Positions 1-64,000 of a DNA stretch of 64,000 nucleotides are shown one piece after another. Location: contig CALQJI020000014.1 in NCBI GenBank assembly GCA_943330855.2, positions 1 through 64,000 on the forward strand. Direction: 5' to 3'. This DNA is from Klebsiella pneumoniae (lineage in GTDB: Bacteria > Verrucomicrobiota > Verrucomicrobiia > Limisphaerales > SXTU01). Made by a program: the position numbers and the translations under genes. Within the stretch, counting starts at the first letter, position 1. Each line of letters starts with the position of its first letter. The notes under the pieces were generated by a model. The model was not told where the DNA came from and ran no database searches. It worked only from the letters and a program-made list of their open reading frames with translations.

Positions 1-119
1 AACCTCTCCGTTCGAGCCCTTACCGTGCATTTTGAGGCGTTGTGGCGTGCTGTTGGCGGGCTTGAAGACCGCACTTGAAAGACCAGAGCCGCTTCCAGGT
101 GGGTGGGTGGAGTCTCCAT
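1..119 (-). other. Open reading frame fragment next to the truncated sensor, running off the window edge
   Basis: On the minus strand an ATG at 119 opens a frame that stays open to the window edge (39 codons, beginning METPPTHLEAALVF). It lies 9 nt beyond the stop codon of the sensor gene, where the rest of a sensor GAF/kinase would be expected. It resembles no kinase segment. From memory, similar THLEAALVF-type short ORFs recur in environmental verrucomicrobial genomes, which would fit a dispersed repeat; I cannot verify that here. It may be non-coding repeat DNA. Confidence 0.25.
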
Positions 120-127
120 GTTAGCCA

Positions 128-2860
128 CTAAGATCCCCGAAGGAGCAAATCCTGCGGCGTGTAGGCGTGGGCCTGATAGCTCTGGATGGAGAGGACCCCA
201 ATGCCACAGCTCCCGGACCGGACCGGCACGTTCATAAGCGACAGCGAAGGCCGAGCTGTGTCCCCAAACATCACCTCGTCCGTCGTGACCGAACCGGAGG
301 GTTCCCGGAGGATCAATTCTGCACCGTGGGCAAAGACCCGCCGCACCCGCGCCGTCAGCTTACGATCATGCGTTGGCACGGGGACACTCTGCCGCTGGCC
401 GTGGAGGATGTCCTTAAGCAGCACACACTGCAGGGAGTCGTCCGCCTCCGAATACAAATTCACGCCACAGGAGTCCCAGCCGATCAAGCGATCCGCCGTC
501 TCGACGATAATCTCCCCGGCTTCCTGCACGGTCTGCGCCGCGCTGAGCTGCTGGCCCAGTTCCAAAAACGCCGTGAGGCGCGCCTCCGCCTGCTTGCGTC
601 CGGTGATGTCGCGGAAGATGCCTTGGATGAGCGGCTTGCCATCCACCACAGTCACGGAGGGTGAGATGGACACGGGCACCCGCTGGCCGTCTTTACGGAG
701 CACTTCCAGCTCGAAGGGGGCCTTCGATTGCGAACTCGCATGGGCCCGGAACAACTCCCGGCAACGCTCGGCCTCCTCCGGCGGGTGCAGAAAACTCTGC
801 GGCTGGCCGATGATCTCGGCGCGCTCCCGGCCGAGCAACGTCTCAGCGGCGGCGTTGCAGTGCGTCAACAACCCGGTCTCGGCGGCGGCCCAGAAGATGG
901 CATCGTTCGCTCCCTCGAAGAGCAGTCGGAACCGCTCACCGCTCTCCCGCGCCGCCTCCTCGGCATCGAGACGGGCGGTCACATCGGCCGCCGTGCCGCC
1001 CACCCACAGTTGCTGCCCAGTCTGCTGCAACGGGAATTTGTGCACTAGCCAGCGGCGCATTCTGCCATCGGCCCCAGGCACCGGTTCGATAGCTTCAGTC
1101 ACCACCCCGGACGCGAGCACTTGACGGTCGTTGGCTCGGGTTACGTCCGCAGATTCCTTGGAAAAAAGGTCGTAGTCCGTGCGGCCCAGAATCTGTTCCG
1201 CCGGCCGGTTGAAGAGCTGCTCGAACGCCGAATTGACATAGCGAAACCGGAACTCCTCGTCCTTCACCCAAGCGACCACTGGACTCTGGTTCATGAAGGC
1301 CTGAAAGCGCTCCTCGCTCGCACGCAGCGCAGCGTCCGCCCGCTTGCGGTCGGTGATGTCGCGGGTGACGGCCAGCAGGGAAGTGATCTCGCCCCGTTCA
1401 CCGCGCAACGGCGTGGCGTGGGTCTCCAGCCAGCGGGTCGTGCCTTTGATTCCGAGGAGTTGAAATTCCAGTATGCCGGACTCACCGCGAAACACGCGCT
1501 CGATCAATTCCTGAAACTGGGCCCGATACTCCGGCACGATGAGCGGATAGACGCATCGGTTGGCGACCTGCTCGAACGAGTCAGCTTCGATTATCTTCAG
1601 GCCGGCGGGGTTCATCTGGAGGAGCGCGCCGTCCGGGCCGAGCAGCTTCACGCACTCCGGCTCGGTGGCGATGATCAGCCGCCAGCGCTCCTCGCTCGCA
1701 CGCAGCGCAGCGTCCGCCCGCTCGTGCTCGATGACCTTATCCCCCAACGCCTCGTTAGCGCGGCGGTAGTTCACGGTCAGCACCTCCGCGAGACTCTCCG
1801 CCCGCCGCCGAAGTCCGGCCAGCGACCGGATGATGGCAAAGAGCAGCCCGTTAATCGCCAGCCCGCCGAAGGCGATGAAGAAGGGCTGGTTGCTGTCCGT
1901 GGCAGCCTCGAACTCCGGCCGGGTGTGAAAGCGCAGCAGCCAGGGGTGGCCGGCCAGTTTAATCTGCCGCGTCTCCGTCCGCGACGGCTGATAGGCGGCG
2001 GGCATCGGGGCGAGTTCAGCGTCGCTGTTGAACAGGTGCGCGTCCGCCACGGGCTGCTCGCCATCGAACAGGTCGAAGCCAATTTCCGGGTCGGCATTCC
2101 CGAGGATGCCTTGCATCAGATCGCCGATGCGGAACGGGGCGTGAACCCAGCCAAACAACGCCGCCCGCCGCTCCGCCACCGTGGTGACCGGTTGCCCGGC
2201 GCGATACATCGGCACCAGCATGATGACGCCGGGCTGCACATTGGTCCCCGTCTCCTGCACGAGAAACATCTTACCGGTCAACGCGGGTTTCCCCGTGTCC
2301 CGCGCTTGGCTCAGGCCGGCCCGCCGCACCGGCTCACTCCACAAGTCGTAGCCGAACGCGCGCAAGTTCCGCTGCTCGAACGGCTCGATGTAAGTGACGC
2401 ACGCATACTCCGCGCGCTCCCCCGGCGGCGTGATGGCAAAGTTCGGAAACCCCTCCGCCCGCACGCCGGCCTCGTAAGCCGGCCGCTCCTCCGCCGTCAC
2501 CCAGCGCACGAACCCAAGCCCCTGCACGCCCGGGTAGTATTCCGGCAGGCTCAAGGCCGCCACGTAGTCGCGCCACTCCGCGCGCGTCACCACCTCGCTC
2601 GCATAATGCAGCCCGCGCGCGCCGACCATCATCCGTTCAAACACCCGCATCCGCCGGAGGATGAGCTGCTCCGCCCGGTCCACCTCGTAGTCAAACCGCT
2701 CCTGCGCCCGCTGCGCCACGTAGCTGCGCGAGACCCACCAACCCAGCGCCGTGAGCAGGGTGGAGATCAGGAGAATGGTCCAAGCCGTCACCGGACTGTG
2801 GAGTAACTCCAGGAAACCCCGGCGCACGGGGACGGGCTGGTTCTCGTTCATAGTTGGCAT
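128..2860 (-). CDS. CHASE-PAS-PAS-PAS-GAF membrane sensor, apparently lacking its output domain
   Basis: About 910 residues if translation starts at MPTMNEN (2860); a start at 2851 (MNENQP) is equally possible, and the frame stays open to an ATG at 2968. A first membrane segment (about residues 25-44) and a second (about 326-345) bracket a periplasmic CHASE-type ligand-binding domain. Three PAS domains follow at about 380-500, 505-630 and 633-755, each opened by an ASEERW, ASEERF or SGERF motif. A GAF domain begins at about 757. The protein stops shortly after YTPQDL, a motif that in sensor kinases normally leads into the last GAF helix and then a histidine kinase. No HisKA, HATPase or GGDEF segment is visible. 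It may be a truncated sensor, or a sensor split by a repeat at its 3' end. Ligand unknown. Confidence 0.8.
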   Translation of the reverse strand: MPTMNENQPVPVRRGFLELLHSPVTAWTILLISTLLTALGWWVSRSYVAQRAQERFDYEVDRAEQLILRRMRVFERMMVGARGLHYASEVVTRAEWRDYVAALSLPEYYPGVQGLGFVRWVTAEERPAYEAGVRAEGFPNFAITPPGERAEYACVTYIEPFEQRNLRAFGYDLWSEPVRRAGLSQARDTGKPALTGKMFLVQETGTNVQPGVIMLVPMYRAGQPVTTVAERRAALFGWVHAPFRIGDLMQGILGNADPEIGFDLFDGEQPVADAHLFNSDAELAPMPAAYQPSRTETRQIKLAGHPWLLRFHTRPEFEAATDSNQPFFIAFGGLAINGLLFAIIRSLAGLRRRAESLAEVLTVNYRRANEALGDKVIEHERADAALRASEERWRLIIATEPECVKLLGPDGALLQMNPAGLKIIEADSFEQVANRCVYPLIVPEYRAQFQELIERVFRGESGILEFQLLGIKGTTRWLETHATPLRGERGEITSLLAVTRDITDRKRADAALRASEERFQAFMNQSPVVAWVKDEEFRFRYVNSAFEQLFNRPAEQILGRTDYDLFSKESADVTRANDRQVLASGVVTEAIEPVPGADGRMRRWLVHKFPLQQTGQQLWVGGTAADVTARLDAEEAARESGERFRLLFEGANDAIFWAAAETGLLTHCNAAAETLLGRERAEIIGQPQSFLHPPEEAERCRELFRAHASSQSKAPFELEVLRKDGQRVPVSISPSVTVVDGKPLIQGIFRDITGRKQAEARLTAFLELGQQLSAAQTVQEAGEIIVETADRLIGWDSCGVNLYSEADDSLQCVLLKDILHGQRQSVPVPTHDRKLTARVRRVFAHGAELILREPSGSVTTDEVMFGDTARPSLSLMNVPVRSGSCGIGVLSIQSYQAHAYTPQDLLLRGS

Positions 2861-3553
2861 CAGCACGGATCGTGAAATGACGCGGCCCGCTGGTTTGTGC
2901 TTCCAAGCACGCCCGCCAGCCACTGCGTGCCGGAACCCGATGGCGTCGAGTCGCTGGCCGCGCGGCATTCTACCACTGACAGACTTATTTCGTCACTCAT
3001 AGCGTTTAACTTTACGACGAACCAACCACCCGATTCTTGCCCCGCGCTGCCCACTGGACCGCGCAGCCTCCGTCAGTTGAAGCCAGCAGACACTCGTTAC
3101 ATCGGCAAGTAATGACCGGAGCACGCAACCAATATGCCAGCCGTAGCGTGAAGCCCCGCTCTTGGGTCCGTGGGCTTGCCCGCACAAGCGGCGCGGGCAT
3201 TTCCCCATGCCATCGTTTCAACGTAAACCCCTTAAAATCCCAACTCCCGGGGTGCTGGGGGCGATGAACCTCAGTGCATACCCGAGGCGTTCTTCAGGGA
3301 GGCCGAACCCCGCGAGGGGAGGCTGATTTGGAACTGGCTCACGCACGGTCGCAACCTTGCGATGCGAGCCTGACATTGCGCCCCGACTCGCCTGCGGGGG
3401 GGGTCAACAAGCGAGGGCGAGGGGATGGAGGAGGATGCCAACCGGTGTCCGGCAGTCCCCTTTCAGAGAGGCGTTTCAGCAATCTCCCGTATTGAGCGAG
3501 GCACCGGCCTTGCTACTCTCAATTACGCCACTGCTGACGCTATCGAAGCTTCT
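2861..3553. other. Intergenic region without a convincing gene
   Basis: About 690 bases between the divergently read sensor and DUF1800 genes. Several short frames cross it on both strands but none has a recognisable domain, a start context or composition that sets it apart from chance frames in GC-rich DNA. It probably holds the promoters of both neighbours. I could not identify -35/-10 boxes with confidence. Confidence 0.5.
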
Positions 3554-5674
3554 ATGAGCACGCGCAACTTCCTCCTCCTCGGTGCGGCTTTGCTTTCACT
3601 CGCGACCCTCCCGGTCGCCCGCGCACAAGTCGCCCCGCCGCCGCCGCCGAGCATCACGAACCTCACGCTCATCGGCAGTCAACGCGGGCTGCGCTGGACG
3701 CCGTTCCCCGCCGCGCAGAGTTTCAAGGTCTTCAGCACGACGGACCTGGGCCTGCCCTTCACCGAGGACGCCAACGGCGCAGTCAGCGGCTACTCGTGGA
3801 CCGGCACGAACTCCAGTTCCGCGCGCTTCTTCCGCCTCGACACCACGCCGCTGGACTCAAACGCGCTCGTCACCGCCACGGTGCTCAATCGCCTCGCCTA
3901 CGGCCCCACGCCCGCGCTGCTGGACCGCTTCAAGACCAACGCGATTGCCCTCTACATCGCCGAGCAACTCGCGCCGGAGACGGTCCCGGAGACGGTGCCG
4001 AACCAGCACACGAACATCGCGTTCTTCGAGAGCCGGTTCGCCGCGCCCACCACGGCCATTCCTCTCAGCGCCACCACTGGCCCCGGCTCGGCGCAGGTGA
4101 GCGACCTCCGCGCTTGGTTCAAGCTGCGGGCCGTCGGCGCGGACCGGCAGTTGCTCGAAGTGCTGCTCCAGTTCCTCGACAACCACTTCGTCACGCAGCA
4201 CACGAAGACAATGGACTATTTTCAGTTTGCCTACGGCGACTTCACGCTGCGGAACCGCATCGCCACTGAGCTGGAGTATCGCGAACTCACCCGCTGGCGC
4301 ACCGCGCTGTTGAACCCCGCCGGCACGTTCAAAGACCTGCTCACCATCAGTTGCGAAAGCCCGGCAATGATTGTCTATCTCGACACCGTCAGCAGTCGCG
4401 GCGACGGCGGGCGCACGCCGAACGAGAACTTCTCCCGCGAAATCATGGAGCTCTTCAGCATGGGCGTGGACAACGGCTACGACCAAACCGACATCACCGA
4501 CATGTCCCACGCGTGGGCGGGCTGGACCGTGGAGATGTTCCCGACGAGCGAAGTCTTCAACCCGCTCGCGACGAAGACGACCACGCTGCTGTCGCCCACC
4601 GGCGGCGGCAACTACACGAACCTCGTGGGCTCGTGGGCCTTCTGCTACCGCACCGGCTACCACGGCGCGTCGCGCAGCATCTTCACGAACAAGTTCGTCC
4701 CCGCCCGCTTCGGCCCGCCGTGGACCACGCGGACTTACGCGAACGCCGCGCCCGGCTCCTACCAGCTCACGTTCCCCGCGCGCACGGGCACGAACGCGAT
4801 TCAGGACGGCTACGACATCATCGCGCAGCTCGCCGACCTGCCGTTCACGCAGGAGTTCATGAGCGTGAAACTCTGTCGGCTCTTCGTGCATGAGGACTTC
4901 GCGCACGGCTACGACTTCACCGCACCGCAACTCACGCCCGAGGCCGACCTCGTGCGCCAGTGCATGCTGGCCTGGGAGACGAACTCGCCGCGCGGCCAAG
5001 TGCGCAAGGTGCTCGAGGTCATCTTCAAGTCGGACCTGTTCCGCTCGCACACCGCCGCGTTCGCGAAGGTGAAGACGCCGCTCGAATACACCGTGAGCGC
5101 CCTCCGCGCGCTCCGTGTCAGCACGAACGGCACCGGCCTGCACGGCTCGTGGTCGGCGGACACAGATGGCACCGCGCTCGCCACGCCGCTCCAGCGCATG
5201 GGCGGCATGGTGCTCTTCGACCGCGCAGAGCCGGACGGCTACCCGGAGAGCGGCGCGGGCTGGATTAGCGCGGGCACGCTCGCCGAGCGCGCGCGCTGGA
5301 CGCAGTCGTTGCTCATCGCCAGCGGCCAGACGGGCCACAACGGTTCGCAGAGCGGCACCGGCAACGACGCGGGAAACTCCGTGACCTCGCCCGTGCGCCT
5401 GCTGTTCGCACGTCTGCCGTTGCTGGCCGACCAACAGAACGCCGCCAAGGTCGCCGACGTGTTCCTCGGTCTGCTCTTCCCCGGCGAAGGCGCGGCGAAC
5501 CTGAACCTCTACCGCACCGCCGCCATCAACTTCCTGAACACCAGCGACGATGGGTTGAGTGCGTCGCTCTTCAGCGCGCTCACCCCCAGCGCCACCGCGG
5601 CGAACGCCTACGACACGCGCGTCCGCGGCATGGTGGCGATGTTGATGACGATGCAACGGTTCCAAGAGCAATGA
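3554..5674 (+). CDS. DUF1800 family secreted protein
   Basis: 706 residues from ATG 3554, chosen because it gives a clean Sec signal peptide (MSTRNFLLLGAALLSLATL, then ARA-Q). The frame stays open upstream to 3425 but without signal-peptide character. The body matches the DUF1800 family (PF08811): a segment LVTATVLNRLAYGPTPALL, then NENFSREIMELFSMGVDNGY near the middle, which is the family's most conserved region, and a C-terminal region ending in a helix around MVAMLMTMQRF. The biochemical role of DUF1800 is not established; these genes are usually paired with DUF1501 genes, and one follows here after 89 nt. It is probably exported to the periplasm or surface. Confidence 0.9.
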   Translation: MSTRNFLLLGAALLSLATLPVARAQVAPPPPPSITNLTLIGSQRGLRWTPFPAAQSFKVFSTTDLGLPFTEDANGAVSGYSWTGTNSSSARFFRLDTTPLDSNALVTATVLNRLAYGPTPALLDRFKTNAIALYIAEQLAPETVPETVPNQHTNIAFFESRFAAPTTAIPLSATTGPGSAQVSDLRAWFKLRAVGADRQLLEVLLQFLDNHFVTQHTKTMDYFQFAYGDFTLRNRIATELEYRELTRWRTALLNPAGTFKDLLTISCESPAMIVYLDTVSSRGDGGRTPNENFSREIMELFSMGVDNGYDQTDITDMSHAWAGWTVEMFPTSEVFNPLATKTTTLLSPTGGGNYTNLVGSWAFCYRTGYHGASRSIFTNKFVPARFGPPWTTRTYANAAPGSYQLTFPARTGTNAIQDGYDIIAQLADLPFTQEFMSVKLCRLFVHEDFAHGYDFTAPQLTPEADLVRQCMLAWETNSPRGQVRKVLEVIFKSDLFRSHTAAFAKVKTPLEYTVSALRALRVSTNGTGLHGSWSADTDGTALATPLQRMGGMVLFDRAEPDGYPESGAGWISAGTLAERARWTQSLLIASGQTGHNGSQSGTGNDAGNSVTSPVRLLFARLPLLADQQNAAKVADVFLGLLFPGEGAANLNLYRTAAINFLNTSDDGLSASLFSALTPSATAANAYDTRVRGMVAMLMTMQRFQEQ

Positions 5675-5683
5675 AGCGAGCCG

Positions 5684-5707
5684 GATTAAGATTAGGATTA
5701 CGATTAA
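5684..5707. repeat. Hexamer tandem array, four copies
   Basis: Four consecutive hexamers, GATTAA, GATTAG, GATTAC, GATTAA, lie between the DUF1800 and DUF1501 genes. It is the only clear 6-nt array in the window; most others have a 7-nt unit. Confidence 0.85.
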
Positions 5708-5763
5708 GAGCAGGCGTCGCTGCCTCGCTCGCGGCGGACTGAACCCTGAACACTTCCCCTCCC

Positions 5764-7467
5764 ATGCCTTACATAAACACCCTCACCCGCCGCGACTTCA
5801 TCCAGCGCTCGCTCCTCGGCGGCGCGGGCTTGGGCCTCGCGGCGCTCGCCAACGTCCCGCCTTTCGCCGCACGCGCGCTGGCGGAGGGCAGCATCGGCCT
5901 CAACGGCAAGAAGCTGCTCTTCGTCTTCCTGCGCGGCGGCAACGACGGGTTGGGCTCGCTCGTGCCGGTGCAGGATTCCGCTTACAGCTCGGCCATCCGC
6001 ACCAGCACACTCATCGCGAAGGACGGCGCGACGGATTACTCCGCCACGCCCGGCACGGCGGATTTCCCGACCAGTCCCGGAGCCACCGCGACCTTCAACT
6101 ACCCCAACGCCATCCGGCTCGGCAATGGCTACGCCGCCCTGCACCCGTCACTGAAATTTCTCGCGCCGGTTTACAACGCCGGCGACCTCGCGCTCATCCA
6201 CCGCGTCGGCTACCCGAAGCAGTCGCGCTCGCATTTTGACTCGCAGATTTACTGGGAGAACGGCCAGCCACTCAACAGCGTCTCGAAGGAAGGCATTCTC
6301 TACCGCACCGTCATCGAATCCGGCCTCGCCAGCACTGCGCCGCTCACTGCGGTCAGCATTCAGTCTGCGCTGCCGGTGCTCTTGCGCGGCTCCGGCGCGG
6401 CGCTCACGAACCTCACCGACCCGCTGCGCTACGACCTCCTCGGCGTGCCGAACAGCGCCGCCACCGGCGACGTGAAGGCCACCAACGCCCTCCTCAACGC
6501 GCAGTCCACGCCGTTCCCGGACAAGAAGAGCCGCGCCTTCCTCAGCCTCCAATACGATGGCCTGCTCAAGACCCTTTCCATCTTCAGCAGCATCAACTTC
6601 ACCGAGACCGGCAACACCTACGTGGACAACGTGAACACCGACGGCGGGAGCACTCCTTACTACCTGTTCCCCACCTCGCAGGCGAAGAACGGAGGTTACG
6701 CGGCCAACGGCAACAGCACGGCGAAATACGTCGTGGACCAGTCCAGCGGCACGACCAGTTTCTTCGCCGGACTCAAGGCCGCCGCGCTCATCCTGAACCA
6801 CACCGACGCGCTCATCACCGGCACCGAGATGGGCGGCTTCGACACGCACGACAACCAAGGCGGCGCGACTGGCCAGCACGCAAACCTCCAGCAGCGCATC
6901 GGCTGGACGCTCTACGGGCTGCGCAAGTATTTCCAGATTTACGGCAAGAACGGTTCCGCCCCCGCCGCTGGTGCGAAGTGTTCGTGGAACGACGTGGTCG
7001 TCGTGCTGTTCACCGAGTTCGGCCGCACGACCATCGAGAACACCTCGCGCGGCACGGACCACGCCGAAGCGGGCGTGATGTTCCTCGCCGGCGGCGGCGT
7101 GAAAGGCGTGGGCAAGAGCGGACGCGTGACCGGCGTCGTGGGCTGCCACCCCGGCGGCACCGGCGCGCACCCGAGCGACACAAATGCCCCGTGGATTTCC
7201 GGTCCGGCGAACCAAGCCGGCGGCGTGGACGGCTCCCTGTTCGGCATCAGCGACCGTTACCTGAAACGCTCCGTGGACTACCGCTCCGTGCTGGGCCGCG
7301 TCATCCGCGACCACCTCGGCGCGACGCAGAACCAGCTCACCCGCATCATCCCCGGCTACGCGAACGAGGCTCAAGAGCACCTGCTCACTGGCGGCACGGT
7401 GACGACGCCGATAGAGTCCTCGGGCGTGAACACCCCCCTCATTGGCGAGCCGGATATCTTGGTGTGA
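5764..7467 (+). CDS. DUF1501 family twin-arginine exported protein
   Basis: 567 residues from ATG 5764. The N-terminus carries a twin-arginine-like signal (TRRDFIQRSLLGGAGLGLAAL), followed by KKLLFVFLRGGNDGLGSLVPV, typical of DUF1501 (PF07394, related to the alkaline phosphatase/sulfatase fold). The C-terminal half holds VVVLFTEFGRTTIENTSRGTDH and a following GG-rich stretch, the family's conserved metal-site-like region. It is the second gene of an operon with DUF1800 and overlaps the next gene by a GTGA junction. The enzymatic activity of DUF1501 is not proven. Longer than the two other DUF1501 proteins in the window (509 and 493 residues), with additional serine/glycine/threonine-rich loops. 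Confidence 0.92.
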   Translation: MPYINTLTRRDFIQRSLLGGAGLGLAALANVPPFAARALAEGSIGLNGKKLLFVFLRGGNDGLGSLVPVQDSAYSSAIRTSTLIAKDGATDYSATPGTADFPTSPGATATFNYPNAIRLGNGYAALHPSLKFLAPVYNAGDLALIHRVGYPKQSRSHFDSQIYWENGQPLNSVSKEGILYRTVIESGLASTAPLTAVSIQSALPVLLRGSGAALTNLTDPLRYDLLGVPNSAATGDVKATNALLNAQSTPFPDKKSRAFLSLQYDGLLKTLSIFSSINFTETGNTYVDNVNTDGGSTPYYLFPTSQAKNGGYAANGNSTAKYVVDQSSGTTSFFAGLKAAALILNHTDALITGTEMGGFDTHDNQGGATGQHANLQQRIGWTLYGLRKYFQIYGKNGSAPAAGAKCSWNDVVVVLFTEFGRTTIENTSRGTDHAEAGVMFLAGGGVKGVGKSGRVTGVVGCHPGGTGAHPSDTNAPWISGPANQAGGVDGSLFGISDRYLKRSVDYRSVLGRVIRDHLGATQNQLTRIIPGYANEAQEHLLTGGTVTTPIESSGVNTPLIGEPDILV

Positions 7468-8315
7468 AGACTAACCCCACCGCTGCCGAGCGCCCCGTTG
7501 GACGTTGGCAATTGAGCGTTGGACGTTGGGCGTTCGCCTTCTGGCTTTCAGCTTTCAGCCTTCAATTTTCAACGCGTGCGGACACGCTCACGCTCCGCCC
7601 GTCCGCCGACACCACGCTCATCGAGACCGCGCCGAACAACAACCTCGGCGGCCAGCCCTTCGCCAACTCCGGCACGACGCAGAACTTCACCAAGAACCGC
7701 GCGCTGTTCCGCTTCGATGTCTCGGCCATCCCGACCGGCGCGCAGGTGAATTCAGTTTCACTCGTCCTCGAAGTCACGCGCCAGCCAGTGGATGGCTACG
7801 CCCCGGCGGACTTCGGCCTGCACCGGATGCTCGTCTCGTGGGGCGAGGGCGTGCAGACCACGGCCAATCCAGCCAGCCCCGGCCAGGGCACACCCGCCGC
7901 ATCGGGCGAGGCGACGTGGCTCGCCCGCTTCGCCCAAACCGGACCGAACTGGGCCGCCGCCGGCGGGTTGGCGGGCACGGACTTCGCCGCCGCCAGCAGC
8001 GCGGGGCAGAGCATTTACGGCACGGCGAACTCGCCTTACTTCTTCACCTCGGCCCAACTCGCCGTCGATGTGCAGATGTGGTTGGACAATCCCGGAGCAA
8101 ACTTCGGCTGGATGCTGCTGGCGAACGACGAGGGTCCGAACTTCACCGCCCGCCGCTTCGGCTCGCGCGAGGATGCCATCAACGCGCCGCAGCTCCTCGT
8201 GCAGTATTCCGCAGTGCCAGAGCCCTCGTCGTTGCTACTGCTCGCCGGCGGCGCGGCGCTGCTGACGCGGCGAATCAGGCGGAACAAGGAGCGGAGCCCC
8301 ACAGCCCGGAGGTAA
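7464..8315 (+). CDS. DNRLRE-domain protein with PEP-CTERM sorting signal
   Basis: About 283 residues from GTG 7464. The GTG overlaps the TGA of the upstream DUF1501 gene (GTGA), which suggests translational coupling; no other plausible start gives a signal peptide. After an N-terminal hydrophobic stretch (FAFWLSAFSLQFS) comes a DNRLRE-type domain: DTLTLRPSADTTLIE, NRALFRFDVS, then a beta-rich domain ending with APQLLVQYS. The C-terminus is a PEP-CTERM tripartite signal: VPEPSS, a hydrophobic helix, then RRIRRNK, which directs sorting by an exosortase. The signal peptide is encoded almost entirely by two heptamer arrays (7498-7532 and 7544-7571). The protein is probably surface-displayed; its role with DUF1800/DUF1501 is unknown. 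Confidence 0.85.
   Translation: MKTNPTAAERPVGRWQLSVGRWAFAFWLSAFSLQFSTRADTLTLRPSADTTLIETAPNNNLGGQPFANSGTTQNFTKNRALFRFDVSAIPTGAQVNSVSLVLEVTRQPVDGYAPADFGLHRMLVSWGEGVQTTANPASPGQGTPAASGEATWLARFAQTGPNWAAAGGLAGTDFAAASSAGQSIYGTANSPYFFTSAQLAVDVQMWLDNPGANFGWMLLANDEGPNFTARRFGSREDAINAPQLLVQYSAVPEPSSLLLLAGGAALLTRRIRRNKERSPTARR
7498..7571. repeat. Two heptamer arrays that encode a signal peptide
   Basis: 7498-7532 holds five heptamers (TTGGACG, TTGGCAA, TTGAGCG, TTGGACG, TTGGGCG). 7544-7571 holds four (GCTTTCA, GCTTTCA, GCCTTCA, ATTTTCA). Both are in frame in the PEP-CTERM gene and together specify its N-terminal hydrophobic segment. Confidence 0.9.
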
Positions 8316-8317
8316 AA

Positions 8318-8346
8318 CAAAAAGGCGTCCCGTGACCGGGACGCCT
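8318..8346 (-). terminator. Rho-independent terminator of rpsT
   Basis: A perfect 10-bp stem (8323-8332 with 8337-8346, loop TGAC), followed in the minus direction by a T-rich run (TTTTTGTTTT, covering 8313-8322). It lies 24 nt after the rpsT stop codon and converges with the PEP-CTERM gene. Confidence 0.92.
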
Positions 8347-8369
8347 GTTCGTTGAAAAGCGGGATGCCG

Positions 8370-8696
8370 TTACTTCTTCGCCTTCTTCGCCTGCTTCGGC
8401 TTCTTCGCTGCGGTCACAGCGGCGGGCGCGGGGGCCGCAGCCGCGCGGTTGAGCGCGAGGGCGAGGCGGGACTTCTTGCGGTTGGCGGTGTTGCGCTTGA
8501 TGACGCCCTTCTTCACGGCTTTGTCGAGCTTGGAGAAGGCGGCGCGGAGGTCGGCGGGCGCGGTTGCTTCCTTGGCGACGACGGACGCGCGGACGGTTTT
8601 CACCGCCGTCTTGAGCTGCGTGCGGACGATGTTGTTGCGGACTTGCTTGCGCGCGCTGTTACGAACGCGGCGACCGGCTGACTTGGTGTTCGGCAT
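8370..8696 (-). CDS. rpsT: 30S ribosomal protein S20
   Basis: 108 residues, starting MPNTKSAGRRVRNSARKQ. The lysine/arginine-rich helical sequence with VRNNIVRTQLKTAVKTVR, a central FSKLDKAVKKGVI and IKRNTANRKKSRLAL is characteristic of S20, which binds 16S rRNA early in small-subunit assembly. It is slightly longer than the usual 85-90 residues because of an alanine/lysine-rich tail (AAAAPAPAAVTAAKKPKQA). It is monocistronic: promoter-like boxes lie 27 nt upstream of the start and a strong terminator follows. Confidence 0.97.
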   Translation of the reverse strand: MPNTKSAGRRVRNSARKQVRNNIVRTQLKTAVKTVRASVVAKEATAPADLRAAFSKLDKAVKKGVIKRNTANRKKSRLALALNRAAAAPAPAAVTAAKKPKQAKKAKK

Positions 8697-8722
8697 AGTA
8701 GTTTCTCGTTTAAGAGGCGCGA

Positions 8723-8750
8723 ACCCTAATCAATGGCCGTTCGTTGTCAA
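8723..8750 (-). promoter_or_regulatory. Predicted sigma70-type promoter of rpsT
   Basis: On the minus strand a perfect TTGACA (8745-8750) is followed after 16 nt by TAGGGT (8723-8728), which keeps the three most conserved -10 positions. The rpsT ATG is 27 nt beyond the -10 box. The boxes are seen; their activity is inferred. Confidence 0.55.
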
Positions 8751-8885
8751 CGGCTTGTTCCGCGCTACAGCGGCGTTTGCCAGCGCCGACGAACGACACG
8801 GCGCTCGCAGATCACCGATAAAGCGCCACGGCTGAATTGCCTTGGCGGTCTGCCGTCTGGTTTCGGTGAATCCGCTCGTTCGCCC

Positions 8886-11904
<3,019 letters not shown>

Positions 11905-11927
<23 letters not shown>

Positions 11928-13434
11928 AGCGCACGAGGGGGCCACATCGGGTGGAGCGCGGACGCCCACGTCCGCAGCCGCTGACCCGGAGGGGGGCGTC
12001 CGGGCTCCATCGCTTGCGCTGGGTCGTCGCGACTTCCTGTGGCGCATCGGCGGGGGCCTCGGCGGCTTGGCGATGGCGGACTTGTTCGCGCGCGAGGCGT
12101 TGGGCGACGGCGCGTTGAAACCCAGGCCGGAGTTCAACGGCGGGTTGCACCATCCGGCGAAGGTCAAGCGCGTCATCCAGCTCTTCATGACCGGCGGCGT
12201 GAGCCAGATGGACACTTACGACTACAAGCCCGCGCTCGCCAAGCTCCACGGCCAGAAGCTCGGCCCGACGGAGAAGCCCGAGGGGTTCACGGCCATGCCG
12301 GGCTCGATGATGAAAAGCCCGTTCGAGTTCCGGCAGCACGGGCAATCGGGCCGCTGGGTGAGCAGCGTCTTCCCCGAGCAGGCGAAGCTGGTGGACGAAC
12401 TCGCCTTCCTCATGGCGATGACGAGCAAGACGAACGTCCACGGCCCGGGCACTTACATGATGAACAGCGGCCAGCTCCTGCCGGGCTTTCCGTGCCTCGG
12501 CGCGTGGGTCAGCTACGGGTTGGGCCGGCTCACGGACAACCTGCCGCAGTTCGTGGTGCTGCCGGATGCGCGCGGCCTGCCCTACAATCAGAACGGCACG
12601 TTCAGCGCGGGCTTCCTGCCCGCCGTGCATCAGGGAACCATCCTCAACGCAGGTGCGCCGGAGCTGGTGCCGGACTTGTTCGCGCGGGAGAAGTTTAAGT
12701 TCGCCTCGCGCGCGGCGGACCGGGACGGGCTGGCGTTGCTCGACCAGTTGAACCGCGCTCACGCCAAGGCCAACCCCGCCGACTCGCGCCTCGACGCGCG
12801 CATCGCGAGCTACGAGCTGGCGGCGAAGATGCAGTTGAGCGCGCCGGAGGCCTTCGACCTCGCGCGGGAAACCGAGGCGACGCGGAAGGCTTACGGCCTC
12901 GACAACAAAGTCACCGAGGACTTCGGGCGGCGCTGTCTGCTCGCGCGGCGGCTCATCGAGCGGGGGACGCGGTTCGTGCAGGTCTGGAGCGGGCCGCAGG
13001 GCGCGGTGAACAATTGGGACAACCACGGCAACATCCCGAACGAGCTGCCACCGATGGCCGCGAGCGTGGACCAGCCCATCGCCACACTCCTGCGGGATTT
13101 GAAGTCACGCGGCCTCCTGGCGGACACGCTCGTCGTGTGGACCACGGAGTTTGGCCGCACGCCCTTCGCGCAGGGCAACGTGGGGCGCGACCACAACGGC
13201 GGGACATTCGTCACCTGGCTGGCGGGCGCGGGCATCAAGCCCGGCGTGTCCGTCGGGCAAAGCGACGAGTGGGGCTACCAGGCGGGCGAGGGGAAGACGT
13301 ATAGCTACGACCTGCACGCGACGATTCTGCATCTGATGGGCATCGACCACGAGCGGCTGACCTTCCGCCACAGCGGCCTGGACCGGCGGCTGACGGATGT
13401 GCATGGGGATGTAGTGCGCGCAATTGTGACTTAG
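11905..13434 (+). CDS. DUF1501 family protein, partner of the upstream PSD1 gene
   Basis: 509 residues from ATG 11905, which overlaps the PSD1 stop by 23 nt. After a low-complexity N-terminus comes RRDFLWRIGGGLGGLAMADLF, a twin-arginine-like segment displaced about 35 residues inward by an inserted palindrome (11953-12008). DUF1501 hallmarks: VKRVIQLFMTGGVSQMDTYD, LAFLMAMTSKTNVHGPGTYMM, RGTRFVQVWSG, VVWTTEFGRTPFAQG, GRDHNGGTFVTWLAGAGIKPG and the C-terminal DLHATILHLMGIDHERLTFRH. The fold is sulfatase/phosphatase-like but activity is unproven. Because the insertion precedes the export motif, the real start may be internal; no ATG lies between it and the motif. Confidence 0.92.
11953..12008. 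repeat. GGAGCGCGGACG palindromic element within the DUF1501 N-terminus
   Basis: An imperfect inverted repeat, GGAGCGCGGACGCCCACG at the left and GGCGTCCGGGCTCC at the right, is in frame and encodes GARTPTSAAADPEGGVRAPS. A close relative with perfect 14-bp arms lies in frame in an unrelated gene at 59227-59302. Confidence 0.85.
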
Positions 13435-13435
13435 G

Positions 13436-13544
<109 letters not shown>

Positions 13545-13599
13545 TTAAGCCAATTCCCGATGAAACTCGGCGGAATGCGAACCAGCCGACCGGCGCGCG

Positions 13600-13733
13600 C
13601 CTTCTCCCTTCCTCGGAGGAGGGGAGAAAGTGGCCGCAGGCCGGATGAGGGGTGGGGCCGCCAACGCCGACGCACGTAACCCCTCACCCCAACCCTCTCC
13701 CCTCCTCCGAGGAAGGGAGAGGGAGCCAGAGCG
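13600..13733. repeat. Long REP-like palindrome, copy 1
   Basis: Outer arms CTTCTCCCTTCCTCGGAGGA and TCCTCCGAGGAAGGGAGAG enclose a centre with CGGATGAGGGGTGG, CAACGCCGACGCACGTAA and CCCCTCACCCCAACCC. Four related copies are at 15345-15475, 51779-51905, 53729-53852 and 57469-57548. The remaining 370 bases up to the next gene (13734-14106) show no gene. Confidence 0.9.
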
Positions 13734-14106
13734 CGCCGACTGTTCGTCCTGTTCGTGCAGGTGGCCAGCAGCGCGTCTGTTGGGAGGCGTGATTTCCACG
13801 CATTTAGCGTGAGATTTTACATCCACACCTCTACCGGCCGTTCGGAACCGGCATTCGAGCCGATGGACGGATGGCGGCAGCCCTCCTTCGTAAGTTTTTA
13901 CTCAACAGCAACCCCGCCGCAATCCGTTGCAAAACAAGCGGTTGGAAGCCACATCCTGGCGCTTCATGGCGATGGCTTAAAATACTTCAATCACCTGCCC
14001 GCCGTTGGCACCGGCGCTGCTATATTCCGGCTCAAACCTAAGTTGGAACTTCGAGAGCGGTTCTCGCAGTCGCCCGACCGGACAAACAAAACAACGTAAC
14101 AAACAC

Positions 14107-14964
14107 ATGAAAATCCAAAGCAATAAGAAAGCTGGGGGCTTCACGCTCATCGAGCTGCTCGTCGTCATCGCGATCATCGCCATTCTGGCCGGCATGCTCC
14201 TGCCCGCCCTCGCCAAGGCCAAGGCCAAGGCCTCGCGCATCAAATGCGCCAACAACCTCAAGCAGGTCGCCTTGGGCTTCCGCGTGTTCGCCAACGACAA
14301 CGACGATCGCTTCCCCTACCGGGTCGCAGCGGCCAGCTACGCGACGATGACCGGGTATTTCCTAGCCGCTAACACTCCGAACGTCGGTCCTCCCACCGCG
14401 GTGGGCACCCAAGCCGCCGCTTGGACTTATACCCACTTCCTGACCATGTCCAACGAGCTGGGTTCCGCGAAAATCCTGATGTGCCCCGGCGACCGCAATA
14501 AGCTCAACAACATCAAGAGCGACTTCACGACGGGCGCGAACGGCTATAACTTCCCGCTCGGAACCGGTAACAGCGGCGGATCCTACGCTGCCGGATACAC
14601 TGCTGGGCACGGTAAGGACGCTGCAACTTCATTCAATGTCGTGGTGCAGGCGGACGAAACCCAGCCGAACGTAATTTTGACCTCTGATCGCAATTACCGC
14701 ACGGCCGACGTAGCGGTTCCAACCACGGGAGCGCCCATCGTTAACGGGCAGACCACGGCTATCAACCCAAATACAGCCGCAGCATCGGCCAACTGGATCA
14801 CGGACGGCGCCACCGGTAAGGCTGCGCACCATGATACTGCTGGCAACTACGCGCTGTCGGACGGCAGCGTGCAGCAGACGACCGGCTCCGGCCTGACGAC
14901 CCAGCTGAAACAAGCTTCCTCAAGCTTGGGTGCACTCGTTCACTCGGCCGTGTTCCCGCTCTAG
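14107..14964 (+). CDS. Type II secretion pseudopilin-like protein (prepilin-type N-terminal methylation)
   Basis: 285 residues from ATG 14107. The short basic leader [11 protein letters not shown] is followed by [20 protein letters not shown], the class III prepilin signal: cleavage after glycine, F at +1 and E at +5. Then [20 protein letters not shown], the usual continuation in planctomycete and verrucomicrobial proteins of the DUF1559/H-X9-DG kind. The C-terminal half has [20 protein letters not shown], close to the H...G..N..F.DGSV motif of that family. Such proteins occur in many copies per genome in this phylum and are probably surface or pseudopilus components processed by a prepilin peptidase. 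It stands alone, with a strong terminator downstream and no clear Shine-Dalgarno. Confidence 0.9.
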
Positions 14965-14993
14965 TCGGCCAGCTTAACTGGAAAAACCAATTC

Positions 14994-15023
14994 AAAGGGC
15001 GCCCTTCGGGGCGCCCTTTTTTT
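14994..15023 (+). terminator. Rho-independent terminator of the pseudopilin gene
   Basis: A perfect 10-bp stem AAAGGGCGCC / GGCGCCCTTT (14994-15003, 15010-15019) with a CTTCGG loop of the stable UUCG type, followed by a run of seven T. Confidence 0.95.
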
Positions 15024-15123
15024 GCACTCATGACAGAACCGCCCGGATGAACGCGCGGGCTTCCCGGTTCAAGGCGCAGCGGTCCTCCGCATTTGCTCAG
15101 TGCGGCTCGGGCGTTGCCCTATA

Positions 15124-15213
15124 CCTGAACCTGGTAGCCGCCGAGGTAAGGAGGCGGATGCAACTGCGCTCGGACAGCTCCGCCTCTTCACCTCGGCGGC
15201 TACAGGGTTCAGG
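15124..15213. repeat. AGCCGCCGAGGT palindrome, intergenic copy
   Basis: A perfect 14-bp arm GTAGCCGCCGAGGT (15134-15147) is mirrored at 15190-15203. Further mirrored pieces lie inside (GGAGGCGGA / TCCGCCTC) and outside (CCTGAAC / GTTCAGG). A relative lies in frame in the cytochrome gene at 55092-55164. No gene is seen in 15024-15525. Confidence 0.9.
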
Positions 15214-15344
15214 GGCTGAAATCGCGGGCGTTGGCGGGCCGGTGATTTTATCCCGGTGTTCTGGTTCAGCGTGCATCACGGTGCATCAAATCCCATTTCG
15301 GAATGAGATTCGGTGGTATGACGAGGGACCGCGACGCGCTTCGA

Positions 15345-15475
15345 CTCCCTCTCCCTTCATCGGATGAGGGGAGAGGGCCGGGGTGAGGGGTTACGTGCGT
15401 CGGCGTTGGCGGCCCCACCCCTCATCCAGCCTGCGACCACCGTTGCTCCCCTCCTCCGAGGAAGGGAGAAGGCGC
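15345..15475. repeat. Long REP-like palindrome, copy 2
   Basis: Starts with CTCCCTCTCCCTTCATCGGA and ends with CCTCCGAGGAAGGGAGAAGG; the centre has GTTACGTGCGTCGGCG and CCCCACCCCTCATCC. The two outer arms are different subtypes (CATCGGATGA and CTCCGAGGA), as if assembled from two sources. Confidence 0.9.
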
Positions 15476-15525
15476 TCGCCGTGGCGTCTGGTTCGCATTT
15501 CGCCGAGTGCCATCGGGAGTTGGTA

Positions 15526-16479
15526 TCATTCCCGCATCCGGAAGCCGGGAAACACCACCTCCGTCACCGTCACGGTGAGGAAGACGGCGCTGATGACGGC
15601 GTTGAGGCGGAAGAAGGAGTTGTTCACCCAGTTCAGGCTGCGGCGACGCGCGAGAAAGTGCTCGAAGAGCAGACAGCCGAGGACGAGCACCAGCCCGACA
15701 TAGTAGGCTAGTCGGAAGCCGGCGAGCAGGCCGAACAGCGCCAGCAGCAGCCACATCACCCCGTGCGCCAGCAGCGCGGCGGTCAGCGCGTTCTTCGGTC
15801 CCCACGCCACGACAAGCGAGTTCAAGCCATGCGTGCGGTCGAACTCGTAGTCTTGAATCGCGTAGATGATGTCGAAGCCGATGAGCCAGAACACCACGGC
15901 CAGCGCGAGGACGAGGGGGAGGATTCCCGTCCAGCCCTGCTCCGCGACAAACCGGCCGAGCGGTCCCGCGCCGAACGTCGCCTTCGCCACCACGAAGCCG
16001 AGCTGTCCCTTCACCGCCAGCCAGGCTCCGACCGGCGCGAGCGCAAGCGCGAGGCCCAGCCAGACGTGCGTGTAGCTCGTGAAGCGCTTGGTGAGCGAAT
16101 AGAAGCACACGAAGAAGAGCGCGACGGGCGAAAGGTAGAAGCACAGCGGGTTCAACAGCCACGCCGCGCCGACCAAGCCCACCCCGGCCAGCAGGCAGAG
16201 CGCCCCGGCGCTGAAGAGGGAGATTTGTCCGGCGGGCAGGTGGCGCGTGGCGGTGCGGGGATTGGCGGCATCGAACTTCCGGTCCACGATGCGGTTGAAG
16301 GCCATCGCACAGGTCCGGGCGCAGACCATCGCCAGCAGAATGAGGCTGAAGGTGCGCCAGCCCGGCCAGCCACGGTTCTCGCGCGCGGCCACGACCATGG
16401 CAGCGAGCGCGAAGGGCAACGCGAAGACGGTGTGCGAAAGTTTAACGAACTCGGCCCACTTGCGGAGGGTTCCAAACAT
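15526..16479 (-). CDS. UbiA-family aromatic prenyltransferase, probably MqnP-type
   Basis: 317 residues from ATG 16479 (MFGTLRKWAEFVKLSHTVFA), preceded by GAGCGGG. The first conserved aspartate motif is NRIVDRKFD (N62, D66, D70) and the second DYEFDRTHG; these bind Mg-prenyl diphosphate. About eight membrane helices are visible. The family attaches a polyprenyl chain to an aromatic acid in quinone synthesis. In bacteria that use the futalosine route, close relatives (MqnP) act in menaquinone synthesis, while in others UbiA acts on 4-hydroxybenzoate; I cannot decide from sequence alone, but MqnP is more likely in this phylum. Downstream of the hexapeptide gene, same strand, 118 nt apart. Confidence 0.88.
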   Translation of the reverse strand: MFGTLRKWAEFVKLSHTVFALPFALAAMVVAARENRGWPGWRTFSLILLAMVCARTCAMAFNRIVDRKFDAANPRTATRHLPAGQISLFSAGALCLLAGVGLVGAAWLLNPLCFYLSPVALFFVCFYSLTKRFTSYTHVWLGLALALAPVGAWLAVKGQLGFVVAKATFGAGPLGRFVAEQGWTGILPLVLALAVVFWLIGFDIIYAIQDYEFDRTHGLNSLVVAWGPKNALTAALLAHGVMWLLLALFGLLAGFRLAYYVGLVLVLGCLLFEHFLARRRSLNWVNNSFFRLNAVISAVFLTVTVTEVVFPGFRMRE

Positions 16480-16597
16480 CCCGCTCAGCTTGCGAAACGC
16501 CCCGCGTGGTGTCACGCACGCAGTGGTGTGGCAGTTTTCCACGAGGCATATCAACGCCTCCACCGGTAGGCGTGTCCCGCCCCTCACTCATCCCTCG

Positions 16598-17278
16598 TCA
16601 GTTCGCCCGCCGCTCGACCACTTGCACCGCTGCTTTGTTCTTCACGATGCGGTTCGGGCCGACGACTCCGCGCCAGTTCGTGAGGGGATACATCACCGTG
16701 CCGCGCCCGATGATAGTGCCGGGGTTGAGCACGGAGTTGCAGCCGATGTCGGCCTTGTCGCCGAGCAGCGCGCCGAACTTGCGCAGACCGGTGTCGTGCG
16801 ACTGACCGTTGATTTCCACGGTGACGTTGCCGGGGAGGGACTTGAGGTTCGAGAGGATGACGCCCGCGCCGACGTGCGCTTTGTGGCCGAGGATGGAATC
16901 GCCGATGTAGTTAAAGTGCGGCACTTGGCAGCCGTTGAAGAGGAGGGAGTGCTTCAGCTCGGAGGAGTTCCCGATGACGCAGCCGTCGCCGACGATGACG
17001 TGGTCGCGGATGTAAGCGCCGTGGCGAATCTCGCAGTTCCGCCCGATGATGGCTGGGCCTTTAATCATCGCACCCGGCTCGATGACTGTGCCCTCGCCAA
17101 TGAGGACGTTCGGGCCGATGAAGACGCTGCTGCCGAAGGCGTGCGGCGGTGCGTGCTTCACGTTCGCCTCAATGTAGGCTTTGAGTTTCTTGAGCGCGTC
17201 CCACGCGAACTCGCAGCCGTCGAAGAGGACAGCGTGCTCGGTCTGTGCGAGGTCGAAGAGGGCGGTCGGCTTGAACAT
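16598..17278 (-). CDS. Left-handed beta-helix hexapeptide transferase, GlmU-C-terminal-like
   Basis: 226 residues beginning MFKPTALFDLAQTEHAVLFD. From about residue 50 hexapeptide repeats run through the protein (IGPNVLIGEGTVIEPGAMIK, IIGRNCEIRHGAYIRDHVIV, GNSSELKHSLL, GDSILGHKAHVGAGVILSNL), as in the acyltransferase half of GlmU. There is no nucleotidyltransferase N-terminal half, so it is not full-length GlmU. It may acylate a nucleotide sugar or belong to the UDP-GlcNAc diphosphorylase-related group without uridyltransferase activity. The substrate is unknown. It lies upstream of the prenyltransferase gene on the same strand. Confidence 0.85.
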   Translation of the reverse strand: MFKPTALFDLAQTEHAVLFDGCEFAWDALKKLKAYIEANVKHAPPHAFGSSVFIGPNVLIGEGTVIEPGAMIKGPAIIGRNCEIRHGAYIRDHVIVGDGCVIGNSSELKHSLLFNGCQVPHFNYIGDSILGHKAHVGAGVILSNLKSLPGNVTVEINGQSHDTGLRKFGALLGDKADIGCNSVLNPGTIIGRGTVMYPLTNWRGVVGPNRIVKNKAAVQVVERRAN

Positions 17279-17362
17279 GGGCGCAGGCTAGGCAAATGCC
17301 TCGGGTGGGAAAACCAAATTTCCTGCGATTGAGAAACCGCGGGGGAAAAGTTCGATAAATGC

Positions 17363-18844
17363 TCAGGCCAACACGTTCTCGATGACGTGCCCGTGCACAT
17401 CGGTCAGGCGGCGTTCGATGCCGTTGTGATAGAAGCTCAGGCGCTCATGGTCGAGGCCGAGGAGATGCAGCATCGTCGCGTGCAGGTCGTAAATGGTGGT
17501 CACGTTCTCGACGGCGCGGTGGCCAAAATCATCCGTCGCGCCGTAGCTGAAGCCGGGCTTCACACCCGCGCCGGCGAGCCAGATGGTGAAGCCGCTGGGG
17601 TTATGGTCACGACCGCTCGCGCCCTTCTGGAAGGTCGGCATCCGGCCGAACTCGGTGACGAACGCGACGAGCGTGTCCTCAAGCAGACCGCGAGACTTCA
17701 GGTCGCGGAGCAACGCGGCGCAGGGCTGGTCGAGGATGTTCGCGTGGCCGGGGTATTGGTTCGCAATGGTCTTGTGCCCGTCCCAGTTGCCGACGCCCTC
17801 ACCCATGGCGTAGGCCCCGTTGAAGAGCTGCACGAAGCGCACGCCGCGTTCCAAGAGCCGCCGCGCGAGCAGGCAGTTCTTCGCGAAGCCGGCTTTGGTC
17901 TTGTTCGCATCGTTGACGCCGTAGAGGGCGAGCGTCGCCGCACTCTCACCGCGCGTGTCGCTGACTTCAGCGGCACCCAACTGCATCCGCGCCGCGAGTT
18001 CGTAGCTGGCAATGCGCGCGGAGAGTTCGCTGTCGCCGGGGTGTTGTGTGAGGTGCCGCTCGTTCAGGAACTTCACGAAGTCCCGCGTGGCCACGTCGGC
18101 ATTCTCGCTGATGGACGCGGGTCGTTGGAGGTTTGCGATGGGTTTGTCCGCGTTGAACGGGGTGCCCTGATACGCGGCGGGCAGGAAGCCCGGGGCCCAT
18201 TGTCGCGTGCTGATTTGCGGCACGCCGCGCGGGTCGGGGATGGCGACGTAGGCCGGGAGATTCTGACTCTCGCTGCCGAGCGCGTAGCTCGCCCACGCGC
18301 CCATGCTAGGGAAGCCATCGAGGATGAACCCGGTGCTCATCTGGCTCTCGGCGGGGCCGTGGGTGTTCGACTTGCCGGTCATCGAGTGGATGAAGCAGAG
18401 GTCGTCGGACATCGCACCGAGGTGCGGCAACAGGTCACTCGTCATCTTGCCCGTCTGCCCGCGCGGGCGGAACTCCCACAGCGGCCTGACGAGGTTGCCG
18501 TTCTCGCCTTGGAACGTGACGAGCTTGTCCTGCCCCGGCATCGGCGTGTCGTGTCGGTTCACCAACTCAGGCTTGAAGTCGAACGTGTCCACATGGCTCA
18601 AGGCTCCCGTGCAGAAGACCATCACCACGCGCTTGGCCTTCGGCGTGAAGTGCGGCGGGCGCGGCGCGTAAGGCCGCGATGGGTCTATCACCGGACGGAT
18701 GGGTGACTTGTCCGCACCGAGCAGGCCGCCTTCCCCCAGCAACGTCGCCAGCGCGACGCCGCCCAAACCCATTCCTCCGAAGCTGAGAAAGTCCCGCCGC
18801 TCCAAGCCGCTGCGTCGTATTGAAGTCGGTTGATTCATGCTCAT
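17363..18844 (-). CDS. DUF1501 family protein, partner of the PSD1 gene beyond the toxin-antitoxin module
   Basis: 493 residues beginning [26 protein letters not shown] at 18838 is an alternative start. The twin-arginine-like [20 protein letters not shown] is followed by family motifs: [88 protein letters not shown] and [20 protein letters not shown]. It is a clear paralogue of the 11905-13434 protein. It would be expected next to its PSD1 partner (19641-22469, same strand), but about 800 bases with a VapBC module on the opposite strand separate them. Confidence 0.93.
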
Positions 18845-18892
18845 TAGGAAAACGCTGATGCCAAATAAAAGCCTGTAAATAGGGCTTGCAAT

Positions 18893-18916
18893 GAGTATGG
18901 CATGGATGCCATACTC
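18893..18916 (+). promoter_or_regulatory. Perfect palindrome upstream of vapBC, probable autoregulatory operator
   Basis: GAGTATGGCAT (18893-18903) and ATGCCATACTC (18906-18916) form a perfect 11-bp inverted repeat around GG, ending 5 nt before the antitoxin ATG. VapB-type antitoxins bind such palindromes and repress their own operon. A TTGCAA at 18885-18890 and CATACT at 18910-18915 (19-nt spacing) could be -35/-10 boxes overlapped by the operator; that would make the mRNA nearly leaderless. Confidence 0.75.
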
Positions 18917-18921
18917 TGACC

Positions 18922-19221
18922 ATGAAGATGACGATGCACATTGACGAAGGCATCCTCGAAAGAGTGATGAGATGGAGCGGAGCCGCGAGCAAGACCGAAG
19001 CCGTGGACCTCGCGCTCAAGGAGATGGACAGGAAGGCCAGGCTCGCCGAAATCGGGAAGAAAGGTCTCGGCTTGAGCAGAGCCGAACTCCTCGAAGCCGT
19101 GGACCCGGGCTACGACCTCATGGCGCTGCGTCTGGCGGAGACGCCGGATGCAGCGCCGCCGCCGGTGGCTCCGCCGCGCGGCCCCGTCAATTACTCCAAG
19201 TTGAAGCGCAAGAAGAAGTAG
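18922..19221 (+). CDS. vapB: VapB-type antitoxin
   Basis: 99 residues, beginning [23 protein letters not shown] 18928 is an alternative start. The N-terminal [12 protein letters not shown]...[13 protein letters not shown] is a ribbon-helix-helix/DUF2191-like DNA-binding segment of VapB antitoxins. The C-terminal half is rich in proline and lysine ([20 protein letters not shown]) and is presumably the flexible toxin-binding arm, longer than usual. It sits just after a perfect palindrome and 12 nt before the PIN toxin gene, the standard antitoxin-first order. It should neutralise VapC and repress the operon with it. Confidence 0.88.
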
Positions 19222-19233
19222 CCTTCCGCGCCT

Positions 19234-19620
19234 GTGATACTCGTTGATTCCTGCATCTACATCGAACACCTGCGCGCGGGGCGCGACCCGGCACAGGTGT
19301 TCGCGCCTTACGCGCAGAACCACGACCTCGCCACCTGCGGCGTGATTCGCTGCGAAGTCCTGCGTGGGATGCGCACGCCGAAATCCCGTGCAGCACTCGC
19401 CGGCTACTTCGACTGCCTGCTCTACATCCCCACACCGAACCACATTTGGGAAGCTGCCGAGGACCTGCTCTGGCAGACCGACCGACGCGGTTTCAAGATT
19501 CCACTCACCGACGCCATCATCGCCGTCTGCGCGATGAAAGCCGGCGGGGCGGTGCTCACGCGCGACAAACACTTTTCGGCCATCCCCGGCCTGCGCGTGC
19601 TGGAGCATTTCCCTGATTAA
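19234..19620 (+). CDS. vapC: VapC-type PIN-domain ribonuclease toxin
   Basis: 128 residues from GTG 19234, read as MILVDSCIYIEHLR. The four acidic PIN-domain residues are visible: D5 (VDSC), E41 (CEVLRG), D93 (TDAIIA) and D111 (TRDKHF), so the active site looks intact. PIN toxins cleave RNA, often initiator tRNA or rRNA, with Mg2+ or Mn2+. It is in an operon with the preceding antitoxin gene and ends 20 nt from the convergent PSD1 gene. The target is unknown. Confidence 0.93.
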   Translation: MILVDSCIYIEHLRAGRDPAQVFAPYAQNHDLATCGVIRCEVLRGMRTPKSRAALAGYFDCLLYIPTPNHIWEAAEDLLWQTDRRGFKIPLTDAIIAVCAMKAGGAVLTRDKHFSAIPGLRVLEHFPD

Positions 19621-19640
19621 GGCGCGGTTCATCGGCGAGT

Positions 19641-22469
19641 TCAGAAGACAGTCAGGAACTCGTTCGCGTTGAACAGCGCGCGGCATAAGGCGGGCAGGCC
19701 GTGCGCTTGCACCAGCTTCACACTCGCAGCGAGTTCCTCCGCTGCTGGCTCGCGCGTGAAGATGAGTTGGAAGGCGCGCTTCACCTGAGCATCCGTCCCC
19801 TGCCCCCCCTCACGCTCGACGCGTTCAGCGAAGAACTGCGCCTGCTGCACGGCGAAGGGGCTATTCAACAAGTTCAGCGCCTGCAACGGCGTTGTGCTGC
19901 TCGTGCGCTTCGGCGTGACCTGCCCTGCGTCCGGGCAGTCGAACGCGCCGAAGGTGTTGTCCAACTCCGTGCGCGGCTTGGCCTGATAGACCAGGCGGCG
20001 AAACTCCGCCGGGCCGAAGTCCGCGCGTGAGTTGTAAACCTTCACGTAATTGCCGTTCGCCTCGAAGAGGTCGAAGCCCGGCCCGCCCATCGTGCGGTCG
20101 AGCTTGCCGCTGACGGCGAGCATCGAATCGCGGAGCGGCTCGGCTTCGAGGCGGCGCGCGGGGAAGTGCCAGAGGAGGCGGTTGCCACTGTCCAGTGTGG
20201 GGGCGCGTGCAAGAGTTGAACTCTTCAACCCTTCAACCAAACCGCCTTGCCGAAACGCCCCACTCGTCAGAATCAGCCGGTGTATGTGCTTCAACTTCCA
20301 ACCGCTCGACACCAGCTCGCTCGCCAGCCAGTCCAGCAACTCCGGGTGCGAGGGACGCCCGCCGTTCAAGCCAAAATCGCTCGGCGTATCCACCAAGCCG
20401 GTGCCGAAGTGGTAATGCCACAGCCGGTTCACGATGACCCGTGCGGTGAGCGGATGCTCCGGTGAGCCAAGCCACTTCGCGAGCGCGAGACGCCGCTCTT
20501 GGTCGGAAGCGTCCCCGGCCAGCGAAAGCTTCGGCCCGAACGAGGCCAGTGCCCCCGGCGCTATCTTCTCGCGCGGCTGCATCGGGTCGCCGCGATGCAT
20601 GCGGAACGTGTCGCTGGGCTTCACGAACCGGCCGGCATAAACCATCGGGAAGGTGCTCGCCGCGGTGAGGTCCGCCTCCAGCTTCTTACGCACGACGAGT
20701 AGTTCCGCGAGCTGCGCGGCATCGGCGGGTGGCAGCCCCTCCGCCGAGTAGGTGATGCCGCCCGGTGCCTTCGTGCTGAACGCGAGCCGGTCGTCCGAGC
20801 TTGCCACCGGCTGCCATGTCGCGCCGTCGCGCGAGACCTCGATGCGGTAGCGCGTGGCGAGGCGGTCGTTGTAGCGCGGCACGTTGTCGCGGTCGCGGCT
20901 CCACGCGACGCGGTCAATCATCTCGGCCTTCGCGAACTCGAGTTGCACCCAGCCCTTGCCGCGCTCGTTGGAAATCCAGCTCCGCTCGTTGCCGTATTGG
21001 CCGTCGTTGACGTGCTCCAGCTTGTGAATCGCGTAGCCCGGCAGCGTGCTGGAGGCGGTGGCCTTCGCGCCAGCGGTGGCCAGCGCCACGTTGCGCGGTG
21101 TGGCCTCGGCAGTGAACACCTCCAACTCGTCAACGCACGGCTCAAGCTGCGTTGTCTCGGCGATGGTGAACCGCAGGAACTTCGCCGTGACTGGGGCGAA
21201 GCGTTCGAGGTTCAAGCCGCGCGTGACCGGCGGACGACGGCTGACGGACGCGTTCGTGCTCGTCTGCGCGCGTGGTTCAAAGCGTTCCAACTGGCGCGTG
21301 ACAAGCGCGAGCTGCGCTTTCAAAGCATCCGCCTTCGCCGTCAGCTCGGCGTAATTCGCTGGCTTCACCGCGCGTTCGCCGTGCTGCACGCCCGCGAAGC
21401 ACGCGACCACCGCGTAGTAGTCCGTCATCGCGATGGGGTCGAACTTGTGGTTGTGGCAGCGCGCGCAGTGGAGCGTGAGGCCGAGGAACGCGCTCGCGGT
21501 CGTGGCGGCGAAGTCGTTCAAGTCCTCCGCGCGCTGGTTCGCCGTGAGCACCGGGTCGGGGGACTTCACGATGTCCGTCGAGCCACCGACGATGAAGCCC
21601 GTGGCCGCGTCCACACCGAACGCGTCACCGGCAAGCTGCTCGGCGATGAAGCGGTCGTAAGGCATGTCGCTGTTGAAGGCGCGGATGACCCAGTCGCGGT
21701 AAGGCCAGGCGTTCTTGCGCGTGCCGTTAGTCTCGTAGCCATTGCTCTCCGCGAAGCGCACCACGTCCAGCCAGTGGCGGCCCCAGCGCTCGCCGAAGTG
21801 CGGCGAGGCGAGCAGGCGGTCAACGAGCTTGCCGATTGCCGATGGCCGATGGCCGATTTGGAACTCGCGCTCGAACGCCGCGACTTCCTCCGGCGTTGGC
21901 GGCAGGCCGATGGTGGTGAAGTAGAGCCGCCGGATGAGCGTGCGCGCGTCGGCGGGAGAGGAGAAGGCGAGTCCCTTCTCCGCGAGCTTCGCAGTAAGGA
22001 ACGCATCGATGGGGTGACCGACCGCTGACCGCTGACCGCTGACCGCTCTCACCGGCTGCCACGCCCAGTGCTTCGCGGACGTGCCAGAGCCGTCCTCCGG
22101 CCACTTCGCCCCTTGGTCAATCCACGCGCGGAGCAGGCTGATTTGCTCGGTGGAGAGCCGTTCGCCTTTCGGCGGCATCAACAGGTCTTTGTCCAAACCA
22201 GCAACGAAACGAATGAGCGGACTCTCCGCGCTCTGGCCAGGTAGGATGTCCGGCGCGTGCGAGTCGCCGCCCTTGAGCGCGTCGGCTTTCCGGTCGAGCC
22301 GGAGCTGGCCCTTTTGCTTCTCGGGGCCGTGGCAGGAGTAACAGTGCCGGGCGAAGAGCGGCTGAACATCGCGCGCAAAATCCACCGGGCGCGGGGCGGC
22401 AGGCGGCAGCTCGGCAGCGACGGCGGTCCAGCTCGCGGCGACAAAGACAATGAGGCGGCACAAGTTCAT
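19641..22469 (-). CDS. PSD1 and planctomycete-cytochrome domain protein with discoidin-like region
   Basis: 942 residues with a signal peptide (MNLCRLIVFVAASWTAVAA). The cytochrome domain has CYSCH at residues 43-47 and LLMPPKGERLS after it. DUF1549 starts at HPIDAFLTAKL, with TLIRRLYFTTIGLPPTPEEV and the second CxxCH in HCARCHNHKFDPI. The central region resembles an F5/8C (discoidin) carbohydrate-binding fold: ATASSTLPGYAIHKLEHVND, GKGWVQLEFAKAEMIDRVAW, RYRIEVSRDGATWQPV. DUF1553 closes the protein (RVIVNRLWHYHFGTGLVDTP, PSHPELLDWLASEL, NANEFLTVF). The discoidin-like part hints at a polysaccharide target; this is an inference. Three repeat arrays at 22024-22044, 21831-21858 and 20223-20238 correspond in protein position to those in the first PSD1 gene. 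Confidence 0.93.
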   Translation of the reverse strand: MNLCRLIVFVAASWTAVAAELPPAAPRPVDFARDVQPLFARHCYSCHGPEKQKGQLRLDRKADALKGGDSHAPDILPGQSAESPLIRFVAGLDKDLLMPPKGERLSTEQISLLRAWIDQGAKWPEDGSGTSAKHWAWQPVRAVSGQRSAVGHPIDAFLTAKLAEKGLAFSSPADARTLIRRLYFTTIGLPPTPEEVAAFEREFQIGHRPSAIGKLVDRLLASPHFGERWGRHWLDVVRFAESNGYETNGTRKNAWPYRDWVIRAFNSDMPYDRFIAEQLAGDAFGVDAATGFIVGGSTDIVKSPDPVLTANQRAEDLNDFAATTASAFLGLTLHCARCHNHKFDPIAMTDYYAVVACFAGVQHGERAVKPANYAELTAKADALKAQLALVTRQLERFEPRAQTSTNASVSRRPPVTRGLNLERFAPVTAKFLRFTIAETTQLEPCVDELEVFTAEATPRNVALATAGAKATASSTLPGYAIHKLEHVNDGQYGNERSWISNERGKGWVQLEFAKAEMIDRVAWSRDRDNVPRYNDRLATRYRIEVSRDGATWQPVASSDDRLAFSTKAPGGITYSAEGLPPADAAQLAELLVVRKKLEADLTAASTFPMVYAGRFVKPSDTFRMHRGDPMQPREKIAPGALASFGPKLSLAGDASDQERRLALAKWLGSPEHPLTARVIVNRLWHYHFGTGLVDTPSDFGLNGGRPSHPELLDWLASELVSSGWKLKHIHRLILTSGAFRQGGLVEGLKSSTLARAPTLDSGNRLLWHFPARRLEAEPLRDSMLAVSGKLDRTMGGPGFDLFEANGNYVKVYNSRADFGPAEFRRLVYQAKPRTELDNTFGAFDCPDAGQVTPKRTSSTTPLQALNLLNSPFAVQQAQFFAERVEREGGQGTDAQVKRAFQLIFTREPAAEELAASVKLVQAHGLPALCRALFNANEFLTVF
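20223..20238. repeat. CTTCAACC octamer pair in PSD1 gene 2 (site 3)
   Basis: Two perfect octamers, flanked by a partly inverted GTTGAACT (20216-20223). On the coding strand they give GLVEGLKSS, between SGAFRQ and SGNRLLW, the same DUF1553 position that holds an octamer array of different sequence in PSD1 gene 1. Confidence 0.8.
21831..21858. repeat. AATCGGC heptamer array in PSD1 gene 2 (site 2)
   Basis: On the plus strand four heptamers (GCCGATT, GCCGATG, GCCGATG, GCCGATT), the complement of the AATCGGC array at 9530-9555. It encodes FQIGHRPSAIGKL at the homologous protein position. Confidence 0.95.
22024..22044. repeat. GGTCAGC heptamer array in PSD1 gene 2 (site 1)
   Basis: Three perfect copies of GCTGACC (complement of GGTCAGC), with partial copies on both sides. 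It encodes AVSGQRSAVG immediately before HPIDAF, matching site 1 of the paralogue. Confidence 0.95.
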
Positions 22470-22597
22470 TCAGCGACGGCGTTTCGACGGCAGTGTGCAA
22501 CGCGGGCGTCAACCGGGGGAGAAGAATTTTCCGCCAAACGCGGATCGCGCCGCAATTCAACTTGCTGCATCCACCCGCCTTCCCTACACCAAGGCCC

Positions 22598-23836
22598 ATG
22601 AACTCCCCCCTGCGCTGGCTTCAGCTCTTCCTCGGCATTCTTGCCCTCACGCCAGCAGCGGGCCACGCGCAGGTGGACCCGGAGAAGCGGCAGCTCTTCC
22701 AGGTCGGCTACAACCAGTCGCTCCAAGGGCTGGGGCCCATTGCGGCGTATGCGTATTACTATCTGAACGTGCCCGACTGGCCGCGCGCGGGGCAGACGCT
22801 GCGGCTGGCGGTCGCGCCCGTGTATCTGGACGGGGAGCTGGCGTTCCGCGAGGCGCTCGGACCGCACACGGATTTGGCGTTCGGCGCGGCGGGCGGCGGG
22901 TTCGCGAACAGCCACTCGGAAGTGCGCGGCGGGCGCTTCCTCAAGGACGAGTCGTTCAACGGGCACGGCGGCGAGGTGAGCGCGAGTGTTTATCATCGCT
23001 TCAATCCCGGCGCGCAAATCCCTCTCAACGGCATCGTGCGCGCCGGCTTTCATCATACTCAATACGACCGAAGCAGCCGCACGGCAGGCGCCTTCGCACT
23101 CCCGGCGGACACCAGTTCGCTGCGGCTGCGCACGGGGCTGCGCTGGGGCGGACGCGAGCCCTTGCTATCGCCAAGCGTGGCGATGGAGTTGTCGGCTTGG
23201 CACGAGGGGGAATTCCGCATGAACAGCGGGAGCTACGGGCTGGCAAACGACCGCACGACCGAGGCGCAGTCGCACCTTTTTTGGTCGCGCGCATTGCTGG
23301 CTTACACGGTGCCGGAGCGCGAGGATTACTTCTCGGTGAGCGTAACAGCAGGCACGAGCTTAAACGCGGACCGCATGGGCGGTTACAAGCTGGGCGCAGC
23401 GCTGCCGTTGGCGGCGGAATTTCCGTTGAGCCTGCCGGGCTACTACTTTCAGGAAATCACCGCGCGGCAGTTCGTGTTGCTGGGCGGGCTTTACAGGATG
23501 CCGCTGGACGCGCAACAGCGCTGGAGCCTGACGGGTTTCGCGACGACGGCGGTGGTGGATTACGTGGGCGGCATAGGGCAGCCGGGCGACTGGCATACCG
23601 GCGTGGGCGGCGGGCTGGGTTACGCCTCCGCCGACCGAGCGTTAGAAATCACGCTGGGCTACGCGTATGGCGTGGACGCGTTGCGCAGTGCCGGGCGCGG
23701 CGCGCACACGGTGGGGCTGATCGCGCAATACGACCTCGAAGCGCGGCGGACCCGGAAGAAATCGGCGGACCCGGAGGTGGGGCCGGAGAAATCGCGCGGC
23801 CTGCAACGGTTGTTTCGCGGCGTGTTCGGGGATTGA
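22598..23836 (+). CDS. Predicted outer-membrane beta-barrel or surface-exposed protein of unknown function
   Basis: 412 residues from ATG 22598 (MNSPLRWLQLFLGILALTPA, then GHAQV), chosen for its signal peptide; the frame is open upstream to 22493. The mature part is a long series of amphipathic beta-strands with alternating aromatic and small residues (AYAYYYLNVPDW, LRLAVAPVYLDG, SASVYHRFNPGA, AGFHHTQYDRS, MELSAWHEGEFRMNSGSYGL, ALEITLGYAYGVDALRS), ending in a basic tail (RRTRKKSADPEVGPEKSRGL). The pattern fits a barrel, although the C-terminus is not the usual aromatic last strand. No family recognised. It stands between two genes of the opposite strand. Confidence 0.75.
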   Translation: MNSPLRWLQLFLGILALTPAAGHAQVDPEKRQLFQVGYNQSLQGLGPIAAYAYYYLNVPDWPRAGQTLRLAVAPVYLDGELAFREALGPHTDLAFGAAGGGFANSHSEVRGGRFLKDESFNGHGGEVSASVYHRFNPGAQIPLNGIVRAGFHHTQYDRSSRTAGAFALPADTSSLRLRTGLRWGGREPLLSPSVAMELSAWHEGEFRMNSGSYGLANDRTTEAQSHLFWSRALLAYTVPEREDYFSVSVTAGTSLNADRMGGYKLGAALPLAAEFPLSLPGYYFQEITARQFVLLGGLYRMPLDAQQRWSLTGFATTAVVDYVGGIGQPGDWHTGVGGGLGYASADRALEITLGYAYGVDALRSAGRGAHTVGLIAQYDLEARRTRKKSADPEVGPEKSRGLQRLFRGVFGD

Positions 23837-23865
23837 GCGTGGTAAGCAGCAACCCTGCAAATTGA

Positions 23866-25302
23866 TCACGCCTGCGGCGGAGACTGCCCGCCGCCCATCG
23901 TCTTCTGGAACTTTGTCCGCTGCATCTCTCCCCAGCCGCGTTTGCCGGTGAGGAATTGCCAGATGCCTTCCAAGCGCCAGAGGTTGTTGAGCTGCCGGTA
24001 GCCGAAGTTCTCCAGCACGGCGCTCATCGCCAGCAGCGCGAGGTCGCGCGCGCGGGTGGTGCGCGTGACCATCATCTCGAGTAGCAACGCGCTCGCGCTG
24101 AGGAAGACGCCGTAGGTGAAGGTCAGCGCCAGCCACGCGAGGAAGAAATCCCACGTCACCTGGTTCATCCAAAATGAAACCGGCACGAGCAGCAGGCCGG
24201 TGAGTTCGATGACGGGGCCGAGGATGTCGAAGAGGAAGAAGTAGCCCATGCCCAGCGTGCCGGCGGGGCCATACTTGGGGTTGAAAACCATCGCGCGGTG
24301 TTTGGTGAGGGCCTGCATCATGCCGCGCTGCCAGCGGGTGCGCTGCCGGCGCAGGATGCCCAGCGTCTCCGGTGCCTGCGTCCAGCACACCGAATCGGCG
24401 GCGTAGCGCATCTGGTATTTCTGCCCGTGCTCGCGGAAATGACGGTGGAGCTTCACGACGATTTCCATGTCCTCGCCCACGGTGTCGTGGCTGTAGCCGC
24501 CGACTTGAATGGCGGCGCTGCGTTTGAAGAGGCCGAACGCGCCGGAGATGATGAGCATCGCACCCAGCCGGCTCCACGCCAGTCGCGCGATGAGGAAGGC
24601 GCGGATGTATTCGATGCTCTGCAACAGGGCGAGCGGGCGGGTGGGCAACGCAATCTCGACGACTTGCCCGGAGCGCACGGTGCAGCCGTTGACGATGCAA
24701 ATGCGCCCGCCGACCGCGACCATCTCCTCCGGCTCCTCGATGAAGGGACGCATCAGTTGCAGCAACGAGTCGTGGTCGAGGAGCGAATCGGCGTCCACAG
24801 CGCAGAAGAGCGGGAAGCGGGAGAGGTTGATGCCGGCGTTGAGCGCGTCGGATTTGCCGCCATTGGCCTTGTCCACCACGAGCAGGCGCGGATGACGCGG
24901 GCTGCCATAGAGGGCGCGGATTTCCTGGTGCGGCACGGCCGGGTGCCAGACGCGTTCGATTTGCTTCAAGCCCAGCGCCTCGATGAGCACGGCCAACGTG
25001 CGGTCCTTCGATCCGTCGTTGATGACGATGACCTCGAAGTCCGGGTAGTGCAGCGCCAGCATCGAGCGGACATTTTCAACGATGGTTTCCTCCTCGTTGT
25101 AAGCCGGCACGAGGATGGAGATGGGCAGGGCCACGCCGCTGGTGAGCATCCACCACGGGTCGGTGCGCGAGGCGCGGCGGCGGTGCTGGCGCAGCTCGCG
25201 GAAGGCGACAACGAGCTGCACGAGATAGATGACGCTCTGCACCAATAGCAGCGCGAGCAAGCAGCCGTTGATGAACTTCACGAGGGTCCAGAGGAGCGTC
25301 AT
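23866..25302 (-). CDS. Processive family 2 glycosyltransferase, membrane-bound
   Basis: 478 residues from MTLLWTLVKF (25302); nine further in-frame residues to 25329 are encoded by a heptamer array and are less likely. An N-terminal membrane helix is followed by a GT2 catalytic domain: ISILVPAYNEEETIVENV, VIVINDGSKDRT, KANGGKSDALNAGI, the DxD motif VDADS, HDTVGEDMEI and the QxxRW motif QRTRW. Several C-terminal membrane helices follow. This set is seen in processive enzymes such as cellulose, hyaluronan and poly-GlcNAc synthases, which use UDP-sugars and export the polymer. The product is unknown. A HEAT-repeat membrane protein is encoded just upstream on the same strand. Confidence 0.9.
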   Translation of the reverse strand: MTLLWTLVKFINGCLLALLLVQSVIYLVQLVVAFRELRQHRRRASRTDPWWMLTSGVALPISILVPAYNEEETIVENVRSMLALHYPDFEVIVINDGSKDRTLAVLIEALGLKQIERVWHPAVPHQEIRALYGSPRHPRLLVVDKANGGKSDALNAGINLSRFPLFCAVDADSLLDHDSLLQLMRPFIEEPEEMVAVGGRICIVNGCTVRSGQVVEIALPTRPLALLQSIEYIRAFLIARLAWSRLGAMLIISGAFGLFKRSAAIQVGGYSHDTVGEDMEIVVKLHRHFREHGQKYQMRYAADSVCWTQAPETLGILRRQRTRWQRGMMQALTKHRAMVFNPKYGPAGTLGMGYFFLFDILGPVIELTGLLLVPVSFWMNQVTWDFFLAWLALTFTYGVFLSASALLLEMMVTRTTRARDLALLAMSAVLENFGYRQLNNLWRLEGIWQFLTGKRGWGEMQRTKFQKTMGGGQSPPQA

Positions 25303-25310
25303 GGGGACAA

Positions 25311-25338
25311 GGCAAACGGCAAATGGCAAACGGCAAAC
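25311..25338. repeat. GGCAAAC heptamer array at the start of the glycosyltransferase gene
   Basis: Four heptamers GGCAAAC, GGCAAAT, GGCAAAC, GGCAAAC. In the minus direction they read GTTTGCC and could encode the first residues if translation began at 25329. A pyrimidine-only run follows at 25373-25399. Confidence 0.9.
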
Positions 25339-25408
25339 GGAGGGAACCCGATGTCCGGCGAGCTAGTCAGGACACCTTTTCCTTTTTTCTTTTTCCTTTT
25401 GCCTTGGT

Positions 25409-26548
25409 TCACACCGCCACCCCTTTCTCCCGCAACAGCCCGCTCGCCATGTCCGCCGCGCGCGCGGAGGGGCCGCGGGCAGCCTGACGCAAGCTTTCTC
25501 CTCCGGCCTCGCCCAGCTTGAACAACGCCTCCGCCGCGTGGAAGCGCACCCACCAGTGCTCGTCGTGCAGGAGACTGGACAGGCGCGGAATCGCATCCGG
25601 CGAGCCGAGCTGGCTGGCGCACTGCGCGGCCTGCGCACGGACTTCCCAGATCGGGTCCTCCAGCGCGGCGAGGATGGCGTCCAGCGAGCGCGGGTCCACC
25701 AACACACTCAACGCCTGCATCACGGCAAGGCGCAGCGCGACCGAGGCGTTCGCGGGTTGGTCCCGCTCGGCGTAGGCGCGGCCACGGCGGGCTTTGTGCT
25801 CGTGAATGGTTCCGCCCCCGCCGGCTTTCCGTTCGGGCGTCTGAAAGAGACTCAACAGCGCAGGCACAGCGCGAGGGTCACCAATGTGCCCCAACGCATC
25901 GGCGGCGAGCATCTGCACCGACACCGGCACATCGCTCTCCAGCACGGCCATCAACTCCGGCACCGCGCCGGTTCCCAGTGAACGAAAAATCTCCTGCACG
26001 CCCAGCGAGTGCGTGGCGTCCACGACCGCGAGCCGCGCGACGAGGCCCGCGACGGACTGCACTGCTTGCAAGCGGACGAGGGCGCGGGCGGCTTCCAGGC
26101 GGACCTCGACCTGCGGATCATCGAGCGCGCGTTCGAGGGCGCCGATGACCTGCGATTCCTTGAACCAACCCAACACGGCCGCGGCATCCGCACGCTTCCA
26201 CGGCTTGCGCGATTGAAGCTGCGCCATGCAACGGTCGCGCAAGCCCATCTCGCGCATGAGATGGACAATCTTCTCTGCGAAGTCGCCGCGCACCTTGGGC
26301 AACAGCCCGGCGAAGAGCTGCACGAGCAAACGCTGGTCTTCGGGCTTAAGCTGGGCCTTGAAGGCGGGCAGGAACTGCGGCTCCTCGAGGTATTCCAGCG
26401 CGAGGTTCATCAGCGATTCGCGGCGGGCGGCATCGCGCCGAGATTGGCGGTTGCGGATGGACTGCTTGACCACGAGGCCCAGCAGGAGTGCCAGCGCGGC
26501 ACCCGCCAGCACGAGCGAAACCCAATGGATTAGGGTGTAAAAGCCCAT
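25409..26548 (-). CDS. HEAT-repeat protein with N-terminal membrane anchor
   Basis: 379 residues. An N-terminal membrane segment (LIHWVSLVLAGAALALLLGL) is followed by helical repeats of the HEAT type: ALERALDDPQVEVRLEAARA, ELMAVLESDVPVSVQMLAAD, ALGHIGDPRAVPALLSLF, ILAALEDPIWEVRAQAAQCA, LSSLLHDEHWWVRFHAAEAL. HEAT repeats mediate protein contacts. The gene lies 106 nt upstream of the GT2 gene on the same strand, so it may be a scaffold or regulator of the glycosyltransferase; this is inferred from position only. Region 26549-26876 downstream of the divergent gap has no gene, only a palindrome. Confidence 0.87.
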   Translation of the reverse strand: MGFYTLIHWVSLVLAGAALALLLGLVVKQSIRNRQSRRDAARRESLMNLALEYLEEPQFLPAFKAQLKPEDQRLLVQLFAGLLPKVRGDFAEKIVHLMREMGLRDRCMAQLQSRKPWKRADAAAVLGWFKESQVIGALERALDDPQVEVRLEAARALVRLQAVQSVAGLVARLAVVDATHSLGVQEIFRSLGTGAVPELMAVLESDVPVSVQMLAADALGHIGDPRAVPALLSLFQTPERKAGGGGTIHEHKARRGRAYAERDQPANASVALRLAVMQALSVLVDPRSLDAILAALEDPIWEVRAQAAQCASQLGSPDAIPRLSSLLHDEHWWVRFHAAEALFKLGEAGGESLRQAARGPSARAADMASGLLREKGVAV

Positions 26549-26611
26549 CTGGGTGCGGAGCGTAGCGAAGCATGCCGAGGGCGGGAAGAGTGACTTTGGG
26601 ACAGTGATGAG

Positions 26612-26769
26612 CCCGAACTCTGAAGTTGAGCCGCGAAAGGGCGCAAAGAAGCCAGAGGAGCCAGGCTGCGGATGGATGGATGGGCGCGGGGAAATTCCAA
26701 CCCGGTCCGGTTTCGGGTTAGAAACTTGGCTTTGCGTTCTTTCGTGGCCATTCCATTTCGGAACTCGGG
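26612..26769. repeat. Imperfect palindrome of the GCGCAAAG type
   Basis: Left arm CCCGAACTCTGAA and CCGCGAAAGGGCGCAAAG (26612-26648), right arm CTTTGCGTTCTTTCGTGG and TTCGGAACTCGGG (26730-26769). Intergenic, with no gene on either strand. Confidence 0.8.
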
Positions 26770-26876
26770 ATGAAGGCGAGCGGTCACCGCTCGTGACTAA
26801 TCACTAATTACTTCCGCGTGTGCGCGGCCCGAATGCAATCTCCACAGCAAGCGTGGACACCTGCCGCCACGGGAGA

Positions 26877-27845
26877 TTACTTCCCAGCCTTCTTGAGCAC
26901 CTCGGCCAAGGTCACTTCAGCCCCGCCGCGGCGCTTGCTCTCATCGGCGGCTTCCATGAAGGCGAAAAGCTCGATGGTCTCCTCGGGCGACACAGGCACG
27001 ATGCCGGTCTGGAAGGCTTTGATGGCTTCGACCACGAGCGGGGCGTAGCCGTCGTAAGCGCCGATGGGGGCCTCGCCCTTCTCGCCTTTGGCCAAGCCGG
27101 TGTAGCCCTTGGCCTCGCGGAAAACGCCGGTGCGCCCGCCCTTCCACTTGCCGATGACTTCGATTTTGCCGTCGGCGGTGGTGCCGCGCTTCACACTCTC
27201 GCAGCCGGTGCCCATGACGGTGAAGAGCGTCTCGCAGCCGTGGACGCCATACCAGAAGAGGTCGGGATGGGATTTCTCCAAGCTCGCTGGGCTGGTGGTC
27301 TCGGCGTAAGTCACCTTGCCGAGGGAGCCGGCGCGGACGGCTTGCGCGGCCTTGCCGTAGCGGAGGGAGGAGGAACTCCAGACGGGGACGCCGGCTTCCT
27401 TGGCGAGGCGGAAGATTTCGAGCACGTCTTTCAGGGAGCCGCCCATGGGCTTGTCGAGGAAGAGGGGTTTCTTCGCCTTGAGGACGGGGATGGCTTGGGC
27501 GAGGTGCGGGCGACCGTCCACACTTTCAATCATGACGGCGTCCACATGCTTCACCATCTCGTCAATCGAGTCGTAAATCTTCACCCCGTATTTCTCAACG
27601 AGCGTTTTGGTGAAGCCGTCCACGCGCGACGCGCTGGACTCGATGTCCGCGCTGCCGCCCTTGAAGGCCGCGACGACCCTCGCGCCAGGCACGTGGGCTT
27701 TGTTCGCGGGGTTGTTGAGGATGTCGGTGAAGGCGGGGACGTGGGAGGTGTCCAGGCCGATCATGCCGATGCGCAGCTCGGCGGCGGAGGCGGGCGACAA
27801 AACGGCGAGGAGGAGGAAGCCGAGGGCGAGGAAGGTTCGTTTCAT
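26877..27845 (-). CDS. Gfo/Idh/MocA family oxidoreductase with signal peptide
   Basis: 322 residues from ATG 27845 (MKRTFLALGFLLLAVLSPAS, then AA-E). The frame is open to 27881 but the inner start gives the export signal. A Rossmann start LRIGMIGLDTSHVPAFTDIL replaces the canonical GxGxxG with GMIGLD. Then ARVVAAFKGGSADIE, YDSIDEMVKHVDAVMIE, and LFLDKPMGG, a variant of the family's EKP motif. The C-terminal half fits the oligomerisation/substrate domain. Members are NAD(P)-dependent sugar or inositol dehydrogenases; exported forms are common in Planctomycetes and Verrucomicrobia, and their cofactor supply is unclear. Substrate unknown. Confidence 0.87.
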   Translation of the reverse strand: MKRTFLALGFLLLAVLSPASAAELRIGMIGLDTSHVPAFTDILNNPANKAHVPGARVVAAFKGGSADIESSASRVDGFTKTLVEKYGVKIYDSIDEMVKHVDAVMIESVDGRPHLAQAIPVLKAKKPLFLDKPMGGSLKDVLEIFRLAKEAGVPVWSSSSLRYGKAAQAVRAGSLGKVTYAETTSPASLEKSHPDLFWYGVHGCETLFTVMGTGCESVKRGTTADGKIEVIGKWKGGRTGVFREAKGYTGLAKGEKGEAPIGAYDGYAPLVVEAIKAFQTGIVPVSPEETIELFAFMEAADESKRRGGAEVTLAEVLKKAGK

Positions 27846-27911
27846 GGTGTGTGGGTTTTTCGGATGCCGGACTTTGACCAAGCGGACGTGGGAAAAATTC
27901 GGGTGGGGGAA

Positions 27912-27978
27912 GTGTTCAGTGTTCAGTGGAGAGACTGGCCGCGCGGTTCCGCCCTCTTAATACTGAAGACTGAACACT
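27912..27978. repeat. Mirrored GTTCAGT heptamers, intergenic
   Basis: Two heptamers GTGTTCA (27912-27925) face two inverted heptamers ACTGAAG, ACTGAAC (27962-27975) across 36 nt. Located between the oxidoreductase and the enolase-superfamily gene, where it can form a hairpin. Confidence 0.85.
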
Positions 27979-28033
27979 GGTTTCTCAACACTCCGCCTTG
28001 GAAACCCTATCCGCCCGCCCTTACACTCCGCCC

Positions 28034-29470
28034 GTGAACATCCGCGTCTGCGAAGCCGACTTACACCTGCACAATCTGCACACGCGGATGCCGTTCAAAT
28101 ACGGTATCGCGACGATGACGCACATGCCGATGGCCTTCGTGCGCGTGGCGCTGGAGGTCAACGGCCGCACGACGCTGGGCGTGGCCGCAGACTTGTTGCC
28201 GCCGAAGTGGTTCACCAAAGACCCGACGCGCGACGTGGTGGATGAAATCCACGAGATGCTCGACGTCATCGAGACCGCGCTGGAGACGGCGGAGGGGTTG
28301 AGCGCGCCGAGTGTCTTCGACCTGTGGCAGCACCTCTACGACTCGCAAACCGCTTGGGCGACCGCAGAGAACAAGCCGCCGCTGCTCGCCCACTTCGGCA
28401 CGTCGCTAGTGGAACGCGCGGTGATGGACGCCTTCTGCCGCGCCATCGCGAAGCCCTTCCACCGCGCGCTGCTCGACAATGACTTCGGCATTCGCCTCGG
28501 CGAACTCCACTCGGAGTTGGAGGGGTTCTCCCCCGCCGCATGGCTGCCGGCCAAGCCGCACAACGAAATCATCGTGCGCCACACCGTGGGTCTGAGCGAC
28601 CCGCTCACGGACGCGGACATCGCGCGCGGCGAGCACTTGACCGACAGCCTGCCGCAATCACTCGTCTCGAACATCCGCGTGTATGGGTTGCGGCACTTCA
28701 AGCTCAAGATCAACGGCGACCCGGCGCATGACATCGAGCGGCTGCGGCAAATCGCGCGCGGCTTGGAAGCCGAGTGCGGAGAGAGCTTCGCCTTCACCCT
28801 CGATGGCAACGAGCAGTTCAAGTCCTTCGCCGAGTTCCGCCAATTCTGGGAGACGCTGCGGGCGGACGAACCGCTGCGCTTGTTCCTCACGAAACTCTTG
28901 TTCGTCGAGCAGCCGCTGCATCGCACCGTCGCGCTGAACAAGGCCGCCGCCGCCTCGCTCGCGGACTGGCCGGAGCGTCCGCCCTTCATCATTGATGAGT
29001 CGGACGGCGAACTGGAGAGCCTGCCCACCGCGCTAGCGCTGGGCTACGACGGCACGAGCCACAAGAACTGCAAAGGTGTCATCAAGAGCATCGCGAACCG
29101 CTGCCTCCTGGCACACCGGCAGAAGCAGTCGCCCGCCCGCCCGTTCCTGATGAGCGGCGAGGACTTGTGCAACGTCGGCCCGGTCGCGCTGCTGCAAGAC
29201 CTCGCGGTGTGCGCGGCGCTGGGCATCAAGAGCGTCGAGCGCAACGGCCACCACTACAACGCGGGGCTGTCGCAGTTCCCGCAGGAAGTGCAGCAGCAAA
29301 TCCTCGGCACGCACTACGACCTTTACCACCCCAGCCCCGCCGGCTGGCCGACGCTGACGATTGAACGCGGTCGCATCGCACTCGGCTCGGTGAACGAGGC
29401 GGCGTTCGGCGTGAAGTTCCTGCTGAACGCCGGGCAGTTCACGCCGGCGGATGCGTGGGAATGGGAGTGA
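28034..29470 (+). CDS. Enolase-superfamily (mandelate racemase/muconate lactonizing-like) enzyme
   Basis: 478 residues from GTG 28034 (MNIRVCEADLHLHNL); a TTG at 27998 is possible but less likely. The enolase superfamily abstracts a proton alpha to a carboxylate using a Mg2+ site. Here LRHFKLKIN carries the KxK motif, and the metal ligands are probably D in FTLDGNEQF, E in LFVEQPL and D/E in IIDESDGE. A late SGEDLCNVGPVALLQDLAVC replaces the C-terminal capping segment. Longer than usual (typical 350-400 residues) because of an extended N-terminal region. Substrate unknown. It is followed after 3 nt by a membrane/TPR gene. Confidence 0.82.
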   Translation: MNIRVCEADLHLHNLHTRMPFKYGIATMTHMPMAFVRVALEVNGRTTLGVAADLLPPKWFTKDPTRDVVDEIHEMLDVIETALETAEGLSAPSVFDLWQHLYDSQTAWATAENKPPLLAHFGTSLVERAVMDAFCRAIAKPFHRALLDNDFGIRLGELHSELEGFSPAAWLPAKPHNEIIVRHTVGLSDPLTDADIARGEHLTDSLPQSLVSNIRVYGLRHFKLKINGDPAHDIERLRQIARGLEAECGESFAFTLDGNEQFKSFAEFRQFWETLRADEPLRLFLTKLLFVEQPLHRTVALNKAAAASLADWPERPPFIIDESDGELESLPTALALGYDGTSHKNCKGVIKSIANRCLLAHRQKQSPARPFLMSGEDLCNVGPVALLQDLAVCAALGIKSVERNGHHYNAGLSQFPQEVQQQILGTHYDLYHPSPAGWPTLTIERGRIALGSVNEAAFGVKFLLNAGQFTPADAWEWE

Positions 29471-29473
29471 GCC

Positions 29474-31327
29474 ATGCGCCCGAACCACCGAACCACCGCC
29501 GTCGTGCTCGCGCTCGTCGCGGTGGTCTTCGCCGTCTTCTTCCGCACACTGGAGTCGGGCTTCCTGCGCTGGGACGACGACATCAACGTCTTCGAGAACT
29601 CGCGCGTCCAAGGGCTGACCGCGGAGAACCTCCGCTGGATGTTCACCGACTTCGAGCAAGCCATCCGCTACAAGCCGCTCTCGTGGCTGGCGTGGGCGCT
29701 GGTGCATGAAGTGTTCGGACTGAACCCGTTCGGCTATCACCTCGCGAATGTCCTGCTGCACTGCGCGAATACAGTGCTGCTCTTTTTCCTGCTGCGCCGG
29801 CTCTTGAAATGCGGAGTGCGGAATGCGGAATGCGAAATGGAGAGTCCGGCGTGGCTGGATGTGTGCGCGGCGCTCGGCACGCTCCTCTGGGCTGTGCATC
29901 CGCTGCGCGTCGAGCCGGTCGCGTGGGTAACAGGATTGCCGTATCACCTCGCACTGTGCTTCGCACTGGTGGCCACGCTGCTCTACCTGCGTTCGCACGC
30001 CCCGGAGGCGGAGCTGTCCGCACGCCGCCGTGACTACTGGCTGTCCGTCGCCGCGTTCGCGCTGGCCGTGCTGTCGTATCCCATCGTGCTCGGCTACGTC
30101 GCCGCGCTGGTGGCGCTGGACTTCTTCCCGCTGCGGCGGTTCAAACGCGGCGACTCCGCGAGCCTCGTGGATGCCGCCGCGCGGAAGGTTTGGTTCGAGA
30201 AAGTCCCATTTCTTCTGCTCTCCGTGGTCCTTGTCGCGGGCACGGTCTATGGCCGCTTCTTCGTCACCGGCGACTGGTCCAAGCCGACGAACCTCGGGGA
30301 GTTCACCATGGTAGAACGCGCAATGCAGGCGTTCTACCTGTGGGCCTACTACGTCTGGAAATCCCTCGTGCCGCTGGACCTCGGCCCGTTCTACACCACG
30401 CTGCTCGGCAACCGCCCCTTCGCCGCCGCGTTCATCGCCAGCGCCCTCGCCGTGCTGGGCGTGACCGCGCTCCTGCTGGTGCGCTGGCGGCGCTGGCCGG
30501 CGGCGCTCGCGTTGTGGCTCGCGCACCTCGGGTTGCTCGTGCCCATGCTCGGTCTCACGGAGCGGCCGCACTATCCGCACGACCGCTACTCCATCCTGAA
30601 CGGCCTGCTGCTGGCCATCGCCGCCGCCGTGTTGCTGGGGCACGGACGCGACCGCCCTTGGCGACGCCCCGCACTGGTGGGCGCTGGGTTGCTCGCCGCG
30701 CTCTGCGTGTTCGCCAGCCACCACCAGGCACGCATCTGGAGGGACGACTTCGTGTTCTTCGAGGAGTTGCTGCGCCGCCTGCCGGCGACCAGCCATTACC
30801 GCTCGGTGGCTTTACTCAAGCTCGGCAACGCCCACGCCGACGCGGGCGACGACCCCAAGGCCGAAGCCTGCTACCGCGAAGCGCTGGCCATAGCCCCCGA
30901 CAGCGCCTTCGCGCAACTGCCCTACAACTTCGGCAACGTGCTGGCCCGCCAAGGCCGCTGGGCCGAGGCCGAGGCCGCCTACGCCAAGGCCGTCGCCGTC
31001 GCTCCCCATCACCTGGCCGCACGCAATAACTACGGCATCGCGCTGGCGCGGCAGGGGAAGTTTGAAGCCGCCTTCGCCCAGTTCGACGAGGCGCTCCGCC
31101 TCAAGCCGGACAGCGCGGACACCCACCTGAACTATGGCATCGCGCTCGCGGGCAAAGGCGACTTGAGCCGCGCTGTCGAGAGTTTGACCCGCGCCCTGCA
31201 ACTCAGCCCGCAGAACGCCGAGGCACACGCACAGTTGGCCGAGGTGTTGATGAAGCAAGGCAGGCCGGAACCAGCGCGGCAGCACGCGGCAGAAGCGGAA
31301 CGTTTGTGGAAAGCAGCCCCGCAGTAA
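29474..31327 (+). CDS. TMTC-like membrane glycosyltransferase-fold protein with C-terminal TPR repeats
   Basis: 617 residues. The N-terminal two thirds is a multi-pass membrane region whose first loop holds LRWDDDINVFENS (D34-D36), the acidic pair typical of GT-C enzymes. RYKPLSWLAWALVHEVFGLN and NPFGYHLANVLLHCANTVLL resemble eukaryotic TMTC/PMT-type O-mannosyltransferases. From about residue 442 TPR repeats follow: LGNAHADAGDDPKAEACYRE, NFGNVLARQGRWAEAEAAYA, NYGIALARQGKFEAAFAQFD, NYGIALAGKGDLSRAVESLT. The combination membrane GT-C plus TPR is known in eukaryotic TMTCs and many verrucomicrobial and planctomycete proteins annotated as O-GlcNAc transferase-like. A heptamer array is inserted in a loop (residues about 113-122). 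Catalysis is unproven. Confidence 0.82.
   Translation: MRPNHRTTAVVLALVAVVFAVFFRTLESGFLRWDDDINVFENSRVQGLTAENLRWMFTDFEQAIRYKPLSWLAWALVHEVFGLNPFGYHLANVLLHCANTVLLFFLLRRLLKCGVRNAECEMESPAWLDVCAALGTLLWAVHPLRVEPVAWVTGLPYHLALCFALVATLLYLRSHAPEAELSARRRDYWLSVAAFALAVLSYPIVLGYVAALVALDFFPLRRFKRGDSASLVDAAARKVWFEKVPFLLLSVVLVAGTVYGRFFVTGDWSKPTNLGEFTMVERAMQAFYLWAYYVWKSLVPLDLGPFYTTLLGNRPFAAAFIASALAVLGVTALLLVRWRRWPAALALWLAHLGLLVPMLGLTERPHYPHDRYSILNGLLLAIAAAVLLGHGRDRPWRRPALVGAGLLAALCVFASHHQARIWRDDFVFFEELLRRLPATSHYRSVALLKLGNAHADAGDDPKAEACYREALAIAPDSAFAQLPYNFGNVLARQGRWAEAEAAYAKAVAVAPHHLAARNNYGIALARQGKFEAAFAQFDEALRLKPDSADTHLNYGIALAGKGDLSRAVESLTRALQLSPQNAEAHAQLAEVLMKQGRPEPARQHAAEAERLWKAAPQ
29810..29837. repeat. TGCGGAA heptamer array inside the membrane/TPR gene
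   Basis: Four heptamers (TGCGGAG, TGCGGAA, TGCGGAA, TGCGAAA) in frame, encoding KCGVRNAECEM between the end of a membrane helix (FFLLRRLL) and the next helix region. Confidence 0.93.
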
Positions 31328-31424
31328 TTCCCGGTGCGCCCGCCGCCGGCTGCGAAAATTCGTTCCCGGCTCGGGGTGCAAACACCCCATCTTCGCCTCC
31401 CTCTTGGCAGGTATGGCTTGTCCA

Positions 31425-31459
31425 AGGAAAAACCCGCCGACCTTGCGGGTCGGCGGGTT
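31425..31459 (-). terminator. Rho-independent terminator after fusA
   Basis: A 12-bp stem (31431-31442 with 31448-31459; arms AACCCGCCGACC and its complement) with a short TTGCG loop, followed in the minus direction by TTTTTCC. It is the end of the long rpoBC-rpsLG-fusA cluster. Confidence 0.95.
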
Positions 31460-31477
31460 ATGGAAGCTTGCGCTGAT

Positions 31478-33673
31478 TTATGAACGCGCGGCGGGTTTCT
31501 TCGCAGCGGTTTCGAGAATCTGCAACGCCACCTGCTGCGGCACTTGCTCAAAGGTGTGCGGTTCCATCGAGTAGCTCGCACGGCCCTTGGAGAGCGAACG
31601 GATGGCGGTGGCGTAGCCGAACATTTCCGCCAGCGGCACGTGCGCGTTGAGGACAGTCTGGCCACCCTTGGCGTCAACGCCTTGGATGATGCCACGACGG
31701 CGGTTGATGTCGCCGAGGAGGTCGCCCTGATACTCATCAGGCGTGGTGACTTCGACCTTCATAATCGGTTCGAGGATGATCGGACCAGCCGACTTGAAGG
31801 CGTCCTTGAGCGCGAAGATGCCGGCCATCTTGAACGCCATTTCGTTGGAGTCTACCTCATGGAAGGAACCGTCAACGACAGCGATCTTAGAATCAATGAC
31901 CTGATAACCGGCATACACGCCGGAGCGCAAAGCCTCCTCGATGCCGTGAATGACCGCCGGGACGTATTCCTTCGGAATGGTGCCGCCGACGATCTTGCTC
32001 ACGACCTCGTTGCCCTTGCCCTTCTCGTTCGGCTCGACCGTGATGCAAGCGTGACCGTATTGGCCGCGACCACCGGACTGTCGGATGAACTTGCCCTCGC
32101 CCTCGGCGGCCTTGGTGATAGTCTCACGATACGCGATCTGCGGTGCGCCGGAGTTGGCCTCAACTTTGAATTCGCGCTTGAGGCGATCAATGATGATTTC
32201 CAAGTGCAACTCGCCCATTCCCGCAATGATGCGCTGGCCGGTCTCTTCGTTCGTGAAGCAGTGGAAGGTCGGATCTTCCTCAGCCAGTCGTTGCAGACCC
32301 TCGGACATCTTGTCGCGATCCTGCTTGGTTTTGGGCTCGACGGCCATACTGATGACCGGTTCAGGAAAGGTCGGCGGCTCAAGGGTGATGTCGAACTCCT
32401 CGTCACAGACCGTGTCACCAGTGGTGATGTTGCGCAGACCGACGAGCGCGGCGATGTCACCGGCGTAGGCCACGTCGATGTCCTTGCGCTCGCTGCCCTG
32501 AATAATCATCAGGCGGCTAACGCGCTCGCGGCGGCGGGTGCGTGGATTGTAGATGTTGTCGCCCTTTTTGAGCTTGCCGGAATACACGCGGAAGAACACG
32601 AGCTTGCCGGCGTATGGATCGGTCCAGAGTTTGAACGCGAGCGAGCAGAACTTGTTATTGTCGTCGGTTACGACTTCCACCTTCGTCTCCGAGCCGACTT
32701 CGTGGCCGACGGCGGCGGGAATGTCCAGGGGCGACGGTAGGTAATCAATCACAGCGTCCAGCAGCACCTGAACGGCCTTCTTCTTGAAGGCAGAGCCGCA
32801 GAGCACGGGCACGAACTCGAGTTTGCATGTGAGGCGGCGAATGGCTGCCTTGAGCACCTCGGGCGCGATAGGCTTCTCCTCAAGGACGAGGTTCTCGATG
32901 ATTTCGTCCTTGTTCGAGACGGCATCAATCAAAGCGGCGAGGGCAACTTTGGCTTTTTCCTGCAACGCGGCAGGGATGTCCGTCACCTCGTAATTGAGGC
33001 CTTCGGTGAGGACATCGCCTGGGCCCCAGACAAATGCTTTCTGATTCACTAGGTCAATCACACCCGCAAACTGGTCTTCAGCCCCGATGGGCAGGAAGAT
33101 TGGGAACGCATACGCACGGAGCTTGTTGCGCATATCCGCCAGTGCGTTTTCAAAGTTCGCACCGGTGCGGTCCATCTTGTTCACGAACGCTATACGCGGG
33201 ACGTTATACTTCGTCGCCTGCCGCCAGACCGTCTCCGACTGCGGCTGCACGCCGGCCACGCCGCAAAACACAGCCACGGCACCGTCCAGCACGCGCATGG
33301 AGCGTTCCACCTCGGCGGTGAAATCCACGTGGCCGGGGGTGTCGATGATGTTGATGCGGTGCGCGATGTTGTTAAACGCCTTGTAGATGGCTTCCTCACC
33401 CGGCTTCGCCGTCTTCTGCGTCCAGAAGCATGTCACGGCGGCGGAAGTAATAGTGATGCCACGCTCACGCTCCTGCTCCATCCAGTCTGTGACAGTATTG
33501 CCGTCATCCACGTCGCCGATCTTGTGGATTAGACCAGTGTAGAAAAGGATGCGCTCAGTGGTCGTGGTCTTGCCGGCATCAATGTGCGCGGCTATACCAA
33601 TGTTACGCGTGCGTTCTAAAGTGTATTCGCGATTGGGCGAATTAACGGCCTTGTTTTCAACGAGGGTGCTCAT
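31478..33673 (-). CDS. fusA: Elongation factor G
   Basis: 731 residues. G1 [20 protein letters not shown]3 DTPGHVDFT and G4 NKMDRTGA are intact. The other domains follow in the usual order to the C-terminal EF-G domain V. It is some 30 residues longer than the E. coli protein; an insertion is visible after the switch I region ([20 protein letters not shown]). EF-G catalyses translocation and, with RRF, ribosome recycling. Part of the str-type cluster: rpsL, rpsG, fusA; tuf is not next to it but 12 kb upstream. Confidence 0.98.
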
Positions 33674-33701
33674 GTGCAGAGTATGTTAACGATCTCAACA
33701 G

Positions 33702-33735
33702 AAAACGCCCCGTGACGGTATGCGCCGCGGGGCGT
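33702..33735 (-). terminator. Hairpin between rpsG and fusA, possible attenuator
   Basis: An 8-bp stem (ACGCCCCG at 33705-33712 with CGGGGCGT at 33728-33735) with a 15-nt loop, followed in the minus direction by TTTTC. It sits in the 78-nt gap before fusA. The large loop and weak T-run suggest partial termination or a translational control hairpin rather than a full stop. Confidence 0.55.
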
Positions 33736-33751
33736 CAAGAATGGTTTTGGA

Positions 33752-34225
33752 CTACCAGCGGAAATGCGCGAAGGCTTTGTTCGCTTGAGCCGTCTTGTGG
33801 ACTTCGTCGCGCTTGCGAATCGCGTTCCCCTGGCCTTGATAGGCATCCATGATCTCAGCGGCGAGCGCTTGGCTCATGGGGATACCCTTGCGGGCATCAG
33901 CGAATTTAACGATCCAACGCACCGCGAGGGATGCCTGGCGGTCAGAGGGAACTTCAAGCGGAATCTGGTAGGTAGCACCACCAACTCGGCGGGGCTTGAC
34001 CTCGAGACGTGGCTTGGCGTTGTCCACCGCGCGCTGGAGAACATCCACCGGACTGGCATCCGGAAACTTCTCCGATAGCGAAGTAAACGCACCGTAGACG
34101 ATGCGTTGAGCGACGCTCTTCTTGCCGCCTTGCATGACGGTGTTGACGAGGCGTCCGACGAGCACGCTGCTGTAGCGGCCGTCGGGGATGATTTGACGTT
34201 TGGTGGCTTGGCGGCGACGAGACAT
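33752..34225 (-). CDS. rpsG: 30S ribosomal protein S7
   Basis: 157 residues, MSRRRQATKRQIIPDGRYSS. It binds the 3' domain of 16S rRNA and starts head assembly. Conserved LVGRLVNTVMQGGKKSVAQR and VKPRRVGGATYQIPLEVPSD are present, as is the C-terminal RKRDEVHKTAQANKAFAHFRW, near the tRNA exit site. Lies 21 nt after rpsL. Confidence 0.98.
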   Translation of the reverse strand: MSRRRQATKRQIIPDGRYSSVLVGRLVNTVMQGGKKSVAQRIVYGAFTSLSEKFPDASPVDVLQRAVDNAKPRLEVKPRRVGGATYQIPLEVPSDRQASLAVRWIVKFADARKGIPMSQALAAEIMDAYQGQGNAIRKRDEVHKTAQANKAFAHFRW

Positions 34226-34246
34226 GGCGAGGATTTCTTGTTGAGA

Positions 34247-34636
34247 TTACGCGGCTTTCTTGGCGGGCTTGGGGCGCTTCACGCCATACTTCGATCGACT
34301 CACACGGCGTTTTTCAACGCCAGCGGCGTCGAATGTGCCGCGCACGATGTGGTAACGGACACCGGGGAGATCCTTCACGCGGCCACCGCGCACGAGCACA
34401 ATTGAGTGCTCCTGCAAGTTGTGACCCTCATCAGGGATATAGGCGATGATCTCATAGCCATTGGTGAGGCGGACTTTCGCGACCTTGCGGAGCGCGGAAT
34501 TCGGCTTCTTTGGCGTGCGGGTCATGACCTGCAGGCAAACCCCGCGACGGAAGGACGCTCCTTCGAGGGCCGGGGACTTGGACTTGTAACGGATCTTTGT
34601 GCGTCCTTTACGGACGAGTTGGTTGATAGTCGGCAT
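34247..34636 (-). CDS. rpsL: 30S ribosomal protein S12
   Basis: 129 residues, [20 protein letters not shown]. The decoding-centre loops [15 protein letters not shown] and [15 protein letters not shown] are intact, with lysines in the two positions whose mutation gives streptomycin resistance, so the sequence is of the susceptible type. It follows rpoC by 116 nt on the same strand and precedes rpsG. Confidence 0.98.
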
Positions 34637-34752
34637 GCTGTTAAGCCTTCAGGTTTGCGCCCAATCCCTGTTCATGGGAAAGGAGCGCGGATTGTTAGCA
34701 AACACGGTGGTCGTGGCAAACTGTTTTTTTACGAACGGGTGCTTTTCACTTT

Positions 34753-38886
<4,134 letters not shown>

Positions 38887-38917
38887 AACGTCTAGTGCGT
38901 GGGTTGTTTGCGTTAAA

Positions 38918-41900
38918 TCAGAGTGCAGCCAGCATGGCCTGCGGGTTGGGGGAGTGCGCGGCTTGGTCCACAGGATTGCTGTAGCCGACCTTCACGTCGA
39001 GGCCCAGAGATTGCATTTCCTTCACCAGGACGTTGAACGACTCGGGCACGCCTGCCTCGAGGGCGTTGTCGCCCTTGACGATGGCTTCGTAAATGCGCGT
39101 GCGGCCTTGGACGTCGTCGGACTTCACGGTCAGGAGCTCCTGCAACGTGTAGGCCGCTCCGTAGGCTTCCATCGCCCACACTTCCATTTCGCCGAAGCGC
39201 TGGCCGCCATACTGCGCCTTGCCGCCTAGCGGTTGCTGGGTGACGAGCGAGTAAGGGCCGACAGCGCGGGCGTGAATCTTGTCCGCAACCAAGTGGCCGA
39301 GTTTCATCATGTAGATGTAGCCGACGACAATCTCCTGATCGAAGGACTCACCAGTGTGACCATCGAACAAGTTGGCTTTGCCGTGCTCACCGACGAGCAC
39401 CTGGCCGACTTCCTTCTTGTGCAATTCACCCGCCTCCTTGAGGTAGCCCCGGATTTCCTTCTCCTTGATGCCGTCGAAGACAGGCGTAGCGAATTTGAGT
39501 CCCAGGAATTTTGCCGCCCAGCCCAAGTGCGTCTCGAGAAGTTGCCCGACGTTCATGCGCGAAGGCACGCCCAGCGGGTTGAGCACGATGTCCACGGGTG
39601 TGCCGTCCGCGAGGAACGGGAGGTCTTCCTCGGGCACAATCTTGGCAACGACGCCCTTGTTCCCGTGGCGGCCGGCCATTTTGTCACCAACTGAGAGCTT
39701 ACGCTTTGAGGCGATGTAGACCTTCACCTGCTTGATCACGCCGGGGTCAACGTCCTCGCCTGACTCGGCGCGACCGACTTCTTCGTCGTGCTGCATCTGC
39801 AACTCATCGAATTTCTTCTTAAAGGTACCGATTATCTCGTTGATCTTGTTCCGGATCGGCGACGGATCTATTTCGATCTTGTCATAAACCTGGGCCAGTT
39901 TGCGCAATAAGGTTTTAGTGATCTTACGGTTGGCGGGAATGATGATCTCACCGGTTTCAGCGTTGGTCACATCAAGCGGAATTTTCTCGCCGAGCAGAAT
40001 GTTCGAGAGAGCCTCGGTCAGTTGGTCACGGAGGGTCTCAATCTTGCCCTTGTATTCCTCGTCCACAACCTTCTGCGCGCGCTTGGTGTCGTTGGTCTCG
40101 GGTTTCACCGGAAGAGATGAATTCATCATGTCTGCCGGCTTCTTCGCCGAAACCTTCACGTCCATGACCATGCCGTAAGTGCCAGACGGGACTTTGAGCG
40201 AAGTGTCCTTCACGTCAGCTGCCTTCTCACCGAAGATCGCGCGGAGTAGGCGCTCTTCCGGGGCGAGTTCGGTCTCAGACTTCGGGGTGATCTTACCGAC
40301 GAGAATGTCGCCGGGTTTTACTTCTGCGCCGATGCGGATCACGCCGTCGGGTCCGAGGTTTTTGAGTGCCTCTTCGCCGAGGTTCGGAATATCACGGGTG
40401 ATTTCCTCAGGCCCGAGCTTGGTATCGCGCGCGCCCACTTCAAACTCATCGATGTGGATCGAGGTGAACACATCGTCCTTGAGGATGCGCTCGCTGATCA
40501 GGATGGCGTCCTCGAAGTTGTAGCCGTTCCATGGCATGAACGCTACTAGCACGTTCCGTCCGAGCGCGAGTTCGCCACCATCGGTGCACGGGCCGTCGGC
40601 GATGATCTGCCCCTTCTTGATCGTATCGCCTTTGGCGACGAGGGGTTGTTGGTTCACGCATGTTGCTGCGTTTGAACGCATAAACTTGCGGAGGCGGTAG
40701 ATCCACACGCCGTCTTCGGGCGAATGTTTAAGCTTCTTTTTGGAGTCAGGGATCTTCCCGTCCTTCGTGATGATGATCTGGTCGCCAGACACTGAGGCGA
40801 CTTTTCCAGCCTCCTCGGCGATTAGCACGGCGATGGAATCACGCGCGACACGCTCTTCCAAGCCAGTGGCGACGAATGGAGCTTCGGTGATCAGCAGCGG
40901 CACCGCTTGGCGCTGCATGTTCGAGCCCATCAAAGCGCGGTTCGCATCGTCGTGCTCGAGGAACGGGATCAACCCGGCAGCTACGGAGACGAGCTGCTTT
41001 GGGGACACGTCCATGTAATCCACTTCGTTAGGCTCCATATCGACGAAGTCGCCCTTGCGACGGCATGTAACTCGGTCGGAGGTGAAGTGGCCCTTTTCAT
41101 CAAACGGCGCGTTTGCCTGTGCGATCGTGAAGCCTTCCTCGCGGTCACCTGTCAGGTAGTCAAGTTCGCCGGTCACTCGGCCCTTCACAACTTTGCGGTA
41201 GGGCGTCTCTATGAATCCGAAGTCGTTCACGCGCGCGAAAGTTGCGAGCGAAGCGATGAGTCCGATGTTTGGGCCTTCAGGTGTTTCAATCGGGCAGATG
41301 CGGCCGTAGTGGGACGGATGCACATCGCGCACTTCGAAACCCGCACGATCACGTGAAAGTCCCCCAGGTCCGAGAGCCGACAAGCGCCGTTTGTGTGTCA
41401 GCTCGGCGAGCGGGTTAATCTGGTCCATGAACTGCGACAGCTGTGATCGCCCAAAGAAATCACGCACTACGGCGGAAAGAGCCTTCGGGTTGATGAGCTT
41501 AGCGGGCGTCATCGTGTCGACTTCCTGATCGAAGAGCGTCATGCGCTCCTTCACGAGGCGTTCTGTGCGAGCCAGTCCTACGCGGCACTGGTTGGCCAGA
41601 AGTTCGCCTACAGTTCGAACGCGGCGGCTACCGAGGTGGTCAATGTCATCAACGCTGCCCTGTCCTTTTTTGAGCCTGAGGAGATACTTCGTTGCGTGAA
41701 CCAAGTCAGCTTTAGTGAGAATGCGTGAAGTAGCTGTCTCACCGAAGTTGAGCTTTTGATTAATCTTATAGCGACCCACGCGGCCGAGGTCGTAACGTTT
41801 CGAGTCAAAGAAGAGTCGCTTGATAAGCGAGCGAGCGTTGGCGGCGGTGGGCGGATCGCCTGGGCGGAGGCGGCGGTAAATATCCTTGAGTGCTTCCTCC

Positions 41901-42835
41901 TCGTTCTTGGTGGGGTCTTTCTTGAGGCACTTGATAATGATACCATCGTCCACCGAGGTATCCACCACCTTGATTTTGGTGACCCCCAGTTCGGCGATCT
42001 GCTTGACGACCGCTTTTGAGAGAGGTTCAAACGCGCGGGCCACGACGATGTTCTTGTCCGCATCAATTGCGTCCTCAACGAGGACTTTGTTGGCGATATC
42101 TTCGAGTGTCTCGGCTTTCTTCACTGGCAATTCCTCGATATCGTAGAACAGTTTGATTATCTCTTCGTCAGTGCCGCGAACAACATCCTTCTTGGGTTTC
42201 TCATCCCCATCGAGGAACGCAAGGGCACGAAACAAAGTGGTGGTCAGAAACTTTCGCCGGCGCTTCTTGCGGTCGAGGTAGACATATAGCATGTCACTCG
42301 TATCGAACATCGCCTCATACCACGAGCCACGATCAGGGATAATGCGGAAACTGTGGAGTTTCTTTCCGTTCGGGTGAATCGTTTCCTCGAAGGCTAGACC
42401 GGGCGAGCGATGGAGCTGGCTGACTATAACGCGTTCGGCACCGTTGATAACGAACGTGCCCTGCGGGGTCATCAGAGGCAACTCGCCCATGAACACTTTT
42501 TCCTCTTTCGCTCCGCGCGCCTCATCCCGAAGTCGGAAGGTGACGTGGAGTGGTGCACCAAAAGTCAAACCTTCCCTAATACTATCAAGCCATGAAAGTT
42601 TGGGGTCGCCAATTTCGAAACCGGTGTATTCGAGCACGGTCTTGCCATCGTAGCTCTCGATCGGAAAGACTTCGTTGAACACGGCTTGCAGCCCTAGGTT
42701 TTTACGCTTGGAAGGCGTCACTTGGGTTTGCAGGAACTCGATGTAGGAGTTGACCTGGATTTCGATCATGTTCGGCGGAACAAGGGGTTCCTTGATCTTG
42801 CCGAAGTTGATGCGTTCTGCGTGGCGCGTTGGCAT
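38918..42835 (-). CDS. rpoB: RNA polymerase subunit beta
   Basis: 1305 residues from ATG 42835 ([20 protein letters not shown]), chosen because homologues start near this point; the frame is open to an ATG at 42877. The rifampicin-pocket segment [20 protein letters not shown] is followed by [20 protein letters not shown]; compared with E. coli, the S522 position carries alanine and N518 carries isoleucine. The active-site region [20 protein letters not shown] and [14 protein letters not shown] are present. Read after a hairpin that follows rplL. Base composition here is visibly lower in GC than in the flanking accessory genes. Confidence 0.97.
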
Positions 42836-42989
42836 TTGTATTTTCGAGCTGGCCCGGCACTGTCCGGGCATTTTCATTATGGGACGAAAAGAGGCAGCCT
42901 TCCAGGTTAGCCTCGGAAGTCCGCTAAAAAATCAAAAATTACTTCTGCAACAAATTGGATCGCTGGGCCGTTCAACACTCCCTCAGGAG

Positions 42990-43023
42990 GAAGAACGGAC
43001 GGCGGCTCAGGGGCCGCCGTCCG
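42990..43023 (-). terminator. Hairpin between rplL and rpoB, attenuator-like
   Basis: A perfect 11-bp stem (CGGACGGCGGC at 42996-43006, complement at 43013-43023) with loop TCAGGG, 16 nt after the rplL stop codon. The T-run after it is weak (GTTCTTCC). A partial terminator at this place, letting ribosomal proteins exceed polymerase subunits, is known from E. coli; its role here is inferred. Confidence 0.7.
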
Positions 43024-43038
43024 CTTGAATGACAATGC

Positions 43039-43419
43039 TTACTTGAGTTCAACCTTCGCACCGGCCTCTTCGAGTTTCTTCTTAGCGGCTTCGGCTTCGA
43101 CTTTGTTAACGCCCTCGAGGACAGCCTTAGGAGCTCCCTCAACAAGTGTCTTAGCTTCGGCAAGACCTAGACCAGGTTTCACTTCACGGACGGCCTTGAT
43201 GGTGCCAATCTTGTTGGCACCGGCTTCCTTTAGAATCACGTCAAATGTGTCCTTGACTTCAGCAGGAGCGGCAGCAGCAGCAGCACCACCAGCAGCGGCT
43301 ACAGCCACGGGAGCGGCAGCTGTCACGCCCCACTTGCCTTCCAACTGCTTCACGAGGTCGGCGGCTTCCAAAACGGTAAGCGCGCTCAAATCTTCAACCA
43401 ACTTTGCGATATCAGCCAT
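43039..43419 (-). CDS. rplL: 50S ribosomal protein L7/L12
   Basis: 126 residues. An N-terminal dimerisation helix ([20 protein letters not shown]) is joined by an alanine-rich hinge ([20 protein letters not shown]) to the C-terminal factor-binding domain ([20 protein letters not shown] and [20 protein letters not shown]). It forms the ribosomal stalk with L10 and recruits translational GTPases. Confidence 0.98.
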
Positions 43420-43546
43420 ATTTTCTTTCTTTAGTCTCGTCGCCCCCGGAGCCCCGGAGATTTGAGCCAGCAGCCGCCGGCCGACGATTCACTCTATTTG
43501 TTTCGTTGTTTTTTCACCCCATTCGCAACGGCGAGCGGGAGATTGT

Positions 43547-44059
43547 TCAGGCGGGTTGGTCGGCCTTGGCCTTAATTACACGCGCGAGCTGAGACCCTGG
43601 CGTGTTGATGAGCGCGACGAGTTTCTGCGCCGGGGCTTGAAGCACCCCGAGGAGTTTTCCACGCAGGACCTCGAGCGACGGCAGTTCGGCGAGAGCGAGC
43701 AAATCTGCGCTTTCGAGGCGCTTGTTCCCGAGATGCCCAAACTTGAGTTTGGGTTTCTCGAACTCGGCTGCGAATTTCTTGAGAGTCTTCGCAGCGGCGG
43801 AGACGTCCTTCTTCCCTGTGATAACAGCGATCTGGCCCGTCAACGCGCCAGAGAGGTCGGCGAGCCCTGTTTCTTGGGCCGCAATTCTGAAGATGCTATT
43901 CTTGACAACATGAGCTTCGGCACCACCATTGCGCAGGCGTGTGCGCAGTTCGTTGAAGTGCTTCACGGTCAGACCCGTGTAGTCCACGACGATGAAAAAT
44001 GGCGAGGCGTTAAGCCGCGCAACGTATTCGCTGGTAATAAATTTCTTTTCGGCACGCAT
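43547..44059 (-). CDS. rplJ: 50S ribosomal protein L10
   Basis: 170 residues, MRAEKKFITSEYVARLNASP. Conserved VVDYTGLTVKHFNELRTRLR and AEAHVVKNSIFRIAAQETG are present; the C-terminal helix binds L7/L12 dimers. Between rplA (21 nt upstream) and rplL (128 nt downstream). Confidence 0.97.
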   Translation of the reverse strand: MRAEKKFITSEYVARLNASPFFIVVDYTGLTVKHFNELRTRLRNGGAEAHVVKNSIFRIAAQETGLADLSGALTGQIAVITGKKDVSAAAKTLKKFAAEFEKPKLKFGHLGNKRLESADLLALAELPSLEVLRGKLLGVLQAPAQKLVALINTPGSQLARVIKAKADQPA

Positions 44060-44079
44060 GGGAATCTGGTGAGTTGAGT

Positions 44080-44778
44080 TTACACGGAGGCGACGAACTC
44101 GCGGGTGTCCACGCGGACGCCCGGACTCATGGTGGCTGAGATGGTGCAGCTCTGAAGGAAGACGCCCTTCACGCTGGCCGGACGCGCCTTGGCGATTGCC
44201 TCAATAACCACTCGAGCATTCTCCTCGATGGCGTCAGATTTAAACGTGATCTTGCCAACTGGCACATGTATGTTACCGGCCTTGTCCACTTTGAACTCGA
44301 CTCGGCCAGCCTTCACTTCTTTTACCGCCTTTGCCGTGTCGTCGGTGACGGTGCCAGTCTTCGGATTGGGCATGAGGCCGCGCGGTCCGAGCACTTTGCC
44401 AAGTTTGCGCACCTCAACCATTGCCTCCGGTGTCGCGACTGCAACATCGAAGTCCACCCAACCTTCAGTGCATTTTTTAATCATGTCGTCGAAACCGACG
44501 AACTCCGCGCCTGCCGCGCGAGCAGCATCAGCCGTGGGCCCTGGCTTGGCGAAAACGAGAACGCGGACGTTCTTACCAGAACCGTGTGGCAACGGAACCG
44601 TGCCGCGAACCATCTGATCACTTTGTTTTGGGTCAACGCCGAGGCGGAAAGCAAGGTCAACAGTTTCGTTGAATTTGGCTTTTTCGAATTTGAGCAGGAC
44701 CTGAATGGCTTCCTTAAGCGGAAGCATCTTCCTGTCTTCTACTAATTTAGCGTTTTTGACGTAGCGTTTGCTGGGCAT
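44080..44778 (-). CDS. rplA: 50S ribosomal protein L1
   Basis: 232 residues, MPSKRYVKNAKLVEDRKMLP. Typical FRLGVDPKQSDQMVRGTVPL and LGPRGLMPNPKTGTVTDDTA motifs. L1 binds 23S rRNA at the L1 stalk and in many bacteria represses its own rplKA mRNA; no leader structure was examined. Confidence 0.98.
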   Translation of the reverse strand: MPSKRYVKNAKLVEDRKMLPLKEAIQVLLKFEKAKFNETVDLAFRLGVDPKQSDQMVRGTVPLPHGSGKNVRVLVFAKPGPTADAARAAGAEFVGFDDMIKKCTEGWVDFDVAVATPEAMVEVRKLGKVLGPRGLMPNPKTGTVTDDTAKAVKEVKAGRVEFKVDKAGNIHVPVGKITFKSDAIEENARVVIEAIAKARPASVKGVFLQSCTISATMSPGVRVDTREFVASV

Positions 44779-44829
44779 TTTGTTATTTGCGGTGCGTACG
44801 GACGTTAAGCGCCCTCCCGCGTTACTGGT

Positions 44830-45255
44830 TTAACCAACGACTTCAATTCCCATGCTCCGAGCAGTGCCGGAGATGAGGCGCACGGCTGCGTCCTCGCTGT
44901 TCACGTTTAAATCCTTATGTTTCATTTTTACGATCTCCAATATCTGCTTGCGGGTAACTTTTCCAACTTTGTCCTTATTGGGAGTTTTAGAGCCTGACGC
45001 AACCCCTGCGGCCTTCTTCAGAAGGATTGAAGCGGGCGGTGATTTGTAGACTAGGGTGAAGGACTTATCCTGATACACCGTGATGATCACGGGGATAATC
45101 AACCCAGCCTGTTCTTTGGTGGCCGCGTTAAATTCCTTGCAGAAGGCCATGATGTTCACGCCGTGCTGTCCGAGTGCTGGACCGACGGGCGGCGCGGGGT
45201 TGGCTTGGCCTGCGGCGATGGCTAACTTGATTGATCCGGTTACTTTCTTTGCCAT
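44830..45255 (-). CDS. rplK: 50S ribosomal protein L11
   Basis: 141 residues. [20 protein letters not shown] at the N-terminus includes the proline pair of the factor-binding face, and the C-terminal rRNA-binding domain ([18 protein letters not shown]-like) ends with [12 protein letters not shown]. First gene of the rplKAJL block after nusG. Confidence 0.98.
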
Positions 45256-45300
45256 AAGGGGATGGAAATGCTGCTGTTGCTGTCTCTGAACTAAACCGCG

Positions 45301-45849
45301 TTACGCCTTCTCTACCTGCCAATATTCGAGTTCGACGGGTGTGTTCCGTCCGAAAATGTTCACTGTGACTTTCAGTTTACCACGAGCTGGGTCGATTTCC
45401 TCGATAGCACCACTGAAATTCAGGAAAGGACCATCATTGATTTTAATTGTCTCGCCCACTTCGAAGTTGACCTTGGGTTTCTCAGTGTCCTCAGATTGTG
45501 AAATTTGTTCTTTAATAACCGCCATCTCGTCTCTGGTCACGGATACCGGGCGGTCACCACCTACGAAACCGATAATGCCAGTTGTCTCACGAATGAAATA
45601 CCAAGGTTTGTCCAACAGGCGGCGGTTCTCGTCCAACAGAACCATGTCAATATAGACATAGCCCGGATGCAGCTTTCTGTTCGTTACTGTCTTCTTCTGG
45701 TTTCGGACTTCTACAACCTTCTCCATTGGGACGAGGACTTCTTTGATGAACTCCTGCATCTCCTCTGTCTTGATGCGTTTTTCGATGTTGTCCCGAACCT
45801 TTAATTCCTGGCCTGACAACGTATGAATGGCGAACCACTGGCTTTGCAT
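45301..45849 (-). CDS. nusG: Transcription termination/antitermination factor NusG
   Basis: 182 residues, MQSQWFAIHTLSGQELKVRD. The NGN domain (WFAIHTLSGQELKV, LHPGYVYIDMVLLDENRRLL) binds RNA polymerase, and a KOW domain (FEVGETIKINDGPFLNFSGA) closes the protein. Order secE, nusG, rplK is standard; 13 nt separate it from secE. Confidence 0.97.
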   Translation of the reverse strand: MQSQWFAIHTLSGQELKVRDNIEKRIKTEEMQEFIKEVLVPMEKVVEVRNQKKTVTNRKLHPGYVYIDMVLLDENRRLLDKPWYFIRETTGIIGFVGGDRPVSVTRDEMAVIKEQISQSEDTEKPKVNFEVGETIKINDGPFLNFSGAIEEIDPARGKLKVTVNIFGRNTPVELEYWQVEKA

Positions 45850-45862
45850 GGTGTGCGTTTCG

Positions 45863-46123
45863 TTAAAAGTTGTTGTTCAGCAGGATGATCAACTGGCTGA
45901 TCACGAAATCAACGCCAACCGTAAACACGGCCATGAGGCCTGTGCTCACGATGACCACTACCGTCGAGCCTTTCAGCTCGGCACGCGTCGGCCAAGTGCA
46001 TTTGCGCAACTCGATCTTCGTATCGTCGACGTAGTTACCCAGACTGAGCAGGTAGCCCTTCTGCCATGCCCAGAAGAACACGGCGACGGCCACACCCAGT
46101 AAAATGTATTGCAACGTGCTCAC
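45863..46123 (-). CDS. secE: Protein translocase subunit SecE
   Basis: 86 residues from GTG 46123 (MSTLQYILLGVAVAVFFWAW); the frame continues upstream through tRNA-Ser, which excludes earlier starts. The first membrane segment is followed by the conserved cytosolic amphipathic region ELRKCTWPTRAELKGSTVVV and the essential second membrane helix (STGLMAVFTVGVDFVISQLI). Part of the SecYEG channel. The gene that often lies next to it, rpmG, is missing here. Confidence 0.93.
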   Translation of the reverse strand: MSTLQYILLGVAVAVFFWAWQKGYLLSLGNYVDDTKIELRKCTWPTRAELKGSTVVVIVSTGLMAVFTVGVDFVISQLIILLNNNF

Positions 46124-46152
46124 GACTTTTATTTCGACTGCTTCATCCGGCC

Positions 46153-46242
46153 TGGCGGAGGGGGAGGGATTCGAACCCCCGTCGGGCGTTAACCCGAAGC
46201 GGTTTTCAAGACCGCCGCGATAGACCACTCTGCCACCCCTCC
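46153..46242 (-). tRNA. tRNA-Ser (anticodon TGA)
   Basis: 90 nt including the encoded CCA. Acceptor GGAGGGG pairs with CCCCTCC; anticodon loop CTTGAAA gives TGA; the long variable arm (CTTCGGGTTAACGCCCG) is typical of class II serine tRNA; GGTTCGAAT is the T loop. It lies between tRNA-Trp and secE, an unusual place. Confidence 0.95.
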
Positions 46243-46251
46243 AGCACCGAC

Positions 46252-46327
46252 TGGCAGGGCGTGAGGGACTCGAACCCCCAACCAACGGTTTTGGAGACCG
46301 CTACTCTACCAATTGAGCTAACGCCCT
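46252..46327 (-). tRNA. tRNA-Trp (anticodon CCA)
   Basis: 76 nt with encoded CCA. Acceptor AGGGCGT pairs with ACGCCCT; anticodon loop CTCCAAA gives CCA; T loop GGTTCGAGTCC. The tuf, tRNA-Trp, secE order is common in bacteria. Confidence 0.95.
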
Positions 46328-46411
46328 ACTTCCACTCGGATGTTATTTCTGTGAATTGATACTATTGGGAATATGGGCACAAAACCCATCTTCCCCGTTA
46401 ATTACGCAGTT

Positions 46412-47608
46412 TTAGACCACGGCGATGAGCTCGCTCACGCGACCCGCGCCGATAGTGCGGCCCCCTTCACGGATGGCGAAGCGCTGTCCCTTTTCCATGG
46501 CGACACCGACGATGAGTTCGATATCCACCGAAACATTGTCACCAGGCATCACCATTTCCACGCCCTCGGGGAGGGTGACGTTGCCGGTCACGTCAGACGT
46601 GCGGAAGTAGAACTGCGGGCGATACTTGTTGAAGAACGGCGTATGGCGGCCACCCTCGTCCTTGGTAAGCACATAGACCTCGGCCTTGAACTTGGTCTGG
46701 GCCTTGATGCTACCAGGCTTGGCCAATACCATGCCGCGCTCGACGTCTTCCTTCTTTGTGCCACGGAGGAGCACCCCGACGTTTTCTCCGCAACGCGCTT
46801 CGTCGAGCAACTTACGGAACATTTCCAGATCGGTCGCTGTCGTCTTGCGCGTCTCCTTGATGCCGATGATCTCGACTTCATCCATCTTCTTGATGATGCC
46901 GCGCTCCACACGACCTGTCACGACAGTGCCACGGCCTTCGATGTTGAACACGTCCTCAATACACATGAGGAAGGGCTTGTCAACCTCGCGCACCGGTTCG
47001 GGAATAAACGTGTCAACTGCGTTGAGCAAATCCTGAATCGCCTTCTCCCCTTCCGGCGTGCCAGCAAGCGCTGCGGCTGAACTGCCACGGACGATCGGAG
47101 TCGTTTCCCCGGGGAATTGATACTTTGTGAGCAAGTCGCGAATTTCCATCTCGACGAGGTCCAAAAGTTCCGGGTCATCCACGAGGTCAACCTTGTTCAG
47201 GAAAACCACGACGGACGGCACGCCGACCTGACGGGCGAGGAGAATGTGCTCGCGCGTCTGGGGCATCGGGCCGTCAGCGGCGGAAACCACAAGAATCGCG
47301 CCGTCCATTTGGGCCGCACCGGTGATCATGTTCTTAACGTAATCGGCGTGGCCCGGACAGTCAACGTGCGCGTAGTGGCGCAGCGATGACTCGTATTCAA
47401 CGTGCGACGCCGCGATCGTCACGGTCTTGTTCTCGTCCCGCACCGTGCCGCCCTTGGTGATGTCGGCGTACGAAATTGCGGGGGCTAGGCCCTTGCGGTG
47501 TTGCACGGCGACCAAGGCCGCCGTGAGGGTGGATTTGCCGTGGTCAACGTGGCCGATAGTGCCGACGTTCACGTGGGGCTTGGTCCGTTTAAACGCTTCT
47601 TTTGCCAT
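46412..47608 (-). CDS. tuf: Elongation factor Tu
   Basis: 398 residues, [21 protein letters not shown]1 [10 protein letters not shown]3 [12 protein letters not shown] and G4 NKVDLVDD are intact. Domains 2 and 3 follow without gaps. EF-Tu delivers aminoacyl-tRNA to the ribosome. Only copy in this window; it stands between tRNA-Thr and tRNA-Trp rather than after fusA. Confidence 0.98.
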
Positions 47609-47674
47609 TGCGATGTTCTAGTTAGTGGTTTGACTCTGCTGCGTTGTCCGACCGTTGCCGACCGGCCTAAATTC

Positions 47675-47750
<76 letters not shown>

Positions 47751-48016
47751 GAAATTACTTTCACCCGTTGGTCACACAGTTCCCGTCATGACAAAAAAGC
47801 ACCTGCGCTGCTTGCCCTGCTGTCGTAACCGGGCCGATATGCTCTTAAATCTTCTGACGATTCCTGTGAACCGGGCGGACAAACTATGCGGCAGCCAAAT
47901 AGAGTCAACATTTTTTCTGGACTTTCTTGTTCCTGCCGAGCTTTTGCCCGACTTTTCCACGTCACCTTCATAAATTCGCGATTTACCTGCGTCGCGTTGG
48001 CTCTTATCGTCCGCGC

Positions 48017-48772
48017 GTGAAACCCGCCCTGCTCTTCGTCCTACTACTCGTTCTCGCTGTCTCCGCCAGTCCTGCAGCCTCATCTTCCGCCGTCCCCACC
48101 GACCACGAGTGTCGTCGTGCCACTGGTGCCATTACGCTCGATGGCAAAGCCGACGAGCCTGCCTGGCAGCAAGCGGTCATCATCGATTCCTTCACCGCTT
48201 TTTGGGCCAAGCGACCAGGCAAGACCACGACCAAGGCCCGCCTGTTGTGGGACGACCACTACCTTTACTTCCACGCTGAGATGGAGGACGCCGACCTCTA
48301 CGCCGACGAACGTAATACCAACGGACACATCTGGGACAACGACGTCTTTGAGCTTTTTTTCAAGCCGAGCGAGCAGAGCCACGCCTACTACGAATTTCAA
48401 ATCAACCCGCTCAACGCGCAGTTCCATTGCTTCATGCCCTCTCGCGGTGCGGGCGGAATGCGGCGGGCCATGAGCTCGCCTGCCGACTCCAAGTTCAACA
48501 TGAAAACCGCCGTGTTATTGCGCGGGACATTGAACAACTGGCGCGACAACGACGCCGGCTGGTCCGTCGAGGGGCGCATTCCGTGGAAGGATTTTCACCA
48601 CACCAACGGCGGCCCGAAGGCCGGCGACACTTGGCGCTTCGCACTGTGCCGCTACGACTACTCGAAGAATTATGAATCCCCAGACCTGACGAGCTGCGCC
48701 CCACTCACGCAATCGTCCTTCCACCGCTACGAAGATTACTGCCGCCTCAAGTTTGTTGCCCCCAACCACTGA
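48017..48772 (+). CDS. Secreted carbohydrate-binding family 9-like protein
   Basis: 251 residues from GTG 48017 (MKPALLFVLLLVLAVSASPA), which yields a signal peptide; earlier in-frame starts do not. The mature part has the CBM9/DOMON-like pattern: ITLDGKADEPAWQQA, TKARLLWDDHYLYFHAEMED, HIWDNDVFELFFKPSEQSHA, GWSVEGRIPWKDFHHTNG, WRFALCRYDYSKNYE. Such modules bind reducing ends of glycans or, in cytochrome-linked forms, haem; no haem motif is seen here. First gene of a three-gene run; the TPR gene starts 7 nt after its stop. Confidence 0.85.
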   Translation: MKPALLFVLLLVLAVSASPAASSSAVPTDHECRRATGAITLDGKADEPAWQQAVIIDSFTAFWAKRPGKTTTKARLLWDDHYLYFHAEMEDADLYADERNTNGHIWDNDVFELFFKPSEQSHAYYEFQINPLNAQFHCFMPSRGAGGMRRAMSSPADSKFNMKTAVLLRGTLNNWRDNDAGWSVEGRIPWKDFHHTNGGPKAGDTWRFALCRYDYSKNYESPDLTSCAPLTQSSFHRYEDYCRLKFVAPNH

Positions 48773-48778
48773 ACTCAC

Positions 48779-49639
48779 ATGAAGCTCCTCGCACTCGCAC
48801 TCGCCACGCTGCTCGCTGCCGCACACGGCTCCGCTCAACCCGCTCGCCCGAAGGAATCCGACACCAGCGAACTCGCGCAGCAAGCCATCGCCGCCTATCG
48901 CAAGGGCGACATCCCCGCTGCCATCGCGCTCGCCACGAAGCTCACCGAAGCCGCGCCGAAGCAGCCGCAGAGCTGGTTTCTTCGCGCGCAGCTCCACGTC
49001 AATCAGCGCCAGCACGCAAAGGCCGCGGCCGATTATTCCGAGGTCATCAAGCTCGACCCGAAGTCCTCGGCCGCTTGGCAGGCGCGGGGCGAAGCTCACT
49101 TCAAGCTCGGCAAAATCGCCGACTCCCTCACGGACTTCGACCAGTTCCTCAAGCTCGTCCCCGACCAGAAACCCCAGCACTGGCAGCGCGGCATCTCCCT
49201 CTACTACGCGGGCCGCTTCAAGGACGGCAAGGAGCAGTTCGAAATCCACCAGACCGTGAACTCCAACGACGTCGAAAACGCCGTCTGGCACTTCCTCTGC
49301 GCCGCGCGCGCGGACGGCGTGGAGCCGGCGCGAAAGAATCTCATTCCCATCGAAGGCGATGGCCGCGTCCCCATGTCGCAGGTGCACCAACTCTTCGCCG
49401 GCAAGGCCAAACCCGAGGACGTCCTCGCCGCCGCCAAGGCCGCCCCGGCGCACAACCGCGCGGGCGAGCCGCTCTTCTACGCGCACCTTTATCTCGGCAT
49501 CTACTTCGAGGCTCTCGGCGACGCGAAGCAGGCGCGCGACTACATCTTCAAGGCCGCCGAGCGCGCGAACGAGAACGGCTACATGGGCGATGTGGCCCGC
49601 GTCCACGCGGAGATTTTGCGCAAGCTGGAGAAGAAGTAA
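48779..49639 (+). CDS. Exported TPR protein (NlpI-like)
   Basis: 286 residues with signal peptide MKLLALALATLLAAAHGSAQ. TPR repeats follow: AIAAYRKGDIPAAIALATKL, WFLRAQLHVNQRQHAKAAAD, AWQARGEAHFKLGKIADSLT, HWQRGISLYYAGRFKDGKEQ, LYLGIYFEALGDAKQARDYI. No lipobox is visible. TPR proteins of this kind are adaptors; function here unknown. Placed between the CBM9-like and the BatA-type gene. Confidence 0.88.
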   Translation: MKLLALALATLLAAAHGSAQPARPKESDTSELAQQAIAAYRKGDIPAAIALATKLTEAAPKQPQSWFLRAQLHVNQRQHAKAAADYSEVIKLDPKSSAAWQARGEAHFKLGKIADSLTDFDQFLKLVPDQKPQHWQRGISLYYAGRFKDGKEQFEIHQTVNSNDVENAVWHFLCAARADGVEPARKNLIPIEGDGRVPMSQVHQLFAGKAKPEDVLAAAKAAPAHNRAGEPLFYAHLYLGIYFEALGDAKQARDYIFKAAERANENGYMGDVARVHAEILRKLEKK

Positions 49640-49657
49640 TTCCCCGCCCTCGCTCCG

Positions 49658-51673
49658 ATGACCTTCCTTCAACCCTTTCTCCTCTGGGGCCTGCCGCTGG
49701 TCTTCGTGCCGGTCATCATCCACCTCATCAACCGCCTCCGCCACAAGCCGCAGCCGTGGGCGGCCATGATGTTCCTGCTCCAGGCCACGCGCGCCTCCAC
49801 CAGCCACGCCAAGCTCCGCCAGTGGCTCGTCCTCCTCTTCCGCACGCTCGCCGTCCTCGCGCTTGTGCTCTTCATCGCGCGCCCGCTGGCCGGCGGCTGG
49901 CTCGGCTGGACGCTCTCCCCCGCGCCCGATGTCATCGTCATCGTGCTCGACCGCTCAGCCAGCATGGAGTCGCGTCTCGCCGGGCAAACGGTGACCAAGC
50001 GCGAGCAAGCCTTGAAACTCCTCGCCGAGGCCGCGCGCGAATTTCAAGACAAATCCCACCTCGTCCTGCTCGACTCCGCAACGCGCATCCCGCAGCAGCT
50101 CGCCAACGCAAAATCCCTGCTCGAACCCACGCTCACCGGCCCCACCGACACCTCGGCTGACCTGCCAACCCTGCTGCAGCTCGCCCACAACTGGCTCGTC
50201 GAGAACCGCGCCGGGGCCGCTGAACTCTGGCTCGCCTCCGACCTTCAACGCAGCAACTGGCTCCCCGACGACGAGCGCTGGAAGGCCGTCACCGCCCAGC
50301 TCGGCAAGCTCCCCCAAGGCATTCGCGTGCGTCTCCTCGCCTTCGATGACGACCGCGAGCCGAACACCTCCGCCACGCTCGCCGAGGTCTTCCGGCGCGC
50401 CCGCCCAGACGGCGCGGAACTCAACCTCGCGCTCGACCTCGCCCGCAACGCCCCCGCCGGCAGCAGCCCAGCGCGCTTCCCGCTCGCCCTCACGCTCAAC
50501 GGCGTCAAGTCGCAGACCGAACTCGACATGGACGGCGCGGCCCTCCGTTGGCGGCACAAGGTGGACCTCGGCCCGGCGAAGGGTCTCGGCTGGGGCGCGC
50601 TCGAACTTCCCGCCGACGCCAACGCCCGCGACAACTCAGCTTACTTTGTCTTCGGCTCCGACTCCGCCCTCCGCGCCACGGTCGTCAGCGACCAGCCCGC
50701 GCTCATTCGCAATGCCCAACTCGCCGCGCTCGCCCCCGCCACGCGCCAGCCCGCCGAGGTGCTCACACCCGCCGCCTTCGCCGAGCGCACCGGCTCCAAC
50801 GCCACGCTCCTCATCTGGCACGCGCCGCTGCCCGACGCCGCTGGCGAGAAGCGCCTGCGCGGCTTCATCGAGGAGGGCGGGGCCGTGCTATTCCTCCCGC
50901 CCGGCCGCCCGGACACGGGGAAATTCCTCGGCCTCGGCTGGGCCGACGCGCAGCCCGCGCCCGCCGACAAACCGTTCAAGGTCGCCAAGTGGGAACAACA
51001 AGAAGGCCCGCTCGCGAAGACCGACGAAGGCCTCAGCCTCCCGCTCGCCGACCTCGACATCCCGCGTCGCCAGCCCATCACGGGCGAACCCACCGCCCTC
51101 GCCTCCTTCGCCGACGGCTCGCCCCTCCTCACCCGCCGCGCTTTGGGCAAAGGCCAGTTCTTCTTCTGCGCCACCGTCCCGCACGACGACTGGTCCACCC
51201 TCGGCGACGGCCCCGTGCTCGTGCCGATGTTGCAACGCCTCCTCCAGACCGGCGCGCGCCGCTTGAATCAGGAGACCATGGTCGCGTGCGGCGAACTCAG
51301 CGCCCTCGACCGCGCGAAGCAATGGACCTCCGCCGACGGTTCCCTGGGCAAGAACATCGCCCTCCACGCCGGCATCTACCGCGCTGGCGAACGCCTCCTC
51401 GCCGTCAACCGCCCGAGCGCCGAAGACGACCGCACCGTCCTCGAACCCGCCCTCGCGAAGCAGCTCCTCGGTCCCCTGCCCTTGCAACTCCTCCAAGAGC
51501 GCACCGCCCGCAGCGACGCGTTGCAGGGAGAAATCTGGCGCATCTTCCTCCTCGGGATGCTGGCCTTCCTCTTCCTCGAAGCGTGGCTGGTGTTGCCCAA
51601 CAAGAAGCCCGCCACCGCCGACCCGTTCGATGTCCCCGCCGGACGCGGACGCGGCCTGGTGGACGTGGCCTGA
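49658..51673 (+). CDS. BatA-type membrane protein with VWA domain
   Basis: 671 residues. The N-terminus is the BatA membrane module (FLQPFLLWGLPLVFVPVIIH, LINRLRHKPQPWAAMMFLLQ, a second helix VLLFRTLAVLALVLFIARPL). A von Willebrand A domain follows with the MIDAS start VLDRSASMES. A long C-terminal extension lacks a recognised domain and ends with a membrane helix (IFLLGMLAFLFLEAWLVLPN). BatA-type proteins are linked to MoxR ATPase systems; no MoxR gene is visible here. Last gene of the operon; 18 nt after the TPR gene. Confidence 0.85.
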   Translation: MTFLQPFLLWGLPLVFVPVIIHLINRLRHKPQPWAAMMFLLQATRASTSHAKLRQWLVLLFRTLAVLALVLFIARPLAGGWLGWTLSPAPDVIVIVLDRSASMESRLAGQTVTKREQALKLLAEAAREFQDKSHLVLLDSATRIPQQLANAKSLLEPTLTGPTDTSADLPTLLQLAHNWLVENRAGAAELWLASDLQRSNWLPDDERWKAVTAQLGKLPQGIRVRLLAFDDDREPNTSATLAEVFRRARPDGAELNLALDLARNAPAGSSPARFPLALTLNGVKSQTELDMDGAALRWRHKVDLGPAKGLGWGALELPADANARDNSAYFVFGSDSALRATVVSDQPALIRNAQLAALAPATRQPAEVLTPAAFAERTGSNATLLIWHAPLPDAAGEKRLRGFIEEGGAVLFLPPGRPDTGKFLGLGWADAQPAPADKPFKVAKWEQQEGPLAKTDEGLSLPLADLDIPRRQPITGEPTALASFADGSPLLTRRALGKGQFFFCATVPHDDWSTLGDGPVLVPMLQRLLQTGARRLNQETMVACGELSALDRAKQWTSADGSLGKNIALHAGIYRAGERLLAVNRPSAEDDRTVLEPALAKQLLGPLPLQLLQERTARSDALQGEIWRIFLLGMLAFLFLEAWLVLPNKKPATADPFDVPAGRGRGLVDVA

Positions 51674-51778
51674 CGCGTCGCCCGCCCGGCGTGACGCCAA
51701 CGCGGCCTGCGTCGCTCCCTCTTCCAGCGGGAGCGGCCTGGGGTGAGGGAGAAAGGCCGCAAAGTTCTACCGCCTTCG

Positions 51779-51905
51779 ACTCCCTCTCCCTTCCTCGGAG
51801 GAGGGGAGAGGGCTGGGGTGAGGGGTTACAGGCTGCGGCGCAAGTGGCCCCACCCTCATCCGGCCTGCGGCCACCTTCTCCCCCTCCTCCGAGGAAGGGA
51901 GAAGG
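51779..51905. repeat. Long REP-like palindrome, copy 3
   Basis: Arms CTCCCTCTCCCTTCCTCGGA and CTCCTCCGAGGAAGGGAGAA, centre GGGGTTACAGGCTGCGGCGC, CCCTCATCCGGCCTGCGGCC. It separates the convergent BatA-type and cytochrome genes and may act as a two-way terminator. A less regular GC-rich stretch fills 51674-51778. Confidence 0.9.
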
Positions 51906-51942
51906 AGCGCTTCCCACTGCATCGTGAAGCCGGGCACCTCTG

Positions 51943-54900
51943 TCACTTCCCCGACTTGCCCAGCAGGAACGCCAACAGGTCATTCAGCTCCGCCGCCGTG
52001 AGCGCCTCGATGAAATTCGCGGGCATCAACGAAGTATCCGTCTCGCGGCGCTCTTTGACGGACTCTTTCGGCACGCGGGCCTCCTGACCATTCGCCAACG
52101 CGTAGATGAACGCGCCACCTTCCTCCCGCCGGTGCAGGCCGCTCAACGTCTCGCCGTCCTTCAGCACATAGACCGTGGTGCGGAACGCCTTGTCCACGTT
52201 CCGGTTCGGGTCCAGCACATCCTCCAGCAGCCGCTCCAGCCCCCGCCCGCCAATGCCGTCGAGCTGCGGTCCCACCAGCGCGCCCTTGCCCTCCAGTTGA
52301 TGGCAGGCGACGCATGCCTTGGCGAAGACCTCCGCCCCGCGCCCCGCGTTGGCTTGCTTGGCATCGAACCCGGCGCGCTTGGCTTCAATCATCTTGTGCA
52401 GCAGCACGTCGGCGGCGGGGAGGCCCTTCACCAGCGCGGCCAAACGCGCCGAGGCATCGCGCGCGGGGCTGGCCCGGAGGCGGTCGGTCAAGGTCCGGTC
52501 CTGCAAGAGCCGCGCGGCGATACGACCGGCCTCGGCGGCGGCGAGCAACTGCTCCGCCCCCGCCGCCGTGCTCACGAGCCCCGTGGCAAAGCGCGTCTGC
52601 AACCGCGTGGGCGCATTCGTCAGCGCGGCCACGACCACGGCCAAGCCGCGCGCCTCCGCCGCCTCGCCGAGCTGCGCCGCGAGTTCCGCGCGCAAGGTCT
52701 CCGGCTGGGCGGCATCGCGCACGAGCGGCTCGACCTGCGGGAGGGCGGCGGCGGCATTCAGCGCCAGCCACGCGCGCCCAGCAGCGGCGCGGACGGCGGC
52801 ATCCGTCGCCTCGGTGAAGAGCTTGGCCACCACCGGCTCCAGCGTCGCTAGCTTGAGCGACCGCGCCAGCTCCGCGCCGGCTTGCTGGCGGCGGGCGAGG
52901 GACTGGACCTCCCCCAAGGTCAGCTCCGGCAAGGCCGGGGCGAACCGCCCGAAGGCCAGCCAGGCATAGGCCTTCCCGTCATCGCCATCCGTCACCTCGA
53001 TGACGGCCCGCTTCCCGGCCACGTCGGCCAAGTCCCACGTAATCTTCTGCGCGATGTCGTTCCGGGGCACCTTGGCCTCGCGGACGACGCCCTTGGGCAA
53101 GGCTCCAACGGCTAGCGCGGCGGCGTAGGACAGTGGATCCCGCCTGTCCTTCCAATGAACAGCACCCGCTTGGGCGGAAGCTTCAGTCAGAGGGTCAGGC
53201 GAGACGCGCTGACCTACTTGTGCGGCAGCCAGACGGGTTGGAGTCTGTGAGATTCGAGCCAACTCGTCCTCTGGGAGGGTAGAATCGTCTTCCCGACATG
53301 CAGGAGCGTCCTCCCGGGGTGTAGAATCATCCAGCCGACGTGTAGAACCGTCTGCCCGACGTGTAGAATCGTCTGTCCAGCGTGTAGAATCGTCCCGCCG
53401 ACGTAGTGAATCGTCATCCCGACGAGGCTGGGGAGGCGATTCTACACGTCGGTCACTAGATTCTGCACGTCGGTGGGCTGATTCTACACGTCGGCCGTCC
53501 GTTTCAACACGTTGGTCACACGATTCTACCCGTTGGCCTCGTGGTTCAGCCTGATGGAGTGCGGCTTCTTCCTGTCTGGCTAGCAAAGCTACCTGAAGGT
53601 AGGCAGCTTCAGTCTGACGTGAGACGAATTCTCCCCCGCCCCGCCCCTCTCCCGCCCGAAGCGGGAGCGACGCAGCCCGTTTTGGTGACAATTCGGCCTC
53701 CCGGTGGCCGAGAGCGGGCGGGCACTCGCCTTCTCCCTTCCTCGGAGGAGGGGAGAAGGTGGCCGCAGGCCGGATGAGGGGTGCGGCCGCTTGCGCCGAT
53801 GCCCGTAACCCCTCACCCCAACCCTCTCCCCTCATCCGATGAAGGGAGAGGGAGTCGGAAGCAGTAGGACGCAGCGCAGCTTCGGCCTTCCCATTCTCCG
53901 AGACGAGGCGCAGGCGGACGTGGTTCTTGCCCCCAGCGGGCTGCCCCGGTGTGCCGTCGTGGCCGCTGAGGTAGAAGGCGAGTTGCTTCGGCAAGACGAA
54001 GACGGGCGAGCGCAGGACGCCGGTCAGGGTCTCGCCGTGCGGGAAGCTGGACATGAGGCGGGTCTTCTGGCCGTCGGCGCTGGTGCGCTCCTCGAAGGCG
54101 AAGGGATTGCGGCCCGGCTGGTCGGGGTTCAAAGGCACGTAGGTCCAAGCGGCTGACTGGGCGGCGGGGGCGAGGAGTTGTCCGGCGAGGTCGGTGCCCC
54201 AGGCGCGCAAGTCCGGTGGCAGCGCGCCGCCGCGAACGGTCAGGCCGTCGTGCATCGCCTTGAAGAGGGCGGCTTGGGTGTCGAGGTCGGCGGTGAATTG
54301 TTTGCGACCGATGGCGGCAAGTTTCGGCAGGTCGGCGTCCGGGGCGTAGCGGGCGGCGTGGGTGACGTAGCGGGCGAGGACTTCCGCTGGCTCGGTGTGG
54401 GTCTCGACGTGGCGGACGAGGAAGGTAGCGGCTTCGGCGTTAGTCAGGCTGGTGGCAATGGCGGCGAAGGCGCGGGCATCGGCGGGCGGGAGCGGCTCGC
54501 CGGAGAGCTTGGCGAAGGCGCCGGGCTGGCGGAGTTGCTCGCGAAGGGCCATGCGCAGGACGTGGGTGAGATGGGTGTCCTCGGCGGGGACGCGCTTCTG
54601 CAAGGCGAGGAGCGGAGGGAGGTTGTCGGGGTGAGGATTCGCGGCGAGGGCGTCCGCAGCGGCGCGGACGACGTGGGCGCTCATGTCGTTGAGGGCGGTG
54701 CGGAGGGCGGCGAGGGGCGCGGCGTTCACGCCGCTGGAGGCAAGGGATGCTCCGGGGCGTGAGGGCGCTTCTGCGGCCTGAAGGCCGCGCTGCGTGAGCA
54801 CGCGGGCGGCGTGGACGCGGATGGGTTCGTCGCGGTCGGTGAGCGCGCCGAGCAGGGTTTTGTCATCGAGCTGGCCGGCGCGTTGCAGGAGCCACAGGGC

Positions 54901-56397
54901 GGAGGTCATCAGCCCTTCACGGTTATCCTGCTGCCGGAAACGCCAGCTGCCTTGCGCGGCCTGGGTGAGGAGTCCGTCCTGGTTGGCATCGGGGCGCAGG
55001 GCGAGTTCCTCCCGGGCGAGGGCGCGACGGGTGGGGTTCTGGCCAAGGAGTTCGTTGAGCAGGGCGTCGCGACCCGCTCGCGTGAAGTCGGGGAGCCGCC
55101 GAGGTGCAGCGGCGGATTCCTTCGATGCGTCGTCGCCGGTCCGGCTCCTGGCCTCGGCGGCTCCTACGGGGGGAACGATGCGCCAGAGGCGGCCGCGGTC
55201 GCGGTCGCGCCCCGGATGCAGCAGCGGGACTTCGTAGTGGCCGATGATGCGGTTGTAGAAGTCCGCCACCCACAGGGCACCGTCGGGGCCGAATTGCATG
55301 TCCACGGGGCGGAACCAGGGGTCGTCGGTGCTGAGGAAGTCGGGCTTCTCCTTGCCCACGCTGGTGCTGCCGCGCCATTCGAGTTGGTCGCGGTTGATGC
55401 GGCTGGTGAGGACGTTCCCGATGAAGAGGTTGTCCTGAAACTCGGCGGGCCACGCGGGGTCGCTGATATGCACGATGCCGCCGATGGCGGTGCTGCCGTG
55501 CGAGTGCTGAATGGTCGTGGGCGCGAAGCCGAGGCCGTCGTGCGGGCGGCCGAAGCTCGGGTAGTGTGCGCCGCGCAGGAGTTGGTAGATGGGGGAGCTG
55601 TGGCAGTCGGCGGAGTAGAGGTTGCCCAGGGGGTCGAAGGCGAGGCCGAAGGGGTTGACCTGGCCGTGGGTCCAGTGTTCGACGCGGGAGCCGTCGAGGC
55701 GGAAGCGATAGACGTTGCCGGAGGGGAGGGAGATTTCGTGGCCGTCGCGGCCCGACACGCGGGATTGGTTGTTGAAGCCGTGGGTGGCGTAGATCCAGCC
55801 GTCGAGGCCACGGCGGAAGCTGGCTTGGTTCCCATGCGTGTCGCGGGAAAAGTCGAAGGGGCCGAGGAATTTCTCCTGCTTGTCGGCGACGCCGTCGCCA
55901 TCGGTGTCCTCGAAGAGCCAGATGTTGGGGATGGACCAGGCGAGGCATTTCCAGGTCATTTCCGATTTCCGATTTCCGATTTCCGATTTGGCGGGACTGC
56001 GGAAGGGGTAGATGCCGATGGGGATGTTGAGGTTGGTGGCGAAGGTGGTGATCTTGCGGGCGCGGCCATGGTCGTCGAAGTCGGAGAAGATGCGGATGGT
56101 GTCGCGGGCAAGGGCGGCGTTGGTCGCGGCAAAGGGGTATTCGCGCGACTCCGTGATCCAGAGGCGGCCGGCGGAGTCGAAGGCCATGTTCATCGGCTTG
56201 CGGAGGTCGGGTTCGGCGGCGACGAGCTGAATCTTGAAGCCGGGCGGGAGCTGAAAGGTTTTCTGTTGTTGCTCCGGCGAGAGCGGTTCGGTCACGCGCA
56301 CCCCCTCGGTGAAGAGCTTCGGCACGGCGGCGGCGTGGAGCTGCACGACGAGGACGAAGGCCAGCAGGCGGGACAGGGAGTGGAGCAGGAGCTTCAT
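51943..56397 (-). CDS. PVC-type membrane-bound dehydrogenase/HEAT/c-type cytochrome protein with repeat insertions
   Basis: 1484 residues with a signal peptide (MKLLLHSLSRLLAFVLVVQL). The N-terminal half is a beta-propeller dehydrogenase-like domain of the TIGR02604 kind (PPGFKIQLVAAEPDLRKPMN, GRLWITESREYPF, FGLAFDPLGNLYSADCHSSP, GPDGALWVADFYNRIIGHYE). A helical HEAT-like region follows, and the C-terminus has a TIGR02603-type cytochrome: CVACH at 1362-1366, GPQLDGIGGRG, LLEDVLDPNRNVD, LMPANFIEAL. Longer than typical relatives because of in-frame insertions: a CGGAAAT heptamer array (about 138-147), a palindrome (about 411-436), a REP-like palindrome (about 849-890) and a mirrored 21-mer array (about 952-1039). 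Probably an exported dehydrogenase passing electrons to its haem; substrate unknown. Confidence 0.88.
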   Translation of the reverse strand: MKLLLHSLSRLLAFVLVVQLHAAAVPKLFTEGVRVTEPLSPEQQQKTFQLPPGFKIQLVAAEPDLRKPMNMAFDSAGRLWITESREYPFAATNAALARDTIRIFSDFDDHGRARKITTFATNLNIPIGIYPFRSPAKSEIGNRKSEMTWKCLAWSIPNIWLFEDTDGDGVADKQEKFLGPFDFSRDTHGNQASFRRGLDGWIYATHGFNNQSRVSGRDGHEISLPSGNVYRFRLDGSRVEHWTHGQVNPFGLAFDPLGNLYSADCHSSPIYQLLRGAHYPSFGRPHDGLGFAPTTIQHSHGSTAIGGIVHISDPAWPAEFQDNLFIGNVLTSRINRDQLEWRGSTSVGKEKPDFLSTDDPWFRPVDMQFGPDGALWVADFYNRIIGHYEVPLLHPGRDRDRGRLWRIVPPVGAAEARSRTGDDASKESAAAPRRLPDFTRAGRDALLNELLGQNPTRRALAREELALRPDANQDGLLTQAAQGSWRFRQQDNREGLMTSALWLLQRAGQLDDKTLLGALTDRDEPIRVHAARVLTQRGLQAAEAPSRPGASLASSGVNAAPLAALRTALNDMSAHVVRAAADALAANPHPDNLPPLLALQKRVPAEDTHLTHVLRMALREQLRQPGAFAKLSGEPLPPADARAFAAIATSLTNAEAATFLVRHVETHTEPAEVLARYVTHAARYAPDADLPKLAAIGRKQFTADLDTQAALFKAMHDGLTVRGGALPPDLRAWGTDLAGQLLAPAAQSAAWTYVPLNPDQPGRNPFAFEERTSADGQKTRLMSSFPHGETLTGVLRSPVFVLPKQLAFYLSGHDGTPGQPAGGKNHVRLRLVSENGKAEAALRPTASDSLSLHRMRGEGWGEGLRASAQAAAPLIRPAATFSPPPRKGEGECPPALGHREAELSPKRAASLPLRAGEGRGGGEFVSRQTEAAYLQVALLARQEEAALHQAEPRGQRVESCDQRVETDGRRVESAHRRAESSDRRVESPPQPRRDDDSLRRRDDSTRWTDDSTRRADGSTRRLDDSTPREDAPACREDDSTLPEDELARISQTPTRLAAAQVGQRVSPDPLTEASAQAGAVHWKDRRDPLSYAAALAVGALPKGVVREAKVPRNDIAQKITWDLADVAGKRAVIEVTDGDDGKAYAWLAFGRFAPALPELTLGEVQSLARRQQAGAELARSLKLATLEPVVAKLFTEATDAAVRAAAGRAWLALNAAAALPQVEPLVRDAAQPETLRAELAAQLGEAAEARGLAVVVAALTNAPTRLQTRFATGLVSTAAGAEQLLAAAEAGRIAARLLQDRTLTDRLRASPARDASARLAALVKGLPAADVLLHKMIEAKRAGFDAKQANAGRGAEVFAKACVACHQLEGKGALVGPQLDGIGGRGLERLLEDVLDPNRNVDKAFRTTVYVLKDGETLSGLHRREEGGAFIYALANGQEARVPKESVKERRETDTSLMPANFIEALTAAELNDLLAFLLGKSGK
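53281..53542. repeat. Mirrored 21-mer array inside the cytochrome gene
   Basis: Seven degenerate 21-nt units of the type TAGAATCGTC (53281-53427), a 10-nt hinge, then five 21-nt units in the opposite orientation of the type GATTCTACACGTCGG (53438-53542). In frame, it encodes a block of heptapeptides: RRVESSD-like units first, then DDSTRRA-like units. No spacer/repeat structure as in CRISPR. Confidence 0.95.
53729..53852. repeat. Long REP-like palindrome, copy 4, in frame in the cytochrome gene
   Basis: Arms CCTTCTCCCTTCCTCGGAGG and CTCATCCGATGAAGGGAGAG; centre as in the intergenic copies. On the coding strand it reads DSLSLHRMRGEGWGEGLRAS, then AAAPLIRPAATFSPPPRKGE. Translated without stop codon. 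Confidence 0.92.
55092..55164. repeat. AGCCGCCGAGGT palindrome, in-frame copy
   Basis: GGAGCCGCCGAGGT (55092-55105) is mirrored with one mismatch at 55151-55164. Related to the intergenic palindrome at 15124-15213. Encodes GAAEARSRTGDDASKESAAA in the cytochrome protein. Confidence 0.85.
55958..55985. repeat. ATTTCCG heptamer array inside the cytochrome gene
   Basis: Four perfect copies of ATTTCCG (CGGAAAT on the coding strand), in frame, encoding KSEIGNRKSEM between AKSE and WKCLAWSIPN in a loop of the propeller. Confidence 0.95.
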
Positions 56398-56500
56398 GCG
56401 ATGCGGGCGTTATGACGAAAGGAGCGGGCCGTCGGAAGGAAAACTTTGACAGGCCGGAGCCGTTGACTAGCCTCGCGAGCGAAATTCAACTGACAGCATT

Positions 56501-57352
56501 ATGAGATTTGGCATCAACACATTCCTCTACACCTCCCCGTTCACCACCGAGAGCGTGAAGCTCTTCCCCAAGTTTAAGAAATGGGGCTTTGAGACCGTCG
56601 AGATTCCGGTCGAAGCGCCAGAGCACATCGACCCCGCGAAGGTGAAAGCCGCCGCCGACAAGGCCGGCCTCGCCATCGGCTCGATCTGCGCCTGCATGGG
56701 CCCGGGCCGCGACTTCCGCGGCACGGCCGAGGAGCAGGCCACGGCGATGACTTACTGCAAAGCGCTCGTGGACCAAGCCGCCATCATGGGCTGCCCGCGC
56801 CTCATCGGCCCGATTTACTCCGTCGTGGGCAAGGCCGACGCCGTGGAGCCGGAACAGCAGAAGGTGGAGTTCGCGCTCGTGGTGAAGAACCTGAAAGTGC
56901 TCGCCTCCTACGCAGCGACGAAGGGCATCACCCTCTGCATCGAGCCGCTGAACCGCTTCGAGACCGACTTCCTCAACACCACCGACAAGGGGCTCACGCT
57001 CATCAAGGCCGTCGGCGCGAAGAATGTCGTCCTGCACCTCGACACGTTCCACATGAACATCGAGGAAAAGAATCAAGCTGCGGCAATCATCAAGGCCGGC
57101 AAGACGCTGGGCCACTTCCACGCGTGCGGCAGCGACCGGGGCACGCCCGGCGGCGACCACATTGATTGGAAGCCCATCGTCGCGGCGCTGAAGAAGATTG
57201 GCTATCAGGGCGACGTGGTCATCGAGAGCTTCACCACCGACGTGAAGGTCATCGCCCGCGCCGCCGCCATCTGGCGCAAGATCGAGCCCAAGCGGGACGA
57301 CATCGCCGTGAAGGGACTAGCGAACCTGAAGCGCCTCTTCGGCAAGAAGTAG
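56501..57352 (+). CDS. Sugar phosphate isomerase/epimerase-family TIM barrel, ketose 3-epimerase-like
   Basis: 283 residues, MRFGINTFLYTSPFTTESVK. It fits the AP endonuclease 2-type TIM barrel and most closely the D-tagatose/D-psicose 3-epimerase group: CIEPLNRFETDFLNT, LHLDTFHMNIEE, FHACGSDRGTPGGDHIDW and VVIESF supply the E, D, H and E metal/catalytic residues at the ends of the strands. These enzymes interconvert ketoses with Mn2+ or Co2+. Substrate not determined. Monocistronic, no signal peptide, hairpin downstream. Confidence 0.87.
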   Translation: MRFGINTFLYTSPFTTESVKLFPKFKKWGFETVEIPVEAPEHIDPAKVKAAADKAGLAIGSICACMGPGRDFRGTAEEQATAMTYCKALVDQAAIMGCPRLIGPIYSVVGKADAVEPEQQKVEFALVVKNLKVLASYAATKGITLCIEPLNRFETDFLNTTDKGLTLIKAVGAKNVVLHLDTFHMNIEEKNQAAAIIKAGKTLGHFHACGSDRGTPGGDHIDWKPIVAALKKIGYQGDVVIESFTTDVKVIARAAAIWRKIEPKRDDIAVKGLANLKRLFGKK

Positions 57353-57375
57353 TCCGCACTCAAGTCATTCAGCGC

Positions 57376-57405
57376 AAAAGCCGCCAGAGTGATCCGGCGG
57401 CTTTT
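57376..57405 (+). terminator. Hairpin after the epimerase gene
   Basis: A perfect 10-bp stem AAAAGCCGCC / GGCGGCTTTT (57376-57385, 57396-57405) with a 10-nt loop, 23 nt after the stop codon. The T-run is interrupted (CTTTTGGCGTTTGTT). Because the stem itself begins with A4 and ends with T4 it could work in both directions. Confidence 0.7.
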
Positions 57406-57468
57406 GGCGTTTGTTACCAAATCGGAAGGAAGTCCGGCGAGATTGCTGAAGTCCGCGCCGCGCTTTGA

Positions 57469-57548
57469 TTCCCTCTCTCTTCCTCGGAGGAGGGGTTACG
57501 TGCGTCGGCGTTGGCTGCCCCACCCCTCCTGCGAAGGAAGGGAGAAGG
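57469..57548. repeat. Long REP-like palindrome, copy 5, internally deleted
   Basis: Starts with CCCTCTCTCTTCCTCGGAGG and GGTTACGTGCGTCGGCGTTG and ends with GAAGGAAGGGAGAAGG. About 50 nt shorter than the other copies, with the central GAGGGG/CTCATCC parts reduced. Confidence 0.85.
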
Positions 57549-57560
57549 CGCAGGCCGGGC

Positions 57561-58055
57561 TCAGAACTGGAGCCGCGTGTCTTCCTTGAGCAAAGCGTCG
57601 AGGTTCTTCCACTGCGACTCGTTCATGGTGTTGAACGAGTGCAGATAAACCTTCACCACCTCGGCGGAATGCTTGGCGAGCAGCGTGTCCACGGCGGACT
57701 TGAGCTTCGCGTCGTCCACGGATTCGGGCAGGTCGTCCACCACGCCTTCTTTGTGCGCGATGCCGACGCCCTCGAGGAAGTCAGCGAGGACGGACTGGTG
57801 CCCCTTGAGTAGCCAACCGCGCAGCAAAGTGCCGGCGGCGAGTTCCATGCCGGGCCGGCAGAGATAGGCGATCATGCCGGCGTGGCGGGCCGGGCGGGCC
57901 TGCTTATCAAGGAAGACAGTCCGCACCTTGCGGGTGGTGGCAACGGCGTTGACGGTGGCGCGATAAAGCTCGCGGTTGTGGGTGTGGGCGTGTTCGAGGA
58001 TGTCCGCCGCCAAGATGGGCGGCATGAACCCGAAGAGTTCGTGGGAGGTCAGCAT
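57561..58055 (-). CDS. Conserved-looking protein of unknown function
   Basis: 164 residues from ATG 58055 (MLTSHELFGFMPPILAADIL); the frame stays open to 58109 but the extra residues look random. The protein has no signal peptide and no recognised domain. Visible features are LLRGWLLKGHQSVLADFLEG and a C-terminal helix-rich half with HSAEVVKVYLHSFNTMNESQ. Coding use is consistent with real genes nearby and the next gene on the strand is 85 nt upstream. I do not recognise the family. Confidence 0.7.
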   Translation of the reverse strand: MLTSHELFGFMPPILAADILEHAHTHNRELYRATVNAVATTRKVRTVFLDKQARPARHAGMIAYLCRPGMELAAGTLLRGWLLKGHQSVLADFLEGVGIAHKEGVVDDLPESVDDAKLKSAVDTLLAKHSAEVVKVYLHSFNTMNESQWKNLDALLKEDTRLQF

Positions 58056-58140
58056 AGGTGTCCGTTCAAAACCGAGCGCGGAGTGTAGTGAGGACGATTC
58101 AAACTGCAAGCCCCTCGGACAGCAGTGGTGAAAACAACGA

Positions 58141-60600
58141 CTACTCCCGACAGTTCACTTGCGCCGTCTTCTCCGTCTTCTGCCCGGCCAGCTTCATCGG
58201 CGGCGCAGCCCCGTTGCTCTTCGGCAGACCCAACAGCCGCTGCGCTTCGGTGAGCAGGAACTTCGGCTCCATGAAGGGCTGGAAGCTGATGTCCTGCCAG
58301 CGAATGAGACCCTCGCCATCAATGAGGAACGTGCCGTGCAGCGGCTGGCTCTCAAAGTCATCGTGCGCGCGGAAGGCCTTGAAGGTTTTCAGCGCGGAGT
58401 CCGAGAGCAGCGGGATGGGGAAGCCTCCCGTGTATTTCGCTTTCTCCGCCGTGACGTTCAGCCCCGCGACGGTGTCGGTGCTCACGGCCACGATCGATAT
58501 GCCCGCCTTTTTGAACGCCTCAGATTCCGGTGCGAACGCCACAAGCTGCTCGATGCAATGCACACAACCCGCGCCGAGGTAAAAGATGACCACGACCGGC
58601 TTACCTCGAAACTGGCGGAGCGAAACTTTTTTTCCGTCTCCATCGGGCAATGAAAAGTCCGGCGCGGCGGAGGGCTGCCAGCGGAACGGTCCGAGTGACG
58701 CGAGGCTTGGGCGCTTGCCGAAGTCCGACGCGCGCGTCAGCGACGGACGCCAGTCGGCGGTGAGTTTCAAATCCTTCGCCACGGGCGCGAGGCGGCGGAA
58801 CACGGGCGTATCGAGGTCCGCCTCCGGGCTCAACTCGCGCAGCTTGTAGAACGCATCGAACGCCTCGCGGAACTTGCCGCTTCGGTAGGCGAGGTCCACG
58901 TAGTTCGCGAGCGGCTGCACCTGATTTTCGCCGGACTTCATCGCTTCTTGTGCGAGTTGCTCGGCTTTGACCTTGTCGCCAGCGGCGAAGTGGAGTCGGG
59001 CAAGGCGCTCTTTTGGAATGCTATTGGTTCTGGTCAACTGTTCCTTCGCGACGGCGAACTGGCCTTCCTTCAACGCGACGAGAATGCGCAGCTCGGCAAC
59101 GGCTCCGGCGATGGAATTGGTGCTGGCCGTGGCGAGCAAGGCGGCCCCGCCGCCGTAGCCCCCAGCGGGTGCGCTCTTCTTCGTGTCGGACTTCGCGGTG
59201 GAGGCGGGCGCGGCGGGCGAGTTGGTGGGAGCGCGGACGCCTACGTCCGCAATCGGCTTGGCGGGCGAGGGAGAAGCTGCGGGCATGGGCGTCCGCGCTC
59301 CCGTCGGAGGCGCATTCGTCGAAGGCTTCGTATCCGCAACAGGCTTCGCCGCCGGAGCATTCGTCGAAGGCTTTGGCGTGACTTTCTTCGCGAGCGCTTC
59401 GAGCTCGGCGATTTGGTTTTTGCCAGCCGTGAGGTCGCCCGTGTGGAGCGACGCAAGGCCGAGCGCGTGGAAGCGGCGGGCCTCGTGATCATTGTTGTCC
59501 GTGCGCTGAAGATAAACGGAGCCGCCGAGCGCGAGGAGTTCGTCCCAAAGCTCATAGCGGACGAGCGTTTCGAGCAACCGCTGGTAGCCGTAGGTCGAGC
59601 TGCCCTTGGAGAGCGTGTTGAACTTCGGATGGCGCGGCAGCTCGATCATGTTCTTCGCCAAGTCGACCGCGCGACGCACGGCCCCGATGTGGTTGAGGTC
59701 GCGAATGAGCCACTCGTTGTTGTGCGCGAAGTTGTGGATTTGATCGGGCAGGACCGAGTTCCCCATCATGTAAGCGTGGTCCACGCGGGCGCTGGCTTCC
59801 TGCTGCCACGCGGCGTCCGAGTAGCGCTTCAATGCCGAGTAAGTGTGCCCGCTCATGTGCCACATGTGCGCGATGCCCGGCGCGGAGAAGCCGTCGTTCG
59901 AGGCCGACACAAGCGCGTTCGTCGCACGCGGGCCGTCGTCCCAAAGGTGAATGCGATAGTGGTTCGCCGGGTGGAGCGGGTTCGCGGCGAGGATGGCATC
60001 AAGCAGCACGTCCACGTTCTTCTTGTCGCCGTAGGGCACGCCATTACTGCTGTCCTGCCAAAGGCGCACGGCGAGAAATGCCTTTGCTTCGAGGTCGGCG
60101 GGGAAGTCCTTCACGATTTGCTGAAGCGCCTTCTGGTATTCCTTACGGCGCTCCTTCTCATCCTTCTTCTCATCGCGGTAGAAGTTGGCAAGCGCGGCAA
60201 TCCACTGCCGCTCGCGCGGGCTGGCAGCGGCCTGATACTTCTCCGCCGTTTTGATAAACTCCTTCGCCCGCTTGGGGCTGTTCGCCATCGCCATGCCCCA
60301 GTAAGCGCTGGCGCAAAACGGGTCCAGCGCGACGGCCTGCCGAAAGGACCGCTCCGCCTCGAAGTAAAAGAAGCCGTGGAGCTGGCCAATGCCTTGGTCA
60401 AAAAATTTCTGCGCGAGCGGGTTTTTCGTGCTGATGGGGAAATGCACGTTGCCCATGCCGGGCATGAGATGCGCCTGCTGGCGTGGGCCCTCGTTGTAGG
60501 CGTCCCCTTGCACCGAGTGGCCGGCGGGTTGGTCATGGTCCGCGCGCGCGGCAAACGCGAAAGCGAGACAAGCAATGGCGAGAAGCAGAAAACGTTTCAT
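58141..60600 (-). CDS. Exported TPR protein with C-terminal AhpC/TSA-type redoxin domain
   Basis: 819 residues from ATG 60600 (MKRFLLLAIACLAFAFAARA), a signal peptide; the frame is open to 60636. After NVHFPISTKNPLAQKFFDQG come TPR-type helices (FYFEAERSFRQAVALDPFCA, AYWGMAMANSPKRAKEFIK). A Pro/Ala-rich linker with an inserted palindrome lies at about 414-477. The C-terminal thioredoxin fold, from about residue 640, has DFSLPDGDGKKVSLRQF, VVIFYLGAGCVHCIEQ with cysteines C679 and C682, and ISIVAVSTDTV. The CxxC in a peroxiredoxin/TlpA-like setting suggests thiol redox activity outside the cytoplasm; substrate unknown. Confidence 0.87.
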   Translation of the reverse strand: MKRFLLLAIACLAFAFAARADHDQPAGHSVQGDAYNEGPRQQAHLMPGMGNVHFPISTKNPLAQKFFDQGIGQLHGFFYFEAERSFRQAVALDPFCASAYWGMAMANSPKRAKEFIKTAEKYQAAASPRERQWIAALANFYRDEKKDEKERRKEYQKALQQIVKDFPADLEAKAFLAVRLWQDSSNGVPYGDKKNVDVLLDAILAANPLHPANHYRIHLWDDGPRATNALVSASNDGFSAPGIAHMWHMSGHTYSALKRYSDAAWQQEASARVDHAYMMGNSVLPDQIHNFAHNNEWLIRDLNHIGAVRRAVDLAKNMIELPRHPKFNTLSKGSSTYGYQRLLETLVRYELWDELLALGGSVYLQRTDNNDHEARRFHALGLASLHTGDLTAGKNQIAELEALAKKVTPKPSTNAPAAKPVADTKPSTNAPPTGARTPMPAASPSPAKPIADVGVRAPTNSPAAPASTAKSDTKKSAPAGGYGGGAALLATASTNSIAGAVAELRILVALKEGQFAVAKEQLTRTNSIPKERLARLHFAAGDKVKAEQLAQEAMKSGENQVQPLANYVDLAYRSGKFREAFDAFYKLRELSPEADLDTPVFRRLAPVAKDLKLTADWRPSLTRASDFGKRPSLASLGPFRWQPSAAPDFSLPDGDGKKVSLRQFRGKPVVVIFYLGAGCVHCIEQLVAFAPESEAFKKAGISIVAVSTDTVAGLNVTAEKAKYTGGFPIPLLSDSALKTFKAFRAHDDFESQPLHGTFLIDGEGLIRWQDISFQPFMEPKFLLTEAQRLLGLPKSNGAAPPMKLAGQKTEKTAQVNCRE
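59227..59302. repeat. GGGAGCGCGGACGC palindrome in the TPR-redoxin gene
   Basis: Perfect 14-bp arms (59227-59240 and 59289-59302) with a second mirrored CGTCCGC inside. In frame, encodes TGARTPMPAASPSPAKPIAD and VGVRAPT. Related to the element at 11953-12008. Confidence 0.92.
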
Positions 60601-60757
60601 GTGCTCAAGCGCCGACGGCTGGGTGTTCCGAGCCATTCAGCAAGTGCCCCACAGTGCGCCTCCGCATCACTTCAGACAAGGAGCGAACGCCCTACCCTCA
60701 TCTTCTGCGCCTTTGCGTTGAAACCCGCCGCCGACTTGCGTTTAACTCCCCGCGCTC

Positions 60758-62674
60758 ATGTGCGCCATCACCGGCATCGTCCACTTCGACCGTCGCCCCA
60801 TCGCGGAATCCGAACTCGTCACCATGCGCGACGTGATGGTCAACCGGGGCCCCGAGCACGGCGGCCAGTGGCTCGGCGGCCACGCGGCCCTCGGCCATCG
60901 GCGGCTCCGCATCATTGACCTCTCCCCGCTCGGCAACCAGCCGATGACCAACGAGGACAGCACCGTCTGGGTCACGTTCAACGGCGAGATTTACAACTTC
61001 CACGCGCTGCGGAAGGAGCTGGAAGCCCGGGGCCACCAGTTCCGCTCCCACTCCGACACCGAGGTCATCGTCCACGGCTTCGAGGAATGGGGCGAGGGTG
61101 TCGTCGCGCGCATGGACGGGATGTTCGCCATCGGCATCTGGGACACGCGCAGGGACACGCTGCTGCTCGCCACCGACCGCTTCGGGAAGAAACCGCTGTT
61201 CTACTCGCACCACGGCGCGACCGTCCGCTTCGCCTCCGACAGCAAGGCCTTCTGGTCGCTACCCGGCGCGCAGCTCACGGTGAACCACGCGGCCATTGAC
61301 TGCTACCTGCACCACCTCGCCGTCACCACCGACCACACGATTTACAACGATGTCAGCAAGCTCCCCCCCGCGCACTTCAAAGTCTTCGAGCGCGCCAGCT
61401 CCGGCGAAGTCCGCGCCCGCGAGGTGCGTTACTGGCAGCCGAACTTCCGCGACAAAATCAACGTCACCGAGGCCGAGGCGCTGGAACGGATTGACGCCGC
61501 GCTGATGGAAGCCGTGCGCAAACGTATGATTGCCGACGTGCCCCTCGGCGCGTTCCTCAGCGGCGGCGTGGACAGCAGCCTGGTCGTCGCGATGATGAGC
61601 CAGCTCTCCAGCAAGCCGGTGAAAACCTTCAGCATCGGCTTCGAAGAACAGGACTTCTCCGAGCTGGAATACTCCGACGCCGTCGCCGCGCGTTACAAAA
61701 CCGAACACCAGCAAATCCGCCTCAAGCCCGACGTGCTCGAAATCCTCCCGTCGCTCGTGTGGGAATACGGCGAACCCTTCGCCGACTCCTCCGCCATCCC
61801 CACCTACTACGTCTCAAAGGCCGCGAAGGAGTTCGTCACCGTCGCGCTCACCGGCGACGGCGGCGATGAACTCTTCGGCGGCTACGACATCGCGCGCGCC
61901 TCCTTCCATGCGATGCGCTACGACGCCTTCATGCCGGGCTTCGTGCGCGGCCCGTTGGAAGACTGGCTCTTCGCCGCCGAGCGCACCGGCTTCGCCCAAA
62001 AACTAAAAACCCTCGCCACGCACGCCAGCCCCGACCCCGCGCGCCGCCACGGCTACTCGATGGCCTTCAACCAGCGCCAGCGCGAGGCCCTCTACACCGA
62101 CAGCTTCCGCGCGAGCCTTGGCGCGCACCGCCCGTGGCACATCTACGAGCGGCACGCCGCCGCGATGGCCGAGCTGAACCTCCTCGACCAAAACCTCTAC
62201 CACGTCCTCATGGCGCGCCTGTCCAACGACTACCTCGTGAAGGTGGACGTGGCCTCGATGAAGGTCGCCCTCGAGCTCCGCAGCCCCTTCCTCGACACCG
62301 ACCTCTGCGCGCTCTCCAGCTCCCTCGACCCGTTGCTCAAAGTGAAAGGCGGTGTGCAAAAGTATCTGCCCAAGAAACTCGCCGAGCGCTACCTGCCTTG
62401 GGAAGTCATCTACCGCCCGAAGAAAGGATTTAGTCTCCCCCTGAAACACTGGCTCCGCACCGACCTCGCCCCCGTGCTGAACCGGATGCTCCCCGACGGC
62501 AACCTCGTGAAGTCCGGCTGGTTCAAGAAGTCTGAAATCCAGCGTCTCATCGCCGAGCACACGAGCGGCGCGGCGCAACACACCCACCGCCTCTGGTCCC
62601 TGCTCTGGCTCGAACTCTGGCACCGCATCTTCATCGAGCGCTCAATGACGGGGCGGGAAAACCTACGCACGTAG
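60758..62674 (+). CDS. asnB: Asparagine synthase (glutamine-hydrolysing)
   Basis: 638 residues. The N-terminal nucleophile C2 (MCAITGIVHFD) and the class II glutaminase domain (NRGPEHGG, LGHRRLRIIDLSPLGNQPM, FNGEIYNFHALR, DTEVIVHGFEEWG) precede the synthase domain with the ATP-pyrophosphatase P-loop SGGVDSSLV near residue 267 and LTGDGGDELFGGYD. It makes asparagine from aspartate, ATP and glutamine. Family members also act as amidotransferases in surface polysaccharide or exosortase gene sets; no such partner is visible beside it. The C-terminal residues (ENLRT) are encoded at the edge of a palindrome. Confidence 0.93.
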   Translation: MCAITGIVHFDRRPIAESELVTMRDVMVNRGPEHGGQWLGGHAALGHRRLRIIDLSPLGNQPMTNEDSTVWVTFNGEIYNFHALRKELEARGHQFRSHSDTEVIVHGFEEWGEGVVARMDGMFAIGIWDTRRDTLLLATDRFGKKPLFYSHHGATVRFASDSKAFWSLPGAQLTVNHAAIDCYLHHLAVTTDHTIYNDVSKLPPAHFKVFERASSGEVRAREVRYWQPNFRDKINVTEAEALERIDAALMEAVRKRMIADVPLGAFLSGGVDSSLVVAMMSQLSSKPVKTFSIGFEEQDFSELEYSDAVAARYKTEHQQIRLKPDVLEILPSLVWEYGEPFADSSAIPTYYVSKAAKEFVTVALTGDGGDELFGGYDIARASFHAMRYDAFMPGFVRGPLEDWLFAAERTGFAQKLKTLATHASPDPARRHGYSMAFNQRQREALYTDSFRASLGAHRPWHIYERHAAAMAELNLLDQNLYHVLMARLSNDYLVKVDVASMKVALELRSPFLDTDLCALSSSLDPLLKVKGGVQKYLPKKLAERYLPWEVIYRPKKGFSLPLKHWLRTDLAPVLNRMLPDGNLVKSGWFKKSEIQRLIAEHTSGAAQHTHRLWSLLWLELWHRIFIERSMTGRENLRT

Positions 62675-62742
62675 GAGACGACGTGAGGAGTCTCTAACTT
62701 CCTTGGCGGAAACGAGTGAGCCTCCTCACGTCGTCACCTACG
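62670..62742. repeat. Palindrome after asnB, first of two
   Basis: CGTAGGAGACGACGTGAGGA (62670-62689, plus G) is mirrored with one mismatch at 62722-62742. It starts 4 nt before the asnB stop and may serve as its terminator. Confidence 0.88.
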
Positions 62743-62748
62743 GAAATG

Positions 62749-62841
62749 CGGCGCTGAAACCGCCGCAGTCCAAACGCTGGCGCGACCTCCCACAGCCTCC
62801 GGCCTCGCGAAGCGTCTGGACTGCGGCGGCTTCAGCGCCGC
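62749..62841. repeat. Palindrome after asnB, second of two
   Basis: CGGCGCTGAAACCGCCGCAG and TCCAAACGCT (62749-62778) are mirrored by AGCGTCTGGACTGCGGCGGC and TTCAGCGCCGC (62811-62841). Only 6 nt separate it from the first palindrome. Confidence 0.88.
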
Positions 62842-62876
62842 TTTCGCGCGCGACCAAACCGAGAACGACAACCCAT

Positions 62877-64000
62877 TCACCGCGCCGCCGTCACTCGCTC
62901 GGACTTCACTTCCAGCCCAGCCCAGTGAGCGAACTCGAAGCTCCAGCCGTTCGCCGCGTTCTCCAGCCGGAGCGTCACCTTCTGTCCGGCAAGCGGGGTG
63001 AGGTCCACGGTCACGGGGTGCCAGACTTCGCTGCCGTGGCGGGCGATGAGGTGCTTGTGCAACGGCTTGCCGTTGGCGAGGACGCGGAGCTCCCAGTCGC
63101 TTTTCTCGTGCGCGGCGACGAGGAACTTCAGCGTGGTCTTATGGCCGGCTGGAATCGTCAACTCGCGTTCGAGCACGGCGGGTTTCTCGCGGTCGAAGGG
63201 GTGCGTGAGCAGGACGTTTCGTTGGCCGGCGAACTCAACCAGCTTCGCGGGCGTGCCCTCGAAGTCCGGGGCGATGACGCGCCACTCCGGGTTCCACAGC
63301 GCCACGGACTCGTGGTCAATGGCGGCAGCTTTCTTCGCGGGCGGCTTCGGAGCGTCGGCACCGTGGCCGCTGTCGTTCTTCCAACTGAACGGCGCTTTGT
63401 CGCCGGGCGGGTTCAGGAGGTAGGCGATGAGGTTGCGGAAGTCGGCGTCGGGCATTTGCTCCAGACCCTCGGCCATCACGCTCAACTCGCTCACGCGCAG
63501 CTTGGCGATGTCGCTCTTGGCCACCACGTCTTCCTTCGGCCCGGCGCTCAGGAGGCGCACGCGCGTGTCGGTGTTCTCGACCATCCGCCCGCTCACGCTG
63601 CGGTCGTCCTTGGTCGTTATCTCCACCATCTCGTAGCCCGCGCCGATGATTTGGTTCGGGTCAATGATGTTGGCCAGCAGCGCATCCAGGCTGCTGCGGC
63701 CCACGCCCGTCAGGTCGGGACCGATGTCCGCGCCCTCGCCGTGGAGCTTGTGGCAGGTGAAACAAATCTTCTTTGCGACCTCGTGACCGGCCTTCAAATC
63801 CGGCTGGCCCTTCGCGCCGAGAATCATGTCCTTCTTCGCGGCGATGAGTTTCAGCTTGTCCGCGTTCGCATCGCGCACGCGGCCGAAGATGGCGGTGGCG
63901 CGCTTGGCGAGCATCCCGTAATCCGCCTCGCTGCGCGTGAGCGTGCGGATGGTGGCGGCGGGAATGTCGCTGGCGAGAATGCGCTTCTGCTCCAGCTCGC
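62877..64000 (-). CDS. PVC-type c-type cytochrome protein, C-terminal part, cut by the window edge
   Basis: The frame is open to 64000 with no start, so the gene continues beyond the window; about 373 residues are visible. The visible part has a TIGR02603-type cytochrome (CFTCH in GHEVAKKICFTCHKLHGEGA, IGPDLTGVGRSS, IIDPNQIIGAGYEMV, KSDIAKLRVSELSVMAEGLE, FRNLIAYLLNP) followed by a C-terminal beta-rich domain (NVLLTHPFDREKPAVLEREL, LRLENAANGWSFEFAHWAGL) resembling carbohydrate-binding jelly rolls. Likely partner architecture to the 51943-56397 protein: dehydrogenase-like half upstream, haem domain downstream. Exported by inference. Confidence 0.85.
   Translation of the reverse strand, partial: ELEQKRILASDIPAATIRTLTRSEADYGMLAKRATAIFGRVRDANADKLKLIAAKKDMILGAKGQPDLKAGHEVAKKICFTCHKLHGEGADIGPDLTGVGRSSLDALLANIIDPNQIIGAGYEMVEITTKDDRSVSGRMVENTDTRVRLLSAGPKEDVVAKSDIAKLRVSELSVMAEGLEQMPDADFRNLIAYLLNPPGDKAPFSWKNDSGHGADAPKPPAKKAAAIDHESVALWNPEWRVIAPDFEGTPAKLVEFAGQRNVLLTHPFDREKPAVLERELTIPAGHKTTLKFLVAAHEKSDWELRVLANGKPLHKHLIARHGSEVWHPVTVDLTPLAGQKVTLRLENAANGWSFEFAHWAGLEVKSERVTAAR

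What the first reader, a model, noticed from the sequence alone, without database searches (positions are those of the whole stretch)
53281..53542. Mirrored 21-mer array translated as heptapeptide block in a cytochrome protein
Seven 21-nt units run in one direction, a 10-nt hinge follows, then five units in the opposite direction. The two halves are reverse complements in type, so the DNA could fold into a large cruciform or RNA hairpin, yet the whole is translated as DDSTRR- and RRVES-like heptapeptides, giving alternating acidic and basic residues. The block sits between HEAT-like and cytochrome parts. I know of no standard element with this shape.
Basis: seen in the sequence. Interest (0 to 1): 0.88.

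Follow-up and report, generated by a model that had tools for sequence, protein, structure and literature searches.

The report
Mirrored 21-bp DNA repeat array family
The odd repeat block inside this bacterial cytochrome gene is one copy of a previously unnamed kind of DNA repeat (two opposed runs of 21-base units on a rigid grid) that also sits between genes elsewhere in the same genome and in related species, so the DNA pattern matters and the peptide it encodes is probably a by-product.

Summary
The array is real: 21-bp units (15-bp core CCGACGTGTAGAATC plus a 6-bp variable spacer), seven clear units forward, five clear plus two decayed reversed, and an older terminal unit at 53230. The protein reading is secondary. 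Two more arrays with the same core lie between genes in the same genome (contigs C10, C70). Three more, with drifted cores, occur in two congeners: one (G004) in the same loop of the same gene, two in G006. All six sit on the same grid: exact 21-bp period, last forward to first reverse core 40 bp, 92 of 94 scored units in register. Cores are conserved, spacers nearly random. Units facing each other across the dyad are no more alike than other units, and core changes show no codon bias, so a selected hairpin or heptapeptide is not supported. The layout fits helically phased, head-to-head sites for a DNA-binding protein (unidentified). Congeners without the block show that the protein does not need it. 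Its loop is a hot spot for several repeat types. No match in Rfam, plasmids, phages or viral contigs. Likely a new bacterial repeat family combining iteron-like phasing with foldback-like mirroring; function inferred, not shown.

The parts
53272..53418 (+). Forward arm: seven clear 21-nt units, each a 15-nt core (CCGACGTGTAGAATC type) followed by a 6-nt variable spacer
53419..53431 (.). Hinge of 13 nt (CCGAC GAG GCTGG) centred on the dyad at 53425; last forward core start to first reverse core start = 40 nt, the same in all six arrays
53432..53578 (-). Reverse arm: five clear units (core starts 53438-53522) plus two decayed units (53543, 53564), same 21-nt register
53230..53250 (+). Terminal, old-type forward unit CAGACGGGTTGGAGT, in register two units out; matched by the terminal unit at the same end of the G004 array
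53095..53907 (-). Whole in-frame insertion (about residues 831-1101) that several orthologues (G005, G007, G009, G039) lack; repeat hot spot
53634..53880 (.). Dispersed CCCTCACCC/CCCTCTCCC-type repeat next to the array; the same kind of repeat sits at this site in G002, G003 and G004
53126..53217 (.). Imperfect inverted repeat (GTAGGACAG...CTGACCTAC type) on the other side of the array; related element at the same site in G008
51943..56397 (-). Host gene: PVC-type heme-binding CxxCH protein, 1484 aa (DUF7133 N-terminal, CxxCH cytochrome c C-terminal)

Best explanation
The block is one copy of a small family of dispersed DNA elements: two opposed runs of 21-bp units meeting head to head at a fixed distance. 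SHOWN: copies occur in two intergenic regions of the same genome and in two congeners, one of them at the same site of the same gene; period, core position and centre geometry are invariant while spacers and species cores drift; the host protein family exists without the block. INFERRED: the units are helically phased binding sites (21 bp = two turns of DNA) for a sequence-specific, probably cooperative DNA-binding protein that assembles on both arms facing the centre. The core changes in step at unlinked loci within a genome because every array tracks the same protein, or because units are copied between arrays. In this copy the element lies in a variable loop of a cytochrome protein, where a 21-bp period preserves the reading frame, so the gene tolerates a charged insert. 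The binding protein and its job (chromosome organisation, segregation, mobility or regulation) are unknown.
For: Same core and same 40-nt centre in three unlinked arrays, two of them intergenic. Three more arrays in G004 and G006 fit the same grid. A leave-one-array-out weight matrix peaks at offset 0 of the grid for 12 of 12 arms, with the runner-up offset negative in every arm. 92 of 94 units lie exactly on the 21-nt grid and no indel was needed, although spacers are nearly random. Core information 1.13 bits per column versus 0.40 in spacers, which uniform tandem duplication would not give. No extra pairing across the dyad and no codon-position bias. The terminal unit CAGACGGGT(T/A)GGA is shared between G000 and G004 at the same end while inner units carry different species cores. 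Orthologues without the block are otherwise intact.
Against: No binding protein was identified and no element-borne gene was seen. Only three copies were found in an 86% complete draft genome, few for a general chromosomal system. Many congeners lack detectable copies. 21 bp is also the commonest period of unrelated intergenic tandem arrays in this genome, so the spacing could come from how arrays form rather than from protein binding. The grids of the six arrays were partly fitted by eye before the register test. The unit counts come from metagenome assemblies.
Confidence: 0.5

Rival explanations
1. Neutral satellite-like DNA: a replication or repair process in this lineage makes tandem arrays with a 21-nt step, and a template switch at a short quasi-palindrome (CCGAC-NNN-GTCGG) made the mirrored half. 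No function; inner units turn over, outer ones decay.
For: About a dozen intergenic arrays with periods 21, 42 or 63 and unrelated cores in 2.05 Mb of the genome. Edge units of this array are decayed, inner ones closer to consensus. The C10 hinge is a perfect 5-bp stem with a 3-nt loop.
Against: Core and spacer columns differ strongly in conservation and indels are absent despite heavy substitution. Three unlinked loci share one core. Identical centre geometry in diverged species even where the hinge stem is lost.
Confidence: 0.22
2. A foldback-type non-autonomous transposon: the two arms are terminal inverted repeats made of tandem transposase-binding subrepeats, with almost no middle. It spread to a few loci, one inside the gene.
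For: Architecture matches foldback elements, whose inverted repeats contain internal tandem repeats; in Galileo these hold extra transposase-binding sites (PMC4079207). Copies at unrelated loci, absence from orthologues.
Against: Outer ends are ragged rather than sharp, unit numbers differ (about 9+7, 10+7, 10+9), and no common terminus or target duplication could be defined. No autonomous copy found: same-core arrays only at three loci.
Confidence: 0.17
3. A selected cruciform or RNA hairpin, for example for mRNA stability or transcription control.
For: Strong predicted folding, z = -7.2 as RNA and -6.7 as DNA.
Against: In-register units are not more complementary than off-register ones, and the hinge stem is not conserved. 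A strong folding score follows automatically from mirrored cores.
Confidence: 0.06
4. A functional heptapeptide (charged DDSTRR / RRVES) repeat of the cytochrome protein.
For: The coding frame is the only open frame of six in this copy; in the insert-bearing orthologues examined the stretch is read through without stops.
Against: Intergenic copies, orthologues without it, and no third-position bias. An open frame is expected in any insertion that a working gene survives.
Confidence: 0.05

Closest known systems
Plasmid iterons (RK2, P1, F, R6K)
   Same: Short direct repeats of 17-22 bp; Rep binds cooperatively and cooperativity is lost when sites are separated by half a helical turn (PMC4980987)
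   Different: Mirrored arms of 4-11 units on genomic contigs, one copy inside a gene; no Rep_3 (PF01051) initiator found in the genome and no plasmid match
Foldback transposons (Drosophila FB, Galileo, Tetris)
   Same: Inverted arms built of internal tandem repeats, few structurally variable copies (PMC4079207)
   Different: Eukaryotic; subrepeats of about 220 bp in Tetris; here 21-bp units with strict phase and a fixed centre, no defined ends or target duplications
Rickettsia palindromic elements (RPE)
   Same: Repeats inserted in frame in unrelated protein genes and tolerated (PMC10969869)
   Different: RPEs are about 150-bp elements, mostly in genes and encoding a conserved peptide; this is a multi-unit phased array found mainly between genes
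REP / BIME elements
   Same: Small dispersed, mostly extragenic repeats occurring in opposite orientations (PMC3733652)
   Different: REP units are themselves 20-40 bp palindromes; this core is not palindromic and each arm is uniform in direction
PARCELs
   Same: Tandem coding repeats with DNA dyad symmetry (PMC2996958)
   Different: PARCEL is a 25-residue protein motif kept as protein; here coding appears incidental

Membership tests
Iteron array | Direct repeats spaced by whole helical turns | tested here: met
   92 of 94 units on an exact 21-nt grid
Iteron array | Cognate Rep initiator in the genome | tested here: not met
   No PF01051 match in the 86% complete genome; other initiator families not searched
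Iteron array | Part of a replication origin | not tested
   No origin analysis; one copy lies inside a cytochrome gene and two lie between ordinary genes
Foldback transposon | Inverted arms made of tandem subrepeats | tested here: met
Foldback transposon | Defined ends with target-site duplication | tested here: inconclusive
   Ends ragged; the corresponding sites in relatives are too diverged or carry other repeats
REP / BIME | Palindromic unit | tested here: not met
   Core CCGACGTGTAGAATC is not self-complementary
REP / BIME | REP-associated tyrosine transposase in the genome | tested here: inconclusive
   One Y1_Tnp gene over the cut-off on C18, on a different contig from the arrays; link untested
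Rickettsia palindromic element | In-frame insertion in a protein gene | tested here: met
Rickettsia palindromic element | Element of about 150 bp, mostly inside genes | tested here: not met
   Multi-unit phased arrays of about 220-450 nt; two of three own copies intergenic
Known structured RNA | Match to an Rfam family | tested here: not met
   Only tRNAs in the window, nothing at the arrays

The most novel reading that the evidence does not exclude
A chromosomal site system in bacteria: mirrored, helically phased 21-bp arrays bound by a dedicated protein, in which the site sequence evolves in concert at all arrays of a genome while the grid and centre geometry stay fixed across species, a bacterial counterpart of satellite or centromere co-evolution with its binding protein.
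Probability: 0.25. Interest if true: 0.85.

Novelty: new variant of a known kind. Interest (0 to 1): 0.62.

Why it matters
It shows that what looks like a repeat domain of a protein is a DNA element caught inside a gene, and it describes a repeat family with a rigid geometry that can be tested directly: find the protein that reads it. If the cores really co-evolve across loci, it gives a simple bacterial case of concerted evolution of a site array with its reader.

Tried and rejected
Protein repeat domain (rejected: intergenic copies, absent in orthologues, no codon bias). Selected hairpin (rejected: no extra pairing across the dyad). Structured RNA (no Rfam match). Plasmid, phage or viral origin (no match). 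Iteron origin with a Rep_3 initiator (none found). A single-pattern scan of the 84,980-species collection found only the G004 contig as a true array; the Acidobacteria, Armatimonadetes and Bacteroidales hits gave no period-21 signal and the Myxococcaceae hit is a single-direction repeat without a mirrored arm; the G079 hit in the order looks like a chance match. I did not run structure prediction: without an allowed alignment it would be weak.

Full report
WHAT IS THERE. The region 53230-53578 holds a mirrored array of 21-nt units. Each unit is a 15-nt core (consensus CCGACGTGTAGAATC) followed by 6 variable bases. Seven clear units run forward (53272-53418), a 13-nt hinge follows (53419-53431), then five clear and two decayed units run in reverse (53432-53578). 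An old-type unit, CAGACGGGTTGGAGT, lies at 53230 on the same register. Lag-21 identity is 0.65 in each arm against at most 0.40 in 2000 shuffles and 0.53 for the best other stretch of the window at any lag 10-60.

THE GENE. The array lies in a 1484-aa gene on the minus strand (51943-56397) with DUF7133 and TIGR02604 at the N-terminus and a CxxCH cytochrome c domain at the C-terminus, a family NCBI calls PVC-type heme-binding CxxCH protein. Orthologues G005, G007, G009 and G039 join residue about 830 almost directly to about 1102, so some 270 residues are inserted here. The same loop carries other repeat types in congeners: CCCTCACCC-type DNA in G002 and G003, a GTAGG...CCTAC inverted repeat in G008, and in G004 a CCCTCACCC-type repeat plus another mirrored 21-nt array. 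No stop interrupts the insert in G000, G002, G008 or the parts of G003 and G004 that are assembled. The G003 and G004 contigs break within the insertion, as repeats often make assemblies do, so unit numbers are uncertain.

A DNA ELEMENT, NOT A PROTEIN REPEAT. Searching the own genome with the array found two more arrays with the same core, at C10 and C70. Both are intergenic: C10 lies between the 3' ends of two convergent genes, C70 between genes among other repeats. All three have forward units, then reverse units, with 40 nt from the last forward core start to the first reverse core start. Core deviations in the coding copy fall evenly on codon positions (9, 14, 12), so no amino-acid-level constraint is visible.

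THE FAMILY. A pattern scan of 320 genomes of the order found true arrays only in the own genome and, with a related core, in G004. A broader model also points to G006, G003, G010, G017 and G206; of these only G006 could be read. G006 has two arrays with cores TCGACCGCTCGGAAT and CAGACGTGTTGGAGC; the second lies, like C10, between the orthologues of the same two convergent genes, though in a much longer interval. In all six arrays a weight matrix trained on the other five peaks at exactly the same grid position in both arms, 12 of 12, with the runner-up offset negative in every case. For G006 the dyads came from a scan that knows nothing of the core. 92 of 94 units sit on the 21-nt grid. Core columns carry 1.13 bits and spacer columns 0.40 in the three own arrays. 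The terminal unit CAGACGGGT(T/A)GGA is shared by G000 and G004 at the same end of the array in the same gene, while inner units carry species-specific cores; I infer an old array with internal turnover.

MECHANISM. Fixed 21-bp spacing without indels in heavily substituted non-coding DNA points to double-stranded DNA geometry, two helical turns, rather than RNA (inference). Units facing each other across the centre are not more alike in spacer (0.31 vs 0.34) or much in core (0.70 vs 0.67) than other unit pairs, so base-pairing of the arms is not what is kept, although the strand can fold. The best explanation is an array of phased, head-to-head sites for a sequence-specific protein. The protein is unknown, and so is the role. 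The main rivals are neutral satellite DNA and a foldback-type transposon.

CAUTION. Unrelated intergenic arrays with periods 21, 42 or 63 are common in this genome, so a 21-nt step may be partly a property of how arrays arise here. That weakens the argument from period alone, but not the shared core, the fixed centre or the core-spacer contrast.

NOVELTY. No match in Rfam, plasmids, phages or viral contigs, and paper searches in the open-access library gave no description of such arrays. In layout it combines iteron-like phasing (PMC4980987) with foldback-like mirroring (PMC4079207); by the tests made it cannot be filed as a member of either.

Noticed in passing
Own genome: L137:6612-6780, L217:18222-18440, L220:17363-17590, L223:2463-2715, L230:5001-5232 (21 nt); L151:16404-16782, L232:1682-1934, L238:2034-2500 (42 nt): About a dozen intergenic tandem arrays with period 21 or 42 and unrelated cores in 2.05 Mb of the genome; apparently the dominant long period outside genes.
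   Followed up: partly
L143:9299-9480: Another mirrored 21-nt array with an unrelated purine-rich core (ATAGCGGATAGAGGAGAGAGG), complementarity 0.64 about its dyad.
   Followed up: partly
L232:1682-1934 and L238:2034-2500: Two 42-nt arrays at separate loci share a palindromic core CCCCGATCGGGGA.
   Followed up: no
window 9341-9371, 9530-9555, 22020-22047, 25311-25340, 29808-29839, 55958-55989: Heptanucleotide runs of several different sequences; 7- and 8-nt runs recur through the genome.
   Followed up: no
L115 (RFVF01000051.1): Public MAG WB5_2B_004 labelled Proteobacteria holds an orthologue of this PVC-type gene and appears to be G004, placed in the window's genus; the public label is probably wrong.
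   Followed up: partly
L070:4200-4380 and 4880-4960: GTAGTCGCAGGCTTCAGCCTGCG-type palindromes flank the C70 array; the type is frequent (48 motif hits in 2.05 Mb).
   Followed up: partly
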